Below are positions 1-44,200 of a stretch of DNA of 44,200 nt, piece by piece. The notes beneath the pieces were generated by a model that saw only the letters and a program-made list of their open reading frames with translations, had not been told where the DNA came from and ran no database searches. Numbering within the stretch: position 1 is the stretch's first letter; every line of letters begins with the position of its first letter. The DNA comes from an uncultured Gammaproteobacteria bacterium (GTDB lineage Bacteria; Pseudomonadota; Gammaproteobacteria; Steroidobacterales; Woeseiaceae), in assembly GCA_913063505.1 (NCBI GenBank), contig CAJXYT010000008.1, positions 1-44,200 on the forward strand, written 5' to 3'. The translations under genes and the position numbers were made by a program.

Positions 1-1
1 C

Positions 2-466
2 TATCAGGTCTGGGCGTTCATGGCGCCGGGTCTTTATCGGAAGGAAAAGCGATTCGCATCGCCACTGTTCATTTCGAGCGTCTTGCTGTTCTATGCCGGC
101 TTAGCCTTCGCCTATTTTGTAGTGCTGCCTTTAATCTTCGGCTTCATCGCTTCCTTCGCGGCGGAGATTATCGACTGGAAACCTGATATCGCCGAGTACA
201 TCAGTTTTGTCATGATGATCATCTTGGTTTTTGGCGTTGCATTTGAGACTCCGGTTGCAACTGTGCTGACTGTCTGGACTGGCCTCACTACACCCGAAAA
301 GCTTGGCAAGGCACGGCCATATGTTTTTCTCGGGGCGTTTGTCGTCGGCATGTTGCTTACGCCACCCGACGTCATTAGCCAGACGATTCTCGCAATACCG
401 GTTTATCTCCTTTTTGAGCTTGGCATCATAATGTCGAAACTCTTGAAGTCAGGACGTATCAAGTAG
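2..466 (+). CDS. tatC: Sec-independent protein translocase TatC, C-terminal part
   Basis: TatC is the integral-membrane receptor of the twin-arginine translocon and binds RR signal peptides together with TatB. The reading frame is open from the left edge of the window, so the N-terminal part is missing. About 154 residues are visible: the conserved Y-Q-V-W-A-F-x-x-P-G-L-Y cytoplasmic loop with the E-K-R stretch, then three to four hydrophobic segments, the F-G-x-A-F-E-T-P segment, and L-T-P-P-D-V-x-S-Q near the last helix. This is the standard order of the family's C-terminal half. No tatA or tatB is visible because they would lie upstream. Identification is firm; only the start is unknown. 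Confidence 0.96.
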
Positions 467-481
467 CGCATGTGGGTGTAA

Positions 482-676
482 GTAGTTTTTCTTAATGTTC
501 AGTGCTTAACGAAGAGCATCGGCTTACTGGTTGCGGCTAGCCTGATCACTGGCGCAGCACTGATCGGCGTGATGGTCGCACCGATGGCGGGAGCGGGCAT
601 TGCGATTCTATTTATGGCTGGCTTCAGCCTCGCACCATCTTTGGCGTTGCTGGGGCTTGCTGCCGGCAATGACTAA
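482..676 (+). other. Small hydrophobic open frame without a usual start codon
   Basis: In the 257-bp gap after tatC one frame stays open for about 64 codons and encodes an almost wholly hydrophobic, Gly/Ala/Leu-rich peptide that could span the membrane twice. The composition looks coding. However, there is no ATG, GTG or TTG before the first hydrophobic segment; the codon where a start would be expected is ACG (509-511), followed by Lys-Ser. It may be a small membrane protein with a lost or unusual start, or a decayed gene. I recognise no family. Confidence 0.3.
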
Positions 677-723
677 AGTAGAGTAGTCGATGAAACCCAC
701 GGTGGCGTGAAACTTGGCATCAA

Positions 724-1587
724 TCAGCGGCCAATGCAGGTTCCCGCATATGCTTTTTGCACGCCGGCATTCTCGATTTGGCAGCTGTTGTCATAGGTTT
801 CGCCGTCCACTCCACAAACCGGCAAGAAATCATTCGAACAGTTTTCGCCTAGGCTTTCACAAACACCTGCGTATTCTATAGTGACACCGCGACGCTCGGC
901 GAAACAGGCGTTACCGTAGGTCATCGCGTCTTCGCCACACACCGGCACGAACAAACGTGGGCATGAGCGTACGTTACAAAGCCCTTCTGTGAAGTTAGTT
1001 ACACCGGCTTTTTCCCCGAAGCAGGCATTGTCATAGGTAACGCCATCTTCGCCGCACACCGGTGCGAATACCTGCGGACAATTGTTGACATCGCAAGCAC
1101 CCTCGCGCTGTACCAAAATTCGATCGGCTTCAGCCTCGCAGCGATTCACAAATGTTCGACCGCTCATGCCGCAAACGGGGTTATCATAACTCGGACATCC
1201 GTTTATTGTGCAGGCGCCAAGACCAGCAATTTCAGCCTCTGATTTACCGGCAAAACACTCATTAATGTAAGTGTTGCCATCGGCTCCACAAACGGGATTG
1301 AATGTCTCAGGACAACCGTCAGGCTCTACGCCAACACACATACCCACTGTCGCGATTTCGACCCCAGCGACCCCAGCCACACAATCGTTACTGTATGTAT
1401 TTCCATCTACGCCGCACACCGGATCGTATTGCATAGTGCAGGCAACCTCGTCGCCCTCTGCTAGAACCAGCGTCGACGCGGTTGAGGGAAATATTCTCTG
1501 CAGATCCACATCGCCAGCTGCTGCCGACGTCATGGAGCACACGAAAAGAGCGGTCGCACAAAGGCTAATATTGAATTTATGTTTCAT
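724..1587 (-). CDS. Secreted protein with six Kazal-type protease inhibitor domains
   Basis: This 287-residue protein is probably an exported serine-protease inhibitor. Residues 1-24 form a signal peptide (basic start, hydrophobic core, then S-A-A-A-G). After a short linker there are six consecutive Kazal-like units, at about 50-84, 92-126, 130-166, 169-204, 209-244 and 250-284. Each carries the P-V-C-G-x-D/S-G-x-T-Y/F-x-N-x-C core and flanking cysteines. Nothing follows the sixth unit. The units differ around the reactive-site loop, so each may target a different protease. ATG start with a purine-rich stretch just upstream. It lies 8 bp downstream of the yibQ-like gene on the same strand and could be co-transcribed. 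Kazal domain assignment is firm; the target protease is unknown. Confidence 0.9.
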   Translation of the reverse strand: MKHKFNISLCATALFVCSMTSAAAGDVDLQRIFPSTASTLVLAEGDEVACTMQYDPVCGVDGNTYSNDCVAGVAGVEIATVGMCVGVEPDGCPETFNPVCGADGNTYINECFAGKSEAEIAGLGACTINGCPSYDNPVCGMSGRTFVNRCEAEADRILVQREGACDVNNCPQVFAPVCGEDGVTYDNACFGEKAGVTNFTEGLCNVRSCPRLFVPVCGEDAMTYGNACFAERRGVTIEYAGVCESLGENCSNDFLPVCGVDGETYDNSCQIENAGVQKAYAGTCIGR

Positions 1588-1595
1588 TATTCTCT

Positions 1596-2402
1596 TTAGA
1601 GCGCCAATAGGTGGTGCAGTTCAACGTTTTGTTGCGACGCCCCAGTTTTATAACTCATTGTGGCGTTGGCGTCCCGCACCAATTCGCTAATCGTGACCAA
1701 TTCAAAACCTTCTGCTTCGAGCTTGGGTAATTCTCGCTCAAGCAAGTCGAGGGTGCTTGAATATGGATGGCCAATCACAATGACAGAGCCTCGCTTGACA
1801 GCCAATTGCTTCATGCGCTCGAATTCACGTGCGACGGTTTCAGGGTGCCGATCCGGGTCGAGAAAAACATCGCGTTTGCGCGCGTCAACGCCCGTTTCGT
1901 CAGCGATCTTGATAGCGATGCTTTCGTGCGTTGTAAAGCTGTCGACGAAGAACAGATTGTCTCGCGCCTGTATCTCTTCCATCAGCCATCGCATATGACC
2001 GGGATGGCGAGTCAATAAGCTGCCGCGGTGGCCGTTCACACCAATGGCATGCGGCACAGATGTCAACGCAGCCGCAAATGTATCGTTGAACTCGCTGCGA
2101 TTCATGTCAAGACGAATACCGAGCGGCTCTTCATTTCGGTCGCTCACCATTGCTTGCAACGGCAAGTGCAGCAGCACTTCTTTGCCGTGCTCAAAAGCGC
2201 GTACAGCTAGTGACCGAGCACCTGGCGTTCCCGGCAGCACAGCAAAGGAAATCGGGCCCGGCAGTGCGATTGCCCGTCGCCCCGCGTCAAGTCGGTAACC
2301 TAGATCATCAATAATAATCGCTATTCGTGGCGGGCTGTTAGCGGCACTTCCCGATGCCAGCAATACAAGTAGCGCGAGCAAACAAGCTCTTGCAGTCGTC
2401 AT
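1596..2402 (-). CDS. yibQ: Divergent polysaccharide deacetylase family protein (YibQ-like)
   Basis: This 268-residue protein has an N-terminal signal peptide (about 1-20) followed by a divergent polysaccharide-deacetylase (NodB-like) fold. Family hallmarks are the I-I-I-D-D-L-G-Y strand near residue 30, the L-P-G-T-P motif, the L-H-L-P-L-Q motif, the G-V-N-G-H-R-G-S segment and the late V-I-G-H-P-Y motif. It presumably acts in the periplasm or cell envelope; the substrate is not known. Its ATG overlaps the ctpA stop codon by four bases, and envC lies just beyond, the usual gammaproteobacterial envC-ctpA-yibQ order. The ATGA overlap implies translational coupling. Confidence 0.88.
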   Translation of the reverse strand: MTTARACLLALLVLLASGSAANSPPRIAIIIDDLGYRLDAGRRAIALPGPISFAVLPGTPGARSLAVRAFEHGKEVLLHLPLQAMVSDRNEEPLGIRLDMNRSEFNDTFAAALTSVPHAIGVNGHRGSLLTRHPGHMRWLMEEIQARDNLFFVDSFTTHESIAIKIADETGVDARKRDVFLDPDRHPETVAREFERMKQLAVKRGSVIVIGHPYSSTLDLLERELPKLEAEGFELVTISELVRDANATMSYKTGASQQNVELHHLLAL

Positions 2403-3619
2403 TGCGCCTGGCTGTGCATCACTGAGCGAGGCTTGAGTTGCAGCATCGCTTCCGCCAACTGTTGGTCGGCCTCGCTATCAAGGATTCCAGCTAGGTTGAG
2501 ATCTGGAAACCCTGGCGTGTCATCGATACGAACATCGGGCGTGATGCCAATCTCGTGGATAGAGTCACCCGACGGCGTGTAATATCGCGACGTTGTAATT
2601 TTGATCGCACGACCCTTCGACAATGGTATGACGGTCTGTACCAGTCCTTTGCCAAATGTCGATGTTCCAACAATGGTCGCCCGATTATGATCCTGTAGCG
2701 CTCCGGCCACGATCTCAGCTGCGGACGCTGAGCCACTATTGACAAGCACCGCCATCGTAGCGCCGTCGAGAATGTCACCCCGGTGCGCCGAGCGTGTAAA
2801 GCGCGCTTCCACGGTACGGCCATCAGCCGATACGATGACTCCGGAGTCCAGAAATAAATCCGAAACATCCACTGCTGAATCGAGCACACCACCAGGATTA
2901 TTACGAAGGTCCAACACCAGCCCTTCAAGCATACCGTGATTGGCCTTTTGTAAGTCATCAACGGCATGACTCAATTCACGTGCCGTGTTATCGCTAAACT
3001 GATTGACGCGTACGTAGCCATAAGACGGACGCAGGAATTCTTTGTGCACACTGGCAACGCGGATAATTTGCCGCTGCATGCCGTGATCTATTACGACATC
3101 GTCGCGCAATATAGACAAGGTCACCTTTGAGCCGATCTGGCCCCTCAGCCGCCCCATTGTGTCGCTCAATCTATCGTATTCAATGGCCAGTCCGTCAACG
3201 GCAACCAACTCATCGCCGCTCCGAATTCCCGCGCGTGCGGCTGGTGATCCGGCGAGGGGCGAGATAACTCGAATTGCGTTATCGATTTGCCCAATCTCAA
3301 TACCGACTCCGGTGTAGCCTCCCGACGTACTGATGCGAATATCACGATATTCACTTGCGTTCAGATATTCGGAGTGTGGATCCAGATTACCAACCATGCC
3401 GCGAATAGCGCTTTCGAGCAAAATAACGTCGTCGACAGGCTCGACATACTCGCGCTTGACTCGCTCAATGACCTCGGCAAAAAGCTGCGCCTGCTCCCAA
3501 GCGAACTCCTGCTTAGTGACCGGCCCTCCAGGTCCGAGCAGGCCACCACCGATGGACAGGCTCAAGCCCATGATTACACCGATGACGACAACGAGAATTG
3601 CTCTTGTTTTCAAAGACAT
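2399..3619 (-). CDS. ctpA: Carboxy-terminal processing protease, S41 family
   Basis: Periplasmic serine protease of the C-terminal processing family, which trims C-terminal tails of envelope proteins and often controls peptidoglycan hydrolases. From the chosen start it has 406 residues: an N-terminal hydrophobic anchor or signal (about 5-27), a PDZ domain (roughly 80-155, containing G-V-G-I-E-I and S-P-A-A-R-A-G-I), then the S41 catalytic domain with D-L-R-N-N-P-G-G, the nucleophile motif G-S-A-S-A-A-E-I and the general-base lysine in F-G-K-G-L-V-Q. The frame opens 17 codons further upstream, but the residues there are non-hydrophobic and the internal ATG directly precedes a normal signal, so I start at 3619. 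It sits between envC and yibQ. Confidence 0.94.
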   Translation of the reverse strand: MSLKTRAILVVVIGVIMGLSLSIGGGLLGPGGPVTKQEFAWEQAQLFAEVIERVKREYVEPVDDVILLESAIRGMVGNLDPHSEYLNASEYRDIRISTSGGYTGVGIEIGQIDNAIRVISPLAGSPAARAGIRSGDELVAVDGLAIEYDRLSDTMGRLRGQIGSKVTLSILRDDVVIDHGMQRQIIRVASVHKEFLRPSYGYVRVNQFSDNTARELSHAVDDLQKANHGMLEGLVLDLRNNPGGVLDSAVDVSDLFLDSGVIVSADGRTVEARFTRSAHRGDILDGATMAVLVNSGSASAAEIVAGALQDHNRATIVGTSTFGKGLVQTVIPLSKGRAIKITTSRYYTPSGDSIHEIGITPDVRIDDTPGFPDLNLAGILDSEADQQLAEAMLQLKPRSVMHSQAQ

Positions 3620-3691
3620 ATGCTGTTCCAGGCGCCCCGGCCTTTGGCTCTTATGGCACAATCTTCGCACCTTAGCACAGAATACCGGCCT

Positions 3692-4852
3692 CTAGCCCCC
3701 GGGGCGGGGCGTCATCCAGTGCCTTGGATTAACCGGCTTGGCGCCCTTGCGAAGCTCGAAATACAGGCTGGACTGTTGTTGCCCACCGCTATCGCCGACC
3801 GTCGCTATTACGTCCCCCGGCGCCACCCAGTCACCGACGTTCTTGAGGATCATCTCGCTATAACCGTACAGCGTCATGTAACCTTCGCCATGATCAACAA
3901 TTACGAGCAACCCCATGCCCGCCAGCCAATCAGCGAAAGCAATGCGGCCATGATAGACCGCGCGCACCTCGCGACCACGAGGTGCCGCAAGTATAACGCC
4001 ATTCCACTTGATGTTACCGCCAACGCGCGGCTGACCGAAGTCGTGAACGAGTGTTCCGGCGACGGGCCAGATGAGGCGAGCCTTGTGCTTTGTAAAGGGC
4101 TCCTCTGAGCTAATGGGGTAGTCTGGCAAGATGCTCGTGAGCTCAGTAATTAATCTGCTTAGGTCCTGTTCCTGGGCTGTAAGACGGCCAACCTCTTGCC
4201 CTTCATCAGCGATTCTCTTACGCAAATTAAACAGCAACTCCTGACGCTCTTCGAGCGAGCTATTCAGCTCGCCAAGCTCTCGATATCGAGCTTTGACCAG
4301 ACCCACCAGGCGCGCCTCCTCAGCAGCGATTTTGCTACGTAGCTCATCGAGTTTTCGAATCTCATCCATCACAGCGGAAATGTTCTCGGCGCGATAGTCA
4401 TTAAGATATCGGTAATACGCCATCAGACGCCCGAGCGTTGCCGGATCACGCTGATTCAGGAGTAATTTGATTTTTTCCTGGCTGCCACTCATGTAAGCCG
4501 TACGCACCTGCGCCCCCAGCTCGTCAGACTCTTTGTCCAAATGAGCCTCGCGAACGACCAGGTCAGCATCAAGAGCCCGCTTTTCCTTTTCAGTAACCCG
4601 CTGCTGACGTTCAATGTCCTTTATTCGCATGCGCTGCTCGGATATCGCGATCTCAATGTTCTGCAGCTCACCGATCAGCCGGTCTCGGTCGCCCGAGGCG
4701 CGGTCCATACTCTTCTTAAGATCACTGATGCGTTCTCGCACCTGTTCGAGCTCCCGCTCTTTGACTTTTGCGAGCTCACCATGGGAATTTTGAGCCAGAA
4801 CAACGCCAGACATGGCGATGAACAAGAAAAGGAAGGTTGTGCGGGTGATCAT
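3692..4852 (-). CDS. envC: Murein hydrolase activator EnvC
   Basis: EnvC activates the amidases that split septal peptidoglycan during cell division. The 386-residue product has a signal peptide (about 1-20), a long coiled coil of Glu/Arg/Leu heptads (about 25-240), and a C-terminal LytM/M23-like domain (about 260-382). The metal ligands of active M23 peptidases are degenerate: the expected first histidine motif is replaced by a K-W-N-G-V context, and the usual H-x-H is L-Y-G-Y-S. That is what is known for EnvC, an activator rather than an enzyme. It begins the envC-ctpA-yibQ unit and diverges from yibN. The gpmI gene that often lies between envC and yibN is absent here. Confidence 0.94.
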   Translation of the reverse strand: MITRTTFLFLFIAMSGVVLAQNSHGELAKVKERELEQVRERISDLKKSMDRASGDRDRLIGELQNIEIAISEQRMRIKDIERQQRVTEKEKRALDADLVVREAHLDKESDELGAQVRTAYMSGSQEKIKLLLNQRDPATLGRLMAYYRYLNDYRAENISAVMDEIRKLDELRSKIAAEEARLVGLVKARYRELGELNSSLEERQELLFNLRKRIADEGQEVGRLTAQEQDLSRLITELTSILPDYPISSEEPFTKHKARLIWPVAGTLVHDFGQPRVGGNIKWNGVILAAPRGREVRAVYHGRIAFADWLAGMGLLVIVDHGEGYMTLYGYSEMILKNVGDWVAPGDVIATVGDSGGQQQSSLYFELRKGAKPVNPRHWMTPRPGG

Positions 4853-4960
4853 GCCAGCAGAGTGTAGAGCGTTCGGTGGGGTATTTCCTGCCGCTTTTAC
4901 AGGTATACTTCCACGTTTGATGAAATCCCTTTGCAGAGAATCTCTCTGTCTGAGTACCTA
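4853..4960. promoter_or_regulatory. Divergent intergenic region between envC and yibN
   Basis: These 108 bp separate the start codons of two divergently transcribed operons, so promoters for both should lie here. I could not assign -35/-10 pairs with confidence. A TTG in frame with yibN at 4931 extends that gene by ten codons, but the added residues do not look like the family's N-terminus. Confidence 0.5.
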
Positions 4961-5413
4961 ATGGACAAACTTGTAGAATTCACCGGCAACAATACACTGC
5001 TGGTGCTGGCATTGATGATCAGCTTTTTTTTGGTCATATTTACCGAGTTGCGCCGCAAGGCGAGCGGCCTTGTGAGCGTTGAAGCGACGGAAGCTGTAAA
5101 TCTCATCAATAACGATGCGGTCGTCATCGACCTGCGCAGCGCAGATGCGTTTTCCAAGGGCCATATTGTCAGCGCCCGGAATATTCCATCCGATGAGCTC
5201 GACGGCAAAATGAACAGCCTCGGGTCGATGAAGTCCAGGCCCATTATCGCTGTGTGCGAGGCGGGCGTTACCTCGACCAAGGCCGTGAACACACTCCGGG
5301 TTGCCGGATTTGAAAGCGTGTATGGTCTCAAGGGTGGCATGAACAGGTGGAGTCAGGATGGGTTACCTGTCGTGACGGGAAAGAAGACCAAAACCAAAAA
5401 ACAGAAGAAATAA
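4961..5413 (+). CDS. yibN: Membrane-anchored rhodanese-like protein (YibN-like)
   Basis: This 150-residue protein has one N-terminal membrane segment (about 10-28) and a single rhodanese-like domain (about 40-135): the V-I-D-L-R-S-A-D-A-F-S-K-G-H-I strand-loop, the A-R-N-I-P segment, and an active-site loop with cysteine in V-C-E-A-G-V-T-S. A Lys-rich tail ends the protein. The ATG at 4961 is preferred over an in-frame TTG at 4931 because the family starts a few residues before the membrane segment. It is the first gene of the yibN-grxC-secB-gpsA cluster and probably acts in sulfur or redox handling at the inner membrane; the exact substrate is unknown. Confidence 0.88.
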   Translation: MDKLVEFTGNNTLLVLALMISFFLVIFTELRRKASGLVSVEATEAVNLINNDAVVIDLRSADAFSKGHIVSARNIPSDELDGKMNSLGSMKSRPIIAVCEAGVTSTKAVNTLRVAGFESVYGLKGGMNRWSQDGLPVVTGKKTKTKKQKK

Positions 5414-5439
5414 GTAAGGGCAATTTCGCGAGAGCTTCA

Positions 5440-5697
5440 TTGACGAACAAAGTAGTCGTTTATGCTAATTCAACCTGCGCTTACTGTGGCGCGGCACGAA
5501 TGCTATTAACCCAAAAAGCGGTTGTATTCGAGGAAATCGCCATCACTGATGATCCCTTGAAGCAACAAGAAATGCAGGAAAGAAGCGGCAGGCAAACAGT
5601 GCCGCAGATATTCATCGGCGATACTTCGGTCGGTGGATTCGAAGAACTCTTGGCTCTGGATAAGAGCGGAGAACTGGACAAACTGCTCACCGGGTAG
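5440..5697 (+). CDS. grxC: Glutaredoxin 3
   Basis: Small cytoplasmic dithiol oxidoreductase of the glutaredoxin family, 85 residues from the TTG at 5440. The V-V-V-Y strand is followed by the redox site C-A-Y-C at about residues 12-15, then T-V-P-Q-I-F-I-G (cis-proline loop) and V-G-G-F-E-E-L (glutathione-binding region). The frame is open upstream to 5347, but those residues only read the yibN 3' end out of frame, and the glutaredoxin fold begins at the TTG. The active site is C-A-Y-C rather than the usual C-P-Y-C. Position between yibN and secB is typical for gammaproteobacteria. Confidence 0.9.
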   Translation: MTNKVVVYANSTCAYCGAARMLLTQKAVVFEEIAITDDPLKQQEMQERSGRQTVPQIFIGDTSVGGFEELLALDKSGELDKLLTG

Positions 5698-5730
5698 TCC
5701 GGCGACAATAACAAACTTAAAGGAAAGAAA

Positions 5731-6204
5731 ATGGCAGAGGAAAAAGCCGCTGAGAAGCGTATATCGATTGGTAAAATCTACTTAAAAGATTTCTCGTTTG
5801 AGTCGCCAAAGGCGCCCGAGGTCTTTCGTCATCCGGACTGGAAGCCGAAGACAAATCTCAATATAAGCAGCAGCCATACGGCGCTCAGTGATAATCAGCA
5901 CGAGGTTGTACTGACAATTTCGGTTGAGGCCAAACATGAAGACGAGACTTTGTTTCTTGGTGAATTACAACAGGCTGGCCTGTTCGAGCTCGTCGGTTAT
6001 GACGGCGACGAGCTTAGCGCCATCGTCGGCAGCTTTTGCCCGAACACTTTATTCCCATATGCCCGCGAAACCATCTCGACACTAATCTTAAAAGCGGGCT
6101 TTCCGGAATTCCTTTTGCAACCTATTAACTTCGATAACCTGTACGCGCAGTCCCAGAAACACCGGGACGAGACCTCGGCTGGGGAAAACGAGAAGAAGCA
6201 CTGA
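5731..6204 (+). CDS. secB: Protein-export chaperone SecB
   Basis: SecB is the tetrameric cytosolic chaperone that holds secretory preproteins unfolded and hands them to SecA. The product is 157 residues, the normal family length. Visible hallmarks are I-Y-L-K-D-F-S-F-E-S-P near residue 17, the acidic S-V-E-A-K stretch, and the C-P-N-T-L-F-P-Y-A-R-E segment before the C-terminal helices, followed by a polar tail. A good ribosome-binding site (aaaggaaag) precedes the ATG. Its stop codon overlaps or abuts the apparent start of gpsA. Confidence 0.97.
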   Translation: MAEEKAAEKRISIGKIYLKDFSFESPKAPEVFRHPDWKPKTNLNISSSHTALSDNQHEVVLTISVEAKHEDETLFLGELQQAGLFELVGYDGDELSAIVGSFCPNTLFPYARETISTLILKAGFPEFLLQPINFDNLYAQSQKHRDETSAGENEKKH

Positions 6205-7220
6205 TAAACAACGACACTCAGCAGTCTATTGCAGTCATCGGCGCCGGCTCTTGGGGGACGGCGCTGGCGCTGCAGCTTGCGCGCTCCGGTAACAGCGTCA
6301 GGCTCGGTGGGGTTTTCGAGCTTGATTTGCTCAAAGCCATGGTGACCGACCGCGAAAACGTTCGCTACCTCCCGGGCATCAAATTCCCGAAAAACCTCAG
6401 CGCCTATCCGGACCTTGGTGGGTGCCTCGACGGTATTCGCGATATCCTTGTTGTTGTTCCGAGCCACGGCTTGCGCAATACATTGACGACGGCGTTGCCG
6501 TTTCTCAGCCCCGACTCCCGGGTCTGTTGGGCGACCAAGGGATTTGAGTTACGCAGCGGCAAATTACCGCATCAGGTTGCCGCCGAAATCCTTGGTAAAG
6601 ACCGGCCTGTCGCCGTCTTGTCTGGCCCGACCTTTGCTAAAGAGGTCGCTGAAGGACTACCAACAGCGATGACGATTGCTTCAAATAATGAAGAATTCGG
6701 ACACTCTCTTGCGGCCGTAATTTCGGGCGATAATTTTCGAGCGTATACCTCGGATGATTTTATTGGTGTAGAGGTGGGTGGTGCGATCAAGAATGTGCTC
6801 GCGATCGGCGCAGGCATGTGCGATGGCCTCGGCTTTGGCGCCAACGCAAGAATCGCACTGATCACTCGCGGGTTAGTCGAATTGACCCGTCTCGGCGTTG
6901 CGCTGGGTGCACGAAACGAAACCATGATGGGTCTGGCAGGTATGGGCGATCTCGTTCTAACCTGTACCGATAATCTTTCACGAAACCGGCGTATGGGTCT
7001 CGCGCTGGCAAGCGGCATGAGTATTACCGAAGCGCAGGAAGAAATTCAGCAGGTCGTCGAGGGTGTTCTGGCAGCTGAAGCAGTTAAAGAGGTCGCCGAC
7101 AAACTCGAAATTGAAATGCCAATTTGTCACCAGGTCTTTCGCATACTTTATGAGGGCGCCTCTCCGCGAGAAGCTGTCGGCGCCCTGATGAGCCGCGAAC
7201 TGAAGCCCGAAAGCGAGTGA
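6201..7220 (+). CDS. gpsA: NAD(P)H-dependent glycerol-3-phosphate dehydrogenase, non-canonical start
   Basis: GpsA reduces dihydroxyacetone phosphate to sn-glycerol 3-phosphate for phospholipid synthesis. The frame contains the full family: Rossmann motif I-G-A-G-S-W-G-T-A-L-A from about 6237, then S-G-P-T-F-A-K-E-V, the catalytic lysine region G-G-A-I-K-N-V-L-A-I, and the late G-L-A-G-M-G-D-L-V-L-T-C motif. Total length is about 339 residues, normal for GpsA. The oddity is the start: upstream of the Rossmann motif there is no in-frame ATG, GTG or TTG. Candidates are CTG at 6201, ATA at 6204 (overlapping the secB stop) or ATT at 6228. The first canonical starts come only near 6315-6327, after the cofactor motif. 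I give the CTG boundary; the function is firm, the start is not. Confidence 0.88.
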   Translation: MINNDTQQSIAVIGAGSWGTALALQLARSGNSVRLGGVFELDLLKAMVTDRENVRYLPGIKFPKNLSAYPDLGGCLDGIRDILVVVPSHGLRNTLTTALPFLSPDSRVCWATKGFELRSGKLPHQVAAEILGKDRPVAVLSGPTFAKEVAEGLPTAMTIASNNEEFGHSLAAVISGDNFRAYTSDDFIGVEVGGAIKNVLAIGAGMCDGLGFGANARIALITRGLVELTRLGVALGARNETMMGLAGMGDLVLTCTDNLSRNRRMGLALASGMSITEAQEEIQQVVEGVLAAEAVKEVADKLEIEMPICHQVFRILYEGASPREAVGALMSRELKPESE

Positions 7221-7257
7221 TTGCCCACCGCTCTGCCTTCGGGCTGCAAAAATCATT

Positions 7258-7563
7258 ATGGCGGGCGGCACAGTGAATTGGGTTAGCGACACAGACGCTG
7301 CATGCGTGCATCGTAATGCAATGATCATGTTGAGCGGCGGCAGCTGGACAGACCCAACAATGGATATCGAGGCGATGACACTAGGTCGAGATTGGCTTTC
7401 GAAGCTCGCGTAATTCACCGATGGCTATTACGACAATATCCAATCGGATCCTGAGTCGGTGATGAGTAATTACGGGACTTCACACAAGCGTCTGGCCTAG
7501 ATAAAAGGCCAGTACGACTCCGGCAAGCTGTTACGCCTGAATAGCGACATCAAACCAGCTTAA
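7258..7563 (+). pseudogene. Decayed C-terminus of an FAD-linked oxidase (berberine-bridge type)
   Basis: Between gpsA and trmL one frame encodes a recognisable tail of a BBE-domain FAD-dependent oxidoreductase. There is a histidine-arginine segment (A-C-V-H-R-N-A), a W-T-D-P stretch, then a Tyr-rich Y-Y-D-N-I segment, the S-N-Y-G-T-S-H-K-R-L-A helix, and the terminal Q-Y-D-S-G-K-L-L-R-L-N-S-D-I-K-P motif. That last motif matches the family ending (Y-D-P-x-N-x-F-x-x-N-Q-N-I). Two in-frame stops interrupt it (TAA at 7411, TAG at 7498), and the FAD-binding part is absent. The stretch overlaps the trmL stop codon by a few bases on the other strand. It is a gene remnant, not an expressed enzyme. 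Confidence 0.75.
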
Positions 7564-8024
7564 TTCCCGCCGACGAAACCCAGCTGGCGCCAAGCTTCAT
7601 AGACAACCACCGCCGCTGAATTGGAGAGGTTCAGGCTGCGGCTATGCTCCTTCATTGGCAATCGCAGTCTTTGCTCCGCCGGCAAGCCGTCGAGAATCGC
7701 CTGTGGTAACCCGCGTGTCTCTGGGCCAAAAAGAAACGCATCACCCTCTTCGTAAGCCGGCGAATCGTGAGCCACTCGGCCACGAGTGCTTAGCGCAAAG
7801 ATCCTCGGTTGCCGCAATGCGTCAAGACAAAGTTCGAGAGACTTATACGTCGAAACGCTCGCAAACTCTGCGTAATCGAGACCAGCCCTTCTCAACCGTG
7901 GCTCATCGAGCTCAAAACCCAGCGGCTCTATAAGATGCAGCTGCACGCCCGTGTTGGCACATAAACGAATAATGTTGCCCGTATTCGGGGGGATTTCCGG
8001 CTGATAAAGAATAAGGCTAAACAC
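7560..8024 (-). CDS. trmL: tRNA (cytidine/uridine-2'-O-)-methyltransferase TrmL
   Basis: SpoU-family (SPOUT) methyltransferase that 2'-O-methylates the wobble base 34 of certain leucine tRNAs. The 154-residue length is standard. Motifs visible are [17 protein letters not shown] near the N-terminus, [10 protein letters not shown] around residue 97, and the C-terminal [15 protein letters not shown] trefoil knot. The start is GTG at 8024. It diverges from the following dihydroorotate dehydrogenase with only 26 bp between, so promoters for both are compressed into or overlap the coding ends. Confidence 0.95.
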
Positions 8025-8050
8025 TTAAAACCCTGTAGAATTCCGCACCG

Positions 8051-8983
8051 ATGGTGGATAACCCCTTACAAACTGTTTTCTGCGGTATCAAAATGGCATC
8101 GCCCATCGTGTTACTTTCCGGCTGCGTTGGCTTTGGTGAAGAATACACGCGTGTCGAGGGATACTCGAATGCAGATGTTGGTGCCGTCGTGCTTAAGGGT
8201 ACAACGGGAGAAGCGCGCCTCGGCAATCCGGGCCACCGCGTCTACGAAACGCCGGATGGCATGTTGAACGCCATCGGCCTACAAAACCCTGGCGTAGCCA
8301 AAGTAGTCGATGACATTCTTCCGGGTCTCGATTTCTCAGAAACGCGTTTTTTTGCGAACGTCTCCGGATCAACGATCGAAGAATATGAGCGGGTTACCCG
8401 GCGCTTTGACGATTCGGATATTGATGCGATCGAGATCAATATTTCCTGTCCAAACGTCAAGGAAGGCGGGGTTCAATTCGGCAATAACCCAGAGATGTCC
8501 GCAAAAGTGGTTGCCGCATGTCGCGCTCAAACGTCCAAGCCGATCATAACCAAGCTCTCGCCGAATCAAACGGATATTCAGGAAAATGCGCGCCTGTGCA
8601 TCGAGGCCGGTACAGATGGCTTCGCGGTCATTAACACGCTCATGGGCATGACAATAGACAGTGAGACTCGCGAGCCGATCATTGGCAATGTGCGAGGCGG
8701 TTTATCTGGACCAGCAATCAAGCCGATTGCCTTACTAAAGGTGCAACAGGTCTATGAGGTGGCGAAGATGCACGGCACGCCTATCATCGGCCAGGGCGGC
8801 ATAATGAACGCAACTGATGCCATTGAATTCATGCTCGCAGGTGCCGCGGCGGTAGGCGTCGGAACAGCGTTGTTCTACGACCCCCTCGTTTGCCCAAAAA
8901 TCAATTCGGGCATCGAAAGCTACCTCAGGCGCCACAACAAAGATTCGGTATCCGAGCTCGTCGGCACCTTGAAGCTGCCCTAA
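8051..8983 (+). CDS. pyrD: Dihydroorotate dehydrogenase, class 1 (PyrD catalytic subunit type)
   Basis: FMN-dependent enzyme that oxidises dihydroorotate to orotate in pyrimidine synthesis. The 310-residue protein has the class 1 layout: short N-terminus without membrane anchor, V-L-K-G-T-T-G-E near residue 40, N-A-I-G-L-Q-N-P-G, the active-site cysteine loop in I-N-I-S-C-P-N-V-K, K-L-S-P-N, V-I-N-T, and the phosphate-binding G-Q-G-G-I and G-V-G-T-A segments. The cysteine base indicates class 1. It resembles class 1B, which normally needs the electron-transfer subunit PyrK, and no pyrK is in this window. Most gammaproteobacteria instead use a membrane-bound class 2 enzyme. A role in pyrimidine breakdown is less likely but not excluded. 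Confidence 0.85.
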   Translation: MVDNPLQTVFCGIKMASPIVLLSGCVGFGEEYTRVEGYSNADVGAVVLKGTTGEARLGNPGHRVYETPDGMLNAIGLQNPGVAKVVDDILPGLDFSETRFFANVSGSTIEEYERVTRRFDDSDIDAIEINISCPNVKEGGVQFGNNPEMSAKVVAACRAQTSKPIITKLSPNQTDIQENARLCIEAGTDGFAVINTLMGMTIDSETREPIIGNVRGGLSGPAIKPIALLKVQQVYEVAKMHGTPIIGQGGIMNATDAIEFMLAGAAAVGVGTALFYDPLVCPKINSGIESYLRRHNKDSVSELVGTLKLP

Positions 8984-9321
8984 TGTCGGCTGCCGCCATT
9001 CGACGGCCCCTCCGCATTAATTCACCATAGAGGCATCCACGCGGAAAAGAAGGACGATGTCATCCCATCGGCATGGCTGCGACTATAGTTGTCCCGACCC
9101 GGCTGGCCTTCCGAGTGCGCGCTGAGGATTCGAAGGCGATGAAGGCGAAGGTAAGCCAGCCGATGTTGGCCAAGAGACGCTAGCTGCTTGCTAAAGCGGC
9201 CGCAGAACCTCACTGACAAGCAATGCTCCACTACGGCCGCGACAGATCGTCAACCCAGGGATTCCATTCAGTTCTTCGCCAATTCTACCCTCGAACCACC
9301 CACAGACTCTGCGAAGGAACC
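8984..9321. other. 338-bp gap at the core/accessory boundary, no gene seen
   Basis: Both strands were read. There is no open frame with a recognisable product, only short shadows such as a 36-codon plus-strand frame near 9070. No clear promoter, hairpin or repeat was found. Composition shifts from GC-rich core sequence to the more AT-rich ThuA-DUF1080 gene around 9320, so this gap marks the edge of the accessory region. It could contain decayed coding sequence. Confidence 0.5.
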
Positions 9322-10854
9322 CTAATTATTATCCGGCAATAGACGAATCATCGGATTACGAAGCATAACGCGGCTATCAGAGCCTATGGATTCAAAGCCA
9401 ATCGTGCCTCGGTGGAGACTGGCCGGTCCATCTGCATCTGCAGGTTCAGTGAATTCGTTGACTGTTTCACCATTCACTTTTACCGTGACTGTCTTGCCAT
9501 CAACCTTGATGTAGTAGCTGAACCATTCGTTATCAGCATGTGGAGCGGTCTTCACTTCACTCACACCAACCAAGCTACCGGTCTTACTCTCGCCTTTTCG
9601 GCTGGCATTAATCTGAGCTTCATAACCGTACGTAGGAGATCCATCTTCCTTATAACGGGTATGAAAATAGACCCCTGAAGCTGACCCAGGATAAGTGTAG
9701 ACATCAACTTTGAATTCAAAATTTTCAAACTGCCCACCTTCGATCACGCCATCGTAGAACAAATTTCTTTGGTCTCCCTGAACAATTAGCGTATCGGTAT
9801 AGAAAGATCCACCCATATGACTGAATGATTCGCCAGCGGTTGCATTATCGTTTTGTGGATAGGCTCCCTTTCCACCAGGTGCTCGCCGATACCAATTGCC
9901 AGACGTCCAATCCACAGCATCTCCACTCTCGATCCATCCGTTGAGCGTATCATCCAAGAGTGAGATCCATCCAAGTCCACGTTCTCCTTCATACCCCGGA
10001 GCTGAACCATCATCTTCAAGTTTTCCGGCCGCCCAAAGAACGCCCGATGCAATAAGATTCAAATTCACATCTGAACCCATCGCAGAATTATGATGTCCCA
10101 GTGAACTAGTAAAAACAGGAACCCCTTTGTATTCATGTGTCCACGCTGTTTCAGTATAGGAATCTATCTCCACTGAATAAGCGTGAGATAACGGAGTCGC
10201 GGCGTCATGTAGATCAATAATTAGATACAGCTCACCACCGGGTGTTCGCCAAGAACGAGGATAGTTCTTCATGATCTGGTGATTCGGCTCCAGAGCCTCG
10301 ATCGTGTAGGGAGAGGTATTAGGATGATCTTTTTTCTCATGGACGTATGAAACAGCTCCAATAAAATCCCACCATTCATCCGCTGCATCGCCCTCTGCAT
10401 ATTGATAAAGATGGATGGGGCAATGAAGAAAAACAGCAGGCACTTGATGCTTAACATGCTGATCAATGATTCCTTTTACATAACCTTCATCTTTTACTTG
10501 AAGGTTACAGTGATTGTAGATAACAACGTCGAACTCTGCCGCCCAATCATCCTCAGAATGACGGGAAAACTCGAAATCAGTTGATCCCATAGTAAGAGTA
10601 TCCGCACCTTCATAGTCAGTTGTTATCTCAATATTGGAAAGGCGCTCCAACAGCCCTTCTTTGATCTGGTCCTTCTGCGTTCCATAATCGTGCCAGGGAC
10701 CCCCACCAGTAATCATCAAGACGTTCAATGGATCCACATGATTATCATGCGCTCCGTGATGAGCTGCTCCAGCGTATTGAGATAAGCCGCTAGAAAAAAT
10801 TAGTATTGAAATAGGAAGGAGTATTTTTTTAAATATATTTACATTCTTATTCAT
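9322..10854 (-). CDS. Secreted ThuA-domain / DUF1080 (3-keto-disaccharide hydrolase) fusion, copy 1
   Basis: This 510-residue exported protein has a signal peptide (1-31, ending A-G-A-A) followed by a histidine-rich mature start. A ThuA-like class-I glutamine-amidotransferase-fold domain follows (about 42-270), beginning L-M-I-T-G-G-G-P and containing L-G-H-H-N-S-A-M-G. The C-terminal DUF1080 concanavalin-type domain (about 295-508) has F-E-F-K-V-D-V-Y-T, Y-F-H-T-R-Y and Y-G-Y-E-A-Q-I-N. DUF1080 members include enzymes acting on 3-keto glycosides, and ThuA domains are linked to disaccharide use. It lies downstream of the PQQ dehydrogenase, 120 bp apart, same strand. A clear paralogue lies inverted at 37066-38613. 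Exact substrate unknown. Confidence 0.85.
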   Translation of the reverse strand: MNKNVNIFKKILLPISILIFSSGLSQYAGAAHHGAHDNHVDPLNVLMITGGGPWHDYGTQKDQIKEGLLERLSNIEITTDYEGADTLTMGSTDFEFSRHSEDDWAAEFDVVIYNHCNLQVKDEGYVKGIIDQHVKHQVPAVFLHCPIHLYQYAEGDAADEWWDFIGAVSYVHEKKDHPNTSPYTIEALEPNHQIMKNYPRSWRTPGGELYLIIDLHDAATPLSHAYSVEIDSYTETAWTHEYKGVPVFTSSLGHHNSAMGSDVNLNLIASGVLWAAGKLEDDGSAPGYEGERGLGWISLLDDTLNGWIESGDAVDWTSGNWYRRAPGGKGAYPQNDNATAGESFSHMGGSFYTDTLIVQGDQRNLFYDGVIEGGQFENFEFKVDVYTYPGSASGVYFHTRYKEDGSPTYGYEAQINASRKGESKTGSLVGVSEVKTAPHADNEWFSYYIKVDGKTVTVKVNGETVNEFTEPADADGPASLHRGTIGFESIGSDSRVMLRNPMIRLLPDNN

Positions 10855-10974
10855 GTGCTGGTCCCCTAATGTTTATCTTATAGATTGAGTCGTATCTTTA
10901 GTTTATTGAGAATTCAAAAAATACACTTCACTGTGGAAGATCAGACTCATTCATATTTAGGCATCTTGCTTACT

Positions 10975-13242
10975 TTATTGAGCTTCTGCCCCTACTGGTA
11001 GAGCAAATGCATGCACTCTCTTTCCGAGGGCCGGTGATACAGGCGAACGAAAACGATCGCCGCCGCCGGCCGCTACGATCACAACATATTGCCTTCCATC
11101 GATTTCATAAACAGAGGGCGTTGCAAAGCCAGGTGAGTCCATTTCAAATTCCCACAGAAGTTCACCGTTGGTCTTATCAAATGCCCTGAAGCGGTTATCT
11201 TCTGTCGCTGCTATAAAGATCAGCCCGCCTTTTGTAACAGCCATTCCACCAAAGTTTTCGGTACCGGTATGTCGAATGCCCATCTCTACCAATCCAGGAT
11301 ATTCTCCGAGCGGAATAGACCATTTAATGTCGCCTTTTGCGACATCTACTGCAAGAAGCTTACCCCATGGAGGCTTAATACCGTGATAGCCCATGTGGTC
11401 AGTGAAATACTCTATCTGAGGTACATACTGTGGGGTGGATGTCGACCAAGCTAATGCGCCCGAGCCTCCACTCCAAGTTAAGCTTTCGTCAGTTAAATCA
11501 ATATCAGATGGGGATATTACTTTTATTGCGCCAGGCTTACTTAGAAGAAAGGATATAACTTGATCCAATTTATCTTCCGAAAAATACGGAAAAGCCGGCA
11601 TCGCACCTCTGCCGTTCTTAAGGATATTTTTTAGCTCATCAGCACTGTATGTTAGTTGATTAAGAGGAAGGCCTGTCCCCCCCTCTCGATTCGCACCATG
11701 ACAATACGCACATTCTGCACCGTATATTGTTTTCCCACGATCAGATACATCTGCCATTTGATCAGGCTTGATGAGATCCAACGTTAATATAAAAGGAAAA
11801 TCATTTACGTTTACGTAAGCCGTGTTTGTCTCTGGATCAAAAGCTGGACCACCCCATTCATTTCCTCCATGAATGCCAGGCTGCACGATCGTTCCTTCTA
11901 CACTCGGAGGTGTATACATCGGTCCGGATCTCAGTGTTTTAAATTTCGCCAGTGCCGATGCATGAGATTCGGGTGTGATGGTGGTTAAATCAGACTCATA
12001 AATTTCCGTTCTTACAAGTGGATCAGGCTTTAAAGGCCATGGTTGAGTTGGATAAGGAACTTCACCAGGCGCACCGTCTGTCGGTACCGGTTTCTCTACG
12101 ATAGGAAATAGAGATTCGCCGGTATCTCGATCAAACACAAACATTTTTCCCTGCTTTCCTGTTTGAACGACCACGTCTTGTTGTGTGCCATCTTCGTGGG
12201 TGATAGTAGATAACATCGGTGCAGGAGCAATGTCATAATCCCAAATATCATGGTGCATTGTTTGGAAATGCCATTGTAATGTGCCAGTCTCTGCATCAAT
12301 GGCTAGAACGGAATTTGAGTAGAGGTTTTTACCAGGTCTTACACCACCACCGCCATGGATTCCACCAGTAGGGGCGCCCGTAGCAGCAAATACCCAACCT
12401 CTTTTCTCATCAACAGTGAAGCCACCCCATGTGTTGGCACCACCATAAATAACATTGTCTTCCCACTCCCAGGTCTCATACCCAGGCTGCCCTTCCAAGG
12501 GAATAGTGTGAAAAGTCCATTCGTACTCACCGGTGAGTGCATTAAAGGATCTAATGTTACCAGGGGGCGATTCTCTTCCCTCCCCGGGGTTGCAATCAAC
12601 GATTAAATGGTCACCAAAGACCACAGGAGGCGAGCTTTGCCTTATTTTATCTCTTAACAAATAAGCAGGCCAAACATGATTTTTCTTTAAATCAATGTGA
12701 CCGCCTTCACCAAAAGATTCTATGAGACTGCCGTCATCTGGGTTAACCGCCCAAATGAGATCTTTTGTGGTATGGAAAATTCTTGCGTTGTTGCCGTCCT
12801 CATCTTCCCAATGCACCTCGCCTCTCATGATGCCATTGGCGAGACTATCTCCTCTGGGATGATTTTCAGACGGATCAAATCGCCAGAGCTCTTCTCCGGT
12901 TGCCGCATTCAAGGCAATAAGATTTAATTCAGCATCAGAAAAATACATCACGCCTTCAATAATAATCGGGTTGGATGACATTCCCGGTCTAACAATAGTA
13001 TCGGCATCATAGGTCCATACTTCTTCTAACAACTGAACATTTTCAGTCGTAATTTGCTTTAGAGAAGAGTAATGAGATCCTTCCTGATCACCACGATAAG
13101 TAGCCCAATCAACAGAGTTATTCAGTCTACCTTTCTCGCCGGTAGCACTTACTTGGCTCGATGTATCGTTATTCTCGCAGCCAGACAATATTAGGACAGC
13201 AATAAATACTAGGGGGGAGAATAAATGGATGTTCTTGTTCAT
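10975..13242 (-). CDS. PQQ-dependent dehydrogenase with embedded cytochrome c segment, lipoprotein
   Basis: Quinoprotein dehydrogenase of 755 residues that probably oxidises a sugar or alcohol in the periplasm and passes electrons to its own heme. The N-terminus is a lipoprotein signal (L-I-L-S-G-C, cysteine near 22). The beta-propeller has repeated W-x-x-x-x-x-T-G-E-type blades, including T-G-E-L-W-R-F and H-D-I-W-D-Y-D-I-A-P. Between propeller blades (about 500-575) lies a c-type heme segment with C511-A-Y-C514-H515 and a likely axial methionine at about 548 in A-M-P-A-F. This matches the PQQ glucose/alcohol dehydrogenase-like family with inserted cytochrome. Good match; substrate not determinable. 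It sits between the ThuA-DUF1080 and Gfo/Idh genes on the same strand. Confidence 0.88.
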   Translation of the reverse strand: MNKNIHLFSPLVFIAVLILSGCENNDTSSQVSATGEKGRLNNSVDWATYRGDQEGSHYSSLKQITTENVQLLEEVWTYDADTIVRPGMSSNPIIIEGVMYFSDAELNLIALNAATGEELWRFDPSENHPRGDSLANGIMRGEVHWEDEDGNNARIFHTTKDLIWAVNPDDGSLIESFGEGGHIDLKKNHVWPAYLLRDKIRQSSPPVVFGDHLIVDCNPGEGRESPPGNIRSFNALTGEYEWTFHTIPLEGQPGYETWEWEDNVIYGGANTWGGFTVDEKRGWVFAATGAPTGGIHGGGGVRPGKNLYSNSVLAIDAETGTLQWHFQTMHHDIWDYDIAPAPMLSTITHEDGTQQDVVVQTGKQGKMFVFDRDTGESLFPIVEKPVPTDGAPGEVPYPTQPWPLKPDPLVRTEIYESDLTTITPESHASALAKFKTLRSGPMYTPPSVEGTIVQPGIHGGNEWGGPAFDPETNTAYVNVNDFPFILTLDLIKPDQMADVSDRGKTIYGAECAYCHGANREGGTGLPLNQLTYSADELKNILKNGRGAMPAFPYFSEDKLDQVISFLLSKPGAIKVISPSDIDLTDESLTWSGGSGALAWSTSTPQYVPQIEYFTDHMGYHGIKPPWGKLLAVDVAKGDIKWSIPLGEYPGLVEMGIRHTGTENFGGMAVTKGGLIFIAATEDNRFRAFDKTNGELLWEFEMDSPGFATPSVYEIDGRQYVVIVAAGGGDRFRSPVSPALGKRVHAFALPVGAEAQ

Positions 13243-13290
13243 TATTTCATAGCCTCATTCTGTTTGTGCTTTATTGATAAAGAATTTTTT

Positions 13291-14415
13291 CTATGTTGCT
13301 GCCAATGTAAAATCAGGCAGTCGTTTAATGACTCCACCTTCCATAGCTGACTCATGGGCCAGCAAACCAACGCATGTCCAATTCGCTGATTGGACTGCAT
13401 TAGGGTAGGGATCTCGATCATTAACAACGGATGCGACAAACTCATTTACTAAGTGTGGGTGCGAACCTCCGTGGCCAGCTCCTTGGATAAAGGATAAATG
13501 AGCATGCTCATCTGCATCATACACTCCTTCCAATGTAAACTCGCGGATCTCTTCCGGTAGTAAATGCCCATAATCTGGCACCTTAACGCGTTCAGCTTTT
13601 TCCGCTTCGGGCTTATCTGCCGTATGAAGAACTGGATCTTCCCCTTCAATAAGCGGCCATTCAAAGGACTTTTTCGTTCCATACACATCAAAGCTTTCTC
13701 GGTATTGACGTGACATATCAAACAATGAACGATAAATGTGAGCGGACAAATCAGAGTCCTTCAGCTTAATGTGACATGTTTCAAACGCAAAGGAAGAGCC
13801 TGACTTTTCGATAAGATCATCGCTGACTGTTCCCGAACCGAAACACGATACATATTCTGCTTCTTTGTTAGTAAGCCCAAGAACGGGACTGACAACATGA
13901 GTTGCGTAGTGCATAGGTTTCATATATTGCCAATAGTCAGGCCACCCTTCCATATCCTGGGGATGACTGGCTTGCAAATATTGAATTTTTCCCAATTCCC
14001 CTTTCTCATAGAGCTCTTTTACAAACAGATATTCACGGCTGTAGACAACCGTCTCGGCCATTGTGTATTTTAATCCCGTCTCCGCGACCGTTTCTACAAT
14101 TTCCTTGCAATCCTCAACAGTGGTTGCCATCGGCACAGTACAGCAAACATGCTTGCCCGCACGCAACGCCATCAGCGAGTGTTCCGCATGAAGGTGAATG
14201 GGTGTATTTATATGTACAGCATCAACATTTGGATCTTCCAGGAGCTTTTCATACGAAAGATAACGTTTATCTTGATCGATATTGAAAGCATCTCCTACTT
14301 TATTAAGCTCCGACTCCGAACGCTGGCAGATTGCATACATATTCGCATCAGGGTGCTTTTGATAAATCGGAATGAATTCAGCTCCAAACCCTAAACCTAC
14401 AATTGCAATATTCAC
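13291..14415 (-). CDS. Gfo/Idh/MocA-family oxidoreductase with altered EKP motif
   Basis: NAD(P)-dependent sugar-type oxidoreductase, 374 residues. The Rossmann domain starts at once (I-A-I-V-G-L-G-F-G-A-E-F), with H-I-N-T-P-I-H-L-H-A-E-H near 68-80, followed by the alpha/beta C-terminal domain (about 125-360). GTG start preceded by aggaag. No signal peptide, so cytoplasmic. At residues 93-95 the usual E-K-P motif reads T-V-P, so the conserved lysine that contacts cofactor and substrate is missing. It lies between the PQQ dehydrogenase and the MFS gene, all minus strand, and suits a sugar or keto-sugar oxidation step. Family assignment firm, reaction unknown. Confidence 0.87.
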   Translation of the reverse strand: MNIAIVGLGFGAEFIPIYQKHPDANMYAICQRSESELNKVGDAFNIDQDKRYLSYEKLLEDPNVDAVHINTPIHLHAEHSLMALRAGKHVCCTVPMATTVEDCKEIVETVAETGLKYTMAETVVYSREYLFVKELYEKGELGKIQYLQASHPQDMEGWPDYWQYMKPMHYATHVVSPVLGLTNKEAEYVSCFGSGTVSDDLIEKSGSSFAFETCHIKLKDSDLSAHIYRSLFDMSRQYRESFDVYGTKKSFEWPLIEGEDPVLHTADKPEAEKAERVKVPDYGHLLPEEIREFTLEGVYDADEHAHLSFIQGAGHGGSHPHLVNEFVASVVNDRDPYPNAVQSANWTCVGLLAHESAMEGGVIKRLPDFTLAAT

Positions 14416-14561
14416 CTTACGCTTCCTAGTCTTAAAATTTTAACCATGTTTTTGATCCAAAAATTCAATGTCTTATTTGTTTGTAAGGATATCAGTTTAT
14501 CCGCCGCCTATTCAGGCCACCGATCGCGACATCAATACACCAACAACAAAATTATCATTAA

Positions 14562-16160
14562 TTATATAAGGGGCTCATCCTCTGAACGCCGTTTTTCTAA
14601 ATGCACTACTCTGTAACCGCCTGTACGGCTGTCTCTGATAAACCACACTAAAAATATCAGCCCAACTGCAACTGGAATCGTCGATAACCACCGAAAAGCC
14701 ATGCGCCCTCCATAGTTATCAGCGGGCCCCAGTGTTGCCGAAGCCTCTTGTATGAGCTGAGATTCCTGGGATATCCCAGAAGAAATTAAAGCCCGGAGCG
14801 CATTCCCAGTTGCAACACCTTCTAACAGGTTGTTTTGACGATAGTAATCAAGAGCAGCTTTTGTTCTTGATAAAATATTTTGAATATCAGCTTCCCGATA
14901 TCCTAATTGCTGCATAGCCTCAGGATTGCCCTGCGCTTGAATCGCCTCATTTAGATACTCTGGAAAATCTTGTTCTACCTGCTCTAGAATTTGAACCGTA
15001 GATTGTTTATCCAATGCTTCGGGAAGGTAACCATCAGCAACCTCTCCGATGAGAGCATTGGTAACTCCTCCTCCCGCAAAACCCATTCCAATTAATAGCA
15101 CAATACCCAAAGACCCTGCCTTGGGAAAACGCTCACTCATAATGCCAATCATGTTGGGTACAAAGAATGCCATACCAGCGGCAAAAACAGCGCCAGCAAA
15201 CATCAATGGGAGAATGCTTGCTTCTACATAACTGAACAGCAAGAGGCTAATAAAAGTTAGAATTGACCCGCCTAAAAGCATTCCTGTGGGGGAAAATTTT
15301 TCAACCAAAGGTCCTGCATACATTCGCAAGAGAAACATCAGTCCACTCATCCAAACCAACACCAATATTCCATGTAATCCAGCTGATGTTAGTAAATCAG
15401 GAATCCAACGCATGGGCCCCATCTCCATACCAAGCGTGAATACCATCAGTAAAATAAGACCCAGTACTTTAGGACTGGTAAAGGTATAGCTAAACATCTC
15501 TCTGACAGGAATACCTGCTTCTGCGATTTCAGTTTTTGGGAATTTACTTGGAAAGAGCAGCCACCCATAGATAAATATGGGGATATACACTATTGCCATT
15601 TGTGCAGTCCAATGGCCAACTTCAATAATTCCTATTGACCCAATTTGGGACATTCCCCAACCAATCAAACCGCCAAAAACAATCCCTCCCATGTAAAAGC
15701 CATGGAAGTGATTCAGTTTTGTTGTTTTATTGTCGGGATACAGAGCCGCTGTCAATGGATTACCAGCAACTTCAATCATTCCGTTGCCGAAGCCCATTCC
15801 AATAGCGCCCATAAATAAAATCCAGAATGCAGAAGGGTCGCCTGTAAAAAAATAACCGATCAAAAATAGAGTCACGCCGACAAGGTGGCCAAAAAACGCA
15901 CATATCGTCGCAATTTTCAGACCAAATTTTTCCATAAAAGGGCCAACCGTCAACAGGGAAATGGTCATCCCCCACATTGCTGCTCCGCCAATGTACCCAA
16001 CATCCGCATTAGTAAGGATAAATTCGGTTTTTAACTGACCCAGAATATTACTTACTAATACAAAGGAGAACGCTGTTGGCAGTAAGGCCATACAGATACC
16101 TAAAAACAATTTATCCGGGTCAATGTCCCGGTCAATATTCATTGTCGAGTTCGTATCCAT
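14562..16160 (-). CDS. MFS transporter with large TM11-TM12 loop insertion
   Basis: Major facilitator superfamily permease, 532 residues from the ATG at 16160 (a purine-rich aaaaggt lies upstream; the frame extends 20 codons further, but those are Lys/Leu repeats unlike a start). Twelve hydrophobic segments are visible. Segment 11 is followed by about 113 hydrophilic residues (roughly 374-486) rich in Gln, Glu and Ala before segment 12. With a cytoplasmic N-terminus this loop would be periplasmic. Ordinary MFS sugar carriers have only a short turn there. The neighbours (Gfo/Idh oxidoreductase, TonB receptor) suggest it carries a sugar or oxidised sugar across the inner membrane. Confidence 0.85.
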   Translation of the reverse strand: MDTNSTMNIDRDIDPDKLFLGICMALLPTAFSFVLVSNILGQLKTEFILTNADVGYIGGAAMWGMTISLLTVGPFMEKFGLKIATICAFFGHLVGVTLFLIGYFFTGDPSAFWILFMGAIGMGFGNGMIEVAGNPLTAALYPDNKTTKLNHFHGFYMGGIVFGGLIGWGMSQIGSIGIIEVGHWTAQMAIVYIPIFIYGWLLFPSKFPKTEIAEAGIPVREMFSYTFTSPKVLGLILLMVFTLGMEMGPMRWIPDLLTSAGLHGILVLVWMSGLMFLLRMYAGPLVEKFSPTGMLLGGSILTFISLLLFSYVEASILPLMFAGAVFAAGMAFFVPNMIGIMSERFPKAGSLGIVLLIGMGFAGGGVTNALIGEVADGYLPEALDKQSTVQILEQVEQDFPEYLNEAIQAQGNPEAMQQLGYREADIQNILSRTKAALDYYRQNNLLEGVATGNALRALISSGISQESQLIQEASATLGPADNYGGRMAFRWLSTIPVAVGLIFLVWFIRDSRTGGYRVVHLEKRRSEDEPLI

Positions 16161-16261
16161 AGACTTTTTACCTTTTAATTTTAATTTTAATTTTGCGGGA
16201 GCCAAGAGAAGAAATATCAAAACATGTGTGTTTCTTTCCAGTGCCGCGTTTAAAGCTGGTC

Positions 16262-16288
16262 AAAAAAAAGGCCCGCAACAAGCGGACC
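16262..16288 (-). terminator. Intrinsic terminator downstream of the TonB receptor gene
   Basis: Read on the minus strand: a 7-bp stem (ggtccgc / gcgggcc, one G-U pair) at 16282-16288 and 16270-16276, a ttgtt loop, and then eight T residues (16269-16262). Four further A/G-U pairs could extend the stem. It lies 104 bp after the receptor stop codon and just before the MFS gene, so it should separate the two transcripts. Confidence 0.8.
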
Positions 16289-16326
16289 CTTTCGATCATA
16301 CATTATCTATCACTTCCAAGGGAAGT

Positions 16327-16360
16327 AGTACCCACCGACATGGACATGCCAGTGGGTACT
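16327..16360. repeat. Perfect 9-bp inverted repeat after the TonB receptor gene
   Basis: The arms agtacccac (16327-16335) and gtgggtact (16352-16360) are perfectly complementary around a 16-nt loop. They lie between the receptor stop and the intrinsic terminator. No T-run follows on either strand, so this is more likely a transcript-end stabilising hairpin, or an operator for the MFS gene, than a terminator. Confidence 0.6.
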
Positions 16361-16391
16361 TAGATATTTGCTTCCTTTCTGACTTCTATCT

Positions 16392-19300
16392 CTAGAAGGT
16401 GTACCTCGCACCAAGCATCAGACGCATATCGCCTTCCATGAAGGACTGTACTTGTCTTTCTGTCCGGCCGCGGAAGACGACTGGTGATTCAGTCATATTG
16501 ATGCCTTCCAGGGTGAGGGTCAGATTATCAGTGGCAGCATAGCTAGTCGTGAAGTCAAGCTGCGAGTAGGCATCAACAAACCGCGGAATCCGATCACCGA
16601 TGTTGGTGTTCGACAGGAACTCACCGCGCTGGTTGTAGAGTACTCGTGCACTAAACTTATCGTTCTCGTAGAAGAGAATGAGATTCGACGAATCTGACAA
16701 GCCGGTCTGAGCAAACTGATCAGCAGCACTTGGGTCAGCGTAAACGTCGTAGCCGATGTCACCGCTTACAAATGTCGCATTAGCCTGCATTCCGAAGCCG
16801 CTGAACGCACCAGTGAAGAAGTGCACCCAGTTCAACTCCCAACCTTCGATACCGGCAGTCGCCGCGTTCGTTGGCTGCTGAATGATAAAGTCCATCAATG
16901 GATCATTAGCATCCGGAGCGATGTCGTATGCGGTTGCGAGGTTAGATGACAGCAAAGCACCGCCTGTTTGACTAGGATCGATGTAATCCGCTGCGCCATT
17001 CGTGTACACAGAAGGATTATCAAGGATCGCGGTCATTGAGAACATATTCGTCTCAGTCACCAACCAGCCACCTGCAAGCAAGGCTGCAACAGCAGCACCA
17101 GATCGTGATCCGGCTACGCCAGTCGAAACATCGCGCAGACCAAACAGGTTGCCCTGTACTTGCTCGTTACCGATAAAGTTCGCTATTGACTTGTTGAAGT
17201 AAGCAACCGTAACTGCACTGCCGTCGCCGTAGTAGTACTCCATCGATAGATCGACGTTGTTGGACTTCAGCGGTAACAGTTGTGCATTACCCCGACTACC
17301 ACTAGCCTTGCCGCCCAGGTATGTAGCTGTGTCTGGACTACCAGCATTGGTCTTAAGGAACATACTGGTTAGACGTGGTCGCGCGATGGTTGTGCTGAAA
17401 GAGACTCGCGCTTTCAAGTTGTCGTTAACATCCATAGACACGTCGAGGCTTGGCAGGAAGTTGTTGTATTTGAAATCCTGCTCAACATTCGAGACAGACG
17501 AACCCAAAATGGTTTCGAAGTCGTTGTCCGATGCCCAAGGCTTAGATTGTGGAACACCCTGTACTGAAAGGGAGTTAACACTTGTGGACTCATGACGCAA
17601 TCCGACTACTACCTGTACCGGCATATCGCCAACTTCGCCGTCGGCGATGAACTCAGCAAAGACAGACATTGTGTCTTCGGTGATGGTGTTGTCGTCTATG
17701 CTGCCGTAGACACGATTGGATTCGTCAAATACCGAGCCGCCACCGGTGGTAAAGCCGTCAAAGGCTTTTGCCATCGCTATTGGATCGATAAAGAACGCTA
17801 CGTCACCGGTTCTGCGTGGTATGGAACCTGCTGCTACGTTTCCGCCGGCAGCGGTGTAATCAGCAATCACTGTTGCCAGTGGCAGAAGGCGATCATCATC
17901 ATCTCTAAACTCGCAAGTGATGCAGATTTCTTCGATAGCATCGTTGCCCATTAGAGCTGAGATATCACCAATGAAACCAGTGTTCCAGCCGCCGAGCGTG
18001 CCATATGAGCCTTTCCCGAATTGATTCATCTCGTAATCAACGTAGCCCATGCCAAAGTTAGCTCTGATTGGGCCGCCGTTATCAACTGCAAGCGAGAAAT
18101 TAGCCTGGTTGACGGTGCTTTTTTGATCACTAAAGGCACGAATCGCGTACTGAGAACCGAGATCTGACTTTTCGAAGACGCCGTTCGCGTTACCGCCAGC
18201 GAAGTTAACAACTGTACCGTTAACATTTGTGCTGGTGGCTGGTGAACCGTCTGCGATGGTCTGAACGGTGACAGGTATTTCCGAGCGATAATCGACGAAC
18301 TGAGCGCCAACAGCCTGACCACCGATGGAACTTCCTTCAGTGATGCTGCCCATTGGGAAGTTACCGCCAGCTTTCGCTACACCAGTGGAGATGTCTGCGG
18401 TGAATGTCATCGAATCATTGATCACATACTCAACGTTCGCGCCGAAGTTAGTCAGCGTATCTTTTATCGAGAAGAGGCTATTACGGAAAGGAAGCTCTTT
18501 ACCTGATTTGGTGAAGTCGCTACCGCCGCCAACTACGAGTGGCTCGCCGATAAAGTTCGGAAGGCTAACAGCCGGATCATCATCAAATTCGATGAAATCG
18601 AACGAACGTACAAAGTAAGGAAGATCCGAAACAGCCTTTGAAGCTTGCTCTGTTGTCGCGAACATGCCATCCAATGTAATGGTCAAGCGGTCGTTAGGTG
18701 CAAACTGTGCAGTCAACGCGGCGTTGGTGCGTTGGCGATTGTTCTCGCTGTACACAAGGGTCGAAGACCGTGGGAAACCAGTCAGTCGATCAGCCGGTGG
18801 AGGATTGACTATGGTTGCGCCCGCAAATGCTGGAGCAGTCGCATCGAACGGGTTCTGCCAAACAATATTGCCCGCTAGTGCCGTACGATTCGAGTATTCG
18901 CGATCCTGATAAGAACCGAAGGCTGAAACGCCAAAGGTACCTGCATCATTCACCCAGCTACCCAGACCACTTAGCTCAGGGGTCATGCCGCTAGCACCGC
19001 CGTCTTGTACAGCTTTGGCGCCAAACGTTAACGCATTACCTGTATCAAGAGGTCTGATGGTTTGGATATTGATCGTGCCGCCAATACCACCGGAAGGAAC
19101 GCCAGCTTTACCTGATTTGTAAACCTGCAAGCCCTGTACACCCTCAGACGCTAGATTCGAGAAGTCGAACGAGCGCGAATCGGCAGAGTTAGTGTTGGCG
19201 TTGATGCCGAAGAACCGAGCCCGAGCATCTGCACCAGGCATCATGCGGCCGTTCAAGGTCACTACGTTGAAGTTACCACTGAAGCCGCGAATCGTGGCTT

Positions 19301-19592
19301 CGGAACCTTCACCCTCGACGCGGTTAATGGATACACCAGTAATACGCTGAAGTGATTCTGCCAAGTTGGTATCAGGGAACTTACCGATATCCTCGTTGGA
19401 AATGGCGTCCATGACACCTGAAGACTCACGTTTAACATCAAGAGCCGCCTGCAAACTGCCGCGAATACCTGTGACTACAACTTCTTCAATGTCGGCATCC
19501 TGCGCAATCGCTGGGCTAGCAGCAACACACAAAACTGCTGATATTGCGGTAGCCAGTTTGGTTTTTCGCATAATTGTTTTGTCTCTACTCAT
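16392..19592 (-). CDS. TonB-dependent receptor, large sugar-type
   Basis: Outer-membrane active transporter energised by TonB-ExbBD. From the ATG at 19592, chosen because aacgagga lies 10 bp upstream and a signal peptide follows, it is 1066 residues. After the signal (ending A-I-A-Q) come a TonB-box-like E-E-V-V-V-T-G-I-R-G-S-L and the plug domain (about 40-160), with F-P-D-T-N-L-A-E-S-L-Q-R-I-T-G-V and I-R-G-F-S-G-N-F. The 22-strand barrel follows and ends G-A-R-Y-T-F with a terminal phenylalanine, as outer-membrane assembly requires. Length and plug resemble the receptors used for complex carbohydrates. It has a conserved structured leader shared with the FG-GAP gene upstream. Confidence 0.93.
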   Translation of the reverse strand: MSRDKTIMRKTKLATAISAVLCVAASPAIAQDADIEEVVVTGIRGSLQAALDVKRESSGVMDAISNEDIGKFPDTNLAESLQRITGVSINRVEGEGSEATIRGFSGNFNVVTLNGRMMPGADARARFFGINANTNSADSRSFDFSNLASEGVQGLQVYKSGKAGVPSGGIGGTINIQTIRPLDTGNALTFGAKAVQDGGASGMTPELSGLGSWVNDAGTFGVSAFGSYQDREYSNRTALAGNIVWQNPFDATAPAFAGATIVNPPPADRLTGFPRSSTLVYSENNRQRTNAALTAQFAPNDRLTITLDGMFATTEQASKAVSDLPYFVRSFDFIEFDDDPAVSLPNFIGEPLVVGGGSDFTKSGKELPFRNSLFSIKDTLTNFGANVEYVINDSMTFTADISTGVAKAGGNFPMGSITEGSSIGGQAVGAQFVDYRSEIPVTVQTIADGSPATSTNVNGTVVNFAGGNANGVFEKSDLGSQYAIRAFSDQKSTVNQANFSLAVDNGGPIRANFGMGYVDYEMNQFGKGSYGTLGGWNTGFIGDISALMGNDAIEEICITCEFRDDDDRLLPLATVIADYTAAGGNVAAGSIPRRTGDVAFFIDPIAMAKAFDGFTTGGGSVFDESNRVYGSIDDNTITEDTMSVFAEFIADGEVGDMPVQVVVGLRHESTSVNSLSVQGVPQSKPWASDNDFETILGSSVSNVEQDFKYNNFLPSLDVSMDVNDNLKARVSFSTTIARPRLTSMFLKTNAGSPDTATYLGGKASGSRGNAQLLPLKSNNVDLSMEYYYGDGSAVTVAYFNKSIANFIGNEQVQGNLFGLRDVSTGVAGSRSGAAVAALLAGGWLVTETNMFSMTAILDNPSVYTNGAADYIDPSQTGGALLSSNLATAYDIAPDANDPLMDFIIQQPTNAATAGIEGWELNWVHFFTGAFSGFGMQANATFVSGDIGYDVYADPSAADQFAQTGLSDSSNLILFYENDKFSARVLYNQRGEFLSNTNIGDRIPRFVDAYSQLDFTTSYAATDNLTLTLEGINMTESPVVFRGRTERQVQSFMEGDMRLMLGARYTF

Positions 19593-19619
19593 TTTCAATT
19601 TCCTCGTTAACTCGATCAT

Positions 19620-19744
19620 CCCGGTCATCCCGGCTTTAAACTTTAGTTTCACCAAGCGCGGCCTTAATGACCCCGCTTGCTGTCTGGTAACCGGAAGGAG
19701 TTTGTGCGCTTAGGCACACAGCTATCCCCCGGTCGCTGTATTAA
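19620..19744 (-). promoter_or_regulatory. Conserved structured 5' leader, copy A (TonB receptor gene)
   Basis: This block lies just upstream of the receptor's ribosome-binding site. It is about 80-85 percent identical by eye to the block before the FG-GAP gene at 21341-21466. On the minus strand it can form a nested hairpin: outer arms aagcg/cgctt, inner ggtc/ggcc, with an attaa loop. A second hairpin has arms tgtgc/gcaca. A TTAATA-like -10 element directly abuts its upstream end, so the block is probably the transcribed untranslated leader. No known riboswitch class was recognised. Confidence 0.65.
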
Positions 19745-19803
19745 ATGCTTGCTTCCATATCACCACGAAAGGCGTTGGATAGTGTGTGCATTTTTTTTCA
19801 AGC

Positions 19804-19835
19804 TATCACTATTGGACAAACAACGCCAGTTCTTT
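19804..19835 (-). promoter_or_regulatory. Conserved upstream element, copy A
   Basis: A 32-nt stretch matches 21489-21520 at about 26 positions by eye. It lies upstream of the shared leader, in the place of an activator or repressor site. Both copies contain a t-g-g-c ... c-c-a half-palindrome. It suggests shared transcriptional control of the receptor and FG-GAP genes. Confidence 0.45.
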
Positions 19836-19874
19836 CAAAGATTTTTTGAATCTGTTGTATTTTCGCGTCATGTT

Positions 19875-19901
19875 AACCCTCGTTTGCTATAAACAAGGGT
19901 T
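19875..19901 (-). terminator. 11-bp hairpin downstream of the FG-GAP gene
   Basis: On the minus strand aaccctt-gttt (19901-19891) pairs with aaac-gagggtt (19885-19875) over 11 bp, with one U-G wobble and a 5-nt loop. It starts 47 bp after the FG-GAP stop codon. No T-run follows, so it may be a processing or Rho-linked 3' end. It also lies upstream of the receptor promoter and could act as an operator. Confidence 0.45.
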
Positions 19902-19947
19902 ATCACGATGCGAAAACACAACTATCCCGACTGGCGCTAGCGCGCCC

Positions 19948-21327
19948 TTACTTCTTATACTTCTTGCTGCGGACAGGCTGAGCCTTTTTCCATTCCTTCC
20001 GACTGACGCTTCGAACCTTTTGGGTAAAGGCAAAGGCCCCGTTTTTATTGCCGACCACAAAATCGGGCAGCCCATCTCCATTAAGGTCTCCGCTGACCAA
20101 TTGCCGTCCAATGCCTGCCTGGTCGTCAATTAGATGAGGAACGAATTCTACCTGGCCGTCATCCTGGCGCGTGAGCCGGAAATAATAGATCACTGGGTCT
20201 TGTCGAGATCCTTCGTCGCCGAAGTCATGAGCTCGATAGGTCTTGCCGGTCAAAATGTCTTTCAGGCCATCGCCATCGATATCGACAAGCTCTACTGCGT
20301 GCAGCTGGGAGAATTGAACCCCATAAGGGTTGTCGGTATTTTCTTCCTGCTTACTCATAATGATGTGTTCTTTAAAGGTGATCATCTCTCCATCGTCACC
20401 GTATTGACGGACCTGCTCATACCAGCTCAGGCCCCAACCGTGAGCGTCTTGACTAGTGATAACGTCATTTAGACCGTCGCCATTCACGTCATAGGCATAC
20501 ATATTGCCTCCCCCGGTTAAACAGCAGAATACGGGGTTGCTCGCACGATTAAGGAATTCATAAGGATGAAACTCCCAATCTTCACCGTCTTGCAGGGAGG
20601 CCGGTTGTCGCGCCCAGCCTTCTCCAGTTAGATAGTCGGTGCGTCCGTCACCGTCAATATCCCCAATTCCCATGCCGTGGGTGTAGTGATGAATGACTTC
20701 ATCGAAGGTTGCTATCGGATGAAAGATCCAAGGAAGCCTCGGAGATACTGGGTTTGGTGATACATAGCCATAATGTTCGTCATAGGCCATTAACAGCTCA
20801 GGTACTCCATCGCCAGTAAGGTCTTTAAAATCAGGCGCTTCGTTTTTAACAGCATTTGTAACAAAGTGCTTTTCCCAGTGGACTGGGTTCTTAGGACCCT
20901 TACCGCCAAAAGGCTTTCCTGGGTTTTCATACCAGTAGGCCTCAGTATTAGGTAGCCCCACTGTCATGATATCAGGCCAGCCGTCCCCACTGATGTCGTA
21001 GACATATGAAAAGAAATTGTCGTTAGCGTAATACGAAAAGTCATTTGGGCTGCGCCTGGTTGGCGCCACCGCTGGATAATATTCGTGACGAAAACCAGTT
21101 CTTCGATCGAAGTTAGGCCCTAAGTATAAGTTTGGCCCACTGACAATATCCATATGACCATCTTGATTGAAGTCACCCATCGAGGCGCCTTCAGACCAAT
21201 AGATAGGGCTTAATTCCCATTTTTGAAATTCACGAACAACAAGTTCGCTGTGGTGGTCAGCCTGAGCCGTGACCGTTAAGCATAAGCAGGTGAATATCAA
21301 TGCTGTGACGCGCTGAATGCTGTTCAT
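19948..21327 (-). CDS. Secreted FG-GAP / VCBS-repeat protein
   Basis: Exported beta-propeller protein of 459 residues with a signal peptide (about 1-23, ending A-Q-A-D). Seven calcium-binding repeats of the D-x-D/N-x-D-G-x-x-D type are visible, for example D-F-N-Q-D-G-H-M-D, D-I-D-G-D-G-R-T-D and D-L-N-G-D-G-L-P-D, spread along the chain. Such integrin-like propellers bind ligands or surfaces; no catalytic motif is seen. A Lys/Arg-rich tail ends the protein. The ribosome-binding site is aaggtaatt. It shares a duplicated leader with the TonB receptor downstream, which suggests joint function, perhaps as a surface or periplasmic substrate-binding partner. Confidence 0.87.
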   Translation of the reverse strand: MNSIQRVTALIFTCLCLTVTAQADHHSELVVREFQKWELSPIYWSEGASMGDFNQDGHMDIVSGPNLYLGPNFDRRTGFRHEYYPAVAPTRRSPNDFSYYANDNFFSYVYDISGDGWPDIMTVGLPNTEAYWYENPGKPFGGKGPKNPVHWEKHFVTNAVKNEAPDFKDLTGDGVPELLMAYDEHYGYVSPNPVSPRLPWIFHPIATFDEVIHHYTHGMGIGDIDGDGRTDYLTGEGWARQPASLQDGEDWEFHPYEFLNRASNPVFCCLTGGGNMYAYDVNGDGLNDVITSQDAHGWGLSWYEQVRQYGDDGEMITFKEHIIMSKQEENTDNPYGVQFSQLHAVELVDIDGDGLKDILTGKTYRAHDFGDEGSRQDPVIYYFRLTRQDDGQVEFVPHLIDDQAGIGRQLVSGDLNGDGLPDFVVGNKNGAFAFTQKVRSVSRKEWKKAQPVRSKKYKK

Positions 21328-21340
21328 TTAATTACCTTAT

Positions 21341-21466
21341 CCCGGTTATCCCGGCTTTGTACTTTGGTTTCATCAAGCGTGGTCTAATGACCCCCCCGCT
21401 TGCCGTCTGGTTGCCGGAAAGAGTTTGTACCCTTAGGTATACAGCTATCCCCCCGGTCGCTATTTT
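21341..21466 (-). promoter_or_regulatory. Conserved structured 5' leader, copy B (FG-GAP gene)
   Basis: Second copy of the leader described at 19620-19744, in the same orientation and at the same distance from its start codon. The nested hairpin is kept: outer arms aagcg/cgctt are identical, and inner ggtc/gacc replaces the G-U pair of copy A with A-U. In the other hairpin one G-C pair has become A-U, while another is disrupted to A-C. A ttaaaat element abuts the upstream end and could be the -10 box. Confidence 0.65.
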
Positions 21467-21488
21467 AAGTTTTTCTTTGGGCACTTTT

Positions 21489-21520
21489 TATCATTATTGG
21501 CCGAAAAACGCCACCTCTTT
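21489..21520 (-). promoter_or_regulatory. Conserved upstream element, copy B
   Basis: Counterpart of 19804-19835, about 26 of 32 positions alike. It is only about 23 bp from its leader, compared with about 60 bp in copy A, so the spacing to the promoter is not conserved. The rest of the 21467-21725 gap holds nothing I recognise except the direct repeat at its right end. Confidence 0.4.
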
Positions 21521-21698
21521 TCATCGGCCCAGAGGGCGCGTATTAAGGCTCTCTGCAGGATGTCATCAACATCCGGCGGGCAGGCAGTAGCAGTGTCAGA
21601 GAGGATTTTTGAGGATGAGTATTATAAGGGGTAGGGTATCGGGGCAGCGGTAGGACACATAACCCTTCATCTCCTGTGGAATGTGATCAGCGGCCAAA

Positions 21699-21720
21699 TG
21701 GGAAGGGGTGCTTATCCTTC
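21699..21720 (+). repeat. Imperfect direct repeat bounding the catabolic cluster, left copy
   Basis: The 22-nt stretch starting tgggaagg and ending ggtgcttatccttc matches 35311-35333 apart from two substitutions and one inserted base. The identical core is 14 nt. It lies five bases beyond the HAD gene stop codon; the other copy is just beyond the last gene of the cluster. It may be a recombination or transposition scar, or a dispersed short repeat. Confidence 0.45.
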
Positions 21721-21725
21721 TGATT

Positions 21726-22532
21726 CTAGAGTGCCTTCGACGTACTGAAGGCATCCACAGGAATACATTCAAGGCTTTCAATATCAAAATCCGGTGAGAT
21801 CGAGAGTGGATCCTTTTCAATAACACCCGTGCGAACTCGTATGGTTGGAAGTCCAGCTGCATGACCGGCTGCGATGTCAGTCATGATCTGATCCCCAAGC
21901 ATGAACGTTGATTGCCGATCTGTCCCAAGTATTGATAATGCTATGGTGACAAGATCAGGTTTAGGCTTGCCGATGATGATGGGCGTGACGCCAGAAGCTG
22001 TTTCAATGGCCTGCAGGATTGAGCCGGCACCTGGCTCGAATCCGCCGCCCTTGGGCAGCATAGTGTCCGGATTGGTTCCAATGAAATGCGCGCCTCCCAG
22101 CAGAGCTGTTTGGGCTCTTGCCAATTTTTCGTATGTAAAGCTGCGGTCCAGGCCTGCGATAACCGCATCAACATCTTCATCAGCAATCTCGAAATCGCGG
22201 TCCACCACCGCGCGCACCAATGCTTGCGCACCAATGACCATAACGCGGGATCTGGGCTCCAGTAAATCACTAAGCCGGTCAGCGGCGACTGCGCTAGTAG
22301 TGATGATACGCGCAGGATCGGCAGGTATGCCCATTGCGTTCAGCTTAACGCTGAATTCTTCAGCCGATTTCGTCGAATTGTTCGTGACAAATGCGTACGG
22401 GAGTCCGATATCATTCCAGCGTTGAAACACTCTAACGGCGGATTCGATCGGCTCATCGCCGCGATAGGTGACACCATCCAAGTCACTGATAATAGCGGAT
22501 ATTTTAGGCCAGTGTGTCAACAGGTCACTCAA
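21726..22532 (-). CDS. HAD-superfamily phosphatase, NagD-like (subclass IIA)
   Basis: Sugar-phosphate or p-nitrophenyl-phosphate type phosphatase of 268 residues. Motif I is D17-L-D19-G-V-T-Y-R-G with the nucleophile and acid/base aspartates. Motif II is F-V-T-N-N-S-T-K-S near 48-56. The IIA cap domain follows (about 80-180), then K-P-K-P-D-L and the metal-binding L-G-D-Q-I-M-T-D-I-A motif near 217. The start is TTG, overlapping the SDR stop (TTGA), so the genes are translationally coupled. It is the last gene of the minus-strand catabolic operon and probably removes phosphate from a pathway intermediate or a dead-end product. Confidence 0.88.
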   Translation of the reverse strand: MSDLLTHWPKISAIISDLDGVTYRGDEPIESAVRVFQRWNDIGLPYAFVTNNSTKSAEEFSVKLNAMGIPADPARIITTSAVAADRLSDLLEPRSRVMVIGAQALVRAVVDRDFEIADEDVDAVIAGLDRSFTYEKLARAQTALLGGAHFIGTNPDTMLPKGGGFEPGAGSILQAIETASGVTPIIIGKPKPDLVTIALSILGTDRQSTFMLGDQIMTDIAAGHAAGLPTIRVRTGVIEKDPLSISPDFDIESLECIPVDAFSTSKAL

Positions 22533-23287
22533 TCGCTCATCACCATGCCGCCATTCACATGCAGGACCTGGCCAGTGATATACGCAGCAGCCTCTGATGC
22601 TAAAAACACTGCAGCACCAACAATGTCCTCCGGCTGGCCGATACGTCCAAGCGGAATACGCCCACTATGACGAGCCTCGGTTTCTTCAGCAGGTCGGCCA
22701 TGCATGGGGGTGTGAATGATACCCGGCGCAATCGCGTTAACGGTGATGCCCTGCGGCGCCGCCTCATAAGCGAGGAGTTGCGTCAGATCATGCACGATTG
22801 CCTTTGAGTAGCAGTAATCCGCACCACCAGCTTGATAGTTGAAAATGGCCCCCCGCGATGAAACCGACGAACCAATATTGATAATCCGCCCGCCACTTTT
22901 TTTCAATGAATCCTCATAGACAAGGCGCGTTAAATTCAACACGGCTTCGGTGTTTATTGAAAGCGTGTGTTGAATCTTTTTACGATCGCCATCAATCAAT
23001 CGCTCGCCCGATTTGACCCCGGCGTTGTTGATCAAGATGTCTACCGGGCCAAAGTGAGCGCGGGCTTGAGCTAGCGCCTCGCCTATCCCGCTGGCATCGG
23101 ATACGTCCAAAGCGATCGGCATGACACGGTCATTACCAGCCATAGCGGCTGCAACGGGTTCCGGATTCAAGTCTGTCGCAACGACGTTCGCAGATGCCTC
23201 CACGAAACCCTTGACGAGAGCCAATCCGATACCTCCAGACGCACCAGTAACAAATACCGTCTTTCCAGACAAATCAAAAATATGCAT
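22529..23287 (-). CDS. SDR-family oxidoreductase
   Basis: Short-chain dehydrogenase/reductase of 252 residues, classical type. It shows the cofactor motif T-G-A-S-G-G-I-G near residue 14, N-N-A-G near 87, the catalytic serine in I-G-S-S-V-S-S, the Y-C-Y-S-K (Y-x-x-x-K) active site near 160, and P-G-I-I-H-T-P after it. The C-terminus is G-Q-V-L-H-V-N-G-G. An aaggagct ribosome-binding site lies inside the end of the upstream kinase gene; the two reading frames overlap by 14 bp. It likely interconverts an alcohol and ketone of the sugar-derived substrate. The substrate cannot be read from sequence. Confidence 0.9.
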   Translation of the reverse strand: MHIFDLSGKTVFVTGASGGIGLALVKGFVEASANVVATDLNPEPVAAAMAGNDRVMPIALDVSDASGIGEALAQARAHFGPVDILINNAGVKSGERLIDGDRKKIQHTLSINTEAVLNLTRLVYEDSLKKSGGRIINIGSSVSSRGAIFNYQAGGADYCYSKAIVHDLTQLLAYEAAPQGITVNAIAPGIIHTPMHGRPAEETEARHSGRIPLGRIGQPEDIVGAAVFLASEAAAYITGQVLHVNGGMVMSD

Positions 23288-24209
23288 TTTTCAGAGCTCC
23301 TTTTTCGGCCAGAAAATGCTTGACCTCCTGTTCGGTGGGCATGGATTCCTGCGCGCCTTTACGCGTTACGCAAAGACTTGCGGTGGCGACTGCAAAGCAT
23401 AGCGAATCCTCTATCTCCATTCCACGTGCAACCGATACTGCAAGCGCGCCGTTAAAAGCATCGCCGGCTGCGGTTGTGTCTACAGCGTCTACCGGAAAGG
23501 CCTTCTGATGTACGCGACGCTTGGCGTCTACATAAACAACACCATTGGCTCCGAGCGTGATGGCGACAGCGGCTATTCCGCTATCATGGAGGTGCATGGC
23601 AGCATCGAAAGCTTGATCGACCGATGAGACATGGAGTCCGGACAGTTCTTCAGCTTCGGTTTCATTGGGAGTAATGATGTCGATAAGTTTGCAGTCTGCC
23701 GCAGTTAGTTGAGCGCGCACTGGAGCAGGGTTAAAAATCAGGGTACGGTCTTTCTTGTTCTCGAAAGCGGCCCGGCAGGTGTCAACGGGCAGTCCCATTT
23801 CGACTACCATAACGGCATCTTCTGGCACGTCTTCCAGCGCTGCAAGCACATCATCTGGATTAAATTCTTCATTTGCACCTACATCTATACCCATCATGTT
23901 TGTGCCGTCGGTAGCAACAAGAATCAGCGCCTTGCCTGAGGTCCCTCCCGGCTTCCGACGGATTTTACTAGTTTGTACGCCAAATCCTGCTAGGGCACGC
24001 ATCAGGCTATCTGCCGCGTCATCTTCCCCCAACATCGTTGCAAAATACGGCGTGCCTCCAAGACGTGCTGCAGCCACAGCCTGATTGGCCCCCTTCCCGC
24101 CGGCAAATTCCTCAATGGTGCCAATTAAACTTTGGCCAACGGACGGAAGAGCTGTGGAATAAAAATTAATATCAAGATTCGTGGTGCCAATGAAAATTAA
24201 TGGCCGCAT
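23274..24209 (-). CDS. PfkB-family carbohydrate kinase, ribokinase-like (1)
   Basis: ATP-dependent sugar kinase of 311 residues. The substrate-side motif is G-G-K-G-A-N-Q-A-V-A-A-A-R-L-G near 37-51. The catalytic signature is D-T-T-A-A-G-D-A-F-N-G (aspartate as base), with alanine in place of the first glycine of the usual D-T-T-G-A-G-D. N-P-A-P and T-P-N-E-T-E motifs are present. Its ATG overlaps the stop of the FAD-dehydrogenase gene by one base. A second kinase of this family closes the opposite arm of the cluster, so two different sugar-type intermediates are probably phosphorylated. Confidence 0.9.
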   Translation of the reverse strand: MRPLIFIGTTNLDINFYSTALPSVGQSLIGTIEEFAGGKGANQAVAAARLGGTPYFATMLGEDDAADSLMRALAGFGVQTSKIRRKPGGTSGKALILVATDGTNMMGIDVGANEEFNPDDVLAALEDVPEDAVMVVEMGLPVDTCRAAFENKKDRTLIFNPAPVRAQLTAADCKLIDIITPNETEAEELSGLHVSSVDQAFDAAMHLHDSGIAAVAITLGANGVVYVDAKRRVHQKAFPVDAVDTTAAGDAFNGALAVSVARGMEIEDSLCFAVATASLCVTRKGAQESMPTEQEVKHFLAEKGALKNAYF

Positions 24210-25924
24210 TATTTATAGGCCTGTGTAATTTCAGTGCCTTCTGCTGCAGCTTTGGCATCCTCGACGGCCAAATAGGCGGAAACGATTGCGGGCCCAATGG
24301 TGATTCCAGCACCGGGGTAAATACCTGCCATTATCGAAGTTGCGTCATTTCCGCACGCATAAAGACCTAGAATCGCGCTATCGTCTTCTTTTAGCACGCG
24401 CGCTTTTTCATCCGTCTTCAGTCCCGCCGCCGTACCCAAAGTCCCTGGGACGATTCGAAGTGCGATAAAAGGACCATTCTTAATCTCGCCCAGATTAGGG
24501 TTCTTCAGACCCAAGCTTGTATCCCCTAACGCTAGGTTGAAAGCGGACTCCCCGCGACCAAAGTCTGGATCCTGCCCCGAATGAACGTTTTGATTATGTT
24601 GGCTCACCGTGGCCATAAGAGCTTCTGGATTAATATCGATTTCCTTTGCCAGCGCTTCAAGGGTCTCGCCACGTTGGATATAGCCACGTCGGAGGTAACT
24701 GCCGAGGCTGGGAGTCCATGGCCAAGGTAGAATATCTCCCATGCCGCGCTTCTTCACGAAAGCTTCTTCGCAAATAAAGAAGAAACGCTCATCATCGGGA
24801 TAACCATTATCAAAAAGGCCGATGCAAACGTCATGATACGAATTGGACTCGTTCACAAACCTTTTGCCTTTCGGGCCTACTGCGATGACGCCCGGACGAC
24901 CTCGGTCAAGCCATCCATAGGGCACTATGGCGGTCGATCCATCCTTGTTTTTTAAGCGCGACACCGGGGTCCAGAAACCGGGACTGGCCACTTTCAGATC
25001 AAGCATCCCGCCGACCTTGCGCGCAGCTTTGATGCCATCGCCTTGGTTTTCGGCAGCACACAATGTGACATCATGCTGGTGTTTGGCTCCCATCTCGGCC
25101 CGCAATTCGGGATTGGCGGCAAATCCTCCGGTGGCCAAGATCACGCCATATCGGGCTTGGACGCGAATGTCGGAACCTTTATAGGAAATGACAGCACCGG
25201 TTGCTCGATCACTTTCAAAGATCAGCTCCTTCATTGGGCAATCGGTTGCCAGTTCTACATTCAACTTGCGCAAACTCATCAAGGCTGCGGCCAGAAACGC
25301 ATTGCCGCCGCTCAATTCAGTGCCTCGCGAGAACTTCAAACGATCTATCAAATAGCGGCTGACGCGTCGCAGCACATGCAACAGAGCCGTGACAGACTTT
25401 AGCGGATTCAGGAAATGCTTGATCTCACTTGATGTGATCATCATGCCACCCAGCACCACACGGATCGGGTCTCCAATAAGATCAAAATCCACCCCTAACC
25501 GACGCCCATTGAACGGTACTGGGCTCAATGCCCGCCCTTTATCAACACCGCCAGCACGATTTGAATGATAGTCAGGAGCGCCGGCCAGCACGAATTTTAC
25601 CTCCGAACGCTTCTCGATCTCCTGCACGGCTTGTGGGCCATATTCGAGGTAAGCATCAATTTTTTTCTCATCATAATAATTCCCCAATTCGCCACGCAAA
25701 TACGTCCGCACCTGATCGAGCGAATCATCAATTCCGGCCGCAATGGCATGATCAGAACACGGCACCCAAATCATTGCATTCGATAGTGCAGTCGTGCCGC
25801 CTATCTTGGAAGCTCTTTCACACAGCATCACCGAATGTCCAGCTGACGCCGCATAAAGTGCTGCACAGACACCAGCGGCGCCGCTACCGATGATCAAAAA
25901 ATCCGTAGTTTTTTCACTGCTCAC
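24209..25924 (-). CDS. FAD-dependent dehydrogenase, fumarate-reductase / ketosteroid-dehydrogenase fold
   Basis: Flavoprotein of 571 residues that should introduce or reduce a C-C double bond, or oxidise a hydroxyl, next to a carbonyl. The dinucleotide-binding motif is I-I-G-S-G-A-A-G near residue 12, followed by G-G-T-T-A-L-S-N-A. A second FAD contact, A-T-G-G-F-A-A-N-P, lies near 265, and the C-terminal part has Y-A-C-G-N-D and Y-P-G-A-G-I-T-I-G-P. It has no signal peptide. GTG start with gaggtaa. The best-known relatives are 3-ketosteroid-1-dehydrogenases and fumarate reductase subunits, but here it lies between a sugar kinase and the PEP-hydrolase-like gene. The substrate is unknown. Confidence 0.85.
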   Translation of the reverse strand: MSSEKTTDFLIIGSGAAGVCAALYAASAGHSVMLCERASKIGGTTALSNAMIWVPCSDHAIAAGIDDSLDQVRTYLRGELGNYYDEKKIDAYLEYGPQAVQEIEKRSEVKFVLAGAPDYHSNRAGGVDKGRALSPVPFNGRRLGVDFDLIGDPIRVVLGGMMITSSEIKHFLNPLKSVTALLHVLRRVSRYLIDRLKFSRGTELSGGNAFLAAALMSLRKLNVELATDCPMKELIFESDRATGAVISYKGSDIRVQARYGVILATGGFAANPELRAEMGAKHQHDVTLCAAENQGDGIKAARKVGGMLDLKVASPGFWTPVSRLKNKDGSTAIVPYGWLDRGRPGVIAVGPKGKRFVNESNSYHDVCIGLFDNGYPDDERFFFICEEAFVKKRGMGDILPWPWTPSLGSYLRRGYIQRGETLEALAKEIDINPEALMATVSQHNQNVHSGQDPDFGRGESAFNLALGDTSLGLKNPNLGEIKNGPFIALRIVPGTLGTAAGLKTDEKARVLKEDDSAILGLYACGNDATSIMAGIYPGAGITIGPAIVSAYLAVEDAKAAAEGTEITQAYK

Positions 25925-25930
25925 TGTGGG

Positions 25931-26758
25931 TTACCTCTTCGAGAACGGAATAGATTTGAAGTTTTCGGCTATTGTCTTCACGGCGTGTTCTATCGGAATG
26001 CGCTCGATGGACGATGCACCGACGAAACCCACGCATTGGGTGTTCTCATACACTCGGCGCGTGTCCTCTGGCAACGCTATCTTGCCGCCATGACAGAGGA
26101 AGATCGGTGCATGACCGGCCGCCATAACGGCGTCTATCATCTCAGAAATCTTGCGTATTTCCTCGTCGACTTTAGTCTCGGTCTCGTGCCCCACAAGCCC
26201 GCCGCTCGTGGCGCCGACGTGAGGTACTAAACAATCGGCACCTTTTTCTGCCGCATCGATTGCATCCTGAACTGTTGCCACATACGCCATCGAAAAAATG
26301 CCACGTGCGGCGGCCCGTTCGATCAGCTCAACTTCGCGGCTCCAGCCAAGGCCTACCTTGTCCCTACGCTTACGCCAGCGCTCACCCATAGTCGAAATAG
26401 TAGGATAATTGATGATGCCCGAAAATCCAGCCGCCTGAAAATCATCCAGCAGCTGATCCAGATCCATGCGTGTCGGATCCCAGGCTTCGATACCACCAAC
26501 TAGGGGTGTGTCGGATACCACATTCCGAATCTCGGCTGCCATGTCAATTGTGATGGCGTTGGAATCACCGATACGACTCGTCGGCAGCCCCATCAACCGT
26601 GACCGACCAGTGCTGTAAACAATCAGCAAATCTGCGCCGCCGAGTGCCGCACATTTAGCAACCAAGCCACAGCTGGTGCCCGCTCCGAGAATAGGACGAC
26701 CGGCTTCGGTTTCTGCCGCCAAATGTTTCAATATGTTCTGTCGGGAAAAAGTCTTCAT
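25931..26758 (-). CDS. Phosphoenolpyruvate-hydrolase-like TIM-barrel protein
   Basis: This 275-residue protein belongs to the TIM-barrel family annotated as phosphoenolpyruvate hydrolase, the same type as the C-terminal half of plant Tm-1. Visible features: P-I-L-G-A-G-T-S-C-G-L near 18, D-L-L-I-V-Y-S-T-G-R-S-R near 40, M-G-L-P-T-S, the loop N-Y-P-T-I near 140, and the C-terminal F-L-C-H-G-G-K and G-F-V-G-A-S-S-I-E-R. The SER-type end resembles a phosphate-binding site. It overlaps the Tm-1-like gene by ATGA. In this pair the two proteins probably act as partners. No reaction is firmly established for bacterial members that I can name. Confidence 0.82.
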   Translation of the reverse strand: MKTFSRQNILKHLAAETEAGRPILGAGTSCGLVAKCAALGGADLLIVYSTGRSRLMGLPTSRIGDSNAITIDMAAEIRNVVSDTPLVGGIEAWDPTRMDLDQLLDDFQAAGFSGIINYPTISTMGERWRKRRDKVGLGWSREVELIERAAARGIFSMAYVATVQDAIDAAEKGADCLVPHVGATSGGLVGHETETKVDEEIRKISEMIDAVMAAGHAPIFLCHGGKIALPEDTRRVYENTQCVGFVGASSIERIPIEHAVKTIAENFKSIPFSKR

Positions 26759-27963
26759 ATAGGCTCATTGAGTTGTGTAATCATCCAGTCGGCGCAGAGC
26801 ACTCCGAATTCGGGATCATTGATGTGAAAGTCGGTCTCTAAGACAGGGATGTCTGCCCTGAGCGTCTGCTTCATTGTATCGCGCCACGACACATTGGCTA
26901 TCGGATCGTGGAAAGGTTTGCCCGGGCGATCGTAATCCGAAACGCCTTGCGCCGGCCAGAATACTGCCACCGGCCCTATAGATTGGTTTAGCCTGACCGC
27001 CGTTTGGTACGCAATCTTTGCGGTTTCGTCAGGATTTGTACGCACGAGCGTTGTCATCGGGGTGTGTCGGTATGTGGTTCGCCCTGAAAGATGGTTCGGC
27101 ATCGATTCCGGCGGACCAAAATTAACCATATCAACTGCTCCCGGTGCTATAGCCTGAGGAATACCAACAGCCCCTGCTGCCGTCAAGCGATCCTCTCCTG
27201 CGCTGGCTGTTCCATCCAATAGCAAATCAGCCATTTCTGTTGTTGTTAGGTCAATCACACCATCAAACTCGCCCTTGGCGATAAGAGACTCCATGGTGCG
27301 TCCACCTGCACCATTCGCTGGAAAGACGATGACGGTCACATCGGAACCTTCGAGACGAGACATGACCGATTGAACTGCTGGTGTGGTGACACCAAAGGAC
27401 GTGACAGCAACCGTTTTTCCAGGTCGACTTACCTCCTCTTCCCATTCCAATCCGTATAGCATGTTTGCTGCATTGGTCAGCACGGCATGTGTGAACCTGT
27501 TTATTCCCATTAGGTCCACAATTGTTGGCAACAGTATGGTGTCAGACGTGGTGGCGATCTCCGCTAGCAGCGCTGGCCGAGCGCTCGTAACAAGCACCTT
27601 TGGAAATCCATAGGGCAGATCGCATGTGATTTGATGAAAGACACCAGCGCCCTTACCACCACCAACTCCGGCGATCGCAGAGATTTCTCCCGCTTTGAGC
27701 AAGTCGTTAACAATGGCTGTTGCACCAGATGCCATCGCGTTGAGTGCTTCTGCTGGTCCATCCACACCGATGGGCATGTTGGTTCTGCTTACGACGGATT
27801 CGCGCGTTATATCCCCAGGGAAATTTGGAGAACCGGCCGTCCCAACATCCATGACACAAACTGAACGGCCACGTGCATTAAGCTGTTTCTTAAGAAAGGC
27901 GACCTCATCTCCCTTGGAATCGAGGGTAGCGACAAGTAAGATCTTCCCTTTGGATGCGTGCAT
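26755..27963 (-). CDS. Tm-1-like ATP-binding domain protein (UPF0261)
   Basis: This 402-residue protein matches the UPF0261/Tm-1 N-terminal domain family, named after the tomato resistance protein. It starts I-L-L-V-A-T-L-D-S-K-G-D-E, has G-V-G-G-G-K-G near residue 100 (nucleotide-type loop), S-F-G-V-T-T-P near 192, F-P-A-N-G-A-G-G-R-T-M-E, and E-T-D-F-H-I-N near the end. It is the first gene of the leftward operon. The pairing with the PEP-hydrolase-like gene recapitulates the two halves of plant Tm-1. The ATG is used; no strong ribosome-binding site is visible. The biochemical reaction in bacteria is not known to me. Confidence 0.85.
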   Translation of the reverse strand: MHASKGKILLVATLDSKGDEVAFLKKQLNARGRSVCVMDVGTAGSPNFPGDITRESVVSRTNMPIGVDGPAEALNAMASGATAIVNDLLKAGEISAIAGVGGGKGAGVFHQITCDLPYGFPKVLVTSARPALLAEIATTSDTILLPTIVDLMGINRFTHAVLTNAANMLYGLEWEEEVSRPGKTVAVTSFGVTTPAVQSVMSRLEGSDVTVIVFPANGAGGRTMESLIAKGEFDGVIDLTTTEMADLLLDGTASAGEDRLTAAGAVGIPQAIAPGAVDMVNFGPPESMPNHLSGRTTYRHTPMTTLVRTNPDETAKIAYQTAVRLNQSIGPVAVFWPAQGVSDYDRPGKPFHDPIANVSWRDTMKQTLRADIPVLETDFHINDPEFGVLCADWMITQLNEPI

Positions 27964-28207
27964 TCATTTCTCTAGCGGATAAATTTACTACAATTTTCTC
28001 ATGTCATACCTCTAAAGTAGAGGCTACATGTTAGTTTCAGTGGGGAAATTTAAGGGCATTTGCAATTTCCCGCCACTTCCAGAGTTTGAAAAGGAGGGGG
28101 AGCGAGCACTCATTGAGGATATTACAATATTTAGGTTGGTGCGGTAACACTTTATCCGCCAGCAAGATGCTGCTTTTGGGGCATTCAATTTCAACAGGAG
28201 AGAAAAT
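27964..28207. promoter_or_regulatory. Divergent control region of the catabolic cluster
   Basis: The 244 bp between the Tm-1-like gene and the binding-protein gene must hold promoters for both arms. It contains the perfect palindrome at 28009-28023 and an aacaggag ribosome-binding site at the right end. The right half is AT-rich near 28120. I could not define -35/-10 boxes with confidence. Confidence 0.6.
28009..28023. promoter_or_regulatory. Perfect 6-bp palindrome, candidate operator
   Basis: Arms cctcta and tagagg flank a 3-bp centre (aag). A weaker outer pair, catgt (28000-28004) and acatg (28026-28030), is nearly centred on the same point. Placed 46 bp before the leftward start and 185 bp before the rightward one, it suits a dimeric repressor controlling both arms. 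No regulator gene is nearby. Confidence 0.55.
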
Positions 28208-29146
28208 ATGAATTTTCGTCGAACGTTAAAATCAACAGTGCTTGCAATCACTATTGCATTCGCGGGCACCTCAGTACTTGCGGCTGACCTCAAAATTGGA
28301 CTTGTTCAGATTAATCAACAGGCTCTCTTTTTCAATCAAATGAACAAAGGTGCAAAGGCAGCAGCAGATGCTGCAGGGGTCGAATTATTCATTTTTAATG
28401 CAAACAATGACCCAGGAAAACAGGCAGATGCTATCGAAACCTACATTGCTGAAGGCGTGGATGGTCTAGTGGTAGTGGCGATTGATGTAAACGGCGTTAT
28501 GCCAAGTGTCATAGATGCCGCCGCTGCAGGTATCCCAGTTGTTGCCGTTGATGCAGTCTTGCCGGAGGGCCCACAGAAGGCACAAGTAGGTGTTGATAAT
28601 ACACTTGCAGCGCAATTGTTGGCGACTCATCTCATTGACCATCTTGGTGATAGTGGTTTTGAGGGCGTGGAGCTTGGTATCGTTGGTGCGCTCAATTCGT
28701 TTATTCAGAATGTCCGTCAGAAAGGCTTTGAAGACGGGATTTCAGATGATTCACGCATTAAGATTGTCGGCGCAGTTGATGGCCGCAACTCGCAGGACAA
28801 TGCTCTAAGGTCTGCCGAGAATTTGATAACAGCGAACCCTGGAATTGATGTGATCTATGCAACTGGTGAGCCAGCTCTTGTAGGCGCAATTGCTGCCGTT
28901 GAAAGTCAAGGACGTACCGGCGACATCGAAGTGATCGGTTGGGATTTGACTGGTGAAGTGATTGCCGGAATTGATGCTGGATACGTTACCGCCGTAATTC
29001 AGCAGGATCCGACAGGTATGGGTAATGCTGCGATAAATTCAGTGCTTAGATCAATTGCAGGTGAGGCGATTGAATATGATGTTGCCATTCCAGTCACCAT
29101 TGTTACAAAGTATAACGTTGATCCTTATCGTGAGGTTTTTAAGTAG
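28208..29146 (+). CDS. ABC transporter sugar-binding protein, RbsB-like
   Basis: Periplasmic binding protein of 312 residues, cluster B type used by ribose, galactose and similar importers. The signal peptide covers about 1-25 (ending V-L-A-A). The mature protein has I-G-L-V-Q-I-N-Q near the start, A-D-A-A-G-V-E-L-F-I, P-V-V-A-V-D-A near 114, and the late G-W-D-L-T-G motif. Good ribosome-binding site (caggagag). It leads the rightward operon, followed at once by the ATPase gene. Expected ligand: a small sugar, polyol or sugar acid. Confidence 0.92.
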   Translation: MNFRRTLKSTVLAITIAFAGTSVLAADLKIGLVQINQQALFFNQMNKGAKAAADAAGVELFIFNANNDPGKQADAIETYIAEGVDGLVVVAIDVNGVMPSVIDAAAAGIPVVAVDAVLPEGPQKAQVGVDNTLAAQLLATHLIDHLGDSGFEGVELGIVGALNSFIQNVRQKGFEDGISDDSRIKIVGAVDGRNSQDNALRSAENLITANPGIDVIYATGEPALVGAIAAVESQGRTGDIEVIGWDLTGEVIAGIDAGYVTAVIQQDPTGMGNAAINSVLRSIAGEAIEYDVAIPVTIVTKYNVDPYREVFK

Positions 29147-29961
29147 TGGTCTCGCAAGACTTGTTGAGTAAGGAGATGGCCCAAGCCACCTTCAATCAAT
29201 CAAAACCGCGTATTTCAGTGCGAGGAATAAAAAAACGTTTTGGTGCGGTTGAGGCCTTGCGCGGTGTCGATCTGGATATTTATCCAGGCGAGTGTTTGGG
29301 CCTCGTGGGCGACAACGCGGCCGGTAAATCAACTTTTACCAAAATGTTGTCTGGAGCATACGTGCCGGATGAAGGTGAGATGAAGATCGATGGTCGCGAG
29401 GTTCGCTTTGAAACGCCGAATGATGCCCGCGAACATCGGATCGAGATGGTCTATCAAGACTTAAGTCTTTGCGACACGATTGACATTCCGGGCAATCTTT
29501 TTCTGGGGCGGGAGCTGCGCAAATCGCCCGAATTTCTTGGCTTCCTGAATAAGGGCGAGATGCGAAAGAGTGCACAGGAGATGCTGGATAAACTGCAAAT
29601 CCGCATTCCAAATATAAATTCTAAGGTTGCGATGCTATCAGGAGGTCAGCGTCAAGCCATCGCCATCGCCCGCGCCGCCGCATTTAATCCTGATGTGCTG
29701 ATAATGGACGAGCCAACATCGGCACTTGCAGTCGCGGAGGTCAACGCTGTGTTGGACCTGATCAACCGTTTAAAGGAAACGGGAGTTTCCATTATTCTGA
29801 TAACGCACCGATTGCAGGACCTATTTCGCGTTTGTGATCGCATCGCCGTTATGTATGAGGGCACGAAAGTGGCCGAACGCAACATACACGAGACTAATCT
29901 TGAAGATCTAGTCCAGCTGATTGTTGGAGGGCATGCGCATGCAAACACAAAGCAAAAATAA
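29146..29961 (+). CDS. Sugar ABC transporter ATPase, single-domain type
   Basis: ATP-hydrolysing subunit of 271 residues. Walker A is G-D-N-A-A-G-K-S-T near residue 51, the ABC signature is L-S-G-G-Q-R-Q, and Walker B is V-L-I-M-D-E-P-T-S-A-L, followed by an H-loop histidine in I-T-H-R-L. It is one-domain (FrcA-like) rather than the duplicated RbsA type, so it should work as a homodimer. The GTG start overlaps the binding-protein stop by one base; an ATG at 29176 is an alternative. The 3' end overlaps the permease start. Confidence 0.92.
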   Translation: MVSQDLLSKEMAQATFNQSKPRISVRGIKKRFGAVEALRGVDLDIYPGECLGLVGDNAAGKSTFTKMLSGAYVPDEGEMKIDGREVRFETPNDAREHRIEMVYQDLSLCDTIDIPGNLFLGRELRKSPEFLGFLNKGEMRKSAQEMLDKLQIRIPNINSKVAMLSGGQRQAIAIARAAAFNPDVLIMDEPTSALAVAEVNAVLDLINRLKETGVSIILITHRLQDLFRVCDRIAVMYEGTKVAERNIHETNLEDLVQLIVGGHAHANTKQK

Positions 29962-30925
29962 GAGCGTCGAGCTGACGGAATTTTTGGCCCAAAATGCACA
30001 GGTATCTAGCATCGCTGTCTTTCTGATGGTCTGCGTTGTCGGTTTTTCAGTGTCGACAGACGCCTTTTTTACTAGCAACAATTTTCTAAATCTTCTGCGC
30101 CAATCGGCTCCTTTAATGATCGTAGCGGTGGCGATGACGTTCGTGATCACCACTGGTGGGATCGATTTGTCAGTTGGTTCGACGCTCGCACTTGCGAATG
30201 CGCTGGTAGCAATTGTCATAGCGCAGGGAACGCCTTGGCCGATAGCAGTGCTAATTGTACTGAGCGTGGGTGCATTGATCGGACTGATGCAGGGCTGGTT
30301 TATCGCATACGAGAAAATTCCACCTTTTATTGTCACCCTCGCGGGTCTGTCAATTTTCCGTGGCATCGCACTTTTGATGACCGAAGGCTTTTCGATCCCG
30401 ATCGATCGAGGTTTAGGTTTCATAGCTCTTGGTCGTGGCTGGTTCATGGGTGTGCCGATTCCGGCGATCCTAGCAATAGTTGTGGTTGTGGCTGGTCTTG
30501 TTACGCTCTCGCAGACGACGTTTGGGCGTCACGTGATCGGGATTGGTGCGGATACAGAGTCGGCGCGACGTGCGGGTATTTCGACAAAGCGCGTGATTAT
30601 CATGGTTTATGTTCTAGCCGGAGTAGCCGCAGCTTTTGCCGGTTTAATTTTTGCCGCACGCCTGGCCAGTGGTAGTTCAAACGCCGGTGTTGCATTCGAA
30701 CTGGAAGTCATCGCGGCTGTGGTTTTGGGTGGCACCTCCCTGATGGGCGGTCGTGGATCTGTAGCTGGCACAGTGCTTGGAGCGCTGACCATTGTCGTAA
30801 TTGGTAACGGTCTGATCCTGTTGCACGTATCGCCATTCTTCACGCAAATTGTTACCGGAGCGATCATCTTGATTGCAATCTGGTTGAATACCAGAGTTTT
30901 TACTCGCATTGCTACAACCCATTGA
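29939..30925 (+). CDS. Sugar ABC transporter permease, RbsC-like
   Basis: Inner-membrane channel subunit of 328 residues with about eight to ten hydrophobic segments. Family motifs are T-G-G-I-D-L-S-V-G-S near residue 65, P-P-F-I-V-T-L-A-G near 120, and A-V-V-L-G-G-T-S-L-M-G-G-R-G-S near 260. The ATG at 29939 is chosen because ggaggg lies eight bases upstream; a nearer ATG at 29933 is too close. The start lies inside the ATPase gene, indicating coupling. Confidence 0.93.
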   Translation: MQTQSKNKSVELTEFLAQNAQVSSIAVFLMVCVVGFSVSTDAFFTSNNFLNLLRQSAPLMIVAVAMTFVITTGGIDLSVGSTLALANALVAIVIAQGTPWPIAVLIVLSVGALIGLMQGWFIAYEKIPPFIVTLAGLSIFRGIALLMTEGFSIPIDRGLGFIALGRGWFMGVPIPAILAIVVVVAGLVTLSQTTFGRHVIGIGADTESARRAGISTKRVIIMVYVLAGVAAAFAGLIFAARLASGSSNAGVAFELEVIAAVVLGGTSLMGGRGSVAGTVLGALTIVVIGNGLILLHVSPFFTQIVTGAIILIAIWLNTRVFTRIATTH

Positions 30926-30933
30926 GGAGTAAG

Positions 30934-31977
30934 ATGATGTCGGAATCGACCGCTATGACAGTACTAGGCCCCATCCCTACTTCGGAGCTTGGAACCACGT
31001 TAATGCATGAGCATGTCTTCAATGATTGTTCTTGTGCTTGGCGCGGCCATGAGCCCGGCTATCATTCAGAAATTATGCATAAAAAAGTTGATGCTTCTAT
31101 GCAGCAGCAACTCATCAAAGATCCGTTTGGATGTTTAGATAATTGCGGTAATGATGATGAAGCGTTGGCTATTCAGGAGCTCGCACCGGTCTCCGTGCAT
31201 GGCGGAAAGACATTGGTGGATCCGACAAATCGTGGTGTCGGACGTGACCCCGAGGCTCTCATGCGAGTGGCGAAAGCCACCGGGCTTAATATCATAATGG
31301 GCTCGGGTTATTATTTGCACAGCTCACATCCAGCTGAATTGAGTACTCTATCGGTCGATGATATTGCCTCAGAGATTGAGGTCGAATATGAGGTTGGTGT
31401 CGATCAAACTGGTGCTCGGATCGGCTTAATTGGTGAGATTGGTGTTAGCACCGAATTTACTGATTCTGAGATGAAGGTTTTAAAGGCTTCAGCTAAGGCT
31501 GCTGTCCGAATAGGTCTCCCGCTGATGGTGCATCTGCCAGCCTGGGATAGGCATGCACATAAGGTGTTAGATGTAGTCGAGTCTTGTGAGCTGGATCCTG
31601 CACGTGTCATCCTTTGTCACATGAATCCTTCCCATGATGATCAGTCATATCAACAAGCTTTGGCTGCACGGGGGGCCTTCATCGAATACGATATGATTGG
31701 CATGGACTATATATATGAGCAGGGCAGTGTTACTTGCCCGACAGACCATGAAAGTGCGATAGGCCTCGCAAATTTGGCTGAAGCTGGCTTTTTAGATCAA
31801 TTACTTTTGTCGCAGGATGTTTTTCTAAAGTCCATGCTTACCGCTTATGGCGGCAAAGGTTACGCTCATCTTTTTTCGGAATTCCTACCTCGTCTATTGG
31901 GCCATGGTTTCGGTCAGAAAGAGATCGATCATATGATGATATCCAATACGGCCACTTCACTTAAAATTCAAAAATAA
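30934..31977 (+). CDS. Phosphotriesterase-family metal hydrolase
   Basis: Binuclear-metal TIM-barrel hydrolase of about 347 residues. Metal motifs: H-E-H-V-F near residue 24 (H-x-H), G-E-I-G-V-S with the bridging glutamate, H-L-P-A-W, C-H-M-N-P-S-H, and a late aspartate in L-S-Q-D-V-F. Relatives hydrolyse lactones or phosphoesters; a lactonase opening a sugar lactone would fit this cluster. gaggag precedes two tandem ATGs (30934 and 30937); either may be used. Seven bp after the permease stop, so in the same operon. Confidence 0.87.
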   Translation: MMSESTAMTVLGPIPTSELGTTLMHEHVFNDCSCAWRGHEPGYHSEIMHKKVDASMQQQLIKDPFGCLDNCGNDDEALAIQELAPVSVHGGKTLVDPTNRGVGRDPEALMRVAKATGLNIIMGSGYYLHSSHPAELSTLSVDDIASEIEVEYEVGVDQTGARIGLIGEIGVSTEFTDSEMKVLKASAKAAVRIGLPLMVHLPAWDRHAHKVLDVVESCELDPARVILCHMNPSHDDQSYQQALAARGAFIEYDMIGMDYIYEQGSVTCPTDHESAIGLANLAEAGFLDQLLLSQDVFLKSMLTAYGGKGYAHLFSEFLPRLLGHGFGQKEIDHMMISNTATSLKIQK

Positions 31978-31989
31978 AGAATATTACCT

Positions 31990-33174
31990 ATGACCAACGT
32001 TGACGCCTCCTGTGCCTTTCTCGCTGAGAACTTAGAGCGCTTTTCTTCAATTCGTCGAGAGTTTCATATGCGACCGGAGCTTGCGTACGAAGAGACGGAA
32101 ACCTCCACTCGTATAGCAGATTTTCTTACAGATATCGGCTGGACGGTCTCAAGAGGTATCGGTGGCACCGGGGTTGTAGCGACTTTAGCCGGAGGTACAG
32201 GTCCAACGATAGGGCTGCGTTCCGACATGGATGCTCTTCCAATTCTCGAAAAGAACAGTGTCGCGCACTCAAGTCGTTACGCGGGGAAAATGCACGCTTG
32301 CGGCCATGACGGACATATAACAATCTTACTAGCTGCAGCAGAGTTATTAGCTCGGGAGAAACAACGACCGGGAGATGTCCATCTCTATTTTCAACCAGCT
32401 GAAGAGACTGGAAGTGGAGCGCAGTCTATGCTGGAAGACGATGTACTCACAAGGTTTCCATGCGACCAGATGGTAGGTTTCCACAACTGGCCGACCCTTC
32501 CATCAGGAGTCATTTCAGTACGCCATGGCGTCCAGATGAGCGCCTTCCAATCGCTCGAACTGGATTTTCTATGTGGTGGTGGTCATGCGGCAATGCCGGA
32601 AAATTGCCCGGACATTTTCTCAGCTATGTCTGATTTTCTTCGCCAATCATATTCCAGATTAAGAGATCTGAAGCAGGAAAGTGCACCGGTGAGCTTTTCT
32701 TTCACACGGGTTAAAGGCGGCAGCGCCATAAATTTGATTCCAACTAAAATCAGTCTAGAGGCGAGTTTTCGATACAGCTCCAATCGTCAGTTTTTGATGG
32801 CTTGCGATATCGTCGATGAAATCCGCAAGCAAACTGTCGAACACTATGGAGTTGATGTTGAAATGAGATGGATCGAACGATTTGCTCCACTCGTTAATGA
32901 TGAGGGCGTCACCTCGAGCCTGGTCAAAAGCCTGTCCGATATTCCTGGTGTAACATATCGAGAAACAGCGACACCCGCAACGGTTGCAGATGACTTTGGG
33001 TATTTTGCCGAGCATGTCCCAAGTTGTTATTTTTGGATCGGCACTGGACAGAAAAATACGAATCTTCATGCAGATAACTTTGATTTCAACGATAATGTTT
33101 TGAAGATTGCTCCAGCCATCTTACATAACTACGTTATGTGTGGTGGGCTTCAGGAGCAAGCGAATGAAGCGTGA
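31990..33174 (+). CDS. M20-family amidohydrolase / carboxypeptidase
   Basis: Zinc-dependent amidohydrolase of 394 residues, in the hippurate hydrolase / IAA-amino-acid hydrolase group. It has the R-x-x-x-H-M-R-P-E-L-A-Y-E-E start, S-D-M-D-A-L-P near 77, the metal site H-A-C-G-H-D-G-H near 106, P-A-E-E-T-G-S-G-A, a dimerisation insert (about 185-290), and a late H-A-D-N-F-D-F. It removes an acyl or amide group, which suggests that the imported compound, or a breakdown product, is N-acylated. It is followed by a 233-bp gap. Confidence 0.9.
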   Translation: MTNVDASCAFLAENLERFSSIRREFHMRPELAYEETETSTRIADFLTDIGWTVSRGIGGTGVVATLAGGTGPTIGLRSDMDALPILEKNSVAHSSRYAGKMHACGHDGHITILLAAAELLAREKQRPGDVHLYFQPAEETGSGAQSMLEDDVLTRFPCDQMVGFHNWPTLPSGVISVRHGVQMSAFQSLELDFLCGGGHAAMPENCPDIFSAMSDFLRQSYSRLRDLKQESAPVSFSFTRVKGGSAINLIPTKISLEASFRYSSNRQFLMACDIVDEIRKQTVEHYGVDVEMRWIERFAPLVNDEGVTSSLVKSLSDIPGVTYRETATPATVADDFGYFAEHVPSCYFWIGTGQKNTNLHADNFDFNDNVLKIAPAILHNYVMCGGLQEQANEA

Positions 33175-33189
33175 TCTCAAGTTGACTGC

Positions 33190-33208
33190 TGTTTCACCCA
33201 GCGAAACA
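33190..33208. repeat. 6-bp inverted repeat after the M20 gene
   Basis: Arms tgtttc and gaaaca around a 7-nt spacer, 16 bp after the M20 stop codon. No T-run follows, so it may be an operator or a weak hairpin. The rest of the 33175-33407 gap holds a second inverted repeat, at 33341-33361, and a ribosome-binding site. Confidence 0.4.
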
Positions 33209-33340
33209 CAGGCCTCTTCCGTTAAAGTGTTTCATGGCTTGTCGACGGACTAGAACAACCAAGCCCGCTGACATTTTTTCTAAAACACCGGCCAACGGCG
33301 TTAACTGCTATTACTAATGGATCCGGAAGAATCGGTTGTC

Positions 33341-33361
33341 AGAAACCTGCTGCCGGTTTCT
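33341..33361. repeat. 7-bp inverted repeat before the BtpA-like gene
   Basis: Arms agaaacc and ggtttct are perfectly complementary around a 7-nt spacer, 46 bp before the BtpA-like start. Arm core gaaac is shared with the repeat at 33190. The pair may be binding sites for one regulator giving the last two genes their own promoter. Confidence 0.45.
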
Positions 33362-33407
33362 TACCTACGATCCAGAAACCAAAACTCTTATAAGAGGATA
33401 ATCAAGG

Positions 33408-34241
33408 ATGTCAGTTGGACAATTACGAGACAATGCAATTACGTCGCTGTTCGGGCAGCCCAAAACCGTCATTGGCGTCATACACTCGAAGGCACTACCA
33501 GGTGCTCCAAGATATAGCGGCGGTCCAGTTTCAGAGATTTATGACTATGCGCTGACTGAGGCGCAACGATATGCAGAAGCCGGTGTGGACGGATTGATCG
33601 TAGAAAATCACGGCGACATACCGTTTCTTAAACCCGATGCAATTGGACCAGAAACTGCTGCTTGTATGGCCGTTATGACTGAACGTGTGCGGATTGCAAC
33701 GGGCTTGCAAATCGGCGTGAATGTTTTAGCAAATGGGGCGTTTCAGGCATTGTCCATCGCGCAAGCAGCAGGCGCTTCATTCATACGCGTCAACCAGTGG
33801 TCGAACGCCTACGTCGCCAATGAGGGAATAGTGGAAGGCCCAGCCGCCATGGCATTGCGCTATCGCAGAGCCATTGGTGCCGAAGCAGTTCGGGTTTTTG
33901 CGGATGTGCATGTTAAACACGGTGCGCATGCAATTACCGCTGATCGCAGCATCGAAGAACTGGCTCGTGATAACGAGTTCTTTGACGCAGATGTGGCGAT
34001 TGCGACGGGCCAGCGCACTGGCAATGCTGCAACTCAAGAAGAGCTTACCACCATCGCTGGAGCAACAAGTCTGCCCGTGGTGGTTGGGAGCGGCGTTAAC
34101 GAAGGCAATGTGGAAAGAATAATGTCAATCGCAAGCGGTGTCATAGTCGCAAGCTCTCTTAAGAAAGATGGTGTTTGGTGGAACCCCGTTGATCCGGTGC
34201 GCGCGCGAAGCTTCATGCGGGTGGTGAAGGACTTGCGGTGA
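33408..34241 (+). CDS. BtpA/SgcQ-family TIM-barrel protein
   Basis: This 277-residue protein matches the BtpA family, which includes E. coli SgcQ of a sugar-utilisation operon and cyanobacterial BtpA linked to photosystem I. Motifs: V-I-G-V-I-H-S-K-A-L-P-G-A-P near residue 20, G-V-D-G-L-I-V-E-N-H-G-D, G-V-N-V-L-A-N near 105, F-I-R-V-N-Q-W, F-A-D-V-H-V-K-H, and V-G-S-G-V-N near 225. ATG start. It overlaps the second kinase by GTGA, so the pair is coupled. In sugar clusters it is expected to act on a phosphorylated intermediate; the reaction is not established. Confidence 0.87.
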   Translation: MSVGQLRDNAITSLFGQPKTVIGVIHSKALPGAPRYSGGPVSEIYDYALTEAQRYAEAGVDGLIVENHGDIPFLKPDAIGPETAACMAVMTERVRIATGLQIGVNVLANGAFQALSIAQAAGASFIRVNQWSNAYVANEGIVEGPAAMALRYRRAIGAEAVRVFADVHVKHGAHAITADRSIEELARDNEFFDADVAIATGQRTGNAATQEELTTIAGATSLPVVVGSGVNEGNVERIMSIASGVIVASSLKKDGVWWNPVDPVRARSFMRVVKDLR

Positions 34242-35161
34242 CGCTACGAGTCATTGGCAACACGACCCGCGATATTTTCTACCTAACGCAGAATTTTCCT
34301 GCGCCTGGCGAGAGCGTTCTTGCAGCGGAACGGAAAGAAGACGTTGGGGGGAAGGGGTTCAATCAAGCCGCTGCAGCCGTTCGTGCCGGAGCCAAAGTCT
34401 GCTTTACAACAGCTGTAGGCAATGATGCGCCAGCTGCAATCCTGCGCACTGCGATTGGTGCTGTAGAAGGAATGATAGCTAATGTTTTGACTGCGCCATT
34501 TTCCACGGACGAGTCGGTCATCATGATCAGTGACGACAGCGAAAATGCAATAGTCAGCACCGCTGACTGCGCCAGGTGGCTTGATGTCCAGAGTCTGGCG
34601 CCGACTTTAGAATCAGTAATCCAAGGCGATATGCTTCTAATGCAAGGAAACATGCGTCACGAGACGACCGCGACTGCTCTGAGCGAAGCACGAGCACGCG
34701 GCGCGACCAGCATCTTGAATCCAGCTCCACTTCCACAAGATGCGGCTGCACTGGTGGCACTGGCAGACATCGTCGTCCTGAATTTGGTTGAGGCTTGCAC
34801 AATTTTGGGACACACGTGTGCAAACATGAAGGCCAACACCATCACCTCCGCCATCAGTAGCGGCAAGATGCTGCAGGCGCAAAGTGGGTCAGTTATCTTA
34901 CTAACCTTGGGCTCAAAGGGCTGCGTCATCCTATCCGATGCAGACCCCATTGAAATTCCTGCACCTCGGGTAGTGGCGGTGGATACAACGGGTGCGGGAG
35001 ACACCTTCACCGGATGGCTCTGTGCGGGGCGAATGAGGGGGTTGTCACTCGAGGATGCTGCTAGGGAGGCCGTGGATGCCGCCGCTCTTATGGTCACTCG
35101 CCTCGGCACAGGAAACGCCCTGCCTACGCGGGCAGAGTATGAAAAATTCGTGAGAGAATAA
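34238..35161 (+). CDS. PfkB-family carbohydrate kinase, ribokinase-like (2)
   Basis: Sugar kinase of 307 residues. Motifs: G-G-K-G-F-N-Q-A-A-A-A-V-R-A-G near 37, N-P-A-P near 163, and the catalytic D-T-T-G-A-G-D-T-F-T-G near 247. GTG start within the BtpA-like stop. It differs from the kinase at 23274-24209 (G-N-T-T-R-D rather than G-T-T-N-L-D at the start), so it is not a recent copy. Last gene of the rightward arm. Confidence 0.9.
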   Translation: MTLRVIGNTTRDIFYLTQNFPAPGESVLAAERKEDVGGKGFNQAAAAVRAGAKVCFTTAVGNDAPAAILRTAIGAVEGMIANVLTAPFSTDESVIMISDDSENAIVSTADCARWLDVQSLAPTLESVIQGDMLLMQGNMRHETTATALSEARARGATSILNPAPLPQDAAALVALADIVVLNLVEACTILGHTCANMKANTITSAISSGKMLQAQSGSVILLTLGSKGCVILSDADPIEIPAPRVVAVDTTGAGDTFTGWLCAGRMRGLSLEDAAREAVDAAALMVTRLGTGNALPTRAEYEKFVRE

Positions 35162-35283
35162 TGTCAGAATAAACTTGGTTAAGACGGAGAAAGCACCCGC
35201 CTAGGGACGCATAAGACGAATAAACGCCCTCTTGCATCAAATGCAGCAATATTGGAACGCAGTTTAGCTCCTTGTCCACCCCT

Positions 35284-35313
35284 AACCGGTTGTAACCAGT
35301 TGTAACCAGTTGG
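35284..35313. repeat. Three tandem 10-bp repeats, candidate regulator-binding iteron
   Basis: Three consecutive units of aacc(a/g)gttg(t/g). The first unit contains the palindrome aaccggtt. The period equals one helical turn, so a protein could bind side by side on one DNA face. The array runs straight into the direct repeat. Confidence 0.55.
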
Positions 35314-35333
35314 GAAAAAGGTGCTTATCCTTC
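35311..35333 (+). repeat. Imperfect direct repeat bounding the catabolic cluster, right copy
   Basis: Matches 21699-21720 (same strand, same direction). Located 149 bp after the last gene of the rightward arm. Together the copies bracket a 13.6-kb segment containing the entire catabolic cluster. Confidence 0.45.
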
Positions 35334-35466
35334 CTATACTCACTACAATTCGAAGAAGGCCCAGTGGGGTTTGGTCGACCATTATATTTTTGGTTCCATC
35401 AAAAACGTAACAGTGCATTTTCCCAAAGAGTATCTCGGAATTTTGGTATATATAAGTTAATCGCCG

Positions 35467-35483
35467 GCACGCAGACTGCGTGC
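35467..35483. repeat. Perfect 7-bp inverted repeat upstream of the halogenase-like gene
   Basis: Arms gcacgca and tgcgtgc around gac, ending 44 bp before the start codon. It is followed by the palindrome tgcaattgca (35481-35490). It may be an operator near the promoter or a leader hairpin. Confidence 0.5.
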
Positions 35484-35527
35484 AATTGCAACACAATTTA
35501 AATCATCAGCTCTCTGGAGAATTATTG

Positions 35528-37024
35528 ATGGAGAAGAAAATGCGCGTCATCATCGCCGGTGGTGGAACGGCTGGCTGGACGACAGCTCATTGCTTGGCCA
35601 AGCGGCTGAGTAATATGCTCGAAATCATTCTAGTGGAATCCGATCAGATTGGAACCGTTGGTGTGGGCGAGGCGACCATTCCTACCATGCGTAGGTTTCA
35701 TCAGTTTTTTGGAATTGATGAGCGTGAGTTTATGCGTGAAACCCAGGCGACATTTAAGCTCGGCATTGACTTCGTCAACTGGAGTAAGCCGGGCGAAAGT
35801 TATATTCACTCGTTCGGTGATATTGGGGAGAGTACCTGGCTGGCTGGATTCCATCAGTATTGGCTGGAAGCTAAGGCTAATGGTTTTGGGGGTAGCTTGG
35901 AGGACTATTGTCTCGAATTGAAGGCGGCCCAGGAAGGTAAATTCGCTACAAAAGTTGGTGATAAGTCATTGGCGTATGCTTTTCACATGAACGCAACGGC
36001 CTATGCTAAATGGCTGCGCAAAAAAAGTGAGTTACTTGGCGTCCAGCGAGTTGAAGGCAAAATTAATGAAATTACTGTTGATCCAGTGACGGGTAATATT
36101 ACATCGTTGGAGTTAGAGCATGACAGACAGGTTGCCGGTGATTTTTTTATTGATTGTAGTGGCTTTAGAGGCTTGTTGCTCGGCGATGCATTGGATGTTG
36201 AATTCGAGGACTGGAGTCATTGGATAGCCTCTGACCGCGCTTGGGCAGTTCAGACGAAAAAGACTGGACCGCCTGTTCCTTACACAAGTGCGATTGCACA
36301 TCCTATCGGTTGGCAGTGGCATATTCCTCTGCAAACCCGCACCGGCAACGGTCTTGTTTTTAGTAGCAAATTTTGTTCTGAAGATGATGCTCTTAAAACT
36401 TTACTTGGCAATATCACTGGAGAAACAACCACTGAGCCTCGTCTCTTGAAATTTAAAACGGGTCGCCGAATAAATCCGTGGCATAAAAACTGTGTTGCCA
36501 TAGGCTTAGCGAGTGGTTTTATCGAGCCTCTCGAATCAACCAGCATACATCTGATTAACACCTCACTCGTACGCTTGATGAATCTCTTTCCATTTTCAGG
36601 TGAAATGGAGTCGTCAACTGAGCGCTTTAATCGTGAAACTCGCCTTGAGTGGGAGGCGGTACGTGATTTTATCATCCTGCATTACAAGCAAACGCAACGG
36701 GATGACAGTGAATTCTGGAATTATTATCGTACTATGGATATCCCGGACAGCCTCGCTCACCGCTTAGAGATTTTTAAGGAAAATGGCTATGTGTGGGAGG
36801 ATGAAGTGAATTTATTTCGCACGCACTCTTGGGTTCAGGTGATGCTTGGGCAAGGCTTAATCCCAAAAAATCACCATGGTGCAGGTCGCATGTTGCCGCC
36901 GAAGGAATTAAAGCGGCAGCTTGATGGGATGATCACTTCTGTAGATCAGGATCTTGCCAAGCTGCCCAGTCACAGTGACTTTATTAAGCAGTATTGCCCG
37001 GTGGTAGAGCTGAGTGACAATTAA
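35528..37024 (+). CDS. Flavin-dependent tryptophan-halogenase-like protein
   Basis: FADH2-dependent halogenase family, 498 residues from the ATG at 35528 (the frame extends 16 codons upstream, but ctggagaatt precedes this ATG and the Rossmann strand starts right after). Motifs: G-G-G-T-A-G-W near 11-17, V-G-E-A-T-I-P near 46-52, a candidate catalytic Lys77 in T-F-K-L-G-I, the halogenase tag W262-Q-W264-H-I-P267, and Glu336-Ser337 in P-L-E-S-T. All hallmark residues are kept, so it may be active. Many marine bacteria carry such genes beside TonB-receptor sugar loci, with unknown substrate. A 41-bp gap precedes the ThuA-DUF1080 copy. Confidence 0.88.
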   Translation: MEKKMRVIIAGGGTAGWTTAHCLAKRLSNMLEIILVESDQIGTVGVGEATIPTMRRFHQFFGIDEREFMRETQATFKLGIDFVNWSKPGESYIHSFGDIGESTWLAGFHQYWLEAKANGFGGSLEDYCLELKAAQEGKFATKVGDKSLAYAFHMNATAYAKWLRKKSELLGVQRVEGKINEITVDPVTGNITSLELEHDRQVAGDFFIDCSGFRGLLLGDALDVEFEDWSHWIASDRAWAVQTKKTGPPVPYTSAIAHPIGWQWHIPLQTRTGNGLVFSSKFCSEDDALKTLLGNITGETTTEPRLLKFKTGRRINPWHKNCVAIGLASGFIEPLESTSIHLINTSLVRLMNLFPFSGEMESSTERFNRETRLEWEAVRDFIILHYKQTQRDDSEFWNYYRTMDIPDSLAHRLEIFKENGYVWEDEVNLFRTHSWVQVMLGQGLIPKNHHGAGRMLPPKELKRQLDGMITSVDQDLAKLPSHSDFIKQYCPVVELSDN

Positions 37025-37065
37025 TAAAGATTAAATGCAAGAGATAAAAATTAGGAGATCAGAAA

Positions 37066-38613
37066 ATGAATAAGAATTCAAAAATATTTAAAAAAATATT
37101 TCTTTCTATTTCAATATTAATTTTTTCTAGCAGCCTATCTCAATATGCTGGAGCGGCTCATCATGGAGCACATGGCCATAATGCAGAACCATTGAGGGTT
37201 TTGATGATTACCGGCGGTGGCCCTTATCACGATTACTACACCCAATTAAGACAGCTCACAGAGGGCTTGACTGATCGCATCGGTAATATTGAGTTCACCA
37301 TCGATCATGACGAGGGTGCAAATAAACAGGATATGTATTTCAAATTTGAGAGCCTGCAAACAGATGAATGGACACAAAATTTTGATTTAGTTTTATACAA
37401 CAGTTGTAACCTTCATGTGGCAGAAGGTAATCCTGAGTATGTAGATAAAATTATTCAAGCTCATGTTAAAAGTCAAATACCTGCAGTAATGACACATTGC
37501 CCAATGCACTTACATCGAACAAATGCTCCAAATTGGTACAACTTTACTGGAGCTGAGTCTTATGTGCATGAAGTTGTTAATACTCCTTTTACGATAGAGT
37601 TACTTGAGCCTAATAATCCCATTATGGTCAATTTCCCTGATACTTGGCGGACTCCGAATGGGGAGCTCTATATGCCTGTTGAGTTAAAAGATAATGCTAC
37701 TCCACTGGCGCGTGCTTATGGCGCAGAACCCGCTGAATTTTTTCCTATAGCTTGGACTCATGAATATGAAGGGGTTCGAGTATTCAGTAGCACTTTGGGC
37801 CACCACAATGTGACTATGGGTTCCGATGTAAATCTAAATCTAGTAGCAGCTGGATTGCTGTGGGCAGCTGGCAAGCTTAGTGATGATGGCTCTCCATCTA
37901 AAGGGTATTCAGGTGAGAGAGGATTGGGATGGATCTCCTTGCTTAAAGGGGGAACCCTACATGGTTGGCGCGCTACCCAGACAACTGATTGGTCTTCATT
38001 TAGTTGGTGGGATGGAAAAGATATTTGGCCCTCAAAAGAAAATATGGGTACTGATTCTTTTAAACTTGTTGCTGGTAAAGCTGAACATTTGTTGCGTATG
38101 CCAAAGCATGACGCTCCTGACCCTGATGTGTATTTAAATACTATTCTTGCTGAGGGGCCACAAAGTAACTTATTTTATGTAGGGCCGATTGATGGCGGTG
38201 ATTTTAAAAATTTCGAATTCAAAGTTGATGTATACACCTCTCCCGGTTCAGCTTCAGGAATCTATTTTCATACCCGTTATAAAAATGATGGACGTCCTGT
38301 TTATGGTTATGAGGCTCAAATTAATGCTAGTCGGCGTGGTGAGAGCAAGACCGGTAGCTTGGTTGGGGTAAGCGAAGTGAAGACCACCTCACATACAGAT
38401 AACGAATGGTTTAGTTATTACATAAAGGTTGATGGCAAGAAAGTAACAATAAAAGTAAATGGCGAAACAGTTAATGAGTTTACTGAACCAGATAATGCAG
38501 AAGGACCGGCCAGTCTCCGCCGGGGGACAATTGCTATGGAATCTATAAGTTCAAAAAATAGTCGCGTTCAGTTTCGTAATCCGATGATTCGTCCATTACC
38601 AGATAATAATTAA
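37066..38613 (+). CDS. Secreted ThuA-domain / DUF1080 fusion, copy 2
   Basis: This 515-residue protein has the same layout as the copy at 9322-10854: signal peptide (1-31), ThuA-like domain (about 42-270) and DUF1080 domain (about 300-513). The first 45 and last 145 residues are very similar between copies (about 80 percent in the tail by eye), while the middle differs more. That middle region includes the likely substrate-facing loops. AT-rich compared with the metallo-hydrolase gene that follows. ttaggagatc ribosome-binding site. Probably acts on a periplasmic glycoside; function inferred from family only. Confidence 0.87.
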   Translation: MNKNSKIFKKIFLSISILIFSSSLSQYAGAAHHGAHGHNAEPLRVLMITGGGPYHDYYTQLRQLTEGLTDRIGNIEFTIDHDEGANKQDMYFKFESLQTDEWTQNFDLVLYNSCNLHVAEGNPEYVDKIIQAHVKSQIPAVMTHCPMHLHRTNAPNWYNFTGAESYVHEVVNTPFTIELLEPNNPIMVNFPDTWRTPNGELYMPVELKDNATPLARAYGAEPAEFFPIAWTHEYEGVRVFSSTLGHHNVTMGSDVNLNLVAAGLLWAAGKLSDDGSPSKGYSGERGLGWISLLKGGTLHGWRATQTTDWSSFSWWDGKDIWPSKENMGTDSFKLVAGKAEHLLRMPKHDAPDPDVYLNTILAEGPQSNLFYVGPIDGGDFKNFEFKVDVYTSPGSASGIYFHTRYKNDGRPVYGYEAQINASRRGESKTGSLVGVSEVKTTSHTDNEWFSYYIKVDGKKVTIKVNGETVNEFTEPDNAEGPASLRRGTIAMESISSKNSRVQFRNPMIRPLPDNN

Positions 38614-38627
38614 AGAGAGCCTGAATT

Positions 38628-39554
38628 ATGAAAAGTATCAAGGTATTAATGTTTTGCTGTTTTGCTGTTCTTTCAACAGCCAGTCTGGCACAGCGGGATT
38701 TTAGTCAGATTGAAATCACCACACACCGTCTGGCCGACAATCTTTACTATCTAAAAGGCGCGGGTGGCAACATCGGCGTGTCAGTGGGTGAAGACGGGGT
38801 TTTCCTCATAGATGACCAGTTTGCCCCGCTGACGGAAAAAATTCTTGCCGCCATCCAGGTCGTCACCGACCAGCCGGTGCGATTTTTATTCAACACTCAC
38901 CATCATGGCGATCACACTGGGGGAAACCAGAACCTGGGCAAAGCGGGAGTTGTGATAGTGGCCCATGAGAATGTCAGGGTCTTATTGAAAAATGGGCTCA
39001 CCAGCGGCGATCTCGACCGGCTTCTCACCACGGACCAGCGCGCCGGACTGCCGGTACTCACCTATACGGACTCGGTGCGCTTTCATCTGAATGGCGAGAA
39101 TATCCACGCCTTCCATAACGGCCCCGGCCATACCAATGCTGATTCCTTCGTGCATTTCCAAAACGCCAACGTTATACATACCGGAGACGTTTTTAGGACC
39201 ACGGGTTACCCCTTTGTGGACGGCAACGCTAGCGGCAGTTTCCTGGGTATCGTGGCGAGTTATGAAATGCTGCTGGAAATATCCAATCCGGACACGGTTT
39301 TCTTGCCCGGACACGGTGTACCCAGCAGCCAGGACGATGTCAGAGAGCAGTTAGATATGCTTTACACCATTCGTGACCGGGTGCAGGCCGGCATCAATGG
39401 CGGCCTGAGCCTAGGGCGCATTCAATCGGACAACCCCACCGCCGAATACGACGCCCGTTGGGCCGGCGGCAAAGTTAAAGGCCCGGATCTGGTGGCAGTG
39501 ATTTACAACGAGTTGATATCGAATTTTCGTCAGAAGATGCGTCGCGAGATATAA
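38628..39554 (+). CDS. Periplasmic metallo-beta-lactamase-fold hydrolase
   Basis: Zinc hydrolase of 308 residues with a signal peptide (about 1-21, ending S-L-A-Q). Metal motifs: T-H-H-H-G-D-H-T-G-G near residue 90, G-P-G-H-T, H-T-G-D-V-F, and L-P-G-H-G near 222. This is the general MBL fold; substrate classes range from thioesters and lactones to quinoprotein-associated hydrolases, and nothing singles out a beta-lactamase. It is noticeably more GC-rich than the ThuA-DUF1080 gene 14 bp upstream, suggesting a different origin joined into one operon. Confidence 0.87.
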   Translation: MKSIKVLMFCCFAVLSTASLAQRDFSQIEITTHRLADNLYYLKGAGGNIGVSVGEDGVFLIDDQFAPLTEKILAAIQVVTDQPVRFLFNTHHHGDHTGGNQNLGKAGVVIVAHENVRVLLKNGLTSGDLDRLLTTDQRAGLPVLTYTDSVRFHLNGENIHAFHNGPGHTNADSFVHFQNANVIHTGDVFRTTGYPFVDGNASGSFLGIVASYEMLLEISNPDTVFLPGHGVPSSQDDVREQLDMLYTIRDRVQAGINGGLSLGRIQSDNPTAEYDARWAGGKVKGPDLVAVIYNELISNFRQKMRREI

Positions 39555-39655
39555 ATAAATAGGGGCGCGAAGTTCTAGCTGAATGCTGTCAACGGGCTTG
39601 ACCGCGGCATGCGAGATTGCCTGCATGTGAGTAGCTGCAGGGCTTGCCGGAGGAG

Positions 39656-39675
39656 GCGGGAATGCGTCTTCCCGC
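39656..39675. repeat. Perfect 7-bp inverted repeat in the 39555-39776 gap
   Basis: Arms gcgggaa and ttcccgc around tgcgtc, about 100 bp after the metallo-hydrolase stop. No T-run on either strand. It may be a 3'-end hairpin for the preceding operon. The rest of the 222-bp gap shows no gene; the transporter promoter should be here. Confidence 0.45.
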
Positions 39676-39776
39676 AGACGGGAGTGCAGTTATTTAGATT
39701 GGGCTTTTGCGGTTAGACTCGCTCCCGTGATTCTTTACGGCTTACAAAAATAAATCCAAAAAGGGTGTAGCTCTAA

Positions 39777-41075
39777 GTGGAAAGGCAAAAGTTTTCGTCA
39801 AAATATACTTCGACTTTGACTTTTATTGGTGTTGCTGTGGGCCTTGGAAACGTCTGGCGATTTCCCTACATGATGGGCGAATACGGCGGATCAGCTTTCC
39901 TAATTGTCTATCTTTTGTTCACAATATTTCTGGCTGTTCCAGGCTTGACGGCCGAATGGACGCTTGGCCGAGCGACGGGTAAAGGGCCTATCGGTGCACT
40001 ATCAAGCGTTTTTGGCACAACTTGGGGGCGTCGAATTGGCGGTTTGATCGTATTCACGATGATAGTGTCGACGTCTTACTACCTCGTTGTCATTGGGAAC
40101 ATTACATTTACGGCATTGTTCTCGATATTTAATGGCTTTTCTGAATCAACGATTGCGGAATTCGACGGGCAGATGTCAAATGGCTGGCTGCAGTACGTTT
40201 TTGCACTGGTCGTATTGGGGTTTGCAATGCTGGTCCTACATTTAGGTGTCAATAAGGGCATCGAATCGGTGAGCCGCCTTTTCGTTCCCTTTTTTGCACT
40301 CGTCATTTTATACCTAGCTGTAAACGCTTTGTTTCTGCCCGGCGCACTGGCTAAGGTAGCCGATTTTCTAAAGCCAGATTTTTCTGTGTTGACCGCAGAG
40401 CATATATTCGCCGCACTAGGTCAATCGTTTTTCTCTGTCGGTCTCGCTGGAACGATAATGGTTATTTATGGTTCCTATATGCCGGCCGACCAAAATATGC
40501 TGAAAACGGCATCATTTACCGCCCTAGGAGATGTCGGTGCAGCGATTTTAGCATCGCTATTTATTGTTCCGACAATACTCGTATTCAATCTCGATCTGTC
40601 ACAAGGACCAACACTGGTTTTTTCAACCCTGCCAAAATTATTTAGTGTGATGGCGGGCGGCAGAGTCCTGGGCAGCTTCTTCCTGCTTGCGCTTTGCCTG
40701 ATCGCATTTCTTTCGGCGATTGGTGCTCTCGAAGCAATTGTTGGCAGTATCAGTGAGGAGATGAAACTGCGATCCAGTCGCGGTATTGTCATCCTAATCA
40801 TTTTACTAATCGAAGCAGCAATAATGCTGCCAAGCTCTTTGGAGCCGGAATTCATTGGCGTGCTGGACTTAATTTTTGGTTCTGGAATGCAAATGCTCGG
40901 TAGTGCAATCGCTATGACTACGGTGGCATGGGGGCTTGGTCGACTCGTCACCAAGGCGCAGATTTTCGGATCGGCGGATAGACCTTGGCACGATACATAT
41001 TTTGCGTGGTTGAAGTGGGTTCTGCCAGGCGTGATACTCATTGTGCTGGTTAACTACCTAGTCAGTAATCTGTAA
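39777..41075 (+). CDS. Sodium-dependent transporter, neurotransmitter:sodium symporter family
   Basis: Inner-membrane Na+-coupled amino-acid-type importer, 432 residues with about eleven hydrophobic segments. The family signature G-L-G-N-V-W-R-F-P-Y near residues 22-31 forms the sodium and substrate site in helix 1. The GTG start is used; no earlier start is available without leaving the family profile. The gamma-lyase gene follows 13 bp later, so the two are one unit: uptake of an amino acid followed by its cleavage. The likely substrate is methionine, homocysteine or cystathionine, by inference from the neighbour. Confidence 0.9.
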   Translation: MERQKFSSKYTSTLTFIGVAVGLGNVWRFPYMMGEYGGSAFLIVYLLFTIFLAVPGLTAEWTLGRATGKGPIGALSSVFGTTWGRRIGGLIVFTMIVSTSYYLVVIGNITFTALFSIFNGFSESTIAEFDGQMSNGWLQYVFALVVLGFAMLVLHLGVNKGIESVSRLFVPFFALVILYLAVNALFLPGALAKVADFLKPDFSVLTAEHIFAALGQSFFSVGLAGTIMVIYGSYMPADQNMLKTASFTALGDVGAAILASLFIVPTILVFNLDLSQGPTLVFSTLPKLFSVMAGGRVLGSFFLLALCLIAFLSAIGALEAIVGSISEEMKLRSSRGIVILIILLIEAAIMLPSSLEPEFIGVLDLIFGSGMQMLGSAIAMTTVAWGLGRLVTKAQIFGSADRPWHDTYFAWLKWVLPGVILIVLVNYLVSNL

Positions 41076-41088
41076 TTAAGGAATTGAT

Positions 41089-42240
41089 ATGACACGAAGT
41101 TTTTCGACAAGGGCGATCCACGAGGGCGAAGGCGGGGACAAGACGACAGGCGCACACAATACGCCGATTTATCAAACAGCTACTTTTGCTTTCGAACGAG
41201 CGGAGGATTTCGCAGCGGCTATTGAGATTGCAGTTGATCCAGATCGAATGAATCCTCTAGATAACTTTTTTTATTCTCGTACCTCCAATCCAACAAATGC
41301 CGCATTAGAAAAAAAACTGGCTTCGCTCGAGTGCGCAGAAGGTGCCCTAGTCACTTCATCGGGAATGTCTGCCGTGGCTATCTCGATCATGATTTCGGCA
41401 AAGTCTGGCGATCATGTCATTGTGACTGATGATCTTTTTGTCATAAGTAAGCAGTTTTTCGAACAGGATTGCCCGGCGATGGGGATCGAAGTGTCGATGT
41501 TTGATGTTCGCGACATTAATCAGGCGCGAGCTGCTATTAAAACGAATACGACGGCTATTTTTATTGAGACTGTGACAAATCCGAATATCTACATTGCAGA
41601 TCTCGCTGCTTACAAAGAGATATCCGATGAACACGGACTCACGCTTATAGTAGACAATACGTTTTTGAGCCCTTACCTCTGTAGACCTATCGAGCAAGGA
41701 GCAGACATTGTTCTGCACTCTGCAACTAAGTACATCAGTGGCCATGGAGATACGATTGCTGGCGTACTTTCGGGCACGCGGGATACAATTGATCGTGCTC
41801 GCATAAAGATGGATGCGTTTGGGCAGTGTCTTAGCCCGCTTGCGGCATGGCTTATCATGCGTGGTGTTAGGACGTTATCGCTGCGAATGCGCCAGCATGC
41901 CGAAAATGGCCAGGCACTGGCGGAATATCTTGCGATGCATCCTAAGGTGGAGTGGGTAAAATATCCGGGCCTATCAAGTCATTCACAACATGAGTTGGCA
42001 AAAACATCTTTACCGAATGGATATGGCGGTATTTTAAGCTTCAGAATAAAAGGCGGACTCGATGAGATGAATCGGTTCGCAAATAGTCACAAATTGTTCG
42101 CCAAGGGAGTAAGTCTTGGTGATGTGTGTACTTTAATTTACCCACAGAAATGGCGAGATAATTTGATTCGTGTCTCTGTTGGCTGTGAAGATATTAGTGA
42201 CATTATTGAAGAATTTGAGGCTGCATTATTGAATCTGTGA
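41089..42240 (+). CDS. PLP-dependent gamma-lyase / cystathionine-synthase family enzyme
   Basis: Trans-sulfuration enzyme family (Cys/Met metabolism), 383 residues. The PLP lysine is Lys214 in H-S-A-T-K-Y-I-S-G-H. Other marks: Y-S-R-T-S-N-P-T near 65 and G-A-L-V-T-S-S-G-M-S-A. This fits methionine gamma-lyase, cystathionine gamma-lyase or synthase; they cannot be separated on sequence inspection. Coupling with a Na+ symporter favours a catabolic lyase. taaggaa ribosome-binding site. Confidence 0.9.
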   Translation: MTRSFSTRAIHEGEGGDKTTGAHNTPIYQTATFAFERAEDFAAAIEIAVDPDRMNPLDNFFYSRTSNPTNAALEKKLASLECAEGALVTSSGMSAVAISIMISAKSGDHVIVTDDLFVISKQFFEQDCPAMGIEVSMFDVRDINQARAAIKTNTTAIFIETVTNPNIYIADLAAYKEISDEHGLTLIVDNTFLSPYLCRPIEQGADIVLHSATKYISGHGDTIAGVLSGTRDTIDRARIKMDAFGQCLSPLAAWLIMRGVRTLSLRMRQHAENGQALAEYLAMHPKVEWVKYPGLSSHSQHELAKTSLPNGYGGILSFRIKGGLDEMNRFANSHKLFAKGVSLGDVCTLIYPQKWRDNLIRVSVGCEDISDIIEEFEAALLNL

Positions 42241-42355
42241 TGCTCTCTATCGATGCCGGGCGTTCCATTCGAAAACCATCACAGTAAATGACGACGCCAT
42301 GCAAAATTATGTGCATTTGCCCTAGCACTGTCCATGCTGAAGCCTTGACGATTCT

Positions 42356-43300
42356 TTAGCGCAAATGCTTGAGCACGTTTTGTGCTGTCAGGAGACTAAC
42401 GCGCTGATTGGCTTCTGCGGTAATCCCGGCAATGTGTGGCGTGAGCAATAGATTAGGAACTCCACCAAACGCAGCTCCACTTTCACTGCCCAGTGGTTCG
42501 GACTCAAAAACATCGAGTGCCGCGCCTCCAAGTCGGTCCTCGCGTAATGCTTCGATTACTGCGCTTTCATCGACGATACCACCTCGTGCGGTGTTGATGA
42601 GTATGGACCCCACGCGCATGCTGCGGATGAACTCGACGCCGATCAGATGACGCGTTTCGTCTGTTAATGGCACGTGGACACTGATGACGTCGCAATCTGC
42701 AGCGAGGTCGGCCAATGTCGCGCGGCGAACGTTTGACCAGGCAGGATCGTGTGCCGCCAAATATGGATCAAACGCGTAAATGTCCAGCCCGAGTGCGCTG
42801 GCGCGAGCTGCGACCTCCCTGGCAATTGAACCGAACCCAATAAGCCCCAATCGTTTACCGGATATCTCTCGGCCCATTAGATCGGTACGCGGCCACTCAC
42901 CCGCTATCATGCGATCAATCGCGCTCCAGGCTCCACGCAAAAGAACGAGTGCAGCGGTGATTGTGTACTCCGCGACTGCGACATCATTTGCCCCTGTTGC
43001 AGGGCAGACGACGACATTGCGTGACTTGCAGGCCTCAAGGTCAATATTATCGAGCCCTACACCCAAGCGGCCGACAACCTGGAGATTCGGCGCATGCTCA
43101 AGGAGTTCGTTATTAACTTGTGTACGGTTACGTACGATGATGGCACGCGCCTCTGCAAGAGTCTCGAGTAATGCGATGCGATCATCGACGAGAGTTGGAT
43201 TGTATTGCACATCAAAATTATCCAGCACCTCAAGTGCAATATCCTTGTCCATGAATTCTGAAATAACGATGTCAGGCAATTTGTGCTCTAGAATTGACAA
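42356..43300 (-). CDS. D-2-hydroxyacid dehydrogenase (phosphoglycerate-dehydrogenase-like)
   Basis: NAD-dependent dehydrogenase of 314 residues. It has G-R-L-G-V-G-L-D-N-I-D near 75, the Rossmann motif G-L-I-G-F-G-S-I-A near 150, the catalytic arginine in N-T-A-R-G-G-I-V-D near 234, a glutamate in F-E-S-E-P-L, and the catalytic histidine in T-P-H-I-A-G near 285. It lacks the ACT domain of the long SerA forms. TTG start; an ATG at 43252 is too late because it would cut into the first strand. It converges with the gamma-lyase and diverges from the third kinase, so it probably handles a 2-keto/2-hydroxy acid pair. Confidence 0.88.
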   Translation of the reverse strand: MSILEHKLPDIVISEFMDKDIALEVLDNFDVQYNPTLVDDRIALLETLAEARAIIVRNRTQVNNELLEHAPNLQVVGRLGVGLDNIDLEACKSRNVVVCPATGANDVAVAEYTITAALVLLRGAWSAIDRMIAGEWPRTDLMGREISGKRLGLIGFGSIAREVAARASALGLDIYAFDPYLAAHDPAWSNVRRATLADLAADCDVISVHVPLTDETRHLIGVEFIRSMRVGSILINTARGGIVDESAVIEALREDRLGGAALDVFESEPLGSESGAAFGGVPNLLLTPHIAGITAEANQRVSLLTAQNVLKHLR

Positions 43301-43563
43301 TTGTAGTAATCTCTTTGTGAAGTATCGGCGAAATTAGCAGACCGCTGTTAATCGCTTTCTGACGATATTCGAGCCGCGTCGTGCTTCGTAATCAGGCATT
43401 ATCTGTGTGGTTGATTGCTGCAATTTTAGTGTCTCGATTAAACTAGGAACAATCAGGATTAGGATCATAATTAAATCTTATATGCGATACGCGGCATGTT
43501 GTCTATGCGATCAATGTCAGTTGATCCGACAGCGCCAAAGTCGCACCGAGTGAGGTAATTTAC

Positions 43564-44200
43564 GTGGCGAGTGTGCTTTGTATTGGTCATGCTGTACAGG
43601 ACCTCGTGTTTTCGGTTGACGCGATGCCCGCTAATGCCGACAAGTATCGCGCATCCGATTTCGAAACGCTGGGCGGCGGCCCTGCTGCCACGGCTGCGGT
43701 GGCGATTTCGAGGCTTGGCGGCTCGGCGCGACTAGCGACTCGAGTAGGCGATGACATGCTGGCGGATCTCATCATCGTTGAATTAGAGAGCTACGGTGTC
43801 GATTGCACACTGGTGCGGCGCATGGGTGGCCGGCGCTCTTCGACCTCTGCCGTATTTGTTGATAGCGCTGGTGAGCGCATGATTGTTAATTATCTCGATA
43901 GTTCAATGGATGCCGATCCAAAATGGCTAGAAGCGCACCTCCCTCTAGATGTAGCTGCGATACTCACAGATACACGTTGGCCGGAAGGCGCGCTGCTTGG
44001 CCTGAACCTGGCAAGGCGGAATGGCATACCAGCTATTCTGGACGCGGATTTGCCGGTGCCAGCGGACGGGGAGCTGGTCAGGGCCGCGACGCACGTGGCG
44101 TTCTCGGCGCGTGGGCTTGCCGAATTTTCCGGAATCGAAAATGCCGAGGTCGCACTTCGTTCTGTGCATCAGCAGACCGGGACATGGTGCTGCGTGACGC
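43564..44200 (+). CDS. PfkB-family carbohydrate kinase (3), truncated by window end
   Basis: Third ribokinase-like gene of the window, 212 codons visible and still open at the right edge. GTG start with gaggtaa eight bases upstream. Motifs: C-I-G-H-A-V-Q-D-L near the start, G-G-G-P-A-A-T-A-A-V-A near 37, G-D-D-M-L-A, and the S-T-S-A-V-F-V-D strand near 90. The catalytic G-A-G-D motif would lie beyond the window. It is divergent from the dehydrogenase, with 263 bp between in which no gene was seen. Confidence 0.87.
   Translation, partial: MASVLCIGHAVQDLVFSVDAMPANADKYRASDFETLGGGPAATAAVAISRLGGSARLATRVGDDMLADLIIVELESYGVDCTLVRRMGGRRSSTSAVFVDSAGERMIVNYLDSSMDADPKWLEAHLPLDVAAILTDTRWPEGALLGLNLARRNGIPAILDADLPVPADGELVRAATHVAFSARGLAEFSGIENAEVALRSVHQQTGTWCCVT

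Follow-up and report, generated by a model that had tools for sequence, protein, structure and literature searches.

A duplicated leader before a TonB receptor gene and an FG-GAP gene: a candidate structured regulatory RNA in a lineage without detectable LacI

Upstream of btuB, which encodes a TonB-dependent receptor, stands the cobalamin riboswitch (PMC11162775, in part), a structured 5' UTR that acts at translation initiation. In Xanthomonas, CUT loci place a carbohydrate TonB receptor and its partners under a LacI/GalR repressor such as SuxR (PMC1790865, excerpt), and in Bacteroides the small RNAs FopS and GibS, as well as RbpB, act on susC mRNAs (PMC11697453, excerpt). The locus described here lies in a window of 44,200 nucleotides, the whole stretch of DNA analysed, from a small-genome bacterium (G000, 1.45 Mb). 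Like the cobalamin riboswitch, its leaders appear to be structured 5' UTRs with a proposed action at translation initiation; unlike it, they match no Rfam family at threshold and are found in one bacterial family only. Relatives carrying the leaders called class I below resemble CUT loci, as far as the excerpt of PMC1790865 describes them, in having LacI beside xylose genes, but the partner here is an FG-GAP protein, the pair has a private promoter, and the class II genomes, including that of the window, have a structured leader and no detectable LacI. In the susC system, as in our proposal, TonB receptors for glycan uptake are controlled after transcription, at the place where translation of their mRNAs is initiated; however, that system belongs to a different phylum and uses trans-acting small RNAs, and no conserved three-hairpin leader is described for it in the excerpt of PMC11697453.

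The TonB receptor gene of the window (PF00593/PF07715; TIGR01782 at 556 bits) and the FG-GAP gene (PF13517, PF01839) encode products without any common family. FG-GAP proteins of this sort are poorly characterised. When window positions 19580-19800 were searched against their own genome, two places were found, the query itself and 21339-21468 (E 4.7e-31, 83%). The two leaders (Table 1), for both of which the minus strand is the sense strand, are 83% identical across 130 nt, with ungapped blocks at 79%, 87% and 89%, and no third copy was found in the genome. An earlier note on this DNA, which had described a duplicated leader of about 125 nt, 80-85% alike, before two non-homologous genes, was therefore right on both counts. 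The nested hairpin that it named also exists (hairpin A), with identical outer arms CAAGCG/CGCUUG in both copies and an inner stem changing from GGUC/GGCC to GGUC/GACC, that is, from G-U to A-U as had been read, and so does its second stem, UGUGUGC/GCGCACA in one copy and UGUAUACC/GGGUACA in the other. A search against plasmid DNA gave no match.

Table 1. Positions of the two genes, their leaders and associated elements in the window.
Feature	Coordinates	Strand	Basis
TonB-dependent receptor gene (TIGR01782)	16392..19592	-	predicted start 19592, from alignment with G050 and G007
Likely Shine-Dalgarno GAGGAA, TonB receptor gene	19600..19605	-	predicted from sequence
Class II leader of TonB receptor gene	19618..19745	-	self-search, homologue alignments, consensus fold
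Hairpin C (CCGG-GAUGA-CCGG), TonB copy	19621..19633	-	class II consensus fold
Hairpin A, TonB copy (nested stems of 6 bp and 4 bp)	19653..19679	-	folds and alignments
Hairpin P1, TonB copy (inner stem P1b; one-sided internal loop)	19689..19734	-	5' domain alone z -3.7
7-nt insertion lengthening P1b, TonB copy	19712..19718	-	alignments
Promoter-like element, TonB receptor gene (TGGCGTT...CCAATAGTGATA; putative -35 CTGGCG, N16, -10 GATAGC)	19804..19828	-	pattern search
FG-GAP repeat protein gene, 459 aa	19948..21327	-	ORF and domain matches
Class II leader of FG-GAP gene	21339..21467	-	self-search, homologue alignments, consensus fold
Hairpin C (CCGG-GAUAA-CCGG), FG-GAP copy	21342..21354	-	class II consensus fold
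Hairpin A, FG-GAP copy (inner stem GGUC/GACC, longer internal loop)	21374..21402	-	fold, z -1.4
Hairpin P1/P1b, FG-GAP copy	21414..21456	-	5' domain alone z -2.1; absent from whole-5' UTR MFE
Promoter-like element, FG-GAP gene	21489..21513	-	pattern search

The covariance-model search that the earlier note had proposed was run on 107 genomes of the family and gave 13 strong loci (E <= 1.8e-18) in 11 genomes, every one of them (13/13) upstream of an ortholog of the FG-GAP or the TonB gene. Three weaker matches corresponded to an FG-GAP gene whose leader is of class III (G040) and, by eye, to positions beside or inside unrelated coding sequence (G011, E 0.006; G216, E 0.05). Among 296 sampled genomes of the order, 11 were matched at E <= 0.05, all in family f1, and a class-wide search for the FG-GAP protein in 369 sampled genomes (E <= 1e-100) returned only the window's own genome. 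The leaders were divided into classes I, II and III post hoc, from their 5' part and promoter, after several folds and before the final shuffle tests; since the classes were named once the sequences had been seen, the shuffle counts given below are descriptive. Class II comprises the leaders of the window, G010, G050 and G007 (five distinct, related sequences, four of them from two genomes), and class I consists of seven sequences, from FG-GAP genes only. Leader identity exceeded fourfold-site identity in 11 of 11 pairs compared, which are not independent. In G050, class II leaders precede both genes, 37 kb apart.

At the gathering threshold, Rfam 15 gave 0 matches in the whole window. With permissive settings, two matches were obtained in 19400-21800 (E 0.14 and 4.1), both outside the leaders, one in each of the TonB leader regions of G050 and G007 (E 3.6 and 3.3, respectively), and a below-threshold Guanidine-II match within the class I leader of G196, in sense orientation (E 3.3, 12.6 bits vs 32). 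Since no family reached threshold in the window and no meaningful E-value was found in the leaders tested, the leader is not a cobalamin riboswitch by the Rfam test, and the description of the RNA as undescribed stands as far as Rfam goes. Regarding an intrinsic-terminator attenuator, no terminator-like site was present on the minus strand in 19560-19960 or 21300-21740.

With just the two window copies, RNA and DNA could not be told apart (z of -3.5 and -3.2 in sense, -3.7 and -3.0 in antisense), and homologues were needed for the question of structure. The alifold consensus of the five distinct class II sequences was more stable than column shuffles, with z of -6.1 (simple) and -5.3 (ribosum) and 0/200 shuffles reaching it in each case (0/300 in a first run), it was maintained without G007 (z -5.7/-5.8), and it was stronger than the antisense one (z -2.8, 3/200, simple; z -3.7, 0/200, ribosum). 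It forms three hairpins (P1/P1b, A/A2 and C), with two-sided changes in 7 of 29 pairs and an overall covariation term of +0.28, which adds no bonus. The seven class I leaders, though clear homologues, gave no consensus structure against column shuffles (z +0.2 and -0.7), and the class I FG-GAP 5' UTRs fold like shuffles. A consensus, compensatory change and a sense strand stronger than the antisense thus come together in class II and not in class I, with a mixed picture on pooled alignments. The proposal that the pair-preserving changes point to RNA structure is supported for class II, but neither for class I nor for the two window copies by themselves; for the leader class of the window, RNA structure is supported by these comparisons.

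Folded alone, the 5' domain took the same P1/P1b shape in all five distinct class II copies, and in whole-5' UTR folds P1 was in the MFE of two of them, the TonB copies of the window and G050. The TonB 5' UTRs gave z of -2.9, -3.8 and -3.4 against shuffles. By itself, the window FG-GAP leader did not clearly exceed shuffles in stability (z -1.1, 29/200), and the whole 5' UTRs of the window and G010 FG-GAP copies were near them (z -0.6 and -0.8). Of 14 leaders folded, 4 did not have hairpin A as the MFE; in a 12-row MAFFT alignment the hairpin's paired share was not above shuffles (141/500), and its pairs with two-sided change were 3 vs 0.9 in shuffles (18/500). With a tree-based null, p was 0.053-0.070 without L048 and G010, 0.026-0.097 for class II alone and 0.11-0.36 for class I alone, and the test improves with L048, which was hand-aligned knowing that it folds. 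The ribosome site was mostly open (0.61 in the window TonB copy, 0.95 in that of G050), with no conserved OFF state in the whole-UTR folds; in the whole-UTR MFE of G007 the pyrimidine strand is paired with the ribosome site, around hairpin A. Other helices, among them two proposed for switching (P-long and the pseudoknot), were rejected, namely P-long (UUUCGGC/GCCGGGA), with non-significant two-sided changes (p 0.58; paired share p 0.04), a GCAC/GUGC pseudoknot (two-sided changes not significant, p 0.11), and the hairpin GCUGAAGGG/CUUUUCGGC, whose two parts gave p of 1.0 and 0.22 on two-sided changes, with a paired share p of 0.02 for one part.

Each leader has a promoter-like element above it and the start codon below it. 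The 25-bp element TGGCGTTNTTYGGCCAATARTGATA (up to 3 mismatches) occurs in the window genome only at the two places listed in Table 1, with 0 matches for the reversed control, and the shared upstream element claimed for both genes is therefore real. A consensus scan listed no canonical sigma-70 promoter at the two window loci and did not list the class II element, whose -35 and -10 boxes are putative. In G050 the class II pattern found the FG-GAP copy, the TonB copy being beyond 3 mismatches (similar by eye), and in G010 and G007 a single member of the gene pair was found; the element before both genes is pattern-supported in a single genome, that of the window. Class I genomes have a different promoter with a LacI-type operator, common to one FG-GAP and one TonB gene. 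It was found exactly twice, once before each, in five of eight genomes searched (G037, G001, G006, G196 and G282), once in G185 and G300 and 0 times in G104, with a reversed control of 0 in 8/8. Between the two genes, the class I promoter segments are 0.80-0.85 identical, a value that is not independent, as the segment was found by the pattern. Since upstream segments (0.68-0.80) and leader-position segments (0.66-0.73) are near the shuffled control (0.73, sd 0.04), the shared part in class I is the promoter segment only. The class I TonB gene has promoter and operator without a leader match, indicating that promoter and leader are separable. The other reading offered beforehand, a common operator for a surface-uptake pair, gains support from the private element of the window and from the LacI-operator design in five of eight relatives. 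In the best reading of these sequences, the TonB/FG-GAP pair would be co-regulated, with its promoter rewired in the lineage without detectable LacI.

LacI genes were found in 0/4 class II genomes (G000, G010, G050 and G007) vs 9/9 class I/III genomes tested, in 8 of which LacI is on the FG-GAP contig. LacI-type operators, e.g. TGAAATCGTTTTCA, lie below the class I promoter. In G196 and G001 the LacI gene stands between galM and FG-GAP, and in G050 xylB-xylA-galM-FG are still neighbours, with the LacI gene absent from the galM/FG-GAP gap. With no LacI in those four genomes, the window lineage does not present a LacI-controlled locus of the CUT type. The class II genomes are relatives of one another, and all are incomplete (64-90%), so that shared descent or gaps may account for the coincidence of LacI absence and leader class.

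The main reading, at a probability of roughly 45%, is that the two blocks are paralogous promoter-plus-5'-UTR modules keeping a TonB receptor of the outer membrane and a secreted FG-GAP protein co-expressed, with a structured RNA acting on translation in a LacI-less lineage. In relatives, the pair would be tied by the other private promoter with its LacI-type operator, a LacI-family gene being near the FG-GAP and xylose genes; in the window lineage, where no LacI was found, both genes would be under another promoter. Transcription would start above the leader, and the 5' UTR of both genes would, from the class II comparison, be a three-hairpin RNA ending just above the ribosome-binding site. 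It would most likely work at translation initiation. The P1 strand UCUUUCC could pair with GGGGGAU upstream, which would leave the ribosome site accessible, or with the purine-rich site itself downstream, which would close it, and a metabolite, protein or small RNA would choose between the two pairings. The leader RNA is a candidate replacement switch where the sugar-sensing repressor gene of relatives could not be found. The fuller proposal, that the class II leader is an undescribed regulatory RNA that replaced a lost LacI-family repressor, with a new shared promoter and leader before both genes, sensing a sugar-related signal and gating translation, is regarded as unlikely. A pair of one TonB receptor and one FG-GAP protein kept in step via two promoter designs would be a lead on FG-GAP function, and a missing protein repressor with a structured RNA leader before the same genes would offer a testable case in uncultured small-genome bacteria.

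It is conceivable, and worth serious weight, that the block is conserved mainly at the DNA level: a promoter/operator common to both genes would be recognised by a transcription factor whose inverted-repeat binding sites are seen as hairpins, giving transcriptional co-regulation only. The private promoter elements in two designs suit this view, as do the LacI-type operators with a LacI gene nearby in class I, the inverted repeat TGGC-N8-GCCA between the putative -35 and -10 in most copies of the class II element, and the antisense class II fold, which also beats shuffles. However, the leader is positioned between promoter element and start codon, the class II fold is stronger in sense, and its G-U pairs (GGUC/GGUC, GGUC/GGCC) are not DNA palindromes; a variable stretch of 14-17 nt separates the outer arms, and the class I TonB gene has promoter and operator with no leader match.

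A rather unlikely reading is that the leader, instead of being a self-contained switch, serves as the target of a small RNA acting in trans or of an RNA-binding protein, CsrA for example. A precedent would be the repression of susC mRNAs by small RNAs in Bacteroides, exerted at the translation initiation region (PMC11697453, excerpt). What the FG-GAP leader classes have in common is the final ~45 nt ahead of the FG-GAP start, GGA motifs recur beside the ribosome site, and 4/6 genomes tested encode CsrA (G010, G050, G037 and G185). In a CsrA-regulated leader, the ribosome site is covered by hairpins with GGA in their loops. Against this, CsrA was not found in G000 or G007, both incomplete, and GGA motifs close to the ribosome site differ in number between leaders (by eye).

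An improbable account is a local duplication of an intergenic stretch that functions by carrying the promoter only, its structure being incidental to G+C-rich sequence. The class I results (no consensus structure, 5' UTRs like shuffles) agree with it, and the 7-nt insertion in P1b, common to both window copies and G010 and absent in both G050 leaders, G007 and class I, would reflect copying within the lineage; conservation above synonymous sites, the widely separated G050 leaders and the class II structure argue against it. Very improbable is a conserved small upstream ORF with attenuation by translation, since the frames present (34-38 codons in G185, G196 and G037, 31 in the G050 TonB leader, 16 in that of the window) show no homology from one gene to the other, and in G037, G001, G006a and G282a the class I frame is shifted or interrupted by 1-nt indels, on which ground this reading was rejected.

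Gene conversion between paralogous leaders was also considered, since identity is 81% to the paralog vs 69% to the TonB ortholog. The shared 7-nt insertion argues for such copying, whereas the FastTree topology groups the leaders by gene.

The TonB-dependent receptor gene and the FG-GAP gene of the window are each preceded by a similar block of about 130 nt, the leader, read on the minus strand. The earlier note had described this as a leader shared by two genes, and a search of the source assembly (1.45 Mb, 90% complete) bears it out, with 83% identity over 130 nt (E 4.7e-31) and no copy beyond these two. The common upstream element that it had also reported was confirmed. Its pattern, TGGCGTT-N-TTYGGCCAATARTGATA, lies above the leaders, by about 58 nt at the TonB gene and 21 nt at the FG-GAP gene, and has two matches in the genome at up to 3 mismatches, with 0 for the reversed control. 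From its position, and from the hexamers TTGGCG and GATAAA/GATAAT found 16 nt apart in the related genome G050, this element is read as a putative promoter; it was not among the sites called by a simple sigma-70 scan. By pattern, it stands at both genes of one genome only in the window's own. In G050 it matches at the FG-GAP gene, the TonB copy being similar by eye and beyond 3 mismatches, and the relatives G010 and G007 each yielded just one gene of the pair.

Positions of the features in the window
Feature	Position	Strand	Remark
FG-GAP leader	21339-21467	minus	5' of FG-GAP repeat protein gene
FG-GAP repeat protein gene	19948-21327	minus	
TonB leader	19618-19745	minus	5' of TonB-dependent receptor gene
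TonB-dependent receptor gene	16392-19592	minus	TIGR01782
Class II promoter-like element	19804-19828, 21489-21513	minus	pattern, up to 3 mismatches
7-nt insertion (TonB copy)	19712-19718		counterpart in FG-GAP copy
Upstream AUG frame (TonB)	about 19745-19792	minus	16 codons
Inverted repeat	19852-19926		between FG-GAP stop and TonB promoter
ThuA + 3-keto-disaccharide hydrolase genes	9322-10854, 37066-38613		
Kazal-type protein	724-1587		287 aa

Orthologs of the FG-GAP gene were found in 9/73 genus genomes (E ≤ 1e-20) and in 15 of the 296 sampled order genomes (E ≤ 1e-100), and the TonB receptor in 7/73 genus genomes (E ≤ 1e-250). The covariance search proposed in the earlier note was run over 107 family genomes with a model (R1) built from 12 leaders, and 14 genomes matched at E ≤ 0.1. 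There were 13 strong loci in 11 genomes (E ≤ 1.8e-18), 12 of them members of the model itself; the thirteenth, in G300, is also 5' of an FG-GAP gene. The remaining three matches were weak (E 0.004-0.05), and across the 296 order genomes every match fell within the window's family.

The leaders fall into three types. Class II comprises those of both window genes, of FG-GAP in G010, of FG-GAP and TonB in G050 and of TonB in G007; the 5' part reads ACAGCGACCGGGGGATAGCTG and is diverged in the G050 FG-GAP copy. Class I, found at the FG-GAP genes of G037, G006, G001, G282, G185, G196 and G300, has AAACAGYCTTTGCGGTGATGCTG in its 5' part, and its homology with class II sets in at GCTGAAGGG. Class III precedes the FG-GAP genes of G014, G048, G006 (contig 99), G284 and G040; by eye, conservation there is limited to roughly the final 45-50 nt ahead of the start codon. 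Leader identity exceeded that at fourfold-degenerate sites of the same genes in 11/11 non-independent comparisons, for example 0.80 vs 0.61 for the FG-GAP copies of the window and G050 and 0.87 vs 0.84 for G185/G196, gaps being skipped, which flatters the leader. The 7-nt insertion of the two window leaders recurs in G010, and neither G050 leader has it, nor do G007 and class I; this suggests copying between the two genes in the window's lineage, on which the tree does not decide. Several relatives carry tandem FG-GAP pairs beside LacI (L031/L035, L029/L037, L054/L061, L030/L036, L048), the second gene having a leader reduced to the last bases before the start codon.

RNA structure was evaluated as fold energy relative to shuffles (z, with the number of shuffles folding at least as well). 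Hairpin A, with an outer stem of 6 bp and an inner one of 4 bp, was the minimum-energy fold (MFE) in 10 of 14 singly folded leaders, several of which had z near 0 to -2. The 5' domain alone formed the same elbowed hairpin, P1/P1b, in 5/5 distinct copies of class II; class I did not form it. When whole 5' UTRs were folded, P1 was in the MFE of the window and G050 TonB leaders only; against mononucleotide shuffles, z was -2.9, -3.8 and -3.4 for the three TonB leaders, -2.5, -0.6 and -0.8 for the FG-GAP leaders of G050, the window and G010, and between +0.5 and -1.9 in class I.

Consensus folding by RNAalifold against conservation-preserving column shuffles gave -22.7 vs -6.9 for class II (n=5), with z of -6.1 (simple) and -5.3 (ribosum scoring), 0/200 each. 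The antisense strand gave z of -2.8 (3/200, simple) and -3.7 (0/200, ribosum). Without G007, sense z was -5.7 and -5.8. Three hairpins make up the class II consensus, and 7 of its 29 pairs show two-sided change; the covariation term is +0.28, since several of these pairs also contain broken cells. Pooling all 12 leaders gave -4.2 in both scorings (1/200 and 0/200). In the 12-row MAFFT alignment, paired cells of hairpin A were 84.2% vs 83.0% in shuffles (141/500), and two-sided pairs 3 vs 0.9 (18/500). Under a tree-based null, p was 0.0005-0.0015 when all 14 rows were used and 0.053-0.070 once L048 and G010 were removed; within class II it was 0.026-0.097 and within class I 0.11-0.36. The earlier proposal of a structured leader RNA is thus supported among class II homologues but not in class I (n=7), where no consensus structure was obtained (z +0.2 and -0.7); the window's two copies alone do not distinguish sense from antisense. 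On these predicted folds, class II leaders are likely structured RNAs (probability roughly 75%), whereas those of class I are probably unstructured or folded in another way. A Guanidine-II match below threshold (12.6 bits vs 32, E 3.3) lies on the sense strand of the G196 class I leader (L057, 2849-2891 minus); the scanned leaders of class II showed none.

Class I has its own upstream element, TTTGCAG-N8-SAAG-N-T-D-V-GRTANAGT. At up to 2 mismatches, five of the eight genomes searched (G037, G001, G006, G196, G282) carry exactly two copies of it, G185 and G300 one each and G104 none, with 0 for the reversed control in all eight. In the two-match genomes, one copy is 5' of the FG-GAP gene and the other 5' of a gene with, by eye, a TonB-receptor N-terminus. 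Directly below lies TGAAATCGTTTTCA or a close variant, by its consensus a LacI-type palindrome. The class I TonB genes have promoter and operator and no leader match; the distance from where the promoter element begins to the gene start is about 100-125 nt in four genomes and about 350 nt in G196. Promoter and leader are therefore separable. A private promoter for the pair in two designs points to co-regulation at the transcription level too, so that the main control is not necessarily the leader.

LacI (PF00356) was present in all 9 genomes tested from class I (G037, G001, G006, G185, G196, G282) and class III (G014, G048, G040), and on the FG-GAP contig in eight, within about 1 kb in seven and about 9 kb away in G037. 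It was not found in the four class II genomes, the window's, G010, G050 and G007 (90, 89, 88 and 64% complete), which are related, so the absence reflects one or few events, not four. The gene order is xylA, xylB, galM, LacI, FG-GAP in G196 and two FG-GAP genes, LacI, galM, xylB, xylA in G001; G050 retains xylB, xylA, galM and FG-GAP, with LacI missing (genes of G196 and G050 and the G001 LacI named by NCBIfam and Pfam, the rest by eye). A similar neighbourhood was seen by eye in an Alteromonadaceae MAG (L048). Upstream of class III FG-GAP genes (L028, L032, L034, L056), the same TGGC... element as in the window has below it another LacI-type palindrome, GGTAGCGCTAACAT or a sequence close to it, and in G014 and G006 (contig 99) the contig carries a LacI gene nearby.

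Several features would favour control of translation by the leader: it sits below the promoter element and above the ribosome site, the minus strand has no terminator-like site in the leader regions scanned, the predicted hairpins end at the ribosome site, and a UCUUUCC strand can pair within P1 or with that site, as it does in the G007 MFE. Judging by the genes around LacI in relatives, xylose-type sugars would be the first candidate effectors. Among the matches listed for structured TonB-receptor leaders, Woeseiaceae with TonB or FG-GAP, and LacI/xylose/FG-GAP, open-access titles and abstract openings held no description of such an element; a term search of the main text of a Woeseiaceae comparison (PMC12175321) returned no UTR, riboswitch, LacI or FG-GAP.

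Upstream AUG frames start just 3' of the promoter element in the TonB leaders of the window and G050 (31 codons in the latter), and by eye are not homologous to each other. The inverted repeat is long and imperfect, AACCCTTGTTTATAGCAAACGAGGGTT with TTTTCGC.../...GCGAAAA on either side, and may mark where the FG-GAP transcript ends; it draws an Rfam microRNA match judged to be chance. The two ThuA/3-keto-disaccharide hydrolase genes lie at opposite ends of the same neighbourhood, and a further protein of this bacterial genome has five matched Kazal-type inhibitor stretches.
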